Below are positions 1 to 64,000 of a stretch of DNA of 64,000 nucleotides, one piece after another. The stretch is from an uncultured Sedimentitalea sp. (GTDB taxonomy: Bacteria; Pseudomonadota; Alphaproteobacteria; Rhodobacterales; Rhodobacteraceae). Position numbers and translations under genes: made by a program. Numbering within the stretch: the first letter of the stretch is position 1; each line of letters begins with the position of its first letter. The DNA is taken from assembly GCA_947504115.1 (NCBI GenBank), contig CANNGH010000002.1, positions 248,001 through 312,000 of the forward strand, read 5' to 3'. A model generated the notes under the pieces. It saw only the letters and a program-made list of their open reading frames with translations. It was not told the DNA's origin and ran no database searches.

Positions 1-32
1 CGTTTCCTGCAAAACCGATCAATGACGGCCCC

Positions 33-722
33 ATGACAGCACAGTTCAAAGCTCTCGCCACCCATCTTCTCACCGCGACCGGCGCGGTCTTCGCCATGCT
101 TGCGATGCTTGCCGCGTCCGACGAAAAATGGGGGCTGATGTTCCTGTGGCTGGTCGTCGCCTTTGCCGTCGACGGCGCCGATGGCCCGCTGGCGCGGCGA
201 TACCACGTCAAACGCTATGCTCCGGCCTTTGATGGCGAATTGATGGACCTGATCATCGATTACCTGACCTACGTGTTCATTCCCGCCTTCGCGCTGTTCA
301 AATCCGGTCTGATGGACGGCTGGACCGGCTGGTTCGCGATCATCGTCATCACCTTTGCCAGCGCGATGTATTTTTCCGACACGCGGATGAAGACCAAGGA
401 CAATTCCTTCTCCGGCTTCCCCGGCTGCTGGAACATGTTCATCCTGGTGGTCTTCGCGCTGGAACCGAACTTCTGGATCATCCTGGCGCTGGTCACGGCG
501 CTGTCGGTGGCCATGTTCCTGCCGCTGAAATTCATTCATCCGGTGCGCACCGAACGCTGGCGCGCCCTGTCCCTGCCCATCGCCATCGCATGGACGTTTT
601 TCGCCGGCTGGGCCGCCTGGGTCGATTTCCACCCCGAAAGCTGGGCGCATTGGGGATTGGTGCTGACCAGCGTCTACCTGGCCTTCGCCGGAATTGCCCA
701 GCAACTCATCCCCGAAACCTGA
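33..722 (+). CDS. pcs: Phosphatidylcholine synthase / CDP-alcohol phosphatidyltransferase family
   Basis: Multi-pass membrane protein with CDP-alcohol phosphatidyltransferase-like motif (DGADGPLARRY...DGELMDLIIDYLTYVFIPA). Confidence 0.85.
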   Translation: MTAQFKALATHLLTATGAVFAMLAMLAASDEKWGLMFLWLVVAFAVDGADGPLARRYHVKRYAPAFDGELMDLIIDYLTYVFIPAFALFKSGLMDGWTGWFAIIVITFASAMYFSDTRMKTKDNSFSGFPGCWNMFILVVFALEPNFWIILALVTALSVAMFLPLKFIHPVRTERWRALSLPIAIAWTFFAGWAAWVDFHPESWAHWGLVLTSVYLAFAGIAQQLIPET

Positions 723-732
723 AGGTCGGCGC

Positions 733-1200
733 CTACATCACCTCGTCCAGCGTGTATTCGCGCCCGTTATGGGTAAAGGTGTCTCCGGCCTTCAAACCGT
801 CCATCGCACGATAGATCGGGCTTTGGGTCGAGATGCCCATATAGGTTCTGCCGTCGCACTCGAACCGCGCGGTCGACGTGACGATCACGAAATGCCGGTC
901 GTTGAATGACACGACCGCACCCGGTCCGACAATATCGGTGGGGGCGAAATCGGTGTTCTCGATGGCGTCGATCTTGGCCTGATGGGTATAGACCGGCGCG
1001 TCGAAGGCGGCGGCCAGATCGGCGCTTTCGCGGGCATCGGCCATCTCGTCCTTGTCATGGCTTTCGCGCCGGTCCATCACCGCATCCTTGAGATAGCTCT
1101 CGTAATGCGATTTGGCGGCGGCCAGGGCCTCTTCTTCCAACGACATCAGCCGGTCACGGACGGCCTGTTTGATTGCGGCGCGATCTTGCGAATTGGACAA
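733..1200 (-). CDS. GreA/GreB-family transcription elongation factor-like protein
   Basis: N-terminal helical region plus GreA/B-like C-terminal domain (VGPGAVVSFNDRHFVI...ISTQSPIYRAMDGLKAGDTF). Confidence 0.65.
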   Translation of the reverse strand: MSNSQDRAAIKQAVRDRLMSLEEEALAAAKSHYESYLKDAVMDRRESHDKDEMADARESADLAAAFDAPVYTHQAKIDAIENTDFAPTDIVGPGAVVSFNDRHFVIVTSTARFECDGRTYMGISTQSPIYRAMDGLKAGDTFTHNGREYTLDEVM

Positions 1201-1283
1201 CTCTCATCTCCTTGCGGCCCGGTTTCGCATGGCAGCGTGATCTGCGACGCGCGCAAATGCAATCGGTTTCGTCACCGCGTCGG

Positions 1284-2120
1284 CTATAACCGCGTCAGCG
1301 CCATGCCCAGCACGATCATTCCTGCCGCCAGCGCCTTGGACGGGTCCATCCGGTCGCGCAAGACCAGCCAGCCGATCAGCACCGCGAACAGGATCGAACT
1401 TTCGCGCAAGGCCGCGACCAGCGCGATGGGCGCCTGCGTCATCGCCCAGACCGCGATCGCATAGGCCCCGTAGGACGCGGCCGCCGCCGCCCCGCCCCGC
1501 AGCCATTCCCCGAGCGAACGCGGCAACACCGCGCGTCCGCCCATCCACAGGCTGACCGGCAGGAAGAACACCGCGTTCAACACGAACAGCCACGCGACAT
1601 ACAACGTCGCATCTCCCGCAGCCCGCGCGCCCAACCCATCGACGAGGGAATACCCCGCCGTCATCAGAGCCGAGCCGAAGGCCAGCGGCACCAGTTTGCG
1701 GCTTTCGTTGTTGCGGAACGCGCCCCGCGCCATGACCGCGACGCCCAGGCCCAGCACGAAGATGCCCAGATATTCGAACGGCGCCATCCGGTCCAGCAGC
1801 GCGGCGGCGCTGATCAACGTTACGATCATCGGCGCGGCGCCGCGCGCGATCGGATAGACGCGGCTGAGATCGCCCTGCTCGTAGGCGTGGCCCAGGAACA
1901 GCATGTAGGAGGTGTGAAACAGCCCCGATCCGATCAGCCACAGCCAGACCTCGCCCTCGGGCCAGGGCTGGGTCATGGCGACGGCCGCGCCCATGCCCCC
2001 CTGTATCAGCACCAGCGTCAATGCGCCGCCGGTCTTGGACCGCCCCCCCTTGATCAGCGCATTCCACGCCGCATGAAGAAAGGCCGCAAACAGGACGGAA
2101 AGGAAGACAAAAACGGACAT
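1284..2120 (-). CDS. DMT superfamily (EamA-type) transporter
   Basis: About 278 aa, ~10 TM, EamA-like repeats. Confidence 0.8.
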   Translation of the reverse strand: MSVFVFLSVLFAAFLHAAWNALIKGGRSKTGGALTLVLIQGGMGAAVAMTQPWPEGEVWLWLIGSGLFHTSYMLFLGHAYEQGDLSRVYPIARGAAPMIVTLISAAALLDRMAPFEYLGIFVLGLGVAVMARGAFRNNESRKLVPLAFGSALMTAGYSLVDGLGARAAGDATLYVAWLFVLNAVFFLPVSLWMGGRAVLPRSLGEWLRGGAAAAASYGAYAIAVWAMTQAPIALVAALRESSILFAVLIGWLVLRDRMDPSKALAAGMIVLGMALTRL

Positions 2121-2284
2121 CGCTGGCCTGTATCAGAATTTGCCCAGTTGGACCGGGGGGCGTCACGGCGTCAACACGAAAGCTGCCAACGCTTGATCGG
2201 ATGTCGGATCGGTGCAAAAGTAAGCGCATTCCGGCAACGCCTCACCGCTTTTCCCGGTGGGGCGATCGGGGTGGGAGGCGTGCA

Positions 2285-2749
2285 ATGAGCGAACAATCGC
2301 GAGATGCGGGTCTGGACATGGCGGATCTGGCAAACGCGCTGCTCATGAGGCTGCCGGATGCACTGATCGTGTCGGATGCCGATGGTCTGATCCGCTTCTG
2401 GAACGCTGCGGCCACGCGGATTTTCGGCTTCGAGGAAGCCGAGGCGCTGGGGCAATCGCTCGACATCATCGTTCCCGAGAACCTGCGCGCGCGGCACTGG
2501 GCGGGTTACGACGAGACGATGAAGACCGGACAGACTCGCTACGGCGCCGGGGATCTGCTGGCGGTTCCGGCGATCTGCAAGGATGGCCGGCGAATCTCGG
2601 TCCAGTTCTCGATTCTTCCGCTTACCGGCGCCGACGGCAACCTGACCGCGATCGCAGCGATCCTGCGCGACGTCACCGCCGATTTCGAGGAGCGCAAGAA
2701 GCTCCGTTCGGAACTGGCGGCGCTACGGCGCGGTCACGACCGCACCTGA
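2285..2749 (+). CDS. Stand-alone PAS domain protein
   Basis: Internal ATG of the 2201-2749 ORF; PAS motif (ALLMRLPDALIVSDADGLIRFWNAAATRIFGFEEAEALGQSLDIIVPE). Confidence 0.8.
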   Translation: MSEQSRDAGLDMADLANALLMRLPDALIVSDADGLIRFWNAAATRIFGFEEAEALGQSLDIIVPENLRARHWAGYDETMKTGQTRYGAGDLLAVPAICKDGRRISVQFSILPLTGADGNLTAIAAILRDVTADFEERKKLRSELAALRRGHDRT

Positions 2750-2791
2750 CCCGGCACCCCGTTACGGGGCCGGATCAGCAGACGGTCCGCT

Positions 2792-5770
2792 TCACGCCAA
2801 CGCTTCGTTGCAGCGCCCGCACACGCCGGGATGTTCGTGCGTGCCGACATCGGGCAGGATCTTCCAGCAGCGCTGGCATTTCTGCCCATCCGCCTTTTCG
2901 AACACGACCCCGACGCCATCGACCTCGGCCATGCGGAACGCTTCGGCCGGGCTGGGATCGGCGGTCAGTGTCAGATCCGAGGTGATGCAGATATCGTCGA
3001 AATTGACGGATTTCAGCGCCGCCAGCGTATCGGTGTCGCGCACATGCACAACGGGCGCGGCTTCCAGACTGGCGCCGATCACTTTGTCCACCCGCTGCAC
3101 CTCGAGCGCCGAGGTCACCACGCGGCGCGCGCGCCGGATCGCGGCCCATTTTTCGGCCAATGCCTCGTCGCGCCACTCGGCGGGCGTATCGGGCATGTCG
3201 GTCAGGTGAACCGAACTGTCCTCGCCGGGGAAGCGCTCCAGCCAGACCTCTTCCATGGTGAACACCAGGACCGGAGCCAGCCAGGCGGTCAGGCGATGGA
3301 ACAGGATGTCCAGCACCGTGCGCGCGGCGCGGCGGCGGGCCGTGTCGCCATCGCAATAGAGCGCGTCCTTGCGGATGTCGAAATAGAACGCCGACAGGTC
3401 CAGCGTGGCAAAATTGAACACCTTCTGGAACACGCCCTGGAAATCATAGGCGTCGTAGCCCTCGCGCACGGACTGATCCAGTTCGGCCAGACGGTGCAGA
3501 ACCCAGCGCTCCAGTTCCGGCATCTCGGCGGGCGCGACCCGGTCGCTTTCGCTGAAATCGGCCAGCGAGCCCAGCATGAAGCGGATCGTGTTGCGCAACC
3601 GGCGATAGCTGTCGGCCACACCTTTCAGGATTTCGGGCCCGATGCGGTGGTCATGGGTGTAATCGGTCTGCGCCACCCAAAGCCGCAGGATGTCGGCGCC
3701 GTATTGCCTGACCACCTCTTCCGGGACGATGGTGTTGCCGAGCGATTTGGACATCTTGTTGCCCTTCTCGTCCAGCGTGAAGGCGTGGGTGACGACCCCG
3801 CGATAGGGCGCGCGCCCGATGGTGCCGCAGGCCTGCAACATCGAGGAATGGAACCACCCGCGATGCTGGTCGGTGCCTTCGAGGTAAAGATCGGCCAGCC
3901 CGTCCGCGCTGCCATCCGGGCGGTCGCGCAGCACGAAGGCATGGGTCGAACCGGAATCGAACCACACATCAAGAATGTCGAACACCTGATCAAAGTCGTC
4001 CGCGTTGACGATGCCGCCAAGGAAGCGCTCTTTCGCGCCGTCCTGATACCACGCGTCCGCGCCCTCGGTCTCGAACGCCTCAAGGATGCGGGCGTTGACT
4101 TGCGGGTTACGCAGCAGGAAATCCGGATCCGTCGGCAGCGCGCCCTTTTTCGTGAAACAGGTCAGCGGCACGCCCCATGCCCGCTGGCGGCTCAGCACCC
4201 AGTCGGGGCGCGATTCGATCATGGAATACAGCCGGTTGCGCCCGGTCTTGGGCGTCCACGTGACCAGTTCGTCGATGCTGGTCAGCGCGCGTTCGCGGAT
4301 CGTCTTGCCATAGGTGTCCTGCCCGTCGCCGACCTCGCGGTCGATGGCGGCGAACCATTGCGGCGTGTTACGATAGATCACCGGCGCCTTGGAGCGCCAG
4401 CTATGCGGGTAGGAATGCTTGATCTTGCCGCGCGCCAGCAGTCCGCCAACTTCGGCCAATTTGTCGATCACGGCCTTGTTGGCGTCACCTTCCTTGCCGT
4501 TCGGTTTCAGGATGCGTTTTCCACCGAAGAACGGCAGACCTTCACGGAAAGAGCCGTCATCCATGACGTTATAGGTGATGACGTCGGACAGCATACCGAG
4601 ATCGCGGAAAAGCTCGAATTCTTCCATGCCGTGCGACGGGGCGCAGTGAACAAACCCCGTGCCTTCTTCGTCGGTTACAAAATCGGCAGCGCGGAAATCG
4701 CGGGGGTCGTCCCATTCGCCGTTTGAGCCGCTCGCGCCTGCGAGGGGGTGCCTGAGCGTGAGGGCTGCCAATTCATCGGTGGTGACATCGCGCACGCGCT
4801 TCCACATGCCATCTTCGAGACGGGCGCGCTTGAACACGTCACCGGCCAGTTTGTCAGCCAGCAGGAAGCGCTCACCGGGCGCAGCCCAGCACTCGTCGGG
4901 CGTATCCGTCACCTCGTAAAGACCGTAGGCGTAGTCAGCCCCAAAAACGACCGCCTTGTTCGAGGGGATTGTCCACGGCGTGGTGGTCCAGATGACGACG
5001 TAAGCGTTCGCGAAGTCCGTTCTGCTCGCGTCAAATGACTTATGGTGTATTCTGCCAGTGCCATCGCGCTCTTCAGTCATCACAGAGTCAACGGGGAACT
5101 TCACCCAAATCGTAAAGCTTTCCTTGTCGTGATATTCCACCTCGGCCTCGGCCAGCGCGGTCTTCTCAACAGGCGACCACATCACCGGCTTGCTGCCTTG
5201 GTAAAGCACGCCGTTCATCAGGAATTTCTGGAACTCCTCGGCGATCACGCGCTCGGCGTGGAAGTCCATCGTCAGATACGGATCGGCCCAGTTGCCGGTC
5301 ACGCCGAGGCGCTTGAACTCTTCACGCTGGACGTCGATCCAATGGCTGGCAAAGTCGCGGCACTCCTGGCGGAACTCGATCACCGGCACCTGGTCCTTGT
5401 CGCGGCCCTTGGCGCGGTATTTCTCTTCGATCTTCCATTCGATCGGCAGACCGTGGCAATCCCAGCCGGGGATATAGCGCGCATCGCGCCCCATCATCTG
5501 CTGGCTGCGCACGATGAAATCCTTGAGGATCTTGTTCAGCGCGTGGCCGATATGCAGGTTGCCGTTGGCGTAGGGAGGGCCGTCGTGCAGGGTAAACGGC
5601 GCGCGCCCCCCGGCGCGCTCGCGCAGGCGGTCATAGATGCCGATACGCTCCCACCGGGCCAGCCAGTCGGGTTCGCGTTTGGGCAGGCCCGCGCGCATGG
5701 GAAAATCGGTTTTCGGCAGGTTCAGCGTGTCTTTGTAATCGACGGTTTCGGTGGTCGTGTCGGCGCACAT
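2792..5770 (-). CDS. ileS: Isoleucyl-tRNA synthetase
   Basis: 992 aa; HIGH motif (HIGHALNKILKD), KMSKS motif (KMSKSLGN), C-terminal zinc-binding CQRCW...CGRC. Confidence 0.98.
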   Translation of the reverse strand: MCADTTTETVDYKDTLNLPKTDFPMRAGLPKREPDWLARWERIGIYDRLRERAGGRAPFTLHDGPPYANGNLHIGHALNKILKDFIVRSQQMMGRDARYIPGWDCHGLPIEWKIEEKYRAKGRDKDQVPVIEFRQECRDFASHWIDVQREEFKRLGVTGNWADPYLTMDFHAERVIAEEFQKFLMNGVLYQGSKPVMWSPVEKTALAEAEVEYHDKESFTIWVKFPVDSVMTEERDGTGRIHHKSFDASRTDFANAYVVIWTTTPWTIPSNKAVVFGADYAYGLYEVTDTPDECWAAPGERFLLADKLAGDVFKRARLEDGMWKRVRDVTTDELAALTLRHPLAGASGSNGEWDDPRDFRAADFVTDEEGTGFVHCAPSHGMEEFELFRDLGMLSDVITYNVMDDGSFREGLPFFGGKRILKPNGKEGDANKAVIDKLAEVGGLLARGKIKHSYPHSWRSKAPVIYRNTPQWFAAIDREVGDGQDTYGKTIRERALTSIDELVTWTPKTGRNRLYSMIESRPDWVLSRQRAWGVPLTCFTKKGALPTDPDFLLRNPQVNARILEAFETEGADAWYQDGAKERFLGGIVNADDFDQVFDILDVWFDSGSTHAFVLRDRPDGSADGLADLYLEGTDQHRGWFHSSMLQACGTIGRAPYRGVVTHAFTLDEKGNKMSKSLGNTIVPEEVVRQYGADILRLWVAQTDYTHDHRIGPEILKGVADSYRRLRNTIRFMLGSLADFSESDRVAPAEMPELERWVLHRLAELDQSVREGYDAYDFQGVFQKVFNFATLDLSAFYFDIRKDALYCDGDTARRRAARTVLDILFHRLTAWLAPVLVFTMEEVWLERFPGEDSSVHLTDMPDTPAEWRDEALAEKWAAIRRARRVVTSALEVQRVDKVIGASLEAAPVVHVRDTDTLAALKSVNFDDICITSDLTLTADPSPAEAFRMAEVDGVGVVFEKADGQKCQRCWKILPDVGTHEHPGVCGRCNEALA

Positions 5771-5946
5771 GGTCTCGCGTCCTCTGGATTGGCAATGTCG
5801 GCAAATGGCGGTCGGTGCGATGGCTCAAACACCTTGTCCCGGCGGCTCGCAGGTCAGAGCGCCGGGGACGTAATTCGGAGGATGCCAAGGCTTGCGTGGC
5901 GCATGGGCCGGGTTATAGGCGCAGGCAGGCACGGCGTAAAGACCGC

Positions 5947-6654
5947 CTATGCGTGGAACAGCGTGCCCACGAAATATGCGATTGCGGCGGCGACACCGCC
6001 GATCGCCAGCGTCTCCAGCCCCGAGCGCCACCACGGCGCGGGCGACCAGCGGCTTTTCAGCGCGCCGATGGCGAAGAAAACCCCCATCGTCATCCAGATC
6101 GACAGGGCGAACGCGTCGTTTGCCCCGAAGATGAAAGGCAAAAGCGGGATCATCCCCGCTACCAGAAACGCGCCGAACGTCGCCAGCGCGGCGCGCATCG
6201 GATGCGGATCGACTCCGCCGAGGCCGTATTCGCCCTCGAGCATCAGGTCGATCCACGCCTTGCGGTTGGCGGTGATCGCGTCGGTCGCATCCTCCAGCAC
6301 CTGCCCGTGCAGTCCCTTCTGACGCAGGATCTCGCGCGCCTCGCGACGCTCGCCCTCGGGGTGGGTTTCGATATGGCGGGTTTCGATAGCCCTGATGCGG
6401 TGGATGTTGTCGCGCTCGGCCTTGGTGGCGGAATAGTTGCCGGCGGCCATGGAGAATCCGTCGGCCAGAACATTCGCCAGCCCAAGTGCCACGATGACGA
6501 ACGGCGACAGCCCCGCCCCGGCGACGCCGGCGACGATGGCGAACGTGGTCACAGCGCCGTCGATGCCGCCATAGACCACGTCGCGCAGGATGCCCCGCCC
6601 CGGAGGCGACGCGATCCGCGCGGCGACTTCCTGCTGACTGTGGCCATGTTCCAT
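5947..6654 (-). CDS. VIT1/CCC1 transporter family protein
   Basis: VYGGIDGAVTTFAIVAGVAGAGLSP...LANVLADGFSMAAGNYSATKAE. Confidence 0.85.
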   Translation of the reverse strand: MEHGHSQQEVAARIASPPGRGILRDVVYGGIDGAVTTFAIVAGVAGAGLSPFVIVALGLANVLADGFSMAAGNYSATKAERDNIHRIRAIETRHIETHPEGERREAREILRQKGLHGQVLEDATDAITANRKAWIDLMLEGEYGLGGVDPHPMRAALATFGAFLVAGMIPLLPFIFGANDAFALSIWMTMGVFFAIGALKSRWSPAPWWRSGLETLAIGGVAAAIAYFVGTLFHA

Positions 6655-6672
6655 GTCGTTGCCTTTCCTTGC

Positions 6673-9330
6673 TCAGCCGCCCGCCTGCGCGCGTCCCTGT
6701 GCCCAGCGGTTCAACCACGCCAGTGCGGCCAGCGACAGGCCCAGCGCGAGCAGCGAGAACACCCGCGTCAGTCCGCCAAGGCCCGAGATGTCGACAAAGA
6801 ACACCTTGGCCACCGCCAGACCGATCACCACCAGCCCCGCGCGCCGCATACCGGCGCTGCCACGGGCAAGCGATTGATAAAACAATCCCGCGCCCACGGC
6901 CAGCAGTGCCACGGTATAGCTGTAAAGCTCGGGCTGGCTGACGCGGCCCAGTGCCATGCCGCTGCCGCCTTGCCAGAAATGCCGGATCGCCAGCCCCAGC
7001 CACAGCGCGCCCAGTGCGACGGCCAGCGCGCCGATGATCCGGCGCAGCAGCGCGGGCAGCGTTCCCATCCGCCATGCCGCCCCGCCCAGAACCAGCGCCG
7101 GCAGCAGATAGGCGACCGCCAGCGTGTTGAGGACAGGCGGGCCAAGCACCGTTTCATATCGGTCGAACAGCGGGTTCGCCAGCGTCAGCGCGCCCAGCAG
7201 CGGGCCCAGCGCTGCAAGGGCGAAGATCGCGGCCAGCGCGCTGCGCGCGATGTTCATCCGCCCGCCCAGTTGCCGACGGTGCATCTGCGCCAGCGCCGCG
7301 GCAAGCCAGATCAGCGCATGCAGCGACAGCGCCCAGTGGGTGCTGGTCATGGCCATGCCGCCGAGGCGTTCGATCAGCCGCCCCAGCAGCAGCGATGCCA
7401 ACGTGCCGCCGACCGTCCAGGCCGCGCTTTCCAGCATCACCTGCGCCGCGCGCCGGCCCAGCGGCGCGACCAGCACCAGCGCGCCGACGAGCGCCGCGAG
7501 CGTGCCGCCATAGGCCGTGACCATTTCGCCCAAAGGCGCCCGCGCAGCCCAGTCCAGACCCGGATCGACCAGCAGGCGATAGCCCAGCGTCACCACCCCG
7601 GCAGCGATATAGGCGGTCATCACCGGCAACCCGAACCGCGCGTCCAGCGCCGCCGCCGCCAGCACCGTGACGGCAAAGGCCACGGTCAGCGCGGCGGAAC
7701 TCAGCAGGATCACGCAGGCGAAGGCCAGCGCCGAAAGCGCCGACAGCACCGCAAACGACATCCGCAGCCGGTCGGCACCGTCCACACGCGCGAAGCGTTC
7801 GGCGAGGGCCACCATCGCGCCCGCGATCGCGGCGGCGTGCAGCGCCCATGGGTAGGCTCCGATCACCGCTGTCGGTTGCCAGCGGATTTCAAGCATGATC
7901 GCCATGGCGGGCGCGATGATGGCGGCCCCCGCGGCCCAGCCGACACCCGGCAACCCACCCTCGCGCAGCGAGCGCCAGGCGGCGGCGAGCGACAGGGCCA
8001 GCCCCAGCGCGACCAGCCATGTCGCCTGCAGCGGCATCCGCGATTCCGGTTCGCGCGGGGCGGTGAAGTCGCTCCACGCGCCCATGACATCGGGTTGCAG
8101 CCAAAGCACCGCCAGCAGTGCCAGCACCGGCAGCGCCGCCAGATCGGCCAGCGCGGGTGCATCTGCGCACCAGAGCGTCAGCGCCAGGAACAGCAGCGCA
8201 AGGCAAATGACCGACAGCCAGAACTCCGCCGCGCCCGCCTGCGACACCGGCACGAGCGCGACGAGGCTTGCCAACAGCGCGCCGGTGGCAAGCAATGTGG
8301 GAAAGGCCGGCCGGCGAGCGGATTTACGGATCGATCCCGACAGCAACGCGCCGGAATGGGCCGGGCGCAGCGACAGCACCGGCAACGCGATGGCCAGCAG
8401 CGCCAGCGCGGTGGCGTAGACGCCGAACGGGCCGGCCACGGCTGCCCCGCCGATAACGATCAGCCAGCCCGCGCCATAGGCCAGCGCCAGGGTCAGCACA
8501 CTGATCCAGCCCCAGCGCCGGATCGCATCGACCGACAGACCGACAGCGGCGATCACGGCGAAATATCCCAGCAGCCAGCCGGGGTCGTCCGACGATCCCC
8601 CGACGACGAAGGGCGCGGCAAAGGCGCCGATCACCCCCACCGCCGCCAGAAGCGGGCCGTGGAACCAGCCCAGCACGATCGCCAGCAAGGCCACCGCGAT
8701 CAACCCGACCAGCGCCGTCTCGGCCCCGATCAGGCCGTAAAGCAGCCTCGCCGACAGGATCGCGCCGAACAATGTGACGATGCCCGCGCCGGAAAAGGTC
8801 GAGGGCAGATAGGCGGTGCTGGTCGTCTCATCATCGCCGAAACGGCGGCGGATCGCCTCGCCCGCGCCGATCAGAAGAGCGCCGAAGCCCAACGCGGCCA
8901 CGACCCGCGCCATCGGGGGCAAAAGGCCGCTTTCCATGCCGTATTGCACGAGGAATATCCCCGCCAATGCCAGTGACAGCGCCGATACCGCGTAAAACCA
9001 GTTGTCGCGCAGCCACTTGGCTAAGGCCGCGAACCGATCGGCCCGAAAGACGACCGCGCGCGGCGGATCGTCTTTCCGCCGTGGTGGCACCGATACGGCA
9101 TCGGGCGGCGCAACCGGGTCCGATGGTGGTGCCTTGCGCGCGGCGATCCTGCGCGCGGCGGGGATTTCGGGTTCGGGCACGGGGTCGGACACCGGGGTGT
9201 CCGGGGTCGCGATCTGGCGCTGCAATTGCGCGACGCGGGTCTTCAAGCGGCTGTGCGAGATCAGAAGGTAGATCAGCGCGACCGGCATCGCGATCAGGAT
9301 CAGTGCCGCCAGAACCAGCAATTGCTCCAT
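6673..9330 (-). CDS. DUF2339-type large membrane protein
   Basis: Start placed at MEQLLVLAALILIAMP rather than the longer ORF; many TM segments in DUF2339-like arrangement. Confidence 0.75.
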   Translation of the reverse strand: MEQLLVLAALILIAMPVALIYLLISHSRLKTRVAQLQRQIATPDTPVSDPVPEPEIPAARRIAARKAPPSDPVAPPDAVSVPPRRKDDPPRAVVFRADRFAALAKWLRDNWFYAVSALSLALAGIFLVQYGMESGLLPPMARVVAALGFGALLIGAGEAIRRRFGDDETTSTAYLPSTFSGAGIVTLFGAILSARLLYGLIGAETALVGLIAVALLAIVLGWFHGPLLAAVGVIGAFAAPFVVGGSSDDPGWLLGYFAVIAAVGLSVDAIRRWGWISVLTLALAYGAGWLIVIGGAAVAGPFGVYATALALLAIALPVLSLRPAHSGALLSGSIRKSARRPAFPTLLATGALLASLVALVPVSQAGAAEFWLSVICLALLFLALTLWCADAPALADLAALPVLALLAVLWLQPDVMGAWSDFTAPREPESRMPLQATWLVALGLALSLAAAWRSLREGGLPGVGWAAGAAIIAPAMAIMLEIRWQPTAVIGAYPWALHAAAIAGAMVALAERFARVDGADRLRMSFAVLSALSALAFACVILLSSAALTVAFAVTVLAAAALDARFGLPVMTAYIAAGVVTLGYRLLVDPGLDWAARAPLGEMVTAYGGTLAALVGALVLVAPLGRRAAQVMLESAAWTVGGTLASLLLGRLIERLGGMAMTSTHWALSLHALIWLAAALAQMHRRQLGGRMNIARSALAAIFALAALGPLLGALTLANPLFDRYETVLGPPVLNTLAVAYLLPALVLGGAAWRMGTLPALLRRIIGALAVALGALWLGLAIRHFWQGGSGMALGRVSQPELYSYTVALLAVGAGLFYQSLARGSAGMRRAGLVVIGLAVAKVFFVDISGLGGLTRVFSLLALGLSLAALAWLNRWAQGRAQAGG

Positions 9331-9433
9331 GAGAAAGGCCCCTTGTCCCGCCTGTTGCGGCAAAAGCCATATCCGCTCTGACCCCATGCGCAAGGGCAGG
9401 AATACCGGCCCCTGCCGCATGGCGGCAAATGGA

Positions 9434-10438
9434 TCACCCGGTTCTGGCCGGCACCAGCCCCGCCAGCGCCCGCCGGATGATCGCGCGCACCGACGGGCGC
9501 TTTTTCGCGGCAAAGGGCAACGGACGGCAGACCTCGATCGCGGCGACGCCGACGCGGGCGCTGAGCGCGCCGTTGACCAGCCCTTCGCCGAAACGGCGCG
9601 ACAGCTTGCTCAGCAGCGAGCCGCCAAGGACCGGTTCCAGAAAATCGTCGCCCACGGCAATCGCGCCGGTGGCGACCAGATGCGCGAAGACCGCGCGCGT
9701 CAGCCGCCAGCTGCCGATCAACCCCGAGCGTCCACCATAGATCACCGCCACCCGGCGGATCATCCGCAGGTTCGCCAGCAGCGCCACCGCCACGTCGGCC
9801 AGCGCCAGCGGCACGAAGGCCGTGACCGTGGCGACCTGACGCGCGGCGGCCTCGACCTCGCGGCTGGCAGCGGCGTCGAGCGGCGCCAGCAACTCGGCCT
9901 CGACCAGCGCCAGCAGGGCGGCGGCGTCGAACTGTTCGTCCGCCCGCTCGGCCAGACGGTCGCGGCCCCAGCGCGTGTCCTCGCGCCCGCCATAGAATGT
10001 CACCAGACGGTCGGTCAGCGCGCGCGCGCCGGCCAGATCGTTTTCCGCAAGCGCGGCATCGGCGGCGCGGTGCAGATCATCCAGCCGCGTCAACCGCCCG
10101 ATGGCGGCGATTTCGCGCAGCGCGATCAGCGCCGCCACCAGCAGCAATGCGCCCAGGGCCGCCGTCACCGCCCAGCCCAGCAGCGGCACCCGGTCAAGCA
10201 GCGAGGTCGCGAAATCCCACGCCGCGACCGAGACCGCGGTGGCGATCAACGCCGCGACCAGCCCCCAGAACCAGCGCGCCAGCCGCGACGGGCGACGCGC
10301 AGCCAACCGGGCCGCGATCTGCATGGCCTGACCGCTGGCGGCCGGTTCCGCCAGATCGGGCACCGGGCGGGCGGCGGCGACATCGGCCTGCGGCTCGTCA
10401 CTGTCGCCGAGATCGATCAGGATCGGCCCCTTGGTCAT
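9434..10438 (-). CDS. YcjF-like / TIGR01620 family membrane protein (DUF697)
   Basis: Architecture and adjacency to a YcjX-like gene. Confidence 0.75.
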   Translation of the reverse strand: MTKGPILIDLGDSDEPQADVAAARPVPDLAEPAASGQAMQIAARLAARRPSRLARWFWGLVAALIATAVSVAAWDFATSLLDRVPLLGWAVTAALGALLLVAALIALREIAAIGRLTRLDDLHRAADAALAENDLAGARALTDRLVTFYGGREDTRWGRDRLAERADEQFDAAALLALVEAELLAPLDAAASREVEAAARQVATVTAFVPLALADVAVALLANLRMIRRVAVIYGGRSGLIGSWRLTRAVFAHLVATGAIAVGDDFLEPVLGGSLLSKLSRRFGEGLVNGALSARVGVAAIEVCRPLPFAAKKRPSVRAIIRRALAGLVPARTG

Positions 10439-10896
10439 GCGTTCGCCTCCGCGCGCCAGACGAAATGGACGTCCGGCAGGTTCTCGTCATTCTCCGATCC
10501 GTCGCCGCGGGCCGTCTCGTCAAATCCGGCACGACGATAGAAGCGTTTCGCCATCGCGTTGCATTGCGCGACCCGCAAGGCCAGCCGGTCGCGCCGTGCC
10601 TTGGCGTGATCCATCAGCAGCCGTCCCACCCCCTGCCCGCGCGCGCCGGGATCAATGTAAAGCCCGTGGATATAGCCGCCCTCCTGCGCCAGAAAGCCGA
10701 CCGGCCGACCGTTCCGGATCGCGACCGTGACCCAGCCCCGGTCGATCATCGCGCCGCAGAACGCGATGGTCTGGGCGCCGGAATAAGTGTCGGGCATCCA
10801 GTCGGTCGCATCCTGAAACGCCCAGAGGATCGCCCCGAGCGGTCCCGCATCCATAGGCCGCGCCGGACGCAACGAGATATCGGCAAGCGCGCTCAC
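10435..10896 (-). CDS. GNAT family N-acetyltransferase
   Basis: GLYIDPGARGQGVGRLLMDHAKARR acetyl-CoA-binding motif. Confidence 0.85.
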   Translation of the reverse strand: MSALADISLRPARPMDAGPLGAILWAFQDATDWMPDTYSGAQTIAFCGAMIDRGWVTVAIRNGRPVGFLAQEGGYIHGLYIDPGARGQGVGRLLMDHAKARRDRLALRVAQCNAMAKRFYRRAGFDETARGDGSENDENLPDVHFVWRAEANA

Positions 10897-12303
10897 AACC
10901 GGTCTCCGATCAGGAATTGCGCGGCGCGGTCAAGGCGGATATGCGGCGGCCCCTCGCCCGGTTTCAGGGTCAGCGGCGCGGGCGCGAAATTCATCACCTG
11001 ATAATCGGCATCCAGCCAGCTTTGTGCACCAGCCCGTGCCGCGCCCAGCAACTGCCCCGGATCCTCGGGCAGGATGCCCGGATGGAACGCCGCCTGCCGA
11101 CCGCTTTCCAGCAGGGTGCCCCGCACGCAGTTCAGCGCCTGCCCGTCATGGTTGCGCACCTCCTCGGTCGTGGCGCGCAGGGCGGCGATGGCCAATGCCT
11201 CGGTCGTCGCCCCGGCAAAGCGCGCGCGTTCGCGCGCCTGCTGGGTCAACGCCCCGATGATGGCGGTCAGGCGGGGGTGCTGGGTATGATGCAGATGATC
11301 GGCCTTGGTCGCGGCGAACAGGATCTTCTCGACCCGCTGGCCGCGCAGAAGGCGGGTCAGCAGCGCGTTGCGCCCCGGACGGAACGCGCCGAGGATATCG
11401 GCCATCGCACCGCGCATGTCCTCGACCGCACGCGGCCCCTTGTGGATCGCGCCCAGCACATCGACCAGCACCACCTGCCGGTCGATCCGGGCGAAATGAT
11501 CGCGAAAGAACGGCTTGACCACCTGGGCCTTATAGGCATCGAACCGCCGCTCCATCTCGCGCCAGAGCGAGCGGCGCGGGATCCGGTCCGGTTCCGGCAG
11601 CGGGGCGAAGGTCAGCACCGGCGACCCGGCCAGATCCCCCGGCAACAGGAACCGCCCCGGCGTGACGTCATAAAATCCCGCGTCGCGCGCTTTTTCCAGA
11701 TAGAGGGTAAAGGCGCGCGTCAGCGCCTGCGCCCGCGCCTCTTCCAACCGGGCGGTGCCATCCTCGCCCTGCGCCAGCGCGACGTATTCCGCCGCCTCGT
11801 CGCGCGACGCAAGGCGCGCCAGCGTCTCGGCGGACCATTCGGCATAGCTCTTGTCCAGCAAGGCCAGATCCAGAAGCCATTCGCCGGGATAATCCACGAT
11901 ATCCAGATGCACCACGCGCGGCCCCTGCAGCCCCGACAGCAATCCCGAGGGGCGCACCCGCAGCGACAGGCGCAGTTCGCTGATCGCGCGCGTGCTCTCG
12001 GGCCAATGCGGCGGATGCGCCTTGAGCGCGCCGAGATGGGTCTCATAGTCGAACCGGGGCACCGTGTCGTCGGGCTGGGGCTGCAGGAACGCCGCCTCGA
12101 TCCGCCCTTCCTGGGCCGCGACCAGCCCCGGCATGCGGCCGCGGTCGATCAGGTTGGCCACCAACGACGTGATGAACACCGTCTTGCCCGACCGCGCCAG
12201 CCCGGTCACGCCCAGCCGGATCACCGGCTCGAACAGGGTTTCCGACACCCTGTCGCCCACCGTTTCGAAACCGCGCACGACCGTGTCGGCAAATCTTGAA
12301 ATG
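10893..12303 (-). CDS. YcjX-family protein (P-loop GTPase-like)
   Basis: GVTGLARSGKTVFITSLVANL Walker A; YcjX-like body; start uncertain (probably GTG/TTG near 12.3 kb). Confidence 0.8.
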
Positions 12304-12415
12304 ACCACTCCGCCGCCCCTTCGCGTGCCTTTTGCGTCAAGATAGGGGCCAAGGCGGCGGGATGCCAGCGCCAAGGCGCTTGCCCCGCTGCGCGCCGCGC
12401 GCTACCAGCGCGGCC

Positions 12416-13183
12416 ATGCCCCGCTATGCCCTGAAGATCGAATATCACGGCGCGCCGTTCTCGGGCTGGCAACGCCAGAAGGATCACCCGTCCGTGCAGG
12501 GCGCCATCGAATCCGCGCTGGCGCGGCTGGAGCCGGGGCCGCACACCATCGCCGCCGCCGGGCGCACCGATGCGGGTGTGCACGCGCTGGGCCAGGTCGC
12601 GCATTGCGATCTCGTGCGCGACTGGGACCCGTTCCGCCTGTCCGAGGCGCTGAATTATCACCTGAAGCCCGCGCCCGTTGCCATTCTCGACTGCGCGCGC
12701 GTCGATGCGGACTGGCACGCAAGGTTTTCGGCTGTTGAACGACGCTACCTGTTCCGCATCCTGCTGCGCCGCGCCCCGGCCACGCATGATCGCGGACTTG
12801 TCTGGCAGGTGCAGCACGATCTGGACGTGACACGGATGCAGGAGGGCGCGACCTTCCTGCTCGGACACCACGACTTCACCACCTTCCGTGCCTCGATCTG
12901 TCAGGCCGCCAGCCCGGTCAAGACGTTGGACGAATTGCGCGTCGAGCGAACCGATGGCCTCTCGGGTCCCGAAATCCATTTTCACCTGCGCGCGCGGTCC
13001 TTCCTGCACAACCAGGTGCGCAGCTTCGTCGGCACGCTGGAACGGGTCGGCGCAGGAGCCTGGACACCGCAGGACGTGCAGACCGCGCTGGCGGCACGCG
13101 ACCGCGCGGCCTGCGGCCCGGTCTGCCCGCCCCATGGCCTCTATCTGGCCGCCGCAGGCTATGGCGACGATCCTTTCGTATAA
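12416..13183 (+). CDS. truA: tRNA pseudouridine(38-40) synthase
   Basis: [21 protein letters not shown]...[17 protein letters not shown]. Confidence 0.95.
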
Positions 13184-13296
13184 GATACGCCCGTGTCGTG
13201 TCCCCGGCACGTCCGCTTGCTGCGCGCCCTGCCCGCCCCAGGGACCATCGACGGCGACCGGCAGAGCCGGTCACATCATCATTCCGCTCTGCGCAG

Positions 13297-14070
13297 TCAG
13301 GCTGTCGTATGGAACCCGTTATCGGCATAAACGACCGAGCCGCTCATCGGGGCCGCGGCGTCGCTCGCAAGAAAGGCGGCGAGTTTGCCGATCTCCTCGA
13401 TGCTGACCAGCTTGCCCGAGGGGGTGCGGGCGCGCACCTCGTCCAGCAACTCGTCAAAGCGCTCGATACCCGACGCCGCGCGGGTCATCACCGGACCGGC
13501 CGAAAGCGAGAAGGCGCGGATGCCCTCATCCGCCAGATCCGCCGCCACATAGCGCACCGAGGATTCGAGGGCTGCCTTGACCGGGCCCATCAGGTTGTAA
13601 TTTTCGACCACCCGGTCGGAACCATAGAAGCTGACCGTGATCAGCGCGCCGCCGTCGGTCATCAACGGACGGGCGAGCCGCGCCATGCGCAGGAAGGAGT
13701 GGCAGGACACGTCCATCGCCATGCTGAACCCCTCGGCCGAGGCGTTCACGACGCTGGTATGCAGATCCTCGCGCGGGGCGAAGGCGACGGAATGCAAAAG
13801 AAAGTCGAGCTTTCCCCATTCGGATTCGATCCGCTCGAACACGGCCTCAAGCTGGCCCGGCTCGCGCACGTCACAGGGGAGAAACACGGTCGAATCCACG
13901 GCCTTCGCGACCGGCTCGACCCAAGGGTGCGCCTTGTCGTTGAGATAGGTCAGGGCAAGCTCGGCACCTGCGGCGCGGAAGGCACGGGCGCAACCGGCGG
14001 CGATGCTTGCGTCATTGGCAACGCCAACCACAAGGCCGCGTTTGCCATTCAGATCAATCAATGTCGTCAT
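13297..14070 (-). CDS. fabI: Enoyl-ACP reductase (FabI-type SDR)
   Basis: GKRGLVVGVANDASIAAGCARAFRAAGAELALTY; FabI-like spacing. Confidence 0.85.
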   Translation of the reverse strand: MTTLIDLNGKRGLVVGVANDASIAAGCARAFRAAGAELALTYLNDKAHPWVEPVAKAVDSTVFLPCDVREPGQLEAVFERIESEWGKLDFLLHSVAFAPREDLHTSVVNASAEGFSMAMDVSCHSFLRMARLARPLMTDGGALITVSFYGSDRVVENYNLMGPVKAALESSVRYVAADLADEGIRAFSLSAGPVMTRAASGIERFDELLDEVRARTPSGKLVSIEEIGKLAAFLASDAAAPMSGSVVYADNGFHTTA

Positions 14071-15239
14071 TTGGTTTCCTTCAAACTGAACGCCTGTTCG
14101 GCGATGATGGATTCCTCATCCGTCGGGATGACGAGTGCGGTGATACGGCTTTGCGGCGTGCTGATCAGCCGTGCGTTCGCGGCGTTCGCGCCCGCGTCCA
14201 GGTCCAGCCCCAGCCAGCCCAGTTGCCTGGCCACCTTGGCGCGGATCTCGGGCTGGTTCTCGCCAATGCCGGCGGTGAAGACGAGCGCATCGAGCCCCTG
14301 CAGGGTGGTGGCAAGCCGCGCGACCTCGCCGGCGATGCGGTGACAGAAGAGGGCGATGGCCTCCGCGGCCTCGGGGCGGTCGCTTGCGATCAGTTCGCGG
14401 CTGTCCGCCGCAAAGCCCGACACCCCCAGCAGGCCGCTTTCGCGGTAGAGCATGGTTTCGACCTGTTCCAGGGTCATGCCCAATGGCCCCATCAGGTGCA
14501 GGATGACGCCCGGATCCAGCGCGCCCGTGCGCGTGGCCATCGGGATCCCGTCGAGCGTGGAAAACCCCATCGAGCTGTCACGGCTTATCCCGCCCTCCAT
14601 CGCGCAAAGGCTGGCACCGCTGCCCAGATGGGCCGCGACCACCTTGGCCCCTTGCGGCAGATCCGCCAGTTGCCCGGCGATGTAGCGGTAGGACAGGCCG
14701 TGGAAGCCGTAGCGCTTGATCCCCTGATCATGCAGCGCGCGCGGAATGGCGAAGCGGCGCACAAGCGCATCGTTCGTCGTATGAAACGCGGTGTCGAACG
14801 ACGCGGTCTGCGTCACGCCCGGTTGGAATGCACGCATCGCACGGATCAGGCGCAGGCTTTGCGGCTGGTGAAGCGGTGCAAGCTCGGCCAGTGCCTCGAT
14901 CTGTTCCAGCACCTCATCGGTGATCACGGCAGGACCGGTGAAGATGTCGCCGCCATGCACGACCCGGTGCCCGATCGTGCTCAGGCGCGAGAGGTCAAAT
15001 CGCTGCGCCAGCCAGTCAAATGATTCCTGAAGCAAGGCGTTCGGGTCGTCGAGCGTGGCCGTCAGCGGTTTCGACAGGCTTTGACCATCGTGTTTCAGGC
15101 GGATTTCAAAGGGTGCATCCCGAAAATCGATGACGCCCGAGGCAAGCGCGCTGATCTCGGTGCGCACCACCTCGTAGATGCCCAGCTTGACGGTCGAGGA
15201 CCCGGCATTGAGGGTCAGGATCAGATCGTTTGCCATCAT
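14067..15239 (-). CDS. ackA: Acetate kinase
   Basis: LILTLNAGSSTVKLGIYE...GHRVVHGGDIF...VFTAGIGENQPEIR. Confidence 0.96.
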   Translation of the reverse strand: MMANDLILTLNAGSSTVKLGIYEVVRTEISALASGVIDFRDAPFEIRLKHDGQSLSKPLTATLDDPNALLQESFDWLAQRFDLSRLSTIGHRVVHGGDIFTGPAVITDEVLEQIEALAELAPLHQPQSLRLIRAMRAFQPGVTQTASFDTAFHTTNDALVRRFAIPRALHDQGIKRYGFHGLSYRYIAGQLADLPQGAKVVAAHLGSGASLCAMEGGISRDSSMGFSTLDGIPMATRTGALDPGVILHLMGPLGMTLEQVETMLYRESGLLGVSGFAADSRELIASDRPEAAEAIALFCHRIAGEVARLATTLQGLDALVFTAGIGENQPEIRAKVARQLGWLGLDLDAGANAANARLISTPQSRITALVIPTDEESIIAEQAFSLKETK

Positions 15240-16630
15240 GCCACTCCTTCTGCCTTGCGGATAACCGCAAGCTTGGCCAGCGCCGCCGACGCGATCCGCG
15301 CCGAAAGCGGATCGGCGCGGCTGGTCAGCACGATGGGCACGCGCGCGCCCAGCACCAGCCCGGCCGCCGTGGCGCCTGCGAAATAGATCAGCTGCTTGGC
15401 CAGCATGTTGCCGGATTCCAGATCGGGCACCAGCAGGATATCGGCCTGCCCGGCCACCGGCGAGGTGATGCCCTTGGTCGCGACGGATTCCGGGCTGATC
15501 GCGTTGTCGAAGGCCAGCGGCCCGTCGACCAGCGCGCCGGTGATCTGCCCGCGCGCGGCCATCACCGTCAGCGCGGCGGCGTCCAGCGTGGAGGGCATGT
15601 TCGCGTGCACCATCTCCACCGCCGCCAGCACCGCGACCTTCGGCTGCTCGGCCCCCAGAAGCCGCATCAGATCCACCGCGTTCTGGCAGATGTCGCGCTT
15701 GTGGTCGAGCGTCGGGCGAATGTTGATCGCGGCATCGGTGATGATCAGCGGCTTGCCATAGGCGGGAATATCCATGCCGTAGATGTGGCTGATGCGCCGT
15801 TCGGTCCGCAGCCCGCCGGTTTTCGACACGACCGCGCCCAGCAATTCATCCGTATGCAGGCTGCCCTTGATCAGGACCGAGAGTTGCCCGCGCGCCGCCA
15901 TCTCGACCGCGCGGGCGGCGGCGGCGTGGCTGTGTTCGGTATTCTCGATCACCATGCCGTCAAGCGAAACGCCCGCCTCCTCGGCAGCGGCGCGGATCTT
16001 GGCCTCGGGGCCGATCAGCAGCGGCTCCATCAGGCCCTCGTCGCGGATCTCGATCGCGCCGAGGATCGCGGCCTTGGAGCAGGGATGCACGATGCCCGCC
16101 GTAACGGGTGGCAATGCCCGCGCCTGTTCGACAAAGCTTTTGTAGCGGCCCTGGTCATGGATGACGGCGTTGGGCAAGGGGCCGGGCTTCCAGGTAACGG
16201 GCGTGGTGGGCGCAAGGACGAGAGCATCGCCCTCCAGCACCGTTTCGCCATGCTGGTTGGTGCAGGTCGCCGCAAGACGAACGTGCCGTTTTTCGGGAAT
16301 CAGTTCGATCACCTCGACCGCGGCGGTGATGGTATCGCCGGGCGCGACGGGCCTGCAAAAGCGGATTTCCTGACCCAGATAGATCGTGCCAGGCCCCGGC
16401 AGGCGCGTCCCGAGCACGGCCGACACCAGCCCGGCGGTCCACATGCCATGCGCAACGACATGGCCGAACGGCCCGTCCGCTGCAAAAGCCGCATCGAGAT
16501 GCGCGGGGTTGTTGTCACCCGAAAGGGCCGCGAACAACTTGATGTCGTCCGGCTGAACGGTGCGCGTCAGATCGGCATGGTCGCCGATCCGAAGCTGATC
16601 GAATACGCGGTTGGTCAATGTGCCAGTCAT
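15236..16630 (-). CDS. Bifunctional enoyl-CoA hydratase (MaoC-like) / phosphate acetyl/butyryltransferase
   Basis: N-terminal MaoC-like domain (FAALSGDNNPAHLDAAFA) and C-terminal Pta/Ptb-type domain; start set at MTGTLTNRVFDQL. Confidence 0.88.
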   Translation of the reverse strand: MTGTLTNRVFDQLRIGDHADLTRTVQPDDIKLFAALSGDNNPAHLDAAFAADGPFGHVVAHGMWTAGLVSAVLGTRLPGPGTIYLGQEIRFCRPVAPGDTITAAVEVIELIPEKRHVRLAATCTNQHGETVLEGDALVLAPTTPVTWKPGPLPNAVIHDQGRYKSFVEQARALPPVTAGIVHPCSKAAILGAIEIRDEGLMEPLLIGPEAKIRAAAEEAGVSLDGMVIENTEHSHAAAARAVEMAARGQLSVLIKGSLHTDELLGAVVSKTGGLRTERRISHIYGMDIPAYGKPLIITDAAINIRPTLDHKRDICQNAVDLMRLLGAEQPKVAVLAAVEMVHANMPSTLDAAALTVMAARGQITGALVDGPLAFDNAISPESVATKGITSPVAGQADILLVPDLESGNMLAKQLIYFAGATAAGLVLGARVPIVLTSRADPLSARIASAALAKLAVIRKAEGVA

Positions 16631-16637
16631 TGCGGCC

Positions 16638-18464
16638 TCACTTCTGAAAAACATAAGAGCCGGGGGCGTCGTCCAGCGCCGGTCCGGTCGCGGGCGGCGC
16701 CACGGGCTTCGACGACCGCGCGGCCAGCCACTCCTGCCAGGGCAGCCACCACGACCCAGGCACCGGCTCGTTGGTTTCCATCCAGGTCCGCTCGGACAGA
16801 AGCGGCGCGTCATGCGCCTTTGTTGACAGGCGATAGACGCGGCGGGGATGATCCGGCGGGGTGACAATGCCGGCGTTATGGCCGCCCGAAGTCAGCGCAA
16901 AGGTCACCTCGCAATCGGTGAACTGGTGGATCTTGTAAACCGATTCCCAAGGCGCGACGTGGTCACGCTCGGTCGCGACGGCAAAGATCGGCACGCGGAT
17001 GTTTTGCAGCAGCACCGTCCTGCCATCGACGGTAAAGCGACCCGAGGACAGTTCGTTCTCCAGATAGAGCCTGCGCAGATATTCGCTGTGCATCCGCCAG
17101 GGCATGCGCGTGCTGTCGGCATTCCATGCCATCAGGTCGAACATCGGCGCGCGCTCGCCCATCATGTATTCGCGCACGATCCGCGACCCGATCAGATCGT
17201 TCGAGCGCAGAAGCTGAAACGCCCCCGCCATCTGGTCCGCAGACAGATAGCCGCGGTTCCACATCATGCTGTCCAGAAAATGCAACTGACTGGGATCGAT
17301 GAACAGCGCAAGCTCGCCGGGTTCGGTGAAGTCCACCTGCGCGGCCAACAAGGTCATGCTGGCCAGCCGGTCATCGCCGTCCCCCGCCATCGCCGCCGCC
17401 GCGATCGAAAGCAGCGTGCCCCCGAGGCAATAGCCGACGCCCTGCACCTTTTGATCGGGTTGAATCGCATTGATCGCATCCAGCGCCGCCATGACGCCAA
17501 GCTTGCGATAGTCATCCATCTCCAGATCCCGATCCGACGCATCCGGATTGCGCCACGAGATCGCAAAGACCGTATGACCCTGCCCGACCAGCCATTTGAT
17601 CAGCGAGTTTTCCGGGCTGAGATCCAGAATGTAGTATTTCATGATCCACGCCGGGACGATCAGAACCGGCTCGGGGTGGACCTTGTCCGTGGTGGGCGCA
17701 TACTGGATCAGCTCGATCAGGTGGTTGCGATAGACCACCTTGCCGGGGGTCATGGCCACGGTCTGGCCCGGCACGAAATCCTCGGTCCCGACCGGCGGCC
17801 GGTTCGTGGCGATGCGCGCCTGATCCTCGGCCAGGTTCTTCCAGCCGTTGATGAAATTCATGCCTCCCGTCTCGACCGTGCGGGCCAGCACCTCGGGGTT
17901 GGTGAAGGGATTGTTCGAGGGCGACAGGATGTCCAGCATCTGCTTGGCCACGAACGAGACGACCTTTTCGCTATGTTCGGTCACGCCAGGCACGTCATGG
18001 GTGACGCTATGCAGCCATTGCTGCTGCAGCAGGAAGGCTTGCGCCAATTGGTTGAAGGGCGTCTTTGACCACGACTCATGCGTGAAGCGGCGGTCGCCGG
18101 GCAGCGGCGCGATCACCGGCGGCGTGTTCGGATCCATTGCGGACGAGGACAGCCACGCGGCCAGCCGCTGCCATTTGCGCACGGCCTTGACGCCCAGTTC
18201 CATCTGCTTGCCGGGCGCAGAAGCCAGATGAAAACCCCAGTCGAAATAGGCAGTGGCAAGCGCACCCGGCGAGATCCCGGCGGTGACCTGGCTGAGGTTG
18301 ACAGCCCGCAACCGGTCGAAGGCCTGAAAGGCTTCGAAGCCCAGCGGCTCGCCGTCGGCGGCTGCTATCGGGGTCGCGAGCGGATCGCTCTGCTGCACGG
18401 CGGGCGTTGTCTTCTCTTTTACACGGGCGTTCTGCGCCATCATCTGTCCTTTCCTAGAAAACAC
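16638..18464 (-). CDS. phaC: Class I poly(3-hydroxyalkanoate) synthase
   Basis: Lipase-like box GYCLGGT; VYRNHLIELIQYAPTT; HVAPWESVYKIHQF. Confidence 0.95.
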   Translation of the reverse strand: MFSRKGQMMAQNARVKEKTTPAVQQSDPLATPIAAADGEPLGFEAFQAFDRLRAVNLSQVTAGISPGALATAYFDWGFHLASAPGKQMELGVKAVRKWQRLAAWLSSSAMDPNTPPVIAPLPGDRRFTHESWSKTPFNQLAQAFLLQQQWLHSVTHDVPGVTEHSEKVVSFVAKQMLDILSPSNNPFTNPEVLARTVETGGMNFINGWKNLAEDQARIATNRPPVGTEDFVPGQTVAMTPGKVVYRNHLIELIQYAPTTDKVHPEPVLIVPAWIMKYYILDLSPENSLIKWLVGQGHTVFAISWRNPDASDRDLEMDDYRKLGVMAALDAINAIQPDQKVQGVGYCLGGTLLSIAAAAMAGDGDDRLASMTLLAAQVDFTEPGELALFIDPSQLHFLDSMMWNRGYLSADQMAGAFQLLRSNDLIGSRIVREYMMGERAPMFDLMAWNADSTRMPWRMHSEYLRRLYLENELSSGRFTVDGRTVLLQNIRVPIFAVATERDHVAPWESVYKIHQFTDCEVTFALTSGGHNAGIVTPPDHPRRVYRLSTKAHDAPLLSERTWMETNEPVPGSWWLPWQEWLAARSSKPVAPPATGPALDDAPGSYVFQK

Positions 18465-18554
18465 GATTTTTCGGTCAATAACTCCCAGTCAACAGGTGTT
18501 GATAAACACGTAGACATCAATGGCCCGCATTCAAGCGCGCCGGGCTGCGGCCGT

Positions 18555-19667
18555 TCAGCGCAGGAAGCCGCGGAAGCGTCGCAGAGCGAAGAGAAACAGT
18601 ACCGTCCCGATGATCCCCAGCGCCAGGAATTGCGGCCAGACCGTTGCGATTCCGGCACCGCGAAACAGGATGCTTTGCGACATCATCACGAAATGCGTGT
18701 TCGGCGCCGCCAGCATCAGGGTCTGGATGATCTCGGGCATGGATTCGCGCGGGGTCAGCGCGCCTGACAGCACCTGCAGCGGCAACAGGACCAGCATCAT
18801 CAGCAGCGCGAATTGCGGCATGGTGCCGGCCACGGTCGCCAGATAGACGCCCATCGCCGTCATCGCGAACAGCATCAGCATCGAACCGGCCAGAAACAGC
18901 GGCAGCGAGCCCGCGATCGGCACCGACATCACCCCTTGCACCACCACCGTAAGCGAAAACGCCGACGCCAGCAGCACGACGCCGCCCATCGACCAGATCT
19001 TGGACAGCATGATTTCTCCGGCCGATACCGGCATGACCAGAAGATGCTCGACCGTGCCATGTTCCTTTTCGCGGATCAGCGCGGCACCGGTCAGCACCAG
19101 CGACAGCATGGTGATCGACTGCATCACGCTGGTGATCGCGCCGAACCAGACCGGATCGAGCGACGGATTGTAGCGCGCGCGCAGCGCCAGCCCCACCGGA
19201 AGGTCCACCTCGGCCCTTTGCCCCGCGACATATTCGGCCACCTCGGCGCTGACGATCTGCTGGATGTAACCGCTGCCGGTGAAGGCCTGGCTCATCCGCG
19301 TGGCATCGACGTTCAACTGAATCGCAGGCGCCTTGCCCGCCAGCACGTCGCGTGCAAAATCGGGCGGGATGTTCAGCGCGAACGTATCCTCGCCCGCATC
19401 CATGCGCGCATCCATCTCGTGCGTGTTGATCATGTTGGGCGGCAGGAAATAGGGCAGGTAAAAGGCCGATGCGATGCGCGAGGACAGGTGCGACTGGTCC
19501 TCATCCACGATCGAGATCGTGGCCTTGGCCAGCGCCTCGGGCGCGGCATTCGAGGTGGTCCAGATCGAAAGACTGAACGCATAGATAATCAGCACCAGCA
19601 TGATCGGGTCACGCAGGAGGCCGCGCAGTTCCTTGACGCCGAGATTCCAGACGTTTTTGTAATTCAC
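18555..19667 (-). CDS. ABC-2 type transporter permease
   Basis: YhhJ-like permease, ~370 aa, C-terminal TM block. Confidence 0.88.
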   Translation of the reverse strand: MNYKNVWNLGVKELRGLLRDPIMLVLIIYAFSLSIWTTSNAAPEALAKATISIVDEDQSHLSSRIASAFYLPYFLPPNMINTHEMDARMDAGEDTFALNIPPDFARDVLAGKAPAIQLNVDATRMSQAFTGSGYIQQIVSAEVAEYVAGQRAEVDLPVGLALRARYNPSLDPVWFGAITSVMQSITMLSLVLTGAALIREKEHGTVEHLLVMPVSAGEIMLSKIWSMGGVVLLASAFSLTVVVQGVMSVPIAGSLPLFLAGSMLMLFAMTAMGVYLATVAGTMPQFALLMMLVLLPLQVLSGALTPRESMPEIIQTLMLAAPNTHFVMMSQSILFRGAGIATVWPQFLALGIIGTVLFLFALRRFRGFLR

Positions 19668-19671
19668 GGCC

Positions 19672-22419
19672 CTACCTCGCCTGTTTCTTCAGAAAGAGCA
19701 TGGCCGTGACCAGAATGACCGGCACCGCGAGGCCCATGGCCAGCATCGGCTGGATCATCTCGGCCAGACCGAAGGATTTGGAAAAGGCGCCCCGCGCCAC
19801 GGTGATGAACCAGGTCGTGGGGTAGATCGTCCCGATGACCCGGCCAAAGCCCGCCAATGACGCGACCGGATCAATCAGCCCGGAATAGGAGACCGCCGGG
19901 ATCAGCGTCAGCAGCGCGGTCGCAAACAGCGCCGCCACCTGGCTGGCGATGAAGACCGAGACGAGAAAGCCAAGCGCCGTCGTCGCGGTGACATAGACCA
20001 GCGCGGCAAGCGTGAAGGCCGTCAGGCTGCCGCTGAAGGGCACGCCGAACAGGATCCGTGCCATGACGAACATCAAAAAGAAGTTCAGCATTCCGATCGC
20101 GATATAGGGCAACTGCTTGCCGATCAGGAATTCGACCCGCGTCACCGGGGTGACATAGAAGTTGATGATCGAGCCAAGTTCCCTTTCCCGCGCGACCGAC
20201 AGCGTGGTCAGCATTGCCGGGATGACCAGCAACAGGATCGGGATCACCGCCGGCACGATGGCGATGATCGACACCACATCCGGGTTATAGCGATAGCGCG
20301 TGATCAGTTGAAAATCACCGGCAAGGGCCGCCGCGCCAAAGGCCTCGCGCATGTGGCGCTGGATCCAGTCGGCATGCATGCCCTGCACATAGCCCTGCAC
20401 GGTATTGGCGCGCTGCGGGGCGGCACCGTCATACCAGGCCCCCACGGCGACATCGCGGCCACGGGCGATGTCGGAGGCAAAACCGGGCGGAATTTCGATG
20501 GCGAGGCTGATCCTGCCCGCCCGCATCTGCGCGTCCAGATCGTCATACCCCGTCAGCGGCGGCTTTTCGATGAAATAGCGCGATCCGGCGATATTCTCGA
20601 TATAGTCGCGGCTGGCGGTGGTCTGGTCGCGGTCCAGCGCGGCAAAGGACAGATCCTCGACATCCATGTTGATGCCGAAACCGATCACGATCATCAAAAG
20701 CAGGCTGCCGATCAGCGCCATGGCAAGGCGGATGGGGTCGCGCCGCAGTTGCAGCGCTTCCAGCTGCGAATAGCTCAGCAGGCGGCGCAGGCTGAAGCCC
20801 GAGGGCGCGCCGGGCGCGGCATCTGCAACGGCCTCCGGCAGGGCCTGCGCGGCGGCTTCCGGCGCGGGGGTGGCCTCGTCCTCGCCGATGGCCTCTTCCA
20901 GATACTCAATGAAGGCCGCTTCCAGCGTATCATGCCCTTTGGATGCGGCGATCTCCTTGGCCGTGCCGGTGACCATGACATGGCCCGCATGCATCAGGCT
21001 GATGCGGTCGCACCATTCGGCCTCGTTCATGAAGTGGGTCGAGACGAAGATCGTCACCCCGTCATTGCGCGACAATTCCGCCAGACTGCGCCAGAATCCG
21101 TTGCGCGCCACCGGATCGACGCCCGAGGTGGGTTCGTCCAGGATCAGGATTTCGGGGCCGTGGATCATCGCCACCGCCAGCGACAGGCGCTGGCGGATCC
21201 CCAGCGGCAGATCGTCGGGCAGGCTGTGGGTGACGTCGCCCAGCCCGAACCGGTCGATCATCGCCTGCACGCGGGCGGGGATCGCCGCCTCCTCCATCGA
21301 GAACAGCCGCGCGTGCAGTTCAAGGTTCTGCAAAACCGTCAGTTCGGAATAAAGCGAGAAGGACTGCGACATGAAACCGACACGCCGGCGCACGGCGATG
21401 TTGCTTGCATCCACCTCATGGCCGAACAGCTTGGCATGGCCTTCGCTGGGTTCCAGCAGGCCGGTCAGCATCTTCATGGTCACGGTCTTGCCGCAGCCGT
21501 TCGAGCCGAGAAACCCGAAAATCTCGCCGCGCCGGATGCGGAAGGAGACGTTGTCAACGGCGGTGAAGTCGCCGAAACGTCTGGTCAGGCCCTCGGCCTC
21601 GATGGCGATCTCGTCATTGCCGCCCTGATAGGGCGGGATCACAAGCGTCGCGTCCTCGCCGCGATCCTCCTCGGGCAGCAGCGCGATGAAGGCATCGTCC
21701 AGCGTCTTTGCCCTGGTCTGCGCGAGCAGCGCACCCGGTGTATCCGCGGCAAGAACGCGGCCCGCGTTCATCGCGACCAGCCAGTCGAAATCCGCGGCCT
21801 CCTCCATATAGGCGGTTGCGGTGATCACGCTCATCTGCGGGCGCTCGGCGCTGATGCGCGCGATCAGATCCCAGAACTGGCGCCGCGCCAGCGGATCGAC
21901 GCCGGTTGTCGGCTCGTCCAGGATCAGGAAGTCGGGGTCGTGGATCAGCGCGCAGCACAGCCCCAGCTTCTGCTTCATGCCGCCCGACAGCTTGGCCGCC
22001 GGACGGTCGCGGAAGGGCAGCATGCCCGTGGCGCCCAAAAGGTCGTCGCTGCGCCGCGCGCGCTCGGCCTTGTCATGGCCGAACAGGCTGCCGAAGAAAT
22101 CCAGATTCTCCTGCACCGACAGCGTGGGATAAAGGTTCTTGCCCAGACCCTGCGGCATGTAGGCGATGCGTGGGCCGGCCTGACGGCGGTGGCCGGCATC
22201 GCGCATGTCGCCGCCCAGCACGTGCACGTCGCCGTCCTGTATCACCCGCGCCCCGGCGAGCAGCGACAGAAGGCTGGACTTGCCCACCCCGTCCGGGCCG
22301 ATCAGCCCGACCATGCGGCCGGCGGGAATGTCCAGCGTCACATCGTCCAGCGCCGTGATATCGCCATAACGCAGCGTGAGTTTGCGGACAGTAGCGACCG
22401 GCGCGCGGTCCCCGGTCAT
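19672..22419 (-). CDS. ABC transporter with two ATPase domains fused to an ABC-2 permease (RbbA/YhiH-like)
   Basis: Two Walker A motifs ([17 protein letters not shown]), two Walker B motifs, C-terminal permease; ATGA overlap with upstream gene. Confidence 0.9.
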
Positions 22420-23483
22420 TTCACGACATCGGCCAGAGTGTCCGGCCATTCCGCATTCGCATCCAGCCGGATATAGGCCATGCCGGGCAGGCCGGTCTTG
22501 ACGTAGTCGATATGGCGCATCAGCAACTCCGGCTCGATCCGGGCGCGGACGCGGAACATCAGCTTTTCACGCTCGTCTGCCGTCTCGACGGTCTTGGGGG
22601 TGAACTGCGCCACATCGGCGACATAGGACACCGTGGCCGGGATCACCAATTGCGGCGCCGCGTCCATCACCAGACGCACCTCGGCACCGACCTGCACGCG
22701 CCCGGCCTGCGAGGTCGGCAGGAACACCGTCATGTAGACATCACCCAGATCGACAAGGCTGAGGATGCGCCCTCCCGAGCCCACGATCTCGCCCTCCTGC
22801 GCGATCAGATACTGGATGCGGCCATCGCGGGGCGCCTCAAGGGTGGCGTCGTCGATGCTGGAGGTGACCACCTCGATCGAGGCTTTGGCGGCTTCGACCG
22901 CCGCTTCGGCATCGACAACCTGCGCCTGGGCGCTGCTGACACCCGCCTGCGCTGCGGCCTTCGACGCCTCGGCCGAGGCGACGCCGGCCTTGGCCTGACG
23001 GTCGCGGGCCAGATCATCATCCAGCACCTGCTGCGAGACGGTATCCGTCTCGACCAGGCGGGCCGAGCGCGCGTAACGTTGCGCCGCAGCGTCCGCCACG
23101 GCCTGCGCCTGATCGACGGCGGCGGCGGCGGCACGGTCCTGCGCCTCGGCCTGCGCGACGAGGGCGCGGGCGGTCTCGACCCCGATTTCGGCGCGGCGCA
23201 ACTGCGCCTCGGCCTGGCGCCGCTGGGCATTCAACTGGACGATATCCATCTGCACCAGCACATCGCCCTGGCTGACGAAATCACCCTCGGCTGCGGTGAT
23301 CTCGGCGATGCGGCCACCGGTCAGCGCGGCAATGTCGATCTCGGTCGCCTCGATCCGGCCATTTGCCGCGGCGAATCCGTCCGGCAGGTCGGGCGCCTGC
23401 AACTGCGTCCAGCCGATATATACGGCAACCGCAGCGGCCAGAATGATCACAGGGGCAAATTTTCTCAAATTCGATTTCGGCAT
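22416..23483 (-). CDS. HlyD-family secretion / membrane fusion protein
   Basis: Lipoyl/biotinyl-like hairpin, long Ala/Gln coiled coil. Confidence 0.9.
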
Positions 23484-23679
23484 ACCAAATTCCCGGTCAA
23501 AGGCGCGCGCCCCGATGATCGGAGCTCTTGCACCGCAAATGCGCTTGGTCGCGTGTCAGTGATGCATCCTGTCACGACATGTCAACACATGATGACCAAA
23601 TGACCACGGCGAGCGATATAATACAAGGGACGTGACGGAATGCCGCACTGCAGCATTCCCGCCGCCTTGGATCGACATG

Positions 23680-24258
23680 TCACGACGATGTCATGACGTC
23701 ATGCAGTACCTTTGCCAGCATTGCTTTCAGTTCAGCATCCGGCATGGCCAGCAACGCCGGATGCCCCACCGCGACCCGCATGGTCACGAACCCGGTCATG
23801 AGGCTGATCGCGAACATCGCCCGGCCGATATCCTCCTGCCCGAAGGCTGCCGCGAGTGGTCGGGCAAAATGCGTCGCCAGAAAGGTGGCCAGAATTTCGC
23901 GCGCCTCGCTGCTGGCGCAGGATCTGATGATCAGATGCAGCGGCTCGACCTCCTCGACGCGCCGCGGGTTTCTCAGCAACGCCACCTCGCTGATCCGCTC
24001 GATCAGGTGATCCGGGTCCATCGGTGCGCTCTGAACCCCTTGCGTGTCCACGATATGCAACCCGTTCAGGGCCTGCTGGAAAATCTCGGTCTTCGAGCCG
24101 AAGGTGCGATGGACGTAGGCCACATCAACCTGCGCTCCCGCGGCAATTTCGCGCAGGCTCGTCTCGGAGAACGACTGGCGAGCAAAAAGCAGCATCGCCG
24201 CGCGCACGATGCGCGTTCTGGCAGATTCCTTGCGGGGAGAATGAGCATCACGTTGCAT
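23680..24258 (-). CDS. TetR/AcrR family regulator
   Basis: N-terminal HTH RIVRAAMLLFARQSFSETSLREIAAGAQVDVAYVHRTFGSK. Confidence 0.9.
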   Translation of the reverse strand: MQRDAHSPRKESARTRIVRAAMLLFARQSFSETSLREIAAGAQVDVAYVHRTFGSKTEIFQQALNGLHIVDTQGVQSAPMDPDHLIERISEVALLRNPRRVEEVEPLHLIIRSCASSEAREILATFLATHFARPLAAAFGQEDIGRAMFAISLMTGFVTMRVAVGHPALLAMPDAELKAMLAKVLHDVMTSS

Positions 24259-25450
24259 GGCGTCCTGATAACAGCGTCGCAGTGTGTCACGCTAGCGCTT
24301 CGCCCCGACGCCAGCATCACACCGCCCTGCCCTCCGGATTGAGAAAAAAGCGCGGAACCGCAGAAATCGCTCATAGCGGAACGGTTTCGCGGACGTATCA
24401 AGTTGCCAGCTACCGACAATCCGCTGGCGGGTCGATGCCGGAAATCCCTGAAACCCGGTCCGAAACAAGAAAACCCACGGACTCGGAAGCCCGACATATT
24501 GTTTTCTTGAGAAATTTCAATACCGGTTTCGCGTCCCGCGTATTTGTAGCAAAAATCGAGGACGCTGTGAAAGCCTTTGAGGTGCGTCGCAAAGATTTGC
24601 CCGGACACCGCATCACCACCACAGAGCTTGGTCTGTTGAGAACCTTGCTGCAGATCATTTTTGCATATGCTCAGCCTGCAGGAGGCGGCGATAGCGATGC
24701 GCACGTCCTGCCAATCAGTGGAAAACGGCGGCTGACCGCGTTTGTTCAGGCGTCTGCTCAACCAGCATTTCAAGGCGATGCGCGCTCTTCATGCCCTCGA
24801 CGTCGAAGCGGACGAAGGCGAACACCACGGCGTCCTCGAATACCTGGCTTTCGCGAGGTATGCCGCGCGGATTGCCGTTGCTGACGCTCGATCAACTGGA
24901 CCCGGCAATCCCATCTTGAAGCCACTTGATCAACCGGCGAAAGACGTTGGGACTCGAGTTCGTGGGGTGGTTTCGTCGCAAGAAGATGACACTCACGCGA
25001 TCGGCGAAATCCAATGACCGGCTGAATCAGCGCTTCACGGTCAGAAATGCGCCTACCGCGTGTTCGATTTCCGTTGGCATGAATATCGTTCGGATCGAGA
25101 TTTTAGGTTTTGGGCGAGTTAGAAGTCAGGTCATCGAAAAGGTTAAGAAAAGAGGACCGAACCGCTCTGGGCGAGGTTCACCAAACCGAGACTGAGGGCC
25201 ATTCAGAGCCCTGCTTCGGCCAGGCGGTGTGTTCATTATGTTCGGTCGGTTCCGGCAAACCCCTTTGACAACAAGGAGAAATCCGTGCCCTTCAGGTAGG
25301 TGTCACTGGTTAGCAATGGGGATAATGGCGGAGGAACGGAGCGCCTGAAAACACTGCTCGAAGTAGCGGTCGGGATCTATTCTGAAACCGGCGAATCCAA
25401 GGAGGTTCTGTTCAACACCCGTGCCTACGCTTGCTTACGCTGCTTGAAAA

Positions 25451-25495
25451 ACAAAGCATGATCAAAACGGATACAAACCAAGAGCATTTTGTCCG
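25451..25495 (+). repeat. 45-nt imperfect direct repeat, left copy
   Basis: acaaagcatgatcaaaacggatacaaaccaagagcattttgtccg; 33/45 identical, ungapped, to 30266-30310. Confidence 0.6.
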
Positions 25496-25539
25496 CCGTT
25501 GCCGGCTCAAGGCCTTTGAGAATGGTCTGCCTGCCGACT

Positions 25540-25851
25540 TTATCCGAAGAAATCCTCTTTGAAACGCTCAATCTGGTGCATCCGCTCGTGCAGGATCGTG
25601 ACGATGCCGATATCGCCATTCGAGAGGTGCCTCCAATACACAAAATGCCGCTCGTAGCGGAAGAAATACCCCTCCACTCCGAATTCAGCCGGCACGGCCC
25701 GCGAATGCACACCGCGTGTTTAGATCTGTTCGAATGCGGCGAACAAGCCGGTGATGTAGGTCTCGGCCTGCGCCTCGCCCCACGTATCGCGCGTATATCG
25801 GTAGATCTCGTCGAGCCAGACGGACGCCGCCTCCTGGACCCGGATCGCCAT
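25540..25851 (-). pseudogene. ParE/RelE-family toxin, frameshifted
   Basis: Frame 1: MAIRVQEAASVWLDEIYRYTRDTWGEAQAETYITGLFAAFEQI*; frame 2 continues ...SRAVPAEFGVEGYFFRYERHFVYWRHLSNGDIGIVTILHERMHQIERFKEDFFG*. The two halves together form a complete ParE-like fold. Confidence 0.85.
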
Positions 25852-25855
25852 GCGC

Positions 25856-26092
25856 TCAGGTCCGGTTCCGGGCGATCACCTCGGCGGCGGTCAGTGGCTT
25901 GTAGCTCTCTTCGGGGGCCGCGAACGCGCGGTTAAGCTCAGCCTTCAGCCGATCGAACGCCTCACGCTCGACGCGCTCCTTGTCGCGGCGGATCAGATCT
26001 CGGATGTACTCGCTGACGTTCTCGTAGGCGCCGTCCTCGCCGACATTGGTCGCGACGAACTCGCTGAGCGCGCCGCTGACGCGCACGGTCAT
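25856..26092 (-). CDS. ParD-like antitoxin (ribbon-helix-helix)
   Basis: VRVSGALSEFVATNVGEDGAYENVSEYIRDLIRRDKER. Confidence 0.85.
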   Translation of the reverse strand: MTVRVSGALSEFVATNVGEDGAYENVSEYIRDLIRRDKERVEREAFDRLKAELNRAFAAPEESYKPLTAAEVIARNRT

Positions 26093-26135
26093 GGTGGTGG
26101 TCGGAGACCACGGTCATGGTGGTGGTCGGAGACAT
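26086..26135 (-). repeat. 25-nt tandem duplication at the 5' end of the antitoxin gene
   Basis: cggtcatggtggtggtcggagac is present twice in tandem (26086-26110, 26111-26135), 23 nt identical. Confidence 0.95.
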
Positions 26136-26210
26136 GGCGCTCTCCCTAGATCCTGTGTGTTCAAGATAACCAATAACGAACACAAAACAAGGGCCCGCTC
26201 GCTGCGCCGC

Positions 26211-26522
26211 CTATCCGTCGCCGTCTTCCAGAACCAGACGATCCGCCATTGTCAGCAGCAAGACCAGCACAGCATCCGAATGTCGCGCGAGCGACACGAG
26301 ATGCTCGCCGCTTGGGCCACGCTCGCCCGCGAACCAGTATTTCACCGTCCGCTCGCTGGCCCCCGTCCACCTCATGGCGGACTTGATCGCCCGGTGGGTC
26401 GATCCGAGCTCCGCGTGCAATGCCATGGCCACGGCGGCGCGGTAATCGGCCGGAACGTCTTCTGGGTGCACAAATATGCCCATCTTCGGCACAACTGTGC
26501 CCATCTTCACCCGCAACTTCAT
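26211..26522 (-). CDS. Hypothetical protein, possibly DNA-binding
   Basis: MKLRVKMGTVVPKMGIFVHPEDVPADYRAAVAMALHAELGSTHRAIKSAMRWTGASERTVKYWFAGERGPSGEHLVSLARHSDAVL; HTH-like segment. Confidence 0.5.
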   Translation of the reverse strand: MKLRVKMGTVVPKMGIFVHPEDVPADYRAAVAMALHAELGSTHRAIKSAMRWTGASERTVKYWFAGERGPSGEHLVSLARHSDAVLVLLLTMADRLVLEDGDG

Positions 26523-26641
26523 ATGTTTCTCCGCTAAATGTCTGGAGAGACATGAAAAGCGGCAGTCGGAACTTGGGCATGGGTGAGAACTAGGAAGCCA
26601 TCCGCCTCGGGCAGCGCGCGTGGAGTTTTCGGGAGGCGGGC

Positions 26642-28212
26642 GTGGCTCGGACAAGAACACCGATATCCGGAGAGCCGGCCGAGGCGCCCGAGCGCATCCT
26701 GGCGGCGCAATACGTCAGGATGTCCACCGAGCATCAACAATACTCGACACAGAACCAGTCAAAGACCATCGGCGAATACGCCGAACGGCGCGGCATCGAG
26801 ATCATCAAGACCTACTCGGATGATGCGAAAAGCGGTCTGATCATCGGCGGCCGAAGGGCATTGCAGCAGATGATCTCCGACGTCGAGTCAGGCGCGGCCG
26901 AGTATCGCGTGATCCTGGTTTACGACGTCACCCGCTGGGGGCGATTTCAGGACGCTGACGAGTCGGCCTACTACGAGTATCGCTGTCGCAGGGCCGGAAT
27001 GCAGGTCGCCTATTGCGCCGAGCAGTTCGAGAACGACGGATCGCCGACTTCCACCATCGTGAAAAGCGTCAAGCGGCCATGGCTGGCGAATACAGTCGGG
27101 AGCTCTCGGTGAAGGTCTTTGCGGGGCAATGCCGTCTGATCGAGCTCGGCTACCGTCAAGGCGGGCCGGCCGGTTTCGGGTTGCGCAGAGCGCTGCTGAA
27201 CGAGTGTGGCGAGGTGAAGGCCCAACTCAAGCGCGGTGAGCACAAGAGCCTGCAGACCGACCGCGTGATCCTGGTCCCCGGCCCCGAGGAGGAACAGCGG
27301 GTTGTCCAGCGCATGTACGAGATGTTCGTGAATGAGGGGCGGCCCGAGCGCGAGATCGCGGAGGTCCTAAACGCCGAAGGTCACAGCACGGATCTCGACC
27401 GGCCGTGGACCCGGGCGACGGTCCATCAGGTTCTGACCAACGAAAAATACATCGGGAACAACGTCTTCAACAAGGTGTCGTTCAAGCTGAAGCAGCGCCG
27501 TGTCGTGAATCCACGGGACATGTGGATCCGGGCCGAGGGCGCCTATCCGGCCATCGTCGACAAAGCGCTGTTTCTGCGCGCGCGGGAAATCGTGGATGCC
27601 CGCAGCCGCCATTTCTCGGACGAGGAGTTGCTCGATGCCCTGCGGGCGATCCTGAAACGACAGGGCCAGCTGTCCGGGCTGATTATCGACGAGGAGAACG
27701 ATCTGCCCTCGTCCAGCGCTTATCGTAGTCGGTTTGGCAGCCTGCTGCGCGCCTATCGCCTCATCGGCTATGAGCCAGAGCGAGACTACCGCTACATCGA
27801 GATTAACAAGGCGCTGCGCGCTGCCCACCCCCAAGTCGTTGAGGAGATCATCGAGGGCGTGGCCGCCCAGGGAGGTCGCGTGGTGCAGGCCCCCGACACG
27901 CAGCTGCTGCGCGTGAATGATGAATTCACGGTGTCGGTCGTTCTGGCCCGCTGCCAGGCGACGGTAGCTGGGTCCTTGCGCTGGCAAATCCGGCTCGACA
28001 CCGGCCTGGTTCCGGACATCACGATTGCCGTGCGGATGAACGAAACCAACGACGCACCGCGCGACTTCTACCTACTCCCCAGCATCGACATGACTGACGC
28101 ACGGCTGAAGATGGCCGAGCAAAACGGCCTGCGGCTCGATGCCTATCGAACTGAAACACTTGACGATTTCTACGCCCTCGCCGGGCGGGCGAAGGTGACG
28201 GAGGTGGCATGA
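26642..28212 (+). pseudogene. Large serine recombinase, split by a frameshift near 27,070-27,080
   Basis: N-part resolvase domain (AAQYVRMSTEHQQYSTQNQ...DVTRWGRFQDADES...AYCAEQFENDGSPTSTIVKSVKR); C-part in another frame (AMAGEYSRELSVKVFAGQCRLIELGYRQGGPAGFGLRR...Recombinase domain). Confidence 0.9.
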
Positions 28213-29123
28213 TGGCCAAAAGCGCGGAAGAAACTCACCAAACGGAAGTCACCTTGGTCCCAACCGACCGCATTCGGGTTCTCAATCCGCGGGTCCGAAA
28301 CCCCAGGACGTTTGCGGACATGGTGGAGAACATTGCCAAGATCGGTCTGAAACGCCCAATCACCGTGACCCGCCGTAACGACACAGATCCGCAGGAGTAT
28401 GATCTGGTCTGTGGCCAGGGTCGGCTCGAGGCCTTCATGGAGCTGGAGCAGAAGGCCATCCCGGCCATCGTCATCGACGCCGATGAGTCCGACTGCCTGG
28501 TAATGAGCCTCGTCGAGAATTGCGCGCGTCGCCAACATCGCCCGATCGATCTGATGCGGGAGATCGGCACACTCCGCGAACGCGGCTACAATGATCGACA
28601 GATTGGCGACAAGATCGGCGTTTCGCCTGACTATGTCGGCATGATCGCGGGCCTCTTAGAGCGCGGCGAAGAGCGGCTGGTGACGGCCGTCGAAACAGGT
28701 CTGCTGCCGCTCAACCTCGCCATCGACATATCGAAAACCGATGCCGAGGGCGCACAGCGTGCGCTGATGGACGCCTACACGCAAAAGAAACTGCGCGGGA
28801 AGAAACTCGCGGCGGCCCGGCGCCTGATCGAACAGCGCGAGGCGCGTGGAAAGAAGATCCTTCCCAAGCAATACGGCCGCGACGGCCGAAACCGGCGACC
28901 TCTGACGAGCGAGGCGTTGGTGCGTGCCTACCAAAAAGAGGCGGACCGCCAGAAGCTCTTGATCAAGAAAGCGGAACTGACGCAGGGACGGCTGCTGTTC
29001 ATCTGCCAGGCATTCCGGACCCTCCTCGAGGACGATCACTTCTTGACGCTGCTGCGCGCGGAAGGCCTAGAAACCATGCCCAGCTACCTGCAGGACACTC
29101 TCGCCGAGGGAGCAGCGCCATGA
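28209..29123 (+). CDS. ParB/RepB-like nuclease-fold protein (first of pair)
   Basis: ParB N-terminal-like motif (LVCGQGRLEAFMELEQKAIPAIVIDADESDCLVMSLVENCARRQHRPID), HTH; ATGA overlap with recombinase ORF. Confidence 0.85.
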   Translation: MMAKSAEETHQTEVTLVPTDRIRVLNPRVRNPRTFADMVENIAKIGLKRPITVTRRNDTDPQEYDLVCGQGRLEAFMELEQKAIPAIVIDADESDCLVMSLVENCARRQHRPIDLMREIGTLRERGYNDRQIGDKIGVSPDYVGMIAGLLERGEERLVTAVETGLLPLNLAIDISKTDAEGAQRALMDAYTQKKLRGKKLAAARRLIEQREARGKKILPKQYGRDGRNRRPLTSEALVRAYQKEADRQKLLIKKAELTQGRLLFICQAFRTLLEDDHFLTLLRAEGLETMPSYLQDTLAEGAAP

Positions 29124-30016
29124 CCAAGAAGGTTCAACTCGGCTTCGAGAACGATTGCGTCACGATCCCGGTCGCGGACATCCTGCCTGTCAGGGTGCTG
29201 AGCAAGTCCATCAAATCCAGCCGGAAATACACACAGATCACAGCGTCGATCCGGGAGATCGGTTTGGTCGAGCCGCCTGTCGTCGCGCGAAACGGGGATG
29301 CCAGCGGCAGCTGGCTGCTGCTCGACGGACATGTCCGGATCGAAGTCCTCAAAGATCTGGGCCAGGAACAGGTCGAATGCCTCGTGTCCACCGACGATGA
29401 GGCATTCACCTACAACAAGCGGATCAGCCGCATCGCGCCCATTCAGGAGCACCGGATGATCCTGAAAGCGATCGAGCGCGGTGTCTCGGAGGAAAAGATC
29501 GCGGCGGCGCTGGATCTCAACCCGCGCAGCATCAACCGCAAGGTCAAGCTGCTCGACGGCATTTGCCCAGAAGCCGTGGCGATCCTGAAGGACAAGGCCT
29601 GCACCGCGGCCGTGTTCACCACGCTGCGCAAGATGATCCCCTTGCGCCAGATCGAAGCCGCCGAGCTCATGGTGAACGCCAACAACTACTCCGTGGCCTA
29701 CATCTCGGCGATCCTCGCCGGAACACCGCAGGCGCAGCTGGTCGAGGCGAACAAGCCCAAACGCATCAACGGCGTCACGCCGCAGGCGGTCGCCCGGATG
29801 GAAAAGGAGCTTGCCCGACTTCAGGAAGGGATCACACAGATCCAGGACACCTACGGCCAGGACCACCTCCAGCTGACCGTGCTCCGTGGCTACGTCGGCA
29901 AGCTCCTCGGGAACGCGCGCGTAGTGCGGTATCTGATGCAGACGCGCCCTGAGTTCCTGTCCGAGTTTCAGGCCATTGCCGAGATGGAGTCTGTGGTGCC
30001 GGCCGACGCGGAATAG
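29120..30016 (+). CDS. ParB/RepB-like protein with RepB-type C-terminal region (second of pair)
   Basis: ASIREIGLVEPPVVARNGDASGSWLLLDGHVRIEVLKDLGQEQVECLVSTDDEAFTYNKRISRIAPIQEHRMI; ATGA overlap with upstream gene. Confidence 0.85.
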   Translation: MTKKVQLGFENDCVTIPVADILPVRVLSKSIKSSRKYTQITASIREIGLVEPPVVARNGDASGSWLLLDGHVRIEVLKDLGQEQVECLVSTDDEAFTYNKRISRIAPIQEHRMILKAIERGVSEEKIAAALDLNPRSINRKVKLLDGICPEAVAILKDKACTAAVFTTLRKMIPLRQIEAAELMVNANNYSVAYISAILAGTPQAQLVEANKPKRINGVTPQAVARMEKELARLQEGITQIQDTYGQDHLQLTVLRGYVGKLLGNARVVRYLMQTRPEFLSEFQAIAEMESVVPADAE

Positions 30017-30265
30017 CCAGCACCTTCGATCCGATGGGGACCCGGACCCGATAAGCGCGGGGACCGCGGGAGACGCCGGACTGTGGGCCGGATCAAGCGC
30101 GGCGGTGGGGATGGCGGCGAACCCGCACGGAGCCCACCAGGTCGGCTCGAGTTTTCGCCGGCCGCGCAGCCGCGCTCGTGGCTGCGTTTTGTCGGGGCGT
30201 GCCGGAGGTTGGGCAACTTCGGCACGCCCACCCGCCATTTCTTCTCGTTACTCCGTTGCAGCTGA

Positions 30266-30310
30266 ACAGAACACGATCAAAGCAAATACAAAGCGGGAGC
30301 AAAGTGTCCG
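30266..30310 (+). repeat. 45-nt imperfect direct repeat, right copy
   Basis: acagaacacgatcaaagcaaatacaaagcgggagcaaagtgtccg; see 25451-25495. Confidence 0.6.
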
Positions 30311-30633
30311 AGCGAGACTTTCAAACGCATGATTCTAAAGGGAATCGTAGTCATCGGTTATTGCTGTGAATCCTATCGTAGTCCCGCAAAATCGGAGGGA
30401 AAGAGATACGCAAAAACTCCGCTCAGCGGGCAGGTTCAAATCCCGACCACCTGCCACGTTTCTGTGGGAATAACGTCCAATACGATTGCCTTCTCTCGCT
30501 CTCGCCGGGCGCGTTGATGGCTCTGCGCGCCCGCGGCTCTTTTGCGCAGAGCGCCTCAAGACACTGACTTGCCTCCCTTTTTCTTTCACGCCTTCGTTCT
30601 CCTGCAGCCGCTGTGAGTTGCGAAAAAGTAGAT

Positions 30634-30783
30634 GAAGATGAAACCAACTTGCTTGAACCAGAAAGAGCTGGCCGAACGCTGGACCATTTCGCACCGCACC
30701 CTGGAGCGGTGGCGGATAGAGCAACCTGGTGTCTGGAAATTCTCTGACGCCATGATCACGCATCCTGGCATTCCCATTTGATA
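30634..30783 (+). pseudogene. HTH / excisionase-like protein truncated by IS256-family element
   Basis: MKMKPTCLNQKELAERWTISHRTLERWRIEQPGVWKF then runs into the IS256 relic. Confidence 0.6.
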
Positions 30784-31391
30784 TAGGCCTTGGTGTCGGC
30801 GGCCCATTTGTCGTCGATCTCGACCAGCACGGCGCTGACGGGGCGCTCGAGGGCGGCCTCGTTCGGAAACACCCGGACCTTGACGGTGCGACGCTTCAGC
30901 TCCTGCTGCACGCTGCGCTCCATCGGGTTGGAGGTGCGCATGCGGCGGCGGTGGTGCTTTGGCAGGGTGAAGACGGCGAGACCCTCGGGGACATTCTCTT
31001 CCAGCCATGCTGCGAGCGCTGGCGCTGTATCGCGATAATCCGCGACCAATTCGGCCAATGCGGTTTCGGCCTTGGCGAGGGAGGCCACATTCCAGATCTC
31101 GCGCAGCTCGGCGCCGATGCGCTTGCGGATGGCGAGGTTCGGGGCGTGATGGACGGCGTTTCGGGCGAGGTGAAATTGGCAGCGTTGCCATGTCGCTCCG
31201 CCGAAGACCGCCCTGCGCGCGGCCCGCAGGCCGGCATGATCGTCGGAGACGATGTATTCCACACCGCGCAGGCCGCGGGCCTGAAGGCTCTCGAGAAAGG
31301 CGCGCCAATGCACTTCGGCCTCCGACAGGGCCACCGAGACGCCCAGCACCCGGCGGCGCTCATCCGGGCCGATGCCAACAGCCGAGAGCAC

Positions 31392-31439
31392 GTTCGTCGG
31401 GAAAATGATCCCCCGGATCATTTTCCTGTCCTCCTCACC
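31392..31439 (-). repeat. 48-nt palindromic mini-insertion, copy A
   Basis: Minus strand GGTGAGGAGGACAGGAAAATGATCCGGGGGATCATTTTCCCGACGAAC; perfect 12-bp inverted arms GGAAAATGATCC/GGATCATTTTCC. Confidence 0.9.
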
Positions 31440-31630
31440 ATCGCGCACGATCCCGCCATGGCGCATCTTTTCATACCGGGTGTCGAGGATCAGATATTTG
31501 ACCTCGCCGAGAGGCCGGTTGCGCCAGGCCGCCAACTCGTCATCGAGCAGCTTGGCGGCGCGGCTGACCTGTGAAGAGGACAGGCTCTCGATGCCGAATT
31601 CGCGCATCACTGCTTCGGCCTCGCGGGTGG

Positions 31631-31678
31631 GTTCGTCGGGAAAACGATTCACTGGATCGTTTTCCGATCCGCCTCACC
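31631..31678 (-). repeat. 48-nt palindromic mini-insertion, copy B
   Basis: Minus strand GGTGAGGCGGATCGGAAAACGATCCAGTGAATCGTTTTCCCGACGAAC; 40/48 identical to copy A. Confidence 0.9.
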
Positions 31679-31859
31679 CCTTCACATACATCTCGGCCAC
31701 GGCCAGCATCACGGCGCGCACCGAGCGCCGCCCGCGCTCCAGCGACTGCGGGTAGAACGGCTGGCCGTCATGATCGGCGGTCTTGGGCACCTGCACCGTG
31801 ACCGTGCCGGCCGGCGTGTCGAGGCGCTTGGGCTTGGTGCCATTGGCATAGCCCAGCCG

Positions 31860-32230
31860 CCCGGCGGTCCCGAAGCGTAGTGCTTCACCAGTTGGAAGGC
31901 GGTTGTGGCGCCGTCGCCAGTGCCGATCGCCTGGTCTGTCGGCGATGGCGTTCCCGATGGCGGGCAGGACGACTTGTGGTCACCCCAGTCCTTGAACCGG
32001 AAGCCGTGCAGGCGCCCGTTTCGCGCCTCGAAGAAGGCAACCACCGCCGCCAGATCGTCCGCGCGGCGGATGCCGTAGGCTACATCATAGCGGCGGCGCG
32101 AATTCGCCCAACTGGCGTTGCGCTCTTCGTCGCCCGAGGCGAGTTCGACGATCTGCGTGCGCCGTTCCGGTCCGCCACGCGCGCCGCGGCTGATGTCGTC
32201 CGGAAACCGGACCTCGTGGAACGCCATCAC
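31860..32230 (-). pseudogene. Phage DUF2460-like tail protein, truncated by IS256 relic
   Basis: MMAFHEVRFPDDISRGARGGPERRTQIVELASGDEERNASWANSRRRYDVAYGIRRADDLAAVVAFFEARNGRLHGFRFKDWGDHK. Confidence 0.8.
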
Positions 32231-34035
32231 ATGCCCCTCCGCCCGAGCGATACGGCGCGGGCGATGTCGGCCGCGACCTGCGTGCGCGATTGGCGGAAGC
32301 TCTCGGCGTCACGCGCCATGATGGTGACGTTGACCCCGCCCGCGCCGTAGGCCTGCGCCTCGCGCCGCGACAGCACGCGCTCGCCCCGCTGCAGGATCGC
32401 GGGCACCTCGTCGTGGCGAAGTCCGACCATGCCGCCGTCATGCATGCGCGGCGCGGCGGCGAAGGCCATGGCCGGGACCATGCGCGAGGGCCCGGCCGAT
32501 CCGACCTTCCCGCCCGCGTGCAGGACGTTCGCGAAGATGCCGCCCGCCCCGGAGAACACGCCGGAGAGCGCGTTTGCGATCGGTCCGAGGATGAACCGCC
32601 GCGCCGCCAGCTGGGCGAGATCCGCCAAGAGCGAGGTGACGAGGTCGCGAAAGTTCAGCTTGCCGGTCTTCACGAACTGGCCCACCGCGTTCTCGGCAGA
32701 CTGGAAGGCGCCGACGAGGCTCTGGCCGATATCGCCGCCGATCTCGCGGGCCTTGCTGGCGTAGTCGGACAGCGCCGCCGTGACCGCCTGCCAGCCGGTG
32801 ACCGCCGTCTCGACGTTCGGCTCGGCCGCGGCAGCCGCAGCGCCTGCGGCAGCGCCGGCATCGGTCGCAGCCTGCCCGGCGCCGTCGAGCGCGGTCTCGA
32901 AGCGCTCTGCTGCTGCCGTGGCCTCGGCCAACGCATCGGCGCTATCCTCATCTGTGCCGCTGACCGCTTCACGCAGCGCCTGCCAACTCTCAAGCGGGGC
33001 GCGCGCCCCTTCCGCCAGATCGCGTGCCGCGCCCCGGTAGACATTCGCGGACTCGAGCGCCCGGTTCGCCGCGTCCGTGAGCCCGAGATCGGGTGCGGTG
33101 AGCGGATTGTCCTCGAAGGCGCGGTCGAACGCCGCCTGCGCAGCTGTCGTGGCAGCACTGGCCGCACCCTCGAAGCGGTTCTCGATCTCGCCGAGGTCGA
33201 GGTCTGGCACCAGCGAGATGCGCCGCTCCGACCCAAGCGTCTCGAGGCCGGCGTTGATGCCGCCGATGAAGCCGTTGATGCGCGAGACCACCCCGTTCAG
33301 CATGGCTTCGACACCGTCGACCAGGCTGTTGGCCGCTTGGAACGCCAGATCGCCGATGGCGGCGGGCAGCAGGCCCCAGATCGCCTTGATCGCCTCGTAG
33401 GCGCCCTCGAAGGTGTTCGCGGCGGTGTTGCCGAAACCCACCACGCTCTCGATGGCGCTCTGCATTCCGGAGGCGGCGTCGGCCGTCAGATCGAAGAACA
33501 TCGCCGCGGCGGCTGCACCCGCCGCAGCGGCGCCCATCCTGATCCGCTCCCAGACCTCGACCGCGACATCCTTCAAGAGTGACATCGCTTCGCCGAAGCC
33601 GCCCGCGCCGGAGACGAGACGGGTGAACTGATAGACGAACTCGCCCGCGCCGACGATCAGGGCACCGATGCCGGTGCGGATCAGGGCGCCGCGCAGGATG
33701 ACGAGCGCCGTGGCAAGGCCCCGCACGGAGAGCGCGGCGGCGGCCATGCCTGCCACCCAGCGGCCCGCGAGGAACGCCGCGAAGGTGGGGTCAACCGGGT
33801 TGCCGTCCGCATCGCCGATGCCGTCCCAGGCGAGCACGGCCCGCCGCGCCAGCGCCTTGGCAAAGGCGACGGCGCGCTCCTCGTCCGAGACCTCCTCGGG
33901 CACCGCCTCCACTGCGGGGTCGCTGCGCGTCGCGACCATAACGGCCGTCGTCAGCGGGCGGAGTTGCACCCGCACGCCGGGCGCGAGATCATGCCAGCGC
34001 GGCGCGTTGGTCAGGTCGAGCGTCAACATCCTCAA
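32227..34035 (-). CDS. Phage tail tape-measure protein, apparently fused to a tail-assembly-chaperone-like N-terminus
   Basis: N-term ~90 aa chaperone-like (LDLTNAPRWHDLAPGVRVQLRPLTTAVMVATRSDPAVEAVPEEV), rest tape-measure-like. Confidence 0.7.
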   Translation of the reverse strand: MRMLTLDLTNAPRWHDLAPGVRVQLRPLTTAVMVATRSDPAVEAVPEEVSDEERAVAFAKALARRAVLAWDGIGDADGNPVDPTFAAFLAGRWVAGMAAAALSVRGLATALVILRGALIRTGIGALIVGAGEFVYQFTRLVSGAGGFGEAMSLLKDVAVEVWERIRMGAAAAGAAAAAMFFDLTADAASGMQSAIESVVGFGNTAANTFEGAYEAIKAIWGLLPAAIGDLAFQAANSLVDGVEAMLNGVVSRINGFIGGINAGLETLGSERRISLVPDLDLGEIENRFEGAASAATTAAQAAFDRAFEDNPLTAPDLGLTDAANRALESANVYRGAARDLAEGARAPLESWQALREAVSGTDEDSADALAEATAAAERFETALDGAGQAATDAGAAAGAAAAAAEPNVETAVTGWQAVTAALSDYASKAREIGGDIGQSLVGAFQSAENAVGQFVKTGKLNFRDLVTSLLADLAQLAARRFILGPIANALSGVFSGAGGIFANVLHAGGKVGSAGPSRMVPAMAFAAAPRMHDGGMVGLRHDEVPAILQRGERVLSRREAQAYGAGGVNVTIMARDAESFRQSRTQVAADIARAVSLGRRGM

Positions 34036-34973
34036 TACACCTCGATGTCATTGATCAGGGTTGCCGTGCACATCCGCCCGACCACGCTGTCGCGGGCGGC
34101 CTGCCAGTCGAACGTCGCCTGCACGCCCTGCGGACCGGAGATCTCGATGCGCGGGCGCGGCAGGTAGACGGCGTGCACGGTGAAGGTGAAGCTCTCGCCC
34201 GAGGCCAGGACGTAGGCGAACTCCATCTCGCAGGCCTCGCCGTTGATGGCCTGCGCCACCAGCGTCTGGTCAGCGAAGCGGACCTCTATCCGGCCGGTCA
34301 GCGCGGCGATGGAGGGGTCCGCGCCGTCGATCCTGCCATCACTCCGGATCGTCTCAATCCGGTCGAGGTTGTTGGCATACGTGATCTCGGCCGAGACCAC
34401 ATTGCCGAGGGCGGTGCCGTTCCTGGTGATCGAGCCGTTGAAATGCCCGAACCGCTTCAGCTCCAGCGCGGCGGGCGTCCCGGCGCTGGTCGTCGTGCCC
34501 ACCGTCTCGCCCTGCGCCACCAGCCGCGCCGTCGCGGTCAGCAGCCCCGAGCGCTGCATCTGCCAGGTGATCTGGTCGAGCACGCACCCGGAATACATCG
34601 CGTAACGCGGCACCTCGGGCATGCCGGTCTCGATCGACATGCTGGGCAGTGTCCAGGACCCGGACTGGAACTCGTGGCTGTAGGGGGCCTCCGCGCCCGT
34701 GGTCGTGGGTGTCCCGAAGGCCGCCTTCAGCCAGAAGCCGAACGCCTCGGCGTCGAGCGGCACCAACACGTCGCCATCGGCCGTCACCGCGTCCTTGATC
34801 GGCGCTAGCGGATCGCGGCCGTAGCCGAGAAGCTCCGAGTTCAGCAGCGGCTGCTCCGCGCCGAGCGACGTGCTGGCGAAGGGCATGCGGGTGAAGCCGC
34901 CCGCGGGCGGCGTTCCATAGGTCGTTTCGAACGCAAGCGCCATCAGCGCCCGCGCCCCCTGGGCTCGTGCCAT
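34032..34973 (-). CDS. Phage tail tube protein
   Basis: ALMALAFETTYGTPPAGGFTRMPFASTSLGAEQPLLNSELLGYGRDP; typical prophage tail tube family. Confidence 0.8.
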   Translation of the reverse strand: MARAQGARALMALAFETTYGTPPAGGFTRMPFASTSLGAEQPLLNSELLGYGRDPLAPIKDAVTADGDVLVPLDAEAFGFWLKAAFGTPTTTGAEAPYSHEFQSGSWTLPSMSIETGMPEVPRYAMYSGCVLDQITWQMQRSGLLTATARLVAQGETVGTTTSAGTPAALELKRFGHFNGSITRNGTALGNVVSAEITYANNLDRIETIRSDGRIDGADPSIAALTGRIEVRFADQTLVAQAINGEACEMEFAYVLASGESFTFTVHAVYLPRPRIEISGPQGVQATFDWQAARDSVVGRMCTATLINDIEVY

Positions 34974-34998
34974 ATCTCAACTCCTGTTGTCGGTTGGG

Positions 34999-35418
34999 TC
35001 AGCCGAGTGGATCGGCCGTGGAATAGTGCAGAACCACCGGGATCACGGCAGCCTTCAGGCTGGCAGCGCGCTCGACCGGCAGATCGACCGGGCGCGGCGC
35101 TTCCGCCTCGACCCAGTCGCAGAACCCGCCCAGCGTCCGGTCGGTGGTGAGCGATGCGCCGATGCTGGCGCAGAGCGTATCGAAGTCGGCGTTACGGTCG
35201 GGTCCCTGCACGACAGCCTCGATTTCGGCCCTGTGCTGGTAGTGGTAGGCCAGCGGCGAGAGGGTCACCTCCGGCTCCCCCGGCTCGCCGTCGCGCAGGA
35301 TCAGGAGTCCCTCAGCCAGAACGCGCTCGGGCAGGACGTCGCCGCGCAGGGCGGTCGCTGGCAGCGCCGAGAGCCGCGTGTGCAGCGCGGTGAGGATGGT
35401 TTCGCGAGGAGTTGGCAA
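34999..35418 (-). CDS. Phage minor tail / tail-completion-like protein
   Basis: TPRETILTALHTRLSALPATALRGDVLPERVLAEGLLILRDGEPGEPEVTLSPLAYHYQHRAEIEAVVQG; next to tail tube gene. Confidence 0.6.
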   Translation of the reverse strand: MPTPRETILTALHTRLSALPATALRGDVLPERVLAEGLLILRDGEPGEPEVTLSPLAYHYQHRAEIEAVVQGPDRNADFDTLCASIGASLTTDRTLGGFCDWVEAEAPRPVDLPVERAASLKAAVIPVVLHYSTADPLG

Positions 35419-35867
35419 GGTTTGAACCAGTGCTGGCTATCTGAAGTTCACTCAATAACGCGAATGCGCTCAATCTCACCCGAAAGCGCCTCGCGAATCT
35501 GAAGTAAGTTCCCGGAGGGGGCGGGACCGGGATCCAACGTTCTCCGAGATCCAAGCCATTGATTTATTAACACCTTTCTGAATCCGGCAGCTTACCAACC
35601 AGCGAGCGATTGTATGGTAACGAAACGAGCACGGCCGATGCCCAGCTACGCGAACGGCTGATCAAGTCCGGCACCCGGCCAGCGCCGCCATCCCCCCCTA
35701 CTCCGTCTACGAGTTCGAGGAAGCGGCAACCGCTGGTCGCTGGCAGAGTTCGCCGGCTCTCTCTCGCCTCTAGGTGCCGCTCAAGTCGGACGACTTTCCC
35801 GCTTGATGGGGCTTGCTCAGGACTGCAGAGTCCAAGATAGCGAGCATACTAAGGAATCACATCTAAA

Positions 35868-36725
35868 ATGTACGAAGGGCTGGCAAAGGGATACGCAACA
35901 GCATTTGTCCGACAACAGACGGACCACGGTGCGATCCGCGCCTGGCTTGAAAGTCCGAGAAGGCCCCAAGCCTTCAAAAAGTTCGCGCTCTCTTCTCAAC
36001 TTGGCCATGAGGGGCGCATCATTGAAACAATGACGCCCTTAGTTTGCCCGCCTTTCCATAAAGTCTTTGTGCCCGCCCCATGGAGCAAATTGGTTAAATC
36101 GGTCGGCGCTCATTTGGTCACAGCAGCACCGGAAACCGAGGTATTCCGATCCGATCAGGTCGATGAACTCGATTTTGACGAGCGATCAGTATTTCTGAAC
36201 AACCTATTCTATATCGCGACCAAGGAAAGCGTGGACTCTACATTGCTCACCGTCGCAAACATGTCTCACCACACAATCACAAGATTGCTTCAACGCGGCC
36301 TCGCTGACGAGCAGAATCTAGACTATTTCGTCTGGCTCTCGATGGCAATTGCCCGGGATCTTGCGCAGATTTTTGGGTTGACGTCTCTCAAGCAGGATGA
36401 AGCCTACGATTTCCTTATTCCTTTTATGGGCGGCGCGTTTGTTGCTCGGACAATGAAGGTGTCTCCCGGGATCGAAAAGTCTTATCAAGGAGACCGCTGG
36501 GTCTTCTCGCTTCGAACATTTCTCGAAGAAGGCATGTTGAAAGCAGGCGACCATGAGCGCATAGCGGGCATGGATATTGAAAGTGATGGAACGATGCAAC
36601 TTCGCTGGCTAGGGCGCACTAGGGAGATGCAGCGAGGCATCATGCGGGAAGACGACGTCAATCACATCAAGGGATGGTTGCAGGCGAATGCGCGGCCATC
36701 GAGGCCGAGGGCCCACGATCGATGA
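35868..36725 (+). CDS. Hypothetical protein, first gene of exonuclease/helicase/TPR-OB cluster
   Basis: 285-aa ORF, no recognised domain; 18 nt upstream of next gene. Confidence 0.6.
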   Translation: MYEGLAKGYATAFVRQQTDHGAIRAWLESPRRPQAFKKFALSSQLGHEGRIIETMTPLVCPPFHKVFVPAPWSKLVKSVGAHLVTAAPETEVFRSDQVDELDFDERSVFLNNLFYIATKESVDSTLLTVANMSHHTITRLLQRGLADEQNLDYFVWLSMAIARDLAQIFGLTSLKQDEAYDFLIPFMGGAFVARTMKVSPGIEKSYQGDRWVFSLRTFLEEGMLKAGDHERIAGMDIESDGTMQLRWLGRTREMQRGIMREDDVNHIKGWLQANARPSRPRAHDR

Positions 36726-36743
36726 GGTTGAGGCATCTGCGTC

Positions 36744-37703
36744 GTGGTCGAAGATGACGGGCGGACTGCCGGGGCCAAGGCCGACATGAACGACTACGAC
36801 ATCTTCGCGACTTCTCCCGACGAAGTCCTTCAGGACAGCGCGACACTTCGAGCCGACGACTGGCGACTGCTTCTTCGTCTGTCTCTGCCGCGCGTCCTGA
36901 ATGAGCCGCGCGGCGGCTCCCGAAAGCGTGCGCTTGTCGTCGATGTTGAAACTACAGGGCTGTCGCCAGCGGTCGACGAGGTTATCCAACTGGCGATGCT
37001 GCCCTTCATCTACGAGCCTGAAACCGGCCGGATCCTCGAGATTGAGCACGACTGCGCCTTTGAGGGCCTCCGTGAACCCGCGACACCCATCTCCGACGAG
37101 GCAATGCTCGTTACCGGCATCACACAGGAAACGTTGGAGAGCCGTCGGATCGAGACCAAGGTTGTCGAGGAAATCGTCGCCGGTGTGGACCTTGTTGTGG
37201 CCCACAATGCTGCGTTCGATCGGCTGATGGTGGAGAAGCACTGGAACTGCTTCGCCGAAAAGCCGTGGTCCTGCTCGCTTGCGAGCGTAGACTGGCTTCG
37301 AGAGGGATACTCGGCCGGCAAGTTGGACTACCTCGGCATGCGTTTCGGGTGGTTCTACGACGCCCATCGTGCGCTCGCCGATTGCGAGGCCTGCCTAGCG
37401 CTTCTCGCACAAGAGCTACCGGTTTCTGGCCGCAGGGTCATGTCGGTCGTTCGGGAGGCTGCGTTTCGGGAGGAGCATCTCATCTGCGCTGTAGACGCCC
37501 CTTTCGATCTCCGCCTTAGGCTAAAGGAGCGGGGCTACCGATGGCGTCCGGCCGAGCTTCCCTCTGGCAAAGTTTGGTGGACGATCACCCTCGATCCCGA
37601 GACCGAGATCGCATGGCTCAGATCCGAGATCTACGGACGCGAAGCAACTGTCCCGACCCGGAAGGTGACCGCGATGAATCGGTTCTCCGAGCGGATTTGC
37701 TAG
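36744..37703 (+). CDS. DnaQ-like 3'-5' exonuclease (DEDDh)
   Basis: VVDVETTGLSPAVDEVIQLAMLPF (ExoI), VVAHNAAFDRLMVEKH (ExoII), DAHRALADCEACLALL (ExoIII). Confidence 0.88.
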   Translation: MVEDDGRTAGAKADMNDYDIFATSPDEVLQDSATLRADDWRLLLRLSLPRVLNEPRGGSRKRALVVDVETTGLSPAVDEVIQLAMLPFIYEPETGRILEIEHDCAFEGLREPATPISDEAMLVTGITQETLESRRIETKVVEEIVAGVDLVVAHNAAFDRLMVEKHWNCFAEKPWSCSLASVDWLREGYSAGKLDYLGMRFGWFYDAHRALADCEACLALLAQELPVSGRRVMSVVREAAFREEHLICAVDAPFDLRLRLKERGYRWRPAELPSGKVWWTITLDPETEIAWLRSEIYGREATVPTRKVTAMNRFSERIC

Positions 37704-38032
37704 ACAGCGACCGGAGGTAGCTGTTGGCAGGATGGATCGGTAGCGCTCCTCGCGGGCCTGAGCACCACCTTCGATCAAGAACCTTCAAGCTTTCATCCGA
37801 CAGTCGGAGCCCTGATTTCGCAGCGGACCCACCAAAAGGCAAGCGGCACGCCCCCCAATCCCCGTTGGCACCGCCTTGTTCCCGTGAGCGGTTTGACGAC
37901 CCCCTCGCCTCGTCGGCTTTGAACGAGAGCGCTCGGGAACTCCGAAAAAACTTCGTTGCATCTCAGACTTGGGCGCGTCAAGTTCGCGCATAGGGCGCAT
38001 CGAGCCAGTTTTTTCAGCACGACGAAGTACGG

Positions 38033-40123
38033 ATGCAAATCGAACTCACATCGGAACAGTCCAAAGCCGTTGAGGCAGTTCGTAGTTTCCTCATGGATGA
38101 CACGGCCGACGTTTTCGTCCTCGCGGGAAGCGCCGGGACCGGCAAGACGACGATGATCGCGAGGCTCGTCGAGGTTGTCGCGGAGATGAAGCTTTCCTGC
38201 GCGCTGGCGGCGCCTACCGGGCGCGCGGCCCGGATCCTGGGGGACAAGGTCGCGCAGGCCACGGGCTGGGAGGTCCAAGCCAAGACCATCCACAGCCTGA
38301 TTTACGCGCTCGACAGGCTTGAGGTGAACGAGGAGGCGGAGGCCGTGAACGATCCTGGCCTGCGATGGTTCTTTCCGCTCGCGGAGGACGAGCCGGCAAT
38401 GTCGGTCCTCATCGTTGACGAGGCGTCCATGGTCGGCGACCGGGAAGTCCGTGGTGACGTGATCCGTTTCGGGTCTGGCCGTCTTCTCAAGGACCTCGTT
38501 ACCTTCGCGCGGTCCCGGCGCAGAGAGGGCTCCGACGATCGGCTCGTCAAGCTTCTCTTCGTGGGCGACCCAGCTCAGTTGCCTCCGGTCGGAGAGGAAG
38601 AATCGCCGGCCCTATCGCCGCAGCGACTCGAAGCCGAGTTCGGGCTGACGGTGTCCACCTTCCAGCTCGGAACGGTGATGCGCCAGCGCGAGGGCAGCGC
38701 AATCCTTGAGCGGGCCACCGAGATTCGGAAGGCGATCGCCGCCGAAGTCTTCAACGCTTTCTCGTTGGAGCCGGATGGCGAGGAGATCATCCGGATCGAG
38801 TCCGAGGTCGCATTCGACGTCCTGGAGCGGAGCGTGCGATCGCGCGGCTCGAGCGTGGCTGTTGTCCGGTCCAACGCCGCCGCGCTGGAGTACAATCGCG
38901 GCATCCGCGAGCGGCTCTGGGGCGACGCGTCGCGCCCTGTGCAGGTCGGCGATATCCTGTTGGTGAACCGCAACGCCCACTTGGTCTCCCTGCGCAACGG
39001 CGATCTCGTCAAGGTGCTGGACGTGACGCCGACAGCCGAGCGCGCCTCCGTGCCGGTCAAGGGCGGAGGGAGCGTCGAACTCTCCTTCCGGGACGCAACC
39101 GTCGCCTACAGGGAGGCCGACGGGACCGTCGTCAGACTGCCGTGCAAAATACTCGAGAACCTTCTCGACTCTCCGGGGCGGGAATTGACGCCCCTCGAAC
39201 AGCGGGCGCTCCTCGTTCACTTCCGCCAGCGGAACCCGCAGCTGAAGCCCAAGTCCAGAGAGTTCGCCAAGAATCTCAGAGCGGACCCGTACTTCAACGC
39301 AGTCCAGGTAAAATTCGGCTATGCCATGACATGCCACAAGGCGCAGGGCGGCGAGTGGGACGAAGTGCTGGTGGACTTCGCCGACGTCGGGGGCGCCCGG
39401 AACCGCGCCTTCTTCCGCTGGGCGTATACCGCGCTTACCCGCGCCAAACGCCGTCTATACGTCGTCGAGCCGCCTGACTTCGACGTAATCTCAGCGGACA
39501 TGTGGGGCGAGATCGATGTCGCCGAGGAGGTCACATGCACTGGCGAGTCGGAGGCCGCCAAGCTAGATCCCGATTGGGATCGGTTCTCTTTCTCAACGGC
39601 AACGGCCACACTGCTGCCTCGGCATCGACAGCTTCGGGAACGCTGGTCAGCCCGAGGCATCGATGTCGCAAGACTGGCGCATCTCGAATACTGTGAGCGC
39701 TACACCTTGGTGCGGGACGGGGCAACAGCAGAACTCCAGTACTACTACAACGGCAAGAACCTTCTCCGCCGGTTTGGGCCCACTCCCGGCACGCGCTCGG
39801 ATGAGAGCCTTCTTGCGGAAGCACTGTCCGCGTTCGACGGGCTGGAAGGTCCTCATGACCGCGAAGAACCGGATGAGTTCGTGGCCGACTTCCTGAAACG
39901 CCTCGACGCGTCGCTCGATGGGGCTGAGATACGCCGTACATCGTTCAAGTTGATGCCTTATCGGCTACGCGTTTCCTTTGCCGACGGTTCTCGGCGCGGC
40001 GACATCGACTTCACCTACGATGGCTCCAAGACATGGACGGCAGCACAGGAGGTCGGGGGACCAGGCGCAAGCGGCGGACTGTACAGCGAGGTTCAGCGGC
40101 TGATGAAGCAGCTGAAAAACTAG
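38033..40123 (+). CDS. RecD-like SF1 helicase with long C-terminal extension
   Basis: LAGSAGTGKTTMIARL (Walker A), LIVDEASMVGD (Walker B), CHKAQGGEWDEV, AYTALTRAKRRLYVV (UvrD_C_2-like); ~200 aa extension beyond the helicase core. Confidence 0.88.
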   Translation: MQIELTSEQSKAVEAVRSFLMDDTADVFVLAGSAGTGKTTMIARLVEVVAEMKLSCALAAPTGRAARILGDKVAQATGWEVQAKTIHSLIYALDRLEVNEEAEAVNDPGLRWFFPLAEDEPAMSVLIVDEASMVGDREVRGDVIRFGSGRLLKDLVTFARSRRREGSDDRLVKLLFVGDPAQLPPVGEEESPALSPQRLEAEFGLTVSTFQLGTVMRQREGSAILERATEIRKAIAAEVFNAFSLEPDGEEIIRIESEVAFDVLERSVRSRGSSVAVVRSNAAALEYNRGIRERLWGDASRPVQVGDILLVNRNAHLVSLRNGDLVKVLDVTPTAERASVPVKGGGSVELSFRDATVAYREADGTVVRLPCKILENLLDSPGRELTPLEQRALLVHFRQRNPQLKPKSREFAKNLRADPYFNAVQVKFGYAMTCHKAQGGEWDEVLVDFADVGGARNRAFFRWAYTALTRAKRRLYVVEPPDFDVISADMWGEIDVAEEVTCTGESEAAKLDPDWDRFSFSTATATLLPRHRQLRERWSARGIDVARLAHLEYCERYTLVRDGATAELQYYYNGKNLLRRFGPTPGTRSDESLLAEALSAFDGLEGPHDREEPDEFVADFLKRLDASLDGAEIRRTSFKLMPYRLRVSFADGSRRGDIDFTYDGSKTWTAAQEVGGPGASGGLYSEVQRLMKQLKN

Positions 40124-40126
40124 GAT

Positions 40127-41575
40127 ATGGACTCAAAAGAGATTTTTGCGCTGCGCCGCGCAGGAAAATCCGCAGAGGCGCTGGAAGCAGCCCGCGCCAG
40201 CCTCTTGGGGCATGAAAACGACCTCTGGTTTTTACGGGCCTATGCTTGGGCAATCTACGATCAGGCCAAAAAGATCGTAGAGGACCACGAGCAGAAACGA
40301 CTTTCCGATTCCGCGATGGGCCACCGCATCTCGCCGTATATGCGCGAATTCTCGCAGATAGGCGCTCCCCTCCGTGGCGATACAGCCTTCTCGCAGATGC
40401 TACGCCTTGCCGGAAAGGTTTCCCGCCATTGGCCGGATTTTCTCGCTTTTGCGCAATGGGCCGGCATCGACGGTTTTGAGGCCGAGGACCTAGCGCCCTT
40501 CGTCACCGAGGACGGCAGGCGGGTCGACAGCCTGCAGCGCAGGTTCGTCCGTGCGGTTGCTCGAGAGGCTGCATCCGCGGCGGCTGAGGGGCGTCGGGAC
40601 TCCGATCCGGTCCGTTGGGCGCTAACGATCCTGGCACAAGCGCTTGCGGAAGATCCGACCGACCAGTGGCTCAATTACTACCAGAGCAAGATCGACCTGA
40701 GCGAGGATCGGTTTCAAGACGCAGTGCGTCGTCTCGTACCGATATTGCGAAGGCAGTCGAGAGCCGCCTGGCCTTGGGCCCTGCTCGGCGAGATACTCGA
40801 AAAGACGCAGCCCGCGAAGGCCGTGGTTTGCTACGTCCATGCCACGGAACTGGCGCGGGACGAGCAGGAGGTTGCGCGCGTCCGGATTCGGCTGGCCGAG
40901 CTTCTGGCAGCGCAGGAGAGGTTCGACGAAGCGGCCTTTCAGGCACACCTAGCAGCGCGTTATCGCGAAGAGCATGGTTTCAAGACGCCGGCGGAACTGT
41001 CGCGGCTGCTGCAGAGCGATTGGTACACGCGCGAGTTTCGAACGGATCGGCCGAAGCCTCCGCCGAAGGCCGCGAGCGCGGCGAGAAAACTCCTCGCGGA
41101 GCTTGATGCAAGGCCTGTTGTTTACTCCCTCGGCGTCGTCGAGCACATTAACGAGAAGAAGGCCCTCACTTATGTGGCAACTGGCGTGGAGAGTGGATCT
41201 CCGATGCCCCACGGGCGCTTTCCAGAAATCGCCGAGGTCGAGCCGGGCACTATCGTAGAGATCGGAAGCACCGACCCGGCTGAGAAGCCGACTGACTGGA
41301 GACGGGCCGAGGCCGAAGTAATCCCGGGGTTCTGCGAGGACGTAACGGGCCGGATCGAGCGGCACGAGGGAAACAGCTTCGCCTTCCTTCGCAATCCTCG
41401 CGGCGACGTCTTCGTCCCGCCCGACTTGGCGAAGAAAGTCGGTGACGGTGAGGCCGCAGAACGATCCGTACGAGCCGTACTGCGAAAGGCAAAGAACGGA
41501 AAGGTGGGCTGGAAGGCGCTCAAGTTTCTAAGCAGAGGCCAAGAAGCACCAAGTATCGATTGTGGGGGCCTTTGA
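40127..41575 (+). CDS. TPR-like protein with C-terminal OB-fold (S1/CSD-like) segments
   Basis: N-terminal helical repeats; C-terminal VYSLGVVEHINEKKALTYVATGVESGS... and GRIERHEGNSFAFLRNPRGDVFVPPDLAKKV; start 3 nt after helicase stop. Confidence 0.6.
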   Translation: MDSKEIFALRRAGKSAEALEAARASLLGHENDLWFLRAYAWAIYDQAKKIVEDHEQKRLSDSAMGHRISPYMREFSQIGAPLRGDTAFSQMLRLAGKVSRHWPDFLAFAQWAGIDGFEAEDLAPFVTEDGRRVDSLQRRFVRAVAREAASAAAEGRRDSDPVRWALTILAQALAEDPTDQWLNYYQSKIDLSEDRFQDAVRRLVPILRRQSRAAWPWALLGEILEKTQPAKAVVCYVHATELARDEQEVARVRIRLAELLAAQERFDEAAFQAHLAARYREEHGFKTPAELSRLLQSDWYTREFRTDRPKPPPKAASAARKLLAELDARPVVYSLGVVEHINEKKALTYVATGVESGSPMPHGRFPEIAEVEPGTIVEIGSTDPAEKPTDWRRAEAEVIPGFCEDVTGRIERHEGNSFAFLRNPRGDVFVPPDLAKKVGDGEAAERSVRAVLRKAKNGKVGWKALKFLSRGQEAPSIDCGGL

Positions 41576-41624
41576 GCGCGCTCAGTGGCACTCCGGTTCT
41601 GAGGGGATTTTTGAGAAACGCGCG

Positions 41625-41703
41625 AAAGTTGGTGATGCCCTGAGGGGCGGCATATCATGGCGGTGTTCAGACGCCGTCAATTCTCAATCGAGAAAGGGAT
41701 ATG
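41625..41703 (+). mobile_element. Orphan IS256-family terminal fragment
   Basis: aaagttggtgatg(g)cccctgaggggcggcatatcatgg...cgccgtcaattctc...gagaaagggatatg shared with 52294-52372. Confidence 0.8.
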
Positions 41704-41788
41704 ATGGTGTGGATGCCGCCACCTTGGTGGCATCGCCATGTATCGTCATGGTGACGTCACAGCATAGTGCTCGAAAGGACGCATCAAT

Positions 41789-42083
41789 ATGGCACAAGTT
41801 ACCATCATCGGCCTTGATCTGGCAAAAAACGTTTTCCAGGCTCATGGCGCATCCGAGACCGGCGCGGTCGTTTTCCGTAAGAAGCTGACCCGCAATCAGG
41901 TTCTTCCTTTTCTCTCCGAACAACCGAAGTGTATCATTGCGATGGAAGCATGTGCGACCGCACATGGCTGGGCGCGGGAGGTTGGCAGGCTCGGTCACAG
42001 TTCGCGTCTAATCCCGCCACAATACGTGAAGCCTTACGTCAAACGCCAGAAAAACGATATGGCTGATGCTGAAGCAATTGCCG
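41789..42083 (+). mobile_element. IS110-family transposase N-terminal fragment
   Basis: VTIIGLDLAKNVFQAHG...IIAMEACATAHGWAREVGRLGHSSRLIPPQYVKPYVKRQKNDMADAEAIA, then loss of homology. Confidence 0.88.
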
Positions 42084-42092
42084 TGCCCATAG

Positions 42093-42725
42093 TTCGTCTC
42101 CTTTGTTGCAGTAAATGCCTTCAAAGGAGCGGCATCAAACCGCGACAGGTCCAGCCAGATCATTCCCTATCAGGATACGGACCTGGAACGCCTGTATGTG
42201 TTTCTGCGCCACCTCGCGACAAAGCTGCCGAAACGCGGCGCTGGGCCTTCCTACCAGTTCGATGACGAGGTGCGGCTTGAATACTATCGTCTTCAGAAAA
42301 TCAGCGAAGGCTCAATCAGCCTTAACGAGGGACAGTCTAATCGGCTCGACGGCCCTTCGGAGGTCGGTAGTGGCGTGCTGCGTGAAGAGGCGGTTCCGCT
42401 GTCGCGCCTAATCGACGTGGTAAATGATCGATTTGGAACAGACTTTAATCAGGCGGACCAACTATTCTTCGATCAAATCATAGAAGCCGCGATCTCTGAC
42501 AATGCACTTCGCCAGGCAGCCATGGTCAACCCTGGCGACAAGTTTGAGCTTGTTTTTAAGAACCTTTTGGAGGCGCTGTTTGTCGAGCGGATGGATCAGA
42601 ACGAGGAGATTTTTGCACGATTCATGAATGACCGATCGTTTCAAAAAGTTGTGACGGGTTGGCTCTCATCTGAAGCCTATCGCAAGCTCAATAGCTCGGC
42701 AGAAGACCAAGCTGATGGAGAGTGA
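42093..42725 (+). pseudogene. C-terminal fragment of type I restriction endonuclease HsdR
   Basis: VSFVAVNAFKGAASNRDRSSQIIPYQDTDLERLYVFLRHLATKLPKR...LEYYRLQKISEGSISL...VPLSRLIDVVNDRFGTDFNQADQLFFDQI...FVERMDQNEEIFARFMNDRSFQ. Confidence 0.85.
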
Positions 42726-42758
42726 CGCGCGACGCGACCTCATCATCCACGGCGGGAG

Positions 42759-43705
42759 TTGTCCGATTTGAAGCCTCGTTCGATCAACATTTTCCTACTT
42801 GATGGCGACCCAAACGGAATCCGCGTCGCGCAGATATCTATGTCTACAATTCAGGCAATCGCCTTCCGAAGGAATCAACTTCGACGCGTCAGGGAGGCGT
42901 TCCCAGAGATTGAGCGCCCAGGAGTGTACCTTCTTATCGGCACAGACGAGAATGAATCCGACCTTCTGATTGCCTATATAGGGGAATCAGAAGGTATAGG
43001 TGCGCGATTATACACTCACAATTCGAATGATGCGGGACGAGATCCGAAGGGCTTTTGGACCGACACCGTGGTGCTCATCAGCAAGGATGAGAACCTGACA
43101 AAGAGCCACGCGCGATACGTGGAGGCCTGCCTTATCCGGGCGGTGGGAGGGAATCCGCGATGGCTTGTTCCGAACAGCAAGCGTCCTTCAGAAGATGCCG
43201 GTAAACTTCCGCTGCCAGACAGGGCGGCCATGGAGGAGTTCGTCGACCAGACGAAGACGCTAGTCGGCGCGCTCGGGTGGGATTTGTTCCGTGAGATGCG
43301 CGGTAGACCGGCTGAGCCAACAGAGCAGTTGAACGCGGCCGGAGTGGACTCTAGCCCAGTCTTTTTTTCAGGGGGGAGGGCTTTAATGCGGAAATGTCGA
43401 TCGCGCAGTCAGGCGACTTTGTGGTCAAGGAGGGTTCGAAGGCCCGCTCGCGCACTACGCCGACCATCCCGAAGGGTGCCCTTGCTCTGAGGGATACTCT
43501 TCTGAAATCAGGCGTTCTTCGAGAGGATGCTGGGTCCCTAATATTCGCCAGTAACTATAGCTTCACGTCGGCATCTGCGGCGGCGGCAACCGTGATCGGA
43601 GCCAGCGCGAACGGACGCATCCTTTGGAAGCTTGCAGATGGCCGATGCTATGCGGATTGGGAAGCTGAAGGCGCTTTGTCACTGGGGGATGTGCACGTCG
43701 GATAA
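42759..43705 (+). pseudogene. GIY-YIG nuclease / DUF4357-type protein, frameshifted at a G6 tract
   Basis: GVYLLIGTDENESDLLIAYIGESEGIGARL; C-terminal DUF4357-like part (KGALALRDTLLKSGVLREDAGSLIFASNYSFTSASAAAATVIGASANGRILWK) is in another frame. Confidence 0.8.
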
Positions 43706-43978
43706 CGATGCAGAGTTCGACGTCGGTCGCTTTCTCTAGGCGGACGGAACAAGAACTCTGAATACATAAGTGCCAGAGAGATATTTCGCAAAAACAGACG
43801 CTTACGCCACTGAACCGAAATGGAGCTGGTTGACAGGTCGGGAGAATACTCGCCACTAGAGACGGTCTCCCGTCCTCCCGGAGCTGCGGCCAGTTCACAG
43901 CCCCTCGCGCATAACCCTCGAATACAACGAGAAAATCCGGCCGCGGCCGGATCGGGAGAACGCTTTCGCAAGGGCAAG

Positions 43979-43993
43979 TGGCGGAGCGAGAGG
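43979..43993 (-). other. attL-like copy of tRNA-Ser 3' end
   Basis: tggcggagcgagagg, identical to 59256-59270. Confidence 0.85.
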
Positions 43994-44110
43994 CCGCCAT
44001 AGACTCATCCGGCATCATACAGAGAACTCCTCGCTCTTATTGTTAATAAACAATATTAATCCTTTCAAACACCGAGACCGTCCGGCATAATCCAAGGCAA
44101 TCTGCTGCAA

Positions 44111-44133
44111 GGTGGGGGATATAATGGGGGATA
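44111..44133 (+). promoter_or_regulatory. Tandem GGGGGATA arm-type-like sites, left end
   Basis: ggtgggggatataatgggggata; 21/23 identical to 59188-59210. Confidence 0.6.
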
Positions 44134-44140
44134 TATTTTC

Positions 44141-45448
44141 ATGGGTGATGGCATTCGGAAACCTCAGAAGGCGCTGACAGCACGTTTTGTGGAGACTGTG
44201 ACAGAGCCGGGAAAATACTTTGACGGAAATGGCCTGTATCTTCTCGTGCGCAAAAATGGTGGTAAGCAGTGGGTGCAGCGCATCACCATCCGCGGCAAGC
44301 GTAGCGAAATCGGACTTGGCGGCCCTCCAGCCGTGTCCCTAGCGATGGCACGCAAAGTCGCGCTAGACAACCGCGGCAAGGCGATGCTGGGAGGTGACCC
44401 GCTGGCTGATAAACGGAAGGCGCGCGCGGGACTTACCTTTGCAGAGGCGGTCGACAAGTATCTTGCCGTTAGACTCTCCGAGTTTCACAATGAAAAGCAT
44501 CGCAAGCAATGGCGCTCAACGCTAGAAACCTACGCGTTACCGGTTCTTGGACAAAAACAGGTTTCGGCGATCACCGTGCAAGACATTTTGCGTGTGCTCG
44601 AGCCGATCTGGCACACCAAAACCGAAACAGCAAAGCGGTTGCGCGGTCGGATCGAAAGCGTCACTTCTTGGGCAACCGTTGCCGGGCATCGCACCGGTGA
44701 CAATCCAGCCCGGTGGAAAGGGAACCTATCCGAAATCCTACCTAAGCCCACCAAGATAGCGAAGGGTGGCAATCAGCCTGCACTGGCGCTGACAGACGTG
44801 CCTCGCTGGTGGGCCGATCTGGTTGAGCGCAATGGCATGGCCGCAAAGGCGCTTAGGTTCCTGACTTTGACGGCGGCGCGCTCCGGCGAGGTTCGCGGCA
44901 TGACGTGGGACGAAGTCGACTTTGGTGCCGAGGACAAAACCGACACAACTGACGAAACGCCGCTTGTGACTTCGGCGAAATGGACGATTCCGGCGTCGCG
45001 AATGAAAGGCGGGCGCGAGCACCGTGTCCCGCTGACGCCAGAAGCAGTTGCGCTTTTGCGCGCCCTGCCCCGCATGGAAGATTCGCCCTATGTGTTTTTC
45101 GCACCGCGTGGAGGGATGTTGTCCGATATGTCGATTTCCGCAGTCATGCGCCGGATTCAGGCAGATCAGGAGAAATCGGGAGAAGCTGGCTATATCGATC
45201 CGCGCAGCAAGCGCCCTGCCGTCCCACACGGGCTGCGTTCGACCTTCCGGCAATGGGCGGCGGAACAGGGCTATCCCCGTGACATGGCCGAAATCGCGTT
45301 GGCGCATTTCATCGGCTCCGAAGTCGAGCGGGCCTATCAGCGCAGCGACATGCTGGAGCGGCGCCGGACGATGATGGCAGCTTGGGGCGCTTTTTTGCGC
45401 GGCGAGCAGGATTTCGGCGACAACGTGGTGGCGCTAGCGGCATCCTAG
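44141..45448 (+). CDS. Tyrosine integrase (DUF4102 arm-binding, P4-like)
   Basis: GKYFDGNGLYLLVRKNGGKQWVQRITIRGKRSEIGLGG; catalytic TLTAARSGEVRGMTW, HGLRSTFRQWAAEQ. Confidence 0.95.
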   Translation: MGDGIRKPQKALTARFVETVTEPGKYFDGNGLYLLVRKNGGKQWVQRITIRGKRSEIGLGGPPAVSLAMARKVALDNRGKAMLGGDPLADKRKARAGLTFAEAVDKYLAVRLSEFHNEKHRKQWRSTLETYALPVLGQKQVSAITVQDILRVLEPIWHTKTETAKRLRGRIESVTSWATVAGHRTGDNPARWKGNLSEILPKPTKIAKGGNQPALALTDVPRWWADLVERNGMAAKALRFLTLTAARSGEVRGMTWDEVDFGAEDKTDTTDETPLVTSAKWTIPASRMKGGREHRVPLTPEAVALLRALPRMEDSPYVFFAPRGGMLSDMSISAVMRRIQADQEKSGEAGYIDPRSKRPAVPHGLRSTFRQWAAEQGYPRDMAEIALAHFIGSEVERAYQRSDMLERRRTMMAAWGAFLRGEQDFGDNVVALAAS

Positions 45449-45662
45449 AGCCTCGTTCGTCACCGGCAGTGGATGAGCTGGAGCGCAAGTCCTTGTTCCC
45501 GCCAACAGATGAGCCCATCACCTGCGCCAGCGTGTTCGGTCGAAAAAGAGGCTAGCTCAACCTATGCGTTAAAGTCGCCTTCGACACTTGCCTATCTCGC
45601 AACTAGAAGCTAGCACACCATCTGGACCCTAAAATGGCAACTGATGGCGCGAGACTTTAAAG

Positions 45663-47933
45663 ATGCATGCTTGGTACTTTACCTTTGAATTTCCTCCGGA
45701 TTTCGGTGGCGGGCTCAGTTCATACATGCGGATTGTGACTGAAGCGTACGCAGCTCGGCCAGGTTCATCGCTGGTGGTTTTCGCGCTTTCGCGCAGCCAA
45801 TCCGGCCTTGTCGCGCGCCGTTATCTGCATGACAATGTCCAACTGGTGACGATCAATCCTAACCGCTCTCATGAGCGCGATTCCATCGGTTACTGGGTCA
45901 ACGTCTCACGACTTTTTGAGCGGTTCGCAGATCTACTCATGACTCAGCTGAACATGGGAACGCTCAACCTTGCGCGGCCCGATTATGTCGAATTTGCCGA
46001 TGGCTTCGCAATCGGTGCGCTAACGATTCAGCAGAAACTCTGCCTCAATTCGTGTCTGCAAGATGTCCCGATTCTCGTCACCGCCCATACGCCTACTTAT
46101 CTGATCGACCGCTTCAATCAAATTCCGACCTATCGTCTTCCGAATTACTGGACGGGGCAACTGGAACTGCAGGCGTTAAGCGGTGCAGATCTTGTTATCG
46201 GCTGTTCGCAGGCAATACTTGATCTGGTCGGCGGCGAGCTTGCGCGTAACGGGGCCCGGTTGCGGCGCAGCGCTGTTTTGCACAATCCATTTATCATGCC
46301 GAAAGCGAAGCTAGAGGAAACGCCAACTCATCCCGATCATTTCTATATGGCTTCCCGGTTGACCCATTGGAAAGGCGTCGAGACCGCGATTAAAGCGTTC
46401 GAGATTATTTGGAGGGAAGGTGTCGAGGTGCCCTTCCACATCTACGGTGATGACACATATTTCACCGTGACTGACACCGATTATTCCACCTACATTGAGA
46501 AGCGGTACAAGAAATATATAGAGCAGGGATTGCTCCGGATCATGGGCAAGCGGCCTCGCCGGGAAATCGCTGAGAACGCCAGAGCAGCTTATGCGCAAGT
46601 GCATCCTTCGCATTTCGACAATTTTCCCTATAGCGTGCTCGAGGCGATGAGCGAAGGCACCATCTGTATTGCAGGAATAAACGGTGGTATTCGGGAACTT
46701 GCGCGAGATGGAGAGGATATGTTCCTGACCAACGTGCTAGATGCGGAAGCTTTCGCGACGGTGTTGCGCAAGGCTATGGCACTGTCCGAAGACGAGCGCG
46801 CGAAGATGCGCAGAAGCGCCTACGAGAGAGTTCGCGAGCAATGCGATCCTGGGGCATTCTTCCGAAAGAAGGAAGCATTGGTCGCCGAGATTGCTGTGGA
46901 GAAGCTAACCCACCCCCCATCGTTCCCTTTCCTATCGCCGCCAAAAGCAGATTGTATCATGCCGGCTCCTACCGAGCCGCTAAAAAAGCCCGCGGCTGGT
47001 CATGATAGCGCCACTCTGGGCCGGTTTTCGCGCTCTCTCATCAAGATAGTGGACAGGTCTCGCAACGCGAATCAAGCGTCTCGACGAAAGCGTCGCTTCG
47101 AAAATGCTTTTCAGCGGTCTAAGACAGTGCGAAGCGGACCCGAACTTTCAATTGTCGTTCCCTATTTCAACATGGGCGCCTTCATTGACGAAACCATCGA
47201 CAGCATCACCAAGAGCACGTTTGTGAATTATGAGATCGTGCTGATCGACGATGGATCGACCGATGCAAATTCGCAGGAGAAGCTGACTACGCTCCACGCG
47301 GCGCACGGGCTGAGCACAGAGACATTACGGATCCTGTCGATACCCAATGGCGGCGTCGCTAACGCACGCAATACTGGAGTGCGGAAGTCACGTGCGCCCT
47401 TCGTTTCGCTGCTCGATGCTGATGATTTGATCGGCCCCCGCTATTATGAAAAGGCGATTCGCATTCTCAAGGCTTACGACAACGTCTCGTTCTGCGGTGC
47501 GTGGATCGAGGATTACAACGCGCATGGCCGGATTCGGAACTGGGCGACCTGGAATGCCGAACCGCCGATTCAGCTCATTATGAACCAGACGAACTGCCAA
47601 TCTCTAGTCTACAAACGATCCGCCTTCGAGCGCGATGGCTGGCACGACCCGGATCTGCGCATGTTTCTGGATGACTGGGAAGGTGTGATTTCTCTGCTTG
47701 CGGGAGGACATCGCGGCGTGATGATCCCCGAGGCGCTGTTCGAATATCGCATCCGCCCAGACTCGATCTTCCGCTCGACCGGCGGTTTGTGGGACATCAA
47801 CTACGAAAAGATCACCCAAAAGCACCATAAACTCTATAACGAATGGGGTGCCGATCTTGCAGCTTTCATGAATGCAAATGGACCGAATAACTTCTACCAC
47901 ATCGCGGGTAAGGAAAGCAGCCTGCGCAAATAA
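45663..47933 (+). CDS. Bidomain glycosyltransferase (GT4-like + GT2-like)
   Basis: N-term GT4-type (HPSHFDNFPYSVLEAMSEGTICIAGINGGIREL), C-term GT2-type (LSIVVPYFNMGAFIDETIDSI...EIVLIDDGSTD). Confidence 0.85.
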   Translation: MHAWYFTFEFPPDFGGGLSSYMRIVTEAYAARPGSSLVVFALSRSQSGLVARRYLHDNVQLVTINPNRSHERDSIGYWVNVSRLFERFADLLMTQLNMGTLNLARPDYVEFADGFAIGALTIQQKLCLNSCLQDVPILVTAHTPTYLIDRFNQIPTYRLPNYWTGQLELQALSGADLVIGCSQAILDLVGGELARNGARLRRSAVLHNPFIMPKAKLEETPTHPDHFYMASRLTHWKGVETAIKAFEIIWREGVEVPFHIYGDDTYFTVTDTDYSTYIEKRYKKYIEQGLLRIMGKRPRREIAENARAAYAQVHPSHFDNFPYSVLEAMSEGTICIAGINGGIRELARDGEDMFLTNVLDAEAFATVLRKAMALSEDERAKMRRSAYERVREQCDPGAFFRKKEALVAEIAVEKLTHPPSFPFLSPPKADCIMPAPTEPLKKPAAGHDSATLGRFSRSLIKIVDRSRNANQASRRKRRFENAFQRSKTVRSGPELSIVVPYFNMGAFIDETIDSITKSTFVNYEIVLIDDGSTDANSQEKLTTLHAAHGLSTETLRILSIPNGGVANARNTGVRKSRAPFVSLLDADDLIGPRYYEKAIRILKAYDNVSFCGAWIEDYNAHGRIRNWATWNAEPPIQLIMNQTNCQSLVYKRSAFERDGWHDPDLRMFLDDWEGVISLLAGGHRGVMIPEALFEYRIRPDSIFRSTGGLWDINYEKITQKHHKLYNEWGADLAAFMNANGPNNFYHIAGKESSLRK

Positions 47934-47996
47934 TCGTGCGTTCCATATTGTGAGTGCGAGCAAAACGATGAATCAAATGAAGCGAGACTGGATGTA

Positions 47997-49136
47997 ATGC
48001 TTGAAGTAATTGAGAGTATCGAGATCGACCCCGAAAACCGAGACTTCGTTTCTTTGACGCGAGCCGAACGCATCCACGATTTCGGCTTCGAAATCAGCAA
48101 GGGGCTACGGGTCAGTTTCGAGCCGAACGTCGGTGGGAAAGTTGCGCTGTCTGCGGTAAATCCAGAAATCAGTGCACCGCATTATCGGATTCGCCCGATC
48201 AAGATGGGCGCGGCAAACTGGTATTCGATGGAATACGACATCGCGGGAAAGCATCTAGATAATATTGGGCAGATCGTGCCTACGCTCGATGCAGCCAGTC
48301 CACAATCTGTCACGCTTTTCGCCCTGCTGCGCATCTTCTACAAAGATGGGCGTAGCGAAGACGTCAGCTCACTTCAGGTCGAGTTGCGCCGCAATCGCAT
48401 GGCCCAAGCTTTCCCCATCTCCTTGCGCGATCTGCCGACCCTTGCGCACGGAGAGATCACGACAGCACGGCTGATATTTTTCATCGAAGCCCGCGATGTG
48501 GTGCTCGATGTTTACGGACTAACCGTCACCTCTGTCCGAACCGCGAAAGCACACTACGGTCTTGAGCAGGTCAGACGAATGCGTGGAGTCCATGCGGCGA
48601 GCCCATCACCTTCGCTTAAGCGGCAGCGACTGGATGTGGACGCCGAGGCACTCTGGACAGGAGAAACATCGGAACATCGCCCGATCACGCCCGAAGTGTT
48701 TCTCGACTTTCAGCCCGGCGAGGGCCGACGCATGACCGTGGCCCGACAAGGCGGGATGCTCGCGGTCGATTTCAGCGAAACGGCCAGCGGCGACTGGCGC
48801 AATCTAGAGTTTCGTTTTGAGGATGTACATAATACTGGGTCTATCACTGTGCTGCTGTACGCAAAAGGGAAGACCGGAGCAGGAAAGCCGCTTGAAGCCG
48901 GCTTGGTACTGCGCGAGTATGACGAGGATATGGTGTGGGAGGATACATCAATTCCTGTGACGCTGACGCTGTTAGCAGAAGAGGGGGGCCAGTTGCGCCG
49001 GATCGACCTGTCGCCGCTGTTGAGCGACAAGCGGAACGTTCATTGCTTCGGCATCATGATGTTCCTGCCGCCTGAGACGGAGGTCCTGCAAATCGAGGAA
49101 ATGGATGCCTTCGTGTTTGACCGTGAAATTGTGTGA
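47997..49136 (+). CDS. Hypothetical protein, beta-rich, glycan-locus associated
   Basis: 379-aa ORF following the glycosyltransferase; no recognised domain. Confidence 0.5.
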   Translation: MLEVIESIEIDPENRDFVSLTRAERIHDFGFEISKGLRVSFEPNVGGKVALSAVNPEISAPHYRIRPIKMGAANWYSMEYDIAGKHLDNIGQIVPTLDAASPQSVTLFALLRIFYKDGRSEDVSSLQVELRRNRMAQAFPISLRDLPTLAHGEITTARLIFFIEARDVVLDVYGLTVTSVRTAKAHYGLEQVRRMRGVHAASPSPSLKRQRLDVDAEALWTGETSEHRPITPEVFLDFQPGEGRRMTVARQGGMLAVDFSETASGDWRNLEFRFEDVHNTGSITVLLYAKGKTGAGKPLEAGLVLREYDEDMVWEDTSIPVTLTLLAEEGGQLRRIDLSPLLSDKRNVHCFGIMMFLPPETEVLQIEEMDAFVFDREIV

Positions 49137-49219
49137 TAGATCCCGACTTACCGAGCGATAGTTTGTGCTTGCTCCGCTGATATAGGCAGCAGACCAGAAG
49201 ACAGATCGCTCTAACCATA

Positions 49220-49927
49220 GTGGCCAATAAAATGTCTAATCGCGCTCACCGCTTTGATTCACGCTATCCCCACCTAAAAGGCTGTATCTTCATCGTTACT
49301 TACGGTAGGTCCGGCTCTACTCTTTTACAGACAATTTTACAGAGCATTCCCGGCGCGCATCTCTGCGGTGAAAACGACAATGTGATATTACAAATTTGGA
49401 ACGCTGTGCGCAAAGTAAAGGGGGCAAAATCAGCCTGGGGAGACAAGGGAGGCGACCATCCGTCAAACCCTTGGTATGGAACAAAATATTTTCGTCCTAT
49501 GCATTTTGCGGACCGGATGGTAGACGCTTTCGTCGACGATGTTTTAAGACCTCCACCGACAGCTAGGTGGATCGGGTTTAAAGAAATTCGCTACGATGAG
49601 TTTGGGGATGATTTGCCATCCGTACTGAACTTTATGTCGCAAAGCTTTAAAAATGCTAAGTTCGTTTTTAACACGAGAGATGCAGATGCAGTATCTCGTT
49701 CAGGCTGGTGGCGCCAGCATGATCCCAATGAAGTTAAGCGTATGGTTTTTGAACAGGACGCACGATTCGCAAGTTATGCGAGTCAACATCGCACAAACAC
49801 CTTTTCTGCTAGTTACGAAGAAGTTTCTACTGATCCCTATTCGCTGGAGCAATTATTTCATATGCTAGGTGAAGATTTTAATGCAAAAATAATAGGCGAT
49901 ATATTGACTGTCCGCTTATCACACTAG
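49220..49927 (+). CDS. Sulfotransferase-like protein
   Basis: GCIFIVTYGRSGSTLLQTILQSIPGAHLCGEND (PAPS P-loop); 3' PAPS-binding-like KFVFNTRDADAVSRSGWW. Confidence 0.75.
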   Translation: MANKMSNRAHRFDSRYPHLKGCIFIVTYGRSGSTLLQTILQSIPGAHLCGENDNVILQIWNAVRKVKGAKSAWGDKGGDHPSNPWYGTKYFRPMHFADRMVDAFVDDVLRPPPTARWIGFKEIRYDEFGDDLPSVLNFMSQSFKNAKFVFNTRDADAVSRSGWWRQHDPNEVKRMVFEQDARFASYASQHRTNTFSASYEEVSTDPYSLEQLFHMLGEDFNAKIIGDILTVRLSH

Positions 49928-49967
49928 AAGCACGAAAACACATAATTGCGCATGACATGCTATAATA

Positions 49968-51474
49968 GTCCGTCCTGAACAACGGCCTCACGCAGCCATT
50001 TTGCCGATCTGGTTCGGCTGGGTGGACGTCGCTTTCACAACCATGATTATGCAAAGTCGGGTGATGAGCCAGATCAACTGACAAAAAGCAGTCCTCAGGT
50101 GCCTGAGGATCATGCGGATGTTGTGACCGCATCCGCAGAGCACGGCGAAGAGGGCATCTCCGGCGGTTCCTTTCAGGGGGCTTCTGGTCAGGCGACCGTC
50201 GTTCTTCCTATGGCCGATCATTGGCTCGATAGCGCTGCGTCGTCGCAAGAGCCTGGCGATCGTCCGGGTGACACCACGCCGGGCGCCGCTGATGAAGACC
50301 TTCACGTTATCGACGCCGTGGCCTCGATACCCTCGATCCACAAAGGCCATGTCTGGCCGCTGATCGGTCAGGATTTCGACCTGTTCAAGCGCCTCGGCCA
50401 GCGTATGGCCATCGTAAGGGTTGCCGGGCAGCGCCCGCATCCCGACGACAAAGCCGCCCCTGTTGGTCGTGGCCACGCTGACTTTGGTGCCGAACTCGTA
50501 ACGCTTGTGCGCCTTGCCCTTGGATATGCAGTCCACCGCCGGTTCATGCAGGCTGTAGAGCTTTTTCTTGTCTTTGACCTTTTGCGCCAGCAGCCGGTGG
50601 GTCAGAGCGATCATCTCCAGAATACGCATCCTCAGCGCGCCCTCTGGAATCTTGTCCAACTGCCGCTCGATGTCGCGCAGCACGCGCCCGGTGTAGCCCT
50701 TGAGCCTGCGCAGCGCTTTGCGCATCCGCTTGAATTGACGCGCATGGGCGTAACGGCCGATCTGACCAGCCAGCCGAGGCCCCAGACGGTTGTAGTTCTG
50801 GCGCAGGCTCAGCCCGGCCTCGCGGGCCAACCGGACCAGTTTGCGCCGCGCTGTTTCATAAAGCCGGGCGTCCGTCGGATGGGCAATGTTCTTCTCCATC
50901 ACGGTGGTATCGATAGTGACCCGCTTGAGATCATTGCCCTTTACCACCCCGGCGCGTTCACCGGCCTTGATCGTCTCGGTCAGCAGCCACTCCACACCTT
51001 CCTCACCGATCCGGTTGCGCCAGCGTGTCAGGGAGGACGGGTCAATCGGCAGACGATGCTGAAAGAACCTCTCGCCGCAGAAGTGCTGCCAATAAGGGTT
51101 CTCGGCCCATCGCGCCACGACGGCCTCATCGGAAAGGGCAAAAGCGTGCTGAAGATACAGCAGCCCCGCCACCAGCCGCGACGGCGTCGCCGGGCGACCG
51201 GTATGGGACGGAAAGAAACCACCCCATTCTCGATCGAAGACCTCCCAGTCAATCAGCTCAGCGAGCTTCACCAATTCGTGGCGCATGTCGATCATCTCGA
51301 CCAATCGGGCGCGGAAGAGATCATTCTGTTCCGAGGGTGGCGTTCTGGGCTTCATATCACGGCTCGAATTTGCAGGGTTTCTATTGCCAGAATACAAAAC
51401 CTTGCAAGTCTTGCCCAGAAAAATCGGCGCTTTATCTCGATAAATCAGATGGATAAGAGTTGTTCAGAGTGAAC
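49968..51474 (-). mobile_element. IS5-family insertion sequence (complete transposase)
   Basis: Transposase 49988-51397 (DDE-type, VTIDTTVMEKNI...DRGYRGHGV); imperfect terminal IRs GTCCGTCCTGAACAAC / GTTCACTCTGAACAAC. Confidence 0.85.
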
Positions 51475-51566
51475 TAATTAAAGGTCCTGGCATTAGACAT
51501 CGAGCAGTTTGATGACCAAGATGCGGTGATATTGTATTTCAGTGATCTACCAGATGCTAGACCCAC

Positions 51567-52268
51567 CTAACTATTGAGACTCACTTCGCGGTATATATAC
51601 CTTTCACCACTCATAAGCCTGCATTCTTTGAGAAACTCAATAGTATCATGAACAGGCATTGTTGACAGCGCCTCAGGCGGAAAATCCCACCACTGGCTGG
51701 CAAGAAGTTCTTCAATGATGCTTTCATCAAAACGCGGACGGATTACTCGGGCTGGATTTCCACCGACAATCGTATATGGTTCAACGTCGTGAACGACAAC
51801 TGAACCAAAAGCCACTACCGCTCCGTGTCCGATGTTCAGCCCAGCCTTCAGCGTTGTATTGCGCCCAACCCATACATCATGACCGATGGTTACTGGGCCA
51901 TAACTTTGATTAGCGTGACGCGGGTTCGTTACGTCTGGGTCGAAAGCATGGTCACGCGAATAGAAAAATGGGCTGGTGGATGCCCAGTACAGTGGGTGTT
52001 TTCCATCAGCAACTTCAAGTCCTGCCGCGAGGCTGCAGAACCGACCAGTTGACATTTTTAATAGCGTGGGATTGCCAGTAACACTATAGCTGTATGCCCC
52101 CAAGTTCAAAAGCCAGTTCCCTGGTTGTCGCGCTCCTTCTCCGGTCAGCAAGTGACGGGCAGCATTCACAACCTGGCCGGCTTTATACGGAGCACCCCTG
52201 CCGAAGCGGGTGATCCTAGCCTCGATAAGAGAGTCCTCGATGGGTGCAGTCAGTTCTATAGTGGGCAT
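51567..52268 (-). CDS. CatB-related hexapeptide O-acetyltransferase
   Basis: VTIGHDVWVGRNTTLKAGLNIGHGAVVAFGSVVVHDVEPYTIVGGNPARVIRPRF; start at MPTIELTAPIED. Confidence 0.85.
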   Translation of the reverse strand: MPTIELTAPIEDSLIEARITRFGRGAPYKAGQVVNAARHLLTGEGARQPGNWLLNLGAYSYSVTGNPTLLKMSTGRFCSLAAGLEVADGKHPLYWASTSPFFYSRDHAFDPDVTNPRHANQSYGPVTIGHDVWVGRNTTLKAGLNIGHGAVVAFGSVVVHDVEPYTIVGGNPARVIRPRFDESIIEELLASQWWDFPPEALSTMPVHDTIEFLKECRLMSGERYIYREVSLNS

Positions 52269-52293
52269 AGCGAGCTCTTCTTGAGATATAGCT

Positions 52294-53335
52294 GAAAGTT
52301 GGTGATGGCCCCTGAGGGGCGGCATATCATGGCCGTGTTCACGCGCCGTCAATTCTCCGAAGAGAAAGGGATATGCCACATGACTAAGACTACCATCACG
52401 CCATTGCCTGATCCATCGGGATTTTCGCCCGACCCGCTGACGGACATCCTGCGCTCCGGCGCGCGTTGCGCCTGATCGAGCAGGCGGTAGAAGCGGAACT
52501 GTCCACTCTGCTTGCCGCCCATGCCGATGACAAGACCGAAGATGGCCGGTCCCGCGTCGTGCGCCACGGCTATCTGCCGGAGCGCGAGGTGATGACCGGG
52601 ATCGGTCCGTTGCCCGTGCAGGTGCCCAAGGTTCGCGACCGGGCCGCCGGGGTCGAGAAGGTGCGGTTCACGTCATCGATCCTGCCGCCCTACCTGCGCA
52701 AGGCGAAGTCGGTCGAGGAATTGCTGCCCTGGCTTTATCTCAAGGGCATTTCCAGCGGCGATTTCCAGGAGGCGCTCACGGCGCTGCTGGAGCCGAACGC
52801 GGCGGGGATGTCCTCGACCACCATCTCGCGGCTCAAGGCGGCATGGTGGAACGAATATGACCGCTGGCAGCGCCGTGACCTCGGGGCCCGGCGAATCGTC
52901 TACATCTGGGCCGACGGGGTTTATTTCCAGCCGCGCATGGACAAGGGGAAAACAGTGCGTTCTGGTCCTGACCGGTGCCGACGAATTGGGCCACAAGGAA
53001 GTGTTGGGCCTCACCGACGGCTATCGCGAGAGCACGCAGAGCTGGCGCGAGTTGCTGATGGATCTCAAGCGCCGCGGCCTCACTCGCGCCCCGGAGCTGG
53101 CCATTGGCGACGGCGCCCTGGGGTTCTGGGCCGCTCTGCGCGAGGTCTTCGGCAGCACGCGCGAGCAACGATGCTGGGTCCACAAGACCGGCAACGTGCT
53201 CAACGCGATGCCGAAATCCGTGCCGATGCTCCTTTGGGCGCTGATGGCATCGGGCCAAATCCAGATGCGAAAGGTTGATGGCTGGGAAACCTTGGCTCAG
53301 CCCATCGCTCCGATCAGTCTTGACCTCGCGGCTTG
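52294..53335 (+). mobile_element. IS256-family transposase relic, two frameshifts and internal deletion
   Basis: MTKTTITPLPDPSGF...DILRSGAR / RLIEQAVEAELSTLLAAHADDKTEDGRSRVVRHGYLPEREVMTGIGPLPVQVPKVRDR...GKQCVLVLTGADELGHKEVLGLTDGYRESTQSWRELL. Confidence 0.85.
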
Positions 53336-53634
53336 ATCAGGCCCAAATCACCATGCTCGGAGGACGCCGCCGGACAATTTCCACCAGATTCGAGACACGA
53401 CCCCACCTTGTCGATAGGAACAGTATGGGGTATTAACTCGCACCGAACGCGCAAGATGTGCGGCAAGACTCTGAGCCACATCCGCTAATAGACAGTTTGC
53501 AGCGTCATGCCGCACTTCATCCGTCCGGCACCCGATTGCCCCGCCTTCACAGGGTGGGAATATGTCTGATCAAGCGACTCGGACCAGAACTGATTATCTC
53601 CTGGCCGCTTGGGGCCGCTGGGTTGGCGATCTAG

Positions 53635-54470
53635 GGGCTGTTGACGTTCATCTGATTTGAATGATTGTTGCCGCAATGTAGACGAAGGCTTTGAAGCTCT
53701 GGCCTGTCTTGCAGGAGCGCATGGCTATCCCTCTGTTTTCCTTCAACTTGCCGAAGTAGTTTTCGATCAGATGCCGCCACTTGTAGGTTTCTTTGTCGAA
53801 CTCCGCCGGTAACTTACGATTGGATTTCGGCGGTATGACCGGCGTGATGCCGCGATCCAGAAGGGCGTTGCGCAGCCAGTCGGCGTCGAAGGCTTTGTCG
53901 GCCAGCAGATGCCCAGCGGACAGGTCGCAGATCAGCGTATCGGTCTCGCGCAGGTCATGGGCTTGCCCTGGCATCAGGCAGAAATCGACGAGGTTGCCGA
54001 GCGCATCTGTCAGCGCCAGTATCTTCGTTGTTATGCCCCCGCGAGAGCGCCCGATGGCCTGGCAAAGAGTCCCCCTTTTGAGCCTTGACCCGAACGATGA
54101 ACCTTGACGATGGTGCCGTCGATCATCGCGTACTCGAGGTCCGCATCCGAGGATAATGCTTTGAACATAAGGTGGAAAGTGTCCGCCTTGACCCACCTGC
54201 GGAACCGCTTGAACACCGGATTCCATTTACCAAATTCAACCGGTAGTTCGCGCCATTGCGCCCCGGTGCGGACAATCCAAAGGACCGCTTCCAAAAACAG
54301 GCGGGGATCGCGCCCAGTCTGCCCTGGATCAGTGGATTTACCGAGACAATACGGCTCGATGATTGTCCATTGCGCATCTGTCAAAACTCTTCGGGTCAAG
54401 GCTGCTCTCCTCTGTTTGCAACCTTGAATCAGAAGTTAGGTGATTTGGGAATCCTGAACGTCAACAGCCC
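53635..54470 (-). mobile_element. IS5-family (IS427-group-like) insertion sequence with two overlapping transposase ORFs
   Basis: Perfect 16-bp terminal IRs GGGCTGTTGACGTTCA; CTAG target duplication; orfA MTRRVLTDAQWTIIEPYCLGK, orfB ...HDLRETDTLICDL...FDADWLRNALLDRGITPVIPPKSNRK. Confidence 0.92.
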
Positions 54471-55009
54471 CTAGTTGATCAGGACGCCAGCGCCGAAGTA
54501 ACGATGCTGATCCTCAGCGCGACCGAACGCGTCCAGCCGGGACGCGCAGCGAGGAAGAGATCGCTCCCACGGTTGCGGCCAAGACCGCGCACACCATTTC
54601 GATCCTTCCACCCCTGAACGCCAACATGCGGCGCCCACGCAGCGACCGCGGAGAGAATCGAAGAGCCCGGCACGCATGACGAACCGCAGAAAGATCAGCC
54701 CTTGACCAAGGCGATTAGAGAATGTCTTGGGACACTATCGCGACTGCCAAAATACTCCGGCCATGCGCACCAATCCGAACTACAAGCCCATCAACATATA
54801 GGTCTCGATGCGCATCCGCATACAGCATGTTACCTTTGGTCTTGCGCCTACTCTGTTGATGCGCTAACTTTCGGCTAAGGCCAAGGAGATTCGGCCCCAG
54901 TCGCGCAAGATGTGGCGACGGCAAATTGCACCCCGAGCGGGGGCAATAGAGCCGTGCACATTATTTTGCCCGACCTCTTTTGCTCTCGCTCAAACCAGAG
55001 GGCTAAAAG

Positions 55010-55207
55010 ATGAAAGAGCAAAAACCCACAACGATCCTGCGCCTGCCGTCGGTGCTGCAAATTACCGGGCTGTCGCGCAGCACCATTTACGCGATGATGG
55101 CCGAGGGCATCTTTCCCAAGCCAATCAAGCTGGGCAAGCGTGCCGTCGGATGGAAGGATACCGACGTGGCAGCATGGGTCGATGACCGTGCGCAGGGCGT
55201 CGCATAA
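55010..55207 (+). CDS. AlpA-family transcriptional regulator
   Basis: LRLPSVLQITGLSRSTIYAMMAEGIFPKPIKLGKRAVGWKDTDVAAWV. Confidence 0.93.
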   Translation: MKEQKPTTILRLPSVLQITGLSRSTIYAMMAEGIFPKPIKLGKRAVGWKDTDVAAWVDDRAQGVA

Positions 55208-55614
55208 TACATGCTTTGCAAAATGGTTGCGCCGTGCAGCTGGGGGGCTGACACGGCGCGGGATGTTTCGTTTGCGGCTGCGACGAACACCCCGAATATA
55301 GCACCGGAAAAGCGCGCGTTCCAGCGTTTCTCTGCCCATTTCTTGGCGACGCTCCATGCAGATGCCCCGTTCCCTCTGACGCTCCCCGAACCTGTTTATT
55401 CGGCGCGAATGCGGTGGCGCTGCACGGGAGTAAATGCACCCATGGCCATTCTCCACGTGATCCCGTGCAGAGCCGCTGATGCCACCAGCTTTCACGCTCT
55501 TGGCCTGCAGATCGCATCACTGAGCGTCCCCAAGGCGGACGCGACACAAGGCTCTCACACGCGCGCGATGATATTGCACTGCCGTGTGCACCGCGATGTT
55601 GGGAGGGTGTACTG

Positions 55615-56496
55615 ATGGTGGATGCGGAACACCTGACCCGCGCCCTTCACGGCAGCTGGTGGGGTTTTTACGGTACGGCCGCTTGCCCGGTTTGCCAGCC
55701 CGAAGGACGGAAACAGCAAAATGCCCTGACGCTGCGCAATGGTGAAAACGGCCGCCTCTTGGCTAACTGCAAGAAATCCGGCTGCGCTTTCTGCGATATT
55801 CTGGCCGCAGCGGGCGTCACCCATGGCAGCTACGCGCCGCCGGACCCGGCGGTCCTCGCCCAGCGTAAAATTGAACAGGACCAGCAAGCAGCAAAGCGCG
55901 CGGCGCAGGCGCGCCGGATCTGGGACGAAGCGCAGCCCATCGCGGGTACCTTGGCCGAAACCTATTTGCGGGCGCGGGGCATCACCTGCCCCCTTCCGGC
56001 AACGCTGCGCTTTGCACCGTCCTGCTGGCACTCGTCCGCCAGGCGCTTTCCAGCCTTGGTGGCGAAGGTCGAAGGCGGCGACAGTTTCGCCGTGCATCGC
56101 ACCTTTTTGCGGCCTGATGGCCAGGGCAAAGTCAAGGTCGAACCAGCCAAGATGATGCTTGGCCGGGTCACTGGCGGGGCCGTGCGCCTCAGCCAAGAGG
56201 CCGGGCCGCTCGTGGTAGCGGAGGGTATCGAGACCGCCCTAAGCCTCGCCTCCGGCCTCCTAAGCCGCCCTGCGACCATTTGGGCTGCGCTTTCAACATC
56301 TGGCATCCGGGGCTTTCGCCTTCCGTGCACCCCCGAGCGTCTCACCATTGCTCCGGATGGTGATAAAGCCGGCTATGAGGCCGCCCACGCTCTTGCGACG
56401 CGGGCACATGCGCTGGGCTGGCAGGTATCGCTCTTGCCTGCCCCCGATGGTCGCGACTGGAACGACATCCTGACAATGAAAGGGGAAGCCGCATGA
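55615..56496 (+). CDS. Toprim-domain primase-like protein
   Basis: CPVCQPEGRKQQNALTLRNG...C...SGCAFCDIL zinc region; PLVVAEGIETALSLASGL; ERLTIAPDGDKAGYEAAHAL. Confidence 0.85.
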   Translation: MVDAEHLTRALHGSWWGFYGTAACPVCQPEGRKQQNALTLRNGENGRLLANCKKSGCAFCDILAAAGVTHGSYAPPDPAVLAQRKIEQDQQAAKRAAQARRIWDEAQPIAGTLAETYLRARGITCPLPATLRFAPSCWHSSARRFPALVAKVEGGDSFAVHRTFLRPDGQGKVKVEPAKMMLGRVTGGAVRLSQEAGPLVVAEGIETALSLASGLLSRPATIWAALSTSGIRGFRLPCTPERLTIAPDGDKAGYEAAHALATRAHALGWQVSLLPAPDGRDWNDILTMKGEAA

Positions 56497-57983
56497 CAGC
56501 CCCGGAACTTATCCCGTTTACACCCAACTGGCCCGAGCCAGCCCCACGTTTCCTGCGCCCGGAATTGCCCCCCGCACCCGAACTCATTCTGCGCGACATG
56601 CTGACGGCGCCTCTGGCGCAATGGGTGGAACAAGCCGCCGAAGCCAAGGGCGCGCCAGTTGATTACGTTTTTTGGTCGCTGCTGACCATGGCTGGTGCGA
56701 CCATCGGCAACGCCCGGTGGGTTTCCCCTTGGGGCGGATGGCAGGAGCCGCCCGTGATTTGGGGGATGTGCATCGGTTTGCCCAGCGCTGGCAAAAGCCC
56801 TGCATTGGACGCAGTAATGCAACCCTTGCGCAAAGCCGAACGCGCCCTGCGCGAAGAGGCGCAAGCCGAAGTGAAAGAGTGGGAAGACAAAGCTGAGCTT
56901 GCCAAACTGATTGAAGCAGCTTGGAAGGAGGATGCGAAGAAGGCAATCAAAGAAGGCGACACGCCGCCAGAAAGGCCGATTGGCTGCAATGTTGGCCCGC
57001 CTCCGCACATCCCCCGGCTGGTGGTCAGCGATGCGACGATTGAGCGGCTCGGCGATATTCTCTCACGCCAGCCGCGCGGGATCTTGCTCATGCGTGACGA
57101 GCTAGCGGGATGGCTAGAAAACATGCAGCGGTATGCTGGGGGCGGCAATGACCGTCCGTTCTGGCTCGAATCCAATGGCGGGCGCAGCTTTTCGGTGGAG
57201 CGTATGGGGCGTCCCTCCTTGACAATCGACCGACTGACCATCGGGATGCTCGGGGGCATCCAGCCTGACCGACTGAAAAGTCTGCTGTTCAAGGCGGATG
57301 ATGATGGGCTGTTGGCGCGGTTCGTGCCGATCTGGCCCGAGCCTGCGCCGCTGCGCCGCCCACGAATCTCGGCGGATGAGTCGTTTATCAACCGGGTGGT
57401 TGAGCGGCTGCTGTCGCTTGAACTGGTTACGGATGAAAATGAGGAAACCCGTCCGTGGACTGTGTCTTTCGCAGAGGACGCGTGCGAGCTGATGGATACC
57501 TTTCGCCAAACGGTGCGCCAGTGGGAAGCTGGTGCCGAAGGGTTAATGTTGTCGTTTATCGGCAAACTCCCGGGGCTAGTGGCGCGGCTGTCGCTGATAC
57601 TGGGCTATTTCGACTATGCAGCGGGTATGGGCGAAGAACCCACCCAGATTTTTGCATCAGAATTTGGTCGTGCTGCGCATCTGGTGGAAACCTACATCCT
57701 ACCGATGGCGCGGCGCGCCTACGCGGAGGCGGAAATCCCAAAGGACGAGCGAGCGGCCCGCCGGCTGCTGGGCATCATCCGTGAACAGGGCTGGAAAAAC
57801 TTCACGACGCGGCAGGTTATGCGACTTGACCGTTCGGGGCTGGGTAGGCGGGCTGATCTCGACCCCGCACTTGCGGCGCTGGAGGAGGCCGATTGTATTC
57901 GGCCGGTTGAAACGCCGCGCAACCCAAGAGGCGGTAGGCCGGAACGGCTTTATGCGGTCAACCCGGCCGTGCATCGGAGGTAG
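56493..57983 (+). CDS. DUF3987 family protein (primase/helicase-like)
   Basis: IGLPSAGKSPALDAVMQPL; LLMRDELAGWLENMQRYAGG; ATGA overlap with Toprim gene. Confidence 0.88.
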   Translation: MTAPELIPFTPNWPEPAPRFLRPELPPAPELILRDMLTAPLAQWVEQAAEAKGAPVDYVFWSLLTMAGATIGNARWVSPWGGWQEPPVIWGMCIGLPSAGKSPALDAVMQPLRKAERALREEAQAEVKEWEDKAELAKLIEAAWKEDAKKAIKEGDTPPERPIGCNVGPPPHIPRLVVSDATIERLGDILSRQPRGILLMRDELAGWLENMQRYAGGGNDRPFWLESNGGRSFSVERMGRPSLTIDRLTIGMLGGIQPDRLKSLLFKADDDGLLARFVPIWPEPAPLRRPRISADESFINRVVERLLSLELVTDENEETRPWTVSFAEDACELMDTFRQTVRQWEAGAEGLMLSFIGKLPGLVARLSLILGYFDYAAGMGEEPTQIFASEFGRAAHLVETYILPMARRAYAEAEIPKDERAARRLLGIIREQGWKNFTTRQVMRLDRSGLGRRADLDPALAALEEADCIRPVETPRNPRGGRPERLYAVNPAVHRR

Positions 57984-57985
57984 CC

Positions 57986-58432
57986 ATGACACGATGGCTA
58001 GCTGCGGCGCGGCAGGCCCAACAAGTCTGGAAGCAACGGACACAACCGACAAAACCCCCACTACAAGAGGTTTCGTCAGTTGTGTCGGTTTTGTCCGAGG
58101 GTGCAGAGGCCGTGGCCGGGGCTGTCGCAACCTCCAAAGCTGAAAAAAGCAACACCTCCTTTGCCACCGGAATGGATTTTCAAGTACGGCAGCATTCCGC
58201 GACAGAAGTGGTTGATAGCCACGTTCATCGCGCAACTGCCGCGGGTAGCGTAAAGCCACGAACTCGGCTCAATGCGGCCAGTGGAATACCTGTAAGAAAC
58301 CTTCCATCCCAACCTCATGCTTGTGCGGTATGTGGAACGAGCGATTGGACAGTCGCAGTAACCGACAAAAGTGGACGAAGGCTGCATGTCTCCTGCTGGA
58401 AGCGAAAACAAGGACATAGGTTTTGCATATGA
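57986..58432 (+). CDS. Hypothetical protein overlapping an inverted repeat
   Basis: 148-aa ORF with C-terminal C-x2-C ... C motif; coding status uncertain. Confidence 0.35.
   Translation: MTRWLAAARQAQQVWKQRTQPTKPPLQEVSSVVSVLSEGAEAVAGAVATSKAEKSNTSFATGMDFQVRQHSATEVVDSHVHRATAAGSVKPRTRLNAASGIPVRNLPSQPHACAVCGTSDWTVAVTDKSGRRLHVSCWKRKQGHRFCI
58038..58096. repeat. Imperfect inverted repeat (GGACACAACCGACAAAACC ... GTTTCGTCAGTTGTGTCGGTTTTGTCC)
   Basis: Right arm 58070-58096 is the exact reverse complement of 44932-44958 in the integrase gene. Confidence 0.85.
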
Positions 58433-58932
58433 TTTGTGACCTTACTGCCCAGATCGATATTCGTGAAGCGGCGAGAATCGTCGGTACGCTCCCAGAGGTG
58501 ATCGACTTCGAGGGCGAGCGGATCGTCACGACCTGGACCCGTACCAACTTTGGTGGACGACGCCAATGGTTTCTCTGCCCATCCTGTGACCGCCGCTGCG
58601 CGATCATTTACCGGCGCGGCAATGGGCCCCTGTGGTGTTGCCGGGTCTGTGGCGGGGGCCGCTATCTGAGTGAAGGCCGCTCATCCAAAAGCCGAGCGCT
58701 GCACAAAGCGTTCAAAGTCCGTGAACGCCTTGGCCAGAAGAAAGGCGGTATCATTGCCCCCTTCCCTGCGAAGCCGAAAGGCATGCATAATTCGACCTAT
58801 GAGCGGATTCGTTTTGAGGCACTGCAGGTCGAGCGCGACATTCTTGTTGAGGACATGGCGTCGTTTCTCTGCGTCAGTGTCGATGACGTGCCCCACATTG
58901 TTGCCCGACAGCGCCAAAGGGGCCGTTATTGA
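58423..58932 (+). CDS. Zinc-ribbon hypothetical protein
   Basis: WFLCPSCDRRCAIIYRRGNGPLWCCRVCGGGRYLSEGRSS. Confidence 0.65.
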   Translation: MHMICDLTAQIDIREAARIVGTLPEVIDFEGERIVTTWTRTNFGGRRQWFLCPSCDRRCAIIYRRGNGPLWCCRVCGGGRYLSEGRSSKSRALHKAFKVRERLGQKKGGIIAPFPAKPKGMHNSTYERIRFEALQVERDILVEDMASFLCVSVDDVPHIVARQRQRGRY

Positions 58933-59187
58933 CCAACTGCACGGCGTCCACTGCAAGGAAGCACAGTGGCTCACTGCGACCACCACATTCTTGGCGCTTT
59001 GCACTCCCCAGCGCGCCAACGGACCTGCAGCGCATCGCTCCCTGCGAGAGCGGTCACCGGAATCATTGATCCAGCTACCGAGAGTCGACGATCGATTGTT
59101 CAGGGCGTTAGTCAGGACATTCGCCTCTTGCCCCAACTCATCGCAGAACCGTCATGCTCCAGCGCCATCCAAGTCAGTCCGGATCAT

Positions 59188-59210
59188 GGTGGGGGATATA
59201 GCGGGGGATA
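59188..59210 (+). promoter_or_regulatory. Tandem GGGGGATA arm-type-like sites, right end
   Basis: ggtgggggatatagcgggggata. Confidence 0.6.
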
Positions 59211-59255
59211 GGCTTTTCGACTTTAGTTTAAAAACAACAGCTTAGCATAGAAATA

Positions 59256-59345
59256 TGGCGGAGCGAGAGGGATTCGAACCCTCGAGACGGTTTCCCGCCT
59301 ACACACTTTCCAGGCGTGCGCCTTCGACCACTCGGCCACCGCTCC
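59256..59345 (-). tRNA. tRNA-Ser (GGA)
   Basis: GGAGCGGTGGCCGAGTGGTCGAAGGCGCACGCCTGGAAAGTGTGTAGGCGGGAAACCGTCTCGAGGGTTCGAATCCCTCTCGCTCCGCCA; long variable arm, encoded CCA. Confidence 0.97.
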
Positions 59346-59463
59346 GTTGGGGGCGATATGTGACGGATCGTGGTTGGCATTGCAAGCTGGAAAACATCGG
59401 CGTGAGGCCGGGTGCGATTGTGTGTGACCCGGCTGATCGTGGGGCGCGGGTGCTGTCTGCGCT

Positions 59464-61848
59464 TCAGGTCGTCGCCCTGCCCCCGGTCTCCTGCGGCGCG
59501 CGCGTTTCGGTCTCGGTCGTCCGCCCGGCGGCGGGGCGCAGGGTTTCGGGGTTGCGTAGCCAGAGGTCGCGCTGGGGCAGCGGGGTTTCGATCCCTTCCT
59601 CGGCGAAACGCCTGGCGATCTCGTGGTTCATGTCGGATTTGACGCTCATGATCCAGTTGACGTCGCGCAGGATCGCGCGAATTTCGAAATCGAGCGACCC
59701 GTTCGCGATGCCCTGGAACAGGACGGTGGGACCGGGATTGGCCAGCACCATCGGATGCGTGTTGGCGATCTCCATCAGGATCTCCTCGACCTGACGTGTG
59801 TCGCTGCCATAGGCCACACCCACCGGGACGATCACCCGTCCCACGGTGTTTCCGCGGGTGAAATTGGTGACGGTGCCGCTGATCAGATCCGAATTCGGCA
59901 CGATCACGTCGGTCCGGTCAAAGGTTTCGATCGTGGTGGCGCGCACCGAGATGTCGCGCACATACCCCATCAGCCCGCCGACCTCGATCCAGTCGCCCTT
60001 GGAAATCGGGCGCTCGATCAACAGGATGATGCCGCTGACGAAGTTCGACACGATGGTCTGCAGTCCGAACCCCACCCCGACCGACAGCGCACCGGCAACG
60101 ATCGCGAGCGAGGACAGATCGAAACCGGCGATGGTGATGGCGATGAGCGCCGCCAGAAAGACACCGATATAGCCGGTGCCGGCGACGATCGCGTTCTGCG
60201 CGCCGGGATCCAGTGCCGTCTTGGGCAGGAGACTGCCGCGCAGCCCGCCCTTGACCAGTTGGGTCAGCACATAGCCGACGACGAAGATGACGGCGAAGAT
60301 GAGGAAGTTCGTGGGCGAGATAAAAGTTTCGCCGATCTGGAAGCCGGTGATGAACTTGGTCCAGAGCTCGGTCAGATCCGAGAGGCGCGCGCCCCAGATC
60401 AGCGCCAGCAGCGGCAGCGACAGCAGCGTCAACGCAAAGCCGATCACGACCGACGCCAGACTGTCGCGCGCCGTCTCGCGCCGCGTCAGCCAAGCATAGA
60501 CATCGACCAGAAAGCGGCGGACCACCAGCGCCGAGGTGATCAGCGCGAAGGTCAGGACAACCGGAAACACCAGCGCAGAGGCCGCTCTGACATAACCCAG
60601 CGCGGCCAGCACCGGCGAGATCAGCGCAAGCAGAAACACTATGCGCCGCACCAGACGCACGATCCGTCCCAGTTCCTGCTCCGAATCTTCGTCGTCTTCG
60701 TCGTCTGCGGTGGCATGGGGGGACGGATCACGGAAAACGACCAACTGAAGGCGCAACAGGATCAGCGAGGTGATCAAAATCAGCGGAAAGACCAGCACCG
60801 CCAGCGAGGCGGGTGTGACGTTTTCAACCTGATTGAGCAGCTGGATCATCCCGGCCAAAATCAGCATCACCGCCAGAAGATCGATCAGCAGGCGCGTTTG
60901 CGACCGTTTGTCCCGGTCGACCGGCAACAGCGGTTCTTCGTCCAGACGGACGAAAATCTGTTCGCTCAGCCAACGGAACAGCAGCAGGATCGCACCCCAG
61001 GCGGGGATGCGCTCCAGCAGGAGGGTGCCGCGAAAACCGAACATGCCCGACAGCAATGCCGCCTGTGTGATCGCGACGATACCCAGGAAGGGCAGCAATA
61101 TCCGCGCCAGCGACACCACGAAGCGCCATACGCCGGTGCCCTTGCCGCCGAACTGGCGCATGTAATTGCCGAACCGCTTGGACCAGAACCGCCCGCGCGC
61201 CAGAAACAGCAGGCCGACCAGTCCCAGGGACCCGATCAGCGGCAGGCGGTCCCGGAAGTTCTGCCGCACCAATCGGGCGTTCCAGGCACCGCGTATCTCG
61301 TTGGCGATTGCCGTGCCGACCTGGCGCAGGTCGCCCAGCGCGACGGGCCAATGCGCGGGGTTGAGCGGTGTCGGTCCCCGCGCCAGCATCTGCGCGGTCT
61401 GGCGTTCGCGCAGGATCCGGTCGATCTCGGTGATCAGCCCGTCGGCACGGAAATAGGCCTCTTCGGCAACAACGCGGGGAACGCGCAGCTTGTCGAGTTG
61501 CGTCGTCAGTCGTTCGCGCAGATCCGCGATATCCTGCGGCTCGTCCCCGTCTTCCGGTTTCGGCCCCAGCGCGTCGATCTGGGATTGCAGCGTGCGGATG
61601 CGCGAGGAGTTCTGATCGCGGGTCGAGACGAACTTCTCACGATAATCCGACAGGTCGGCGCGCATTGCCTCGAATGCCGCGTTCGCCGCATCCGCATTGT
61701 CGATCAGTTTTTCGGCGCGCTCCGCGGTCGACAGCCATTTCTGCTGCGCTTGCGTGTCCGCCGTGCTGACTTGCGCCGAAACTGCGACGCCGAACGACAG
61801 AAAGGCCAGCGCCGCCAGCAGACGCAGCAGCAGGATCGTCTGTCTCAT
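59464..61848 (-). CDS. Mechanosensitive ion channel (DUF3772 / MscK-like)
   Basis: IVAGALSVGVGFGLQTIVSNFVSGIILLIERPISKGDWIEVGG MscS signature; start set at MRQTILLLRLL. Confidence 0.92.
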   Translation of the reverse strand: MRQTILLLRLLAALAFLSFGVAVSAQVSTADTQAQQKWLSTAERAEKLIDNADAANAAFEAMRADLSDYREKFVSTRDQNSSRIRTLQSQIDALGPKPEDGDEPQDIADLRERLTTQLDKLRVPRVVAEEAYFRADGLITEIDRILRERQTAQMLARGPTPLNPAHWPVALGDLRQVGTAIANEIRGAWNARLVRQNFRDRLPLIGSLGLVGLLFLARGRFWSKRFGNYMRQFGGKGTGVWRFVVSLARILLPFLGIVAITQAALLSGMFGFRGTLLLERIPAWGAILLLFRWLSEQIFVRLDEEPLLPVDRDKRSQTRLLIDLLAVMLILAGMIQLLNQVENVTPASLAVLVFPLILITSLILLRLQLVVFRDPSPHATADDEDDEDSEQELGRIVRLVRRIVFLLALISPVLAALGYVRAASALVFPVVLTFALITSALVVRRFLVDVYAWLTRRETARDSLASVVIGFALTLLSLPLLALIWGARLSDLTELWTKFITGFQIGETFISPTNFLIFAVIFVVGYVLTQLVKGGLRGSLLPKTALDPGAQNAIVAGTGYIGVFLAALIAITIAGFDLSSLAIVAGALSVGVGFGLQTIVSNFVSGIILLIERPISKGDWIEVGGLMGYVRDISVRATTIETFDRTDVIVPNSDLISGTVTNFTRGNTVGRVIVPVGVAYGSDTRQVEEILMEIANTHPMVLANPGPTVLFQGIANGSLDFEIRAILRDVNWIMSVKSDMNHEIARRFAEEGIETPLPQRDLWLRNPETLRPAAGRTTETETRAPQETGGRATT

Positions 61849-62879
61849 ACGTCCTCGAACACGCCGGGGATGCTGGCGGGGGCCTTGTCCATCCAGTCGG
61901 GCACCGGAAGGCCCTTGTCGGCCAGGAAATCCCGGTTGAACAGCTTGGACTGATAGCGCGTGCCGTAATCGCACAGGATGGTGACTATGGTGTGCCCCGG
62001 CCCCAGATCCCGCGCCAGCCGCACCGCTCCGGCGACGTTGACGCCCGAAGAGCCGCCAAGCACCAGCCCTTCCTCGTGCAGCAGGTCGAAGACGTAAGGA
62101 AGCGCCTCTTCATCCGGGATCTGATAGGCGAAATCGGGGGTGAAGCCTTTGAGGTTCTCCGTGATGCGCCCCTGCCCGATCCCTTCGGTGATGGAACTGC
62201 CTTCGCTTTCCAGCTTGCCCTCGGTGTAAAAGGAATAAAGCGCAGCACCCATCGGATCGGCGAGCGCGATCCTGACGCCCTTGGGTTGCAGCGCGTCGGC
62301 CACGCCCGCCAGCGTCCCACCCGAGCCGACCGCGGCGACGAAGCCGTGGACATTGCCATCGGTCTGTTTCCAGATCTCCGGGCCGGTGGTCTCGGCATGG
62401 GCGCGGCGGTTGGCGGTGTTGTCGAACTGGTTGGCCCAGATCGCGCCGTTGGGTTCGGTCTTGGCCAGTTCCTTGGCCAGCCGTTCCGAATAGCGCACAT
62501 AGTTGTTGGGGTTCTTGTAGGGCGCGGCGGGCACCTGCACCAGTTCTGCCCCGGCAAGGCGCAGCATGTCCTTCTTTTCCTGGCTCTGGGTTTCGGGGAT
62601 CACGATCACGGTCCTGAACCCCATCGACGCGCCCACCAGCGCCAGCCCGATGCCGGTATTGCCTGCTGTGCCCTCGACGATGGTGCCGCCGGGTTTCAAT
62701 TCGCCGCGCGCCACCGCGTCGCGGATGATGTAGAGCGCGGCGCGGTCCTTGACCGACTGGCCGGGATTCATGAATTCCGCCTTGCCCAGAATCTCGCACC
62801 CGGTTTCGTCGCTGACGCGGCGCAGCCGGATCAGCGGTGTGTTCCCTACGGCCTCGGCCAGATCGCGCGCGATATGCAT
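61845..62879 (-). CDS. cysK: Cysteine synthase A / O-acetylserine sulfhydrylase-like
   Basis: AEFMNPGQSVKDRAAL, EGTAGNTGIGLALVGASMG, GSGGTLAGVADAL. Confidence 0.92.
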   Translation of the reverse strand: MHIARDLAEAVGNTPLIRLRRVSDETGCEILGKAEFMNPGQSVKDRAALYIIRDAVARGELKPGGTIVEGTAGNTGIGLALVGASMGFRTVIVIPETQSQEKKDMLRLAGAELVQVPAAPYKNPNNYVRYSERLAKELAKTEPNGAIWANQFDNTANRRAHAETTGPEIWKQTDGNVHGFVAAVGSGGTLAGVADALQPKGVRIALADPMGAALYSFYTEGKLESEGSSITEGIGQGRITENLKGFTPDFAYQIPDEEALPYVFDLLHEEGLVLGGSSGVNVAGAVRLARDLGPGHTIVTILCDYGTRYQSKLFNRDFLADKGLPVPDWMDKAPASIPGVFEDV

Positions 62880-62931
62880 GGTGCCCCCTGTGTCAAGCGT
62901 TGCCCAGATGTAGCCGCCCGAAGGCGCAATC

Positions 62932-63999
62932 TCAAGCGGCGTCGCGCAGCCGGTCGCGGTGACGGGCCAGCCATAACGCGGTCGTGACCAGCGGCAGGTC
63001 GTTGAAGCGCTGCGCGTCGATGCCGGCCATCAGGTCGTCATAAGACAGGATACGGGTCAGGATGTCCTCGCCCTCGCTGTCCAGACCGCCGCCTTCGGGG
63101 CGTTCCGACAGGTTGGCGATGCCGATGAACAGATGCACGAACTCGGTGGAATTGCCGGTGCTGGAATAGACGCGGCCCGCGGATTCCAGCGCGTGCAGGG
63201 TCAGCCCTGCCTCCTCCATCGCCTCGCGACGGGCGGTGGTTTCTGGGGCTTCGCCGGGGTCGACGTAACCGGCCACCGGCTCCCACACCCACGGGGCGCG
63301 GTCGCCGGCGATGAACAGCGGCGCGCGGAACTGCTGGATCAGCAGCACGCTGTCGCGCACCGGATCATAGGGCAGCACCACCGCCGCCTGCCCCGTCAAC
63401 AGCGCCGAGCGGTTTTGCACTTCGCTCATCGCGCCGTCATGGCGGCGGAACCTCAGGTCCATCTCTGCGATCGCCAGAAAGCCGGTATAGGGCTGGCTGC
63501 GGGCAATCACCTCGACGTCGCGCGCGATGTCGCGGTCGGGATCGGCGGGACGGCTGCGCGCGGCCAGAAACGATGCGGCGCGGCGGCGCATCGCCGGAAG
63601 AAGGGTGGCCAGGTCGGCGGTGTCGGCCTGATGGAAAAGCGACATCGCCTCGGTCGCCACCCGCATTGTCATGTCCCCCCAGTCGCGCCGCCACTCCTCC
63701 AGCGACCACGGATCGCCCGCCTGCCATTTTTCCGGCGCGACAAAGAAGACATCGGCCGCGACGTGCATGCCGCCTTCGGTTTCGACCTCGAGGCGGCGCA
63801 GGTCATGGTCGAACCCGCCCTCGTAGAATTGCAGCCGCGCCAGATCCTCGGTGCCGAGATTGCGCGCCAGCAGCCCCCGTGCGCGCTGCCCCGGCATGGG
63901 CAGGATGGTGGGAAAGGGCTGACCCTGCACACCGAACACCGCATGATCCGGCAGTTCCGCCTCGGACAGGTCGATGCGGTCGCGCGGACGCTCCAGCAC
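62932..63999 (-). CDS. NUDIX hydrolase with N-terminal gamma-glutamylcyclotransferase-like domain (5' end may lie outside window)
   Basis: Nudix box GEAPETTARREAMEEAGL; N-term VFGVQGQPFPTILPMPGQRARGLLARNLGTEDLARLQFYEG. Confidence 0.85.
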   Translation of the reverse strand: MLERPRDRIDLSEAELPDHAVFGVQGQPFPTILPMPGQRARGLLARNLGTEDLARLQFYEGGFDHDLRRLEVETEGGMHVAADVFFVAPEKWQAGDPWSLEEWRRDWGDMTMRVATEAMSLFHQADTADLATLLPAMRRRAASFLAARSRPADPDRDIARDVEVIARSQPYTGFLAIAEMDLRFRRHDGAMSEVQNRSALLTGQAAVVLPYDPVRDSVLLIQQFRAPLFIAGDRAPWVWEPVAGYVDPGEAPETTARREAMEEAGLTLHALESAGRVYSSTGNSTEFVHLFIGIANLSERPEGGGLDSEGEDILTRILSYDDLMAGIDAQRFNDLPLVTTALWLARHRDRLRDAA

Positions 64000-64000
64000 C

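What the first reader, a model, noticed from the sequence alone, without database searches (positions are those of the whole stretch)
35868..41575. Four-gene cluster: unknown protein, DnaQ-like exonuclease, RecD-like helicase, TPR/OB-fold protein - candidate undescribed conflict or defense system
Seen: four intact co-directional ORFs in a region where nearly every neighbour is truncated or frameshifted. Gaps are 18 nt (gene 1-2), about 330 nt (gene 2-3) and 3 nt (gene 3-4). The helicase has ~200 aa beyond its UvrD_C_2-like end, and the last protein pairs helical repeats with two S1/CSD-like segments. Established: exonuclease plus SF1 helicase modules beside restriction-modification remnants and IS elements are typical of defense islands. 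TPR plus S1/CSD-like proteins resemble components described for TOTE-type conflict systems (recollection only, not verified). Inference: a selected cargo module, possibly antiphage or genome-surveillance.
Basis: partly seen in the sequence, partly recalled or inferred. Interest (0 to 1): 0.8.

Follow-up and report, generated by a model that had tools for sequence, protein, structure and literature searches.

The report
Mobile two-gene helicase defence-candidate module
Two of the four genes form a mobile pair (a DNA helicase with DNA-clamp-like repeats plus a scaffold protein) already listed as a predicted but untested anti-virus module; the other two genes are unrelated neighbours, so the proposed four-gene system is not real.

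Summary
The four ORFs are real, but they are not one system. Genes 3 and 4 (38033-41575) match PADLOC's two-gene candidate PDC-M16 (999 and 709 bits). They carry the Pfam "TOTE conflict system" domains: two TBP-like repeats behind a RecD2/Dda/Pif1-type SF1 helicase, and DUF7017/TPR plus S1/CSD OB-folds. In every locus with a TBP-repeat helicase whose downstream side is covered by the sequence, the partner gene follows directly. DNA similarity to the closest relatives starts at gene 3's start codon, plus a short upstream block in two of them, and ends with gene 4. Genes 1 and 2 are absent from all those loci; their homologues occur alone or in other contexts. The pair is rare (5/398 phylum genomes, 51/5426 E. 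coli) and mobile: prophages, plasmids, IS-bounded E. coli cassettes, defence-rich neighbourhoods. It is under purifying selection (dN/dS 0.14-0.17). Most likely it is an anti-invader helicase module that recognises unusual nucleic acid with its TBP-like and OB domains and unwinds it. Mechanism and antiphage activity are inferred; no experiment was found in the papers searched. By-product: gene 2's exonuclease family precedes Gabija in four plasmids and overlaps a Sir2-HerA operon in a fifth.

The parts
38033..40123 (+). Gene 3: SF1 (RecD2/Dda/Pif1-like) helicase with two C-terminal TBP-like repeats; PADLOC PDC-M16A. ATPase and helicase motifs intact.
   Evidence: PDLC04476, 999.5 bits; conserved motifs in the alignment; RecD2, Dda, Pif1 as nearest solved structures; dN/dS 0.14-0.17
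39623..39832 (+). TBP-like repeat 1 of gene 3 (PF22721)
   Evidence: homologous to repeat 2 by profile comparison, E 3e-20
39875..40105 (+). TBP-like repeat 2 of gene 3 (PF22721)
40127..41575 (+). Gene 4: TPR-like helical scaffold with DUF7017 and C-terminal S1/CSD OB-fold domains; PADLOC PDC-M16B. Reads 13 aa past the stop used by its two close relatives.
   Evidence: PDLC04481, 708.8 bits; AF2: confident superhelix about 4-328, OB region not confident
37910..38032 (+). Candidate own promoter region of the pair: holds a block of roughly 60 nt that is similar in L002 and L004 but not L003
   Evidence: Alignment; no consensus sigma-70 site found; function inferred
36744..37703 (+). Gene 2: accessory DEDDh 3'-5' exonuclease (PRK09182/NF006615 type); neighbour, not part of the conserved unit
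35868..36725 (+). Gene 1: protein of unknown family, low GC; neighbour, not part of the conserved unit
   Evidence: No Pfam/PADLOC/NCBIfam match; homologues alone in L066 and L067; GC 52.8%

Best explanation
Genes 3 and 4 are a self-contained, mobile two-gene TOTE-type module (PADLOC PDC-M16). Shown: the domain content, the conserved adjacency, the rarity, the carriage on mobile elements and the purifying selection. Inferred: the two proteins act together. The duplicated TBP-like domain (probably a saddle) and the S1/CSD OB-folds recognise a non-standard nucleic acid made by an incoming replicon, most plausibly RNA-DNA hybrids, primed replication intermediates or exposed single strands. The TPR scaffold joins the proteins, and the SF1B-type helicase then unwinds or strips that intermediate. 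In most relatives the helicase also carries an N-terminal HEPN-superfamily DUF4145 domain that could add nuclease or toxin activity. The window's subtype lacks it, so it is either helicase-only or borrows a host nuclease. Genes 1 and 2 are independent neighbours.
For: PDC-M16A/B and TOTE domain matches. Gene 4 homologue directly downstream of the TBP-repeat helicase in the annotated plasmid loci, the E. coli chromosomes, L002 and L003, IMG/VR contigs L076-L079, and all five PF22721-positive genomes of 398 (for G437 the partner is matched). DNA similarity to three relatives starts at 38033 and, in the two with both genes, ends at 41542-41556. Contexts: type I R-M operon in Shewanella, hsdS-pair-HrgA-hsdR; cas1/cas2/Csm6 in Rhodothermus; DUF262 and NERD-kinase genes in Acinetobacter; an MZB-domain helicase in L054; prophage lysis or tail genes in L002 and L076. 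HEPN DUF4145 at the N-terminus of most relatives. Two homologous TBP repeats. dN/dS 0.14-0.17. TBP-like domains of RNase HIII bind DNA-RNA hybrids and are fused to defence RNases (PMC3710099).
Against: No antiphage or biochemical experiment was found in the literature searched. The TBP-like assignment rests on the Pfam model; a profile of the repeats finds no solved TBP by sequence, and the AF2 helicase model is poor (mean pLDDT 51). Carriage on plasmids and phages also fits a replication, repair or counter-defence role for the element itself. The window's copy has no nuclease domain.
Confidence: 0.6

Rival explanations
1. The pair serves its own mobile element: it helps prophages or plasmids replicate, recombine or repair (like the phage helicase Dda or RecD2), or counters host nucleases, rather than defending the host.
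For: The helicase core is closest to Dda, Pif1 and RecD2. The pair lies on conjugative plasmids next to transfer genes, beside StbA in E. coli cassettes, and in prophages.
Against: Copies sit inside or beside unrelated defence genes and persist in E. coli chromosomes flanked only by IS and ordinary genes. The fused HEPN DUF4145 domain is typical of conflict proteins. It is absent from annotated phage genomes, and carrier plasmids differ widely.
Confidence: 0.2
2. Four-gene system, with the exonuclease (and gene 1) as effectors of the helicase pair in this lineage.
For: Co-directional and adjacent. The window's helicase lacks the N-terminal effector domain most relatives have. Gene 2's family lies directly upstream of the helicase-containing Gabija operon in four plasmids and overlaps HerA in a Sir2-HerA operon.
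Against: No other locus of the pair has gene 1 or 2, including relatives with 88-94% identical helicases that also lack the N-terminal domain. Similarity begins at gene 3. There is a 330-nt gap with a conserved block before gene 3. Gene 1 GC differs. Gene 1 and gene 2 homologues were found in different genomes.
Confidence: 0.1
3. A non-functional remnant in a decaying island.
For: The region is full of broken genes, and gene 4 reads 13 aa past its ancestral stop.
Against: Both frames are intact, motifs are conserved, and dN/dS against relatives is 0.14-0.17.
Confidence: 0.05

Closest known systems
PADLOC PDC-M16 (phage defence candidate, genes M16A and M16B)
   Same: Both proteins match full length, adjacent and in the same order.
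   Different: Nothing defining; this copy belongs to the short-helicase subgroup (PDLC04476, 691 positions) without the N-terminal DUF4145 domain. PDC-M16 was not found in any paper searched.
[quoted passage not shown] 2022, as cited in PMC12458937)
   Same: TPR + OB (S1/CSD) protein and TBP-like repeats.
   Different: The effector here is only an SF1 helicase; no RNase H, primase or nuclease domain was found in the pair. The original paper was not available to check.
[quoted passage not shown] PMC12458937)
   Same: Shares TPR-CSD and TBP components with TOTE.
   Different: TALON has a YprA-family helicase and a NERD nuclease; here an SF1B helicase and neither of those.
RecD2 / Dda / Pif1 SF1B helicases
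   Same: Helicase core.
   Different: These lack the tandem TBP-like repeats and the DUF7017-S1 partner; most viral hits match the core only.
Gabija (GajA-GajB)
   Same: Also a helicase-containing two-gene defence system; the gene 2 exonuclease family is found directly upstream of it.
   Different: Gabija uses an OLD-like ATPase-nuclease and a UvrD helicase; no GajA here.

Membership tests
PDC-M16 | M16A helicase and M16B protein encoded side by side | tested here: met
   PDLC04476 999.5 bits over 1-693; PDLC04481 708.8 bits over 1-468; 3-nt gap
PDC-M16 | Antiphage activity | not testable with these tools
   Candidate system; no experimental paper found
TOTE conflict systems | TBP-like domain | tested here: met
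   PF22721 twice, E 5.6e-36; repeats homologous to each other. The relation to true TBP was not confirmed independently
TOTE conflict systems | OB-fold S1/CSD domains | tested here: met
   PF22707 E 5e-12; first S1/CSD segment only by alignment
TOTE conflict systems | TPR scaffold | tested here: met
   DUF7017 E 4e-27, weak TPR hits; AF2 superhelix, mostly pLDDT 80-95, with TPR structures as best Foldseek hits
TOTE conflict systems | Effector enzyme | tested here: inconclusive
   SF1 helicase present; the HEPN DUF4145 effector-like domain of most relatives is absent here
TALON | YprA-family helicase plus NERD nuclease | tested here: not met
   Neither among the family matches of genes 1-4
Gabija | GajA ATPase-nuclease beside GajB | tested here: not met
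   No GajA among genes 1-4; only weak generic GajB hits to the helicase
Housekeeping helicase/exonuclease at a core locus | Present in most relatives at a fixed place | tested here: not met
   TBP-TOTE over the cut-off in 1 of 298 family genomes (this one); gene 2 homologues in 4 of 199

The most novel reading that the evidence does not exclude
The DEDDh exonuclease family of gene 2 is a swappable accessory that alphaproteobacterial mobile elements place next to different helicase-type defence operons (Gabija, Sir2-HerA, and here the TOTE/PDC-M16 pair), supplying in trans the nuclease that this HEPN-less subtype lacks.
Probability: 0.12. Interest if true: 0.6.

Novelty: new member of a known kind. 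Interest (0 to 1): 0.4.

Why it matters
TOTE/PDC-M16 modules are predicted defence systems for which no experiment was found in the literature searched. This analysis fixes the functional unit as two genes, shows that the unit itself moves (on prophages, conjugative plasmids and IS-bounded cassettes), and separates two architectures: with and without an N-terminal HEPN domain. A 99-100% identical E. coli version in 51 of 5426 complete genomes, plus close Klebsiella and Salmonella plasmid copies, makes the prediction testable in laboratory E. coli.

Tried and rejected
Four-gene operon: rejected. Exonuclease fused to the helicase in relatives (a Rosetta-stone link): tested because PADLOC models have about 210 extra N-terminal residues; the extension is DUF4145, not an exonuclease. 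NERD nuclease at the N-terminus of the G437 helicase: suspected, not confirmed by Pfam. HsdR remnant as part of the system: it is 92% identical to a Ketogulonicigenium plasmid HsdR whose operon lacks the pair, and the Shewanella R-M genes have no match in the window. RNA element in the 330-nt gap: no Rfam match. Solved TBP relatives of the repeats: none by sequence. AF2 of the helicase: too poor to interpret beyond the core and a helix-four-strand-helix pattern in each repeat. Empty-site comparison: the right flank is not conserved in relatives, so island borders were not fixed. Solved-structure relatives of gene 1: none. Marinobacterium and Marinilabiliaceae hits (L005-L007) are helicase-core only. 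Literature on TOTE or PDC-M16: only PMC12458937 names TOTE usefully; the 2022 review is not held.

Full report
WHAT IS THERE. The four ORFs exist at the stated coordinates and strand. Gene 1 (285 aa) has no match in Pfam, PADLOC or NCBIfam. Gene 2 (319 aa) is a DEDDh/RNase_T exonuclease of the PRK09182 type (NF006615, 280 bits). Gene 3 (696 aa) is an SF1 helicase with AAA_30 and UvrD_C_2 domains; the 'extra 200 residues' are two copies of PF22721, the TBP-like domain of TOTE conflict systems. The two copies are homologous to each other (hhalign E 3e-20). Gene 4 (482 aa) has DUF7017, weak TPR matches and S1CSD-TOTE-2; a first S1/CSD segment is visible in the alignment with relatives in which S1CSD-TOTE-1 is detected. 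AlphaFold models residues about 4-328 of gene 4 as a confident helical superhelix whose best structural matches are TPR proteins. Its OB region and most of the helicase were modelled poorly. Nearest solved relatives of the helicase are Dda, RecD2, RecD and Pif1.

ALREADY CATALOGUED. PADLOC identifies gene 3 as PDC-M16A (999.5 bits) and gene 4 as PDC-M16B (708.8 bits), full length. So the pair is a listed two-gene defence candidate, and 'undescribed' does not hold. The literature held here gives the expansion TOTE = TPR, OB, TBP, Effector (PMC12458937); PDC systems are described as largely unvalidated (PMC12988326). No paper on PDC-M16 or DUF7017 was found.

THE UNIT IS TWO GENES. In the plasmid records inspected (Rhodothermus x2, Leisingera, Frigidibacter, Shewanella, E. 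coli, Salmonella, Klebsiella, Pseudomonas veronii, Acinetobacter, Sulfurospirillum) a gene 4 homologue lies directly downstream of the TBP-repeat helicase, mostly overlapping by 4 nt. The same holds for E. coli chromosomes, L002 and Sulfitobacter mediterraneus L003, and IMG/VR contigs L076-L079. L004, L008 and L009 are truncated or fragmentary and cannot be judged. As a count not chosen by hand, PF22721 was found in 5 of 398 genomes of the phylum, and all five have the partner downstream (G437's partner is confirmed as PDC-M16B). An independent search with the gene 4 domain in a 299-genome phylum sample had its three strongest other hits in three of those same genomes. Genes 1 and 2 are in none of these loci (tblastn; called ORFs). 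DNA similarity to L002, L003 and L004 begins exactly at 38033, gene 3's start codon. With L002 and L003 it ends at 41542-41556, gene 4's end. A further block of roughly 60 nt just upstream is similar in L002 and L004 only and is the likely promoter region; no sigma-70 consensus was found.

GENES 1 AND 2. Gene 1 homologues were found in 2 of 198 other family genomes, alone among ordinary genes. Gene 2 homologues were found in 3 of 198 others, in different genomes, and in 393 plasmid records. In 12 plasmid neighbourhoods inspected, four have the order exonuclease - GajA - GajB with the same spacing (L072, L073, L177, L178; GajA and GajB confirmed for L072, inferred for the others from annotation and geometry). 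One overlaps the 3' end of HerA in a Sir2-HerA pair (L071). One lies before a large AAA protein (L179). The other six are apparently unrelated to defence or lie by a toxin-antitoxin pair or uncharacterised genes. So gene 2 belongs to an accessory family with some defence links, but not to a TOTE-specific one. The neighbourhoods were taken from the top of the hit list, so this is a lead, not a statistic.

MOBILITY AND CONTEXT. The pair is on conjugative plasmids inside the transfer region. In Shewanella it lies between hsdS and hsdR of a type I R-M operon. In Rhodothermus it is near cas1/cas2 and a Csm6-HEPN protein. In Acinetobacter it is next to NERD-kinase and DUF262 genes. In L054 an MZB-domain helicase lies a few genes upstream. 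In E. coli it sits in an stbA - small ORF - pair cassette between IS elements, in 51 of 5426 genomes. In Rhodobacterales it lies beside prophage genes: L002 next to an endolysin-type peptidase and a tape-measure gene, L076 next to head-tail and endolysin genes. In the window the left neighbour is a broken tail module (tail terminator, minor tail protein, tape measure fused to a chaperone gene), 69-76% identical in DNA to the one in L002. The right side has an IS110 fragment, an HsdR remnant, a frameshifted GIY-YIG/DUF4357 gene matching PDC-S14 and an integrase. Both genes are under purifying selection (dN/dS 0.14-0.17).

ARCHITECTURES. Most relatives carry an N-terminal DUF4145 domain on the helicase; DUF4145 belongs to the HEPN superfamily (PMC3710099). 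The window copy, L002, L003 and Rhodothermus lack it. L176 (G437) has a different N-terminal region that Pfam does not recognise.

HOW IT LIKELY WORKS. Shown: the parts, their linkage and their mobility. Inferred: TBP-like repeats plus OB-folds recognise a nucleic-acid structure; TBP-like domains of RNase HIII bind DNA-RNA hybrids and similar ones are fused to defence RNases (PMC3710099). The helicase then unwinds it, blocking replication or gene expression of the invader, with the HEPN domain as an added effector where present. The main alternative is a replication or counter-defence role for the carrier element.

VERDICT. Observation largely right, interpretation half right. It is a new member of a known, unvalidated kind, and worth an ordinary test in E. 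coli.

Noticed in passing
L072:4914-9754, L073:4869-9772, L177:4896-9754, L178:4896-9763: A DEDDh exonuclease of gene 2's family lies 30-43 nt upstream of a Gabija-type (GajA-GajB) pair in four alphaproteobacterial plasmids, suggesting a three-gene Gabija variant.
   Followed up: partly
L071:1563-5792: SIR2 - HerA - exonuclease array in a Haematobacter plasmid: the exonuclease overlaps the 3' end of HerA (PADLOC HerA, 989 bits).
   Followed up: partly
L057:11337-16361 and L058:11337-16361: Compact stbA - small ORF - PDC-M16 pair cassette between IS26/IS1 and IS903/IS5-type elements in E. coli chromosomes; the pair is in 51 of 5426 complete genomes, on chromosomes and plasmids.
   Followed up: partly
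L046:4902-14837: PDC-M16 pair embedded inside a type I restriction-modification operon (hsdS - pair - HrgA - hsdR); the E. coli cassettes keep a 33-aa start of the same HrgA right after the pair.
   Followed up: no
window 32230-34035 (-): Tail assembly chaperone fused in frame to the C-terminal part of a tape-measure protein, apparently by an internal deletion in a decaying prophage.
   Followed up: no
window 42759-43705 (+): GIY-YIG + DUF4357 gene (PADLOC PDC-S14) broken by a frame change.
   Followed up: no
L004:10001-11903: Sulfitobacter F26204 helicase is 95% identical in DNA up to window position 39360, then similarity ends abruptly within the gene near the contig end: a truncated copy or an assembly join.
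   Followed up: no
window 38033-41575: Synonymous distances are uneven: gene 3 is closer to L003 and gene 4 closer to L002, which hints at recombination between copies of the module.
   Followed up: no
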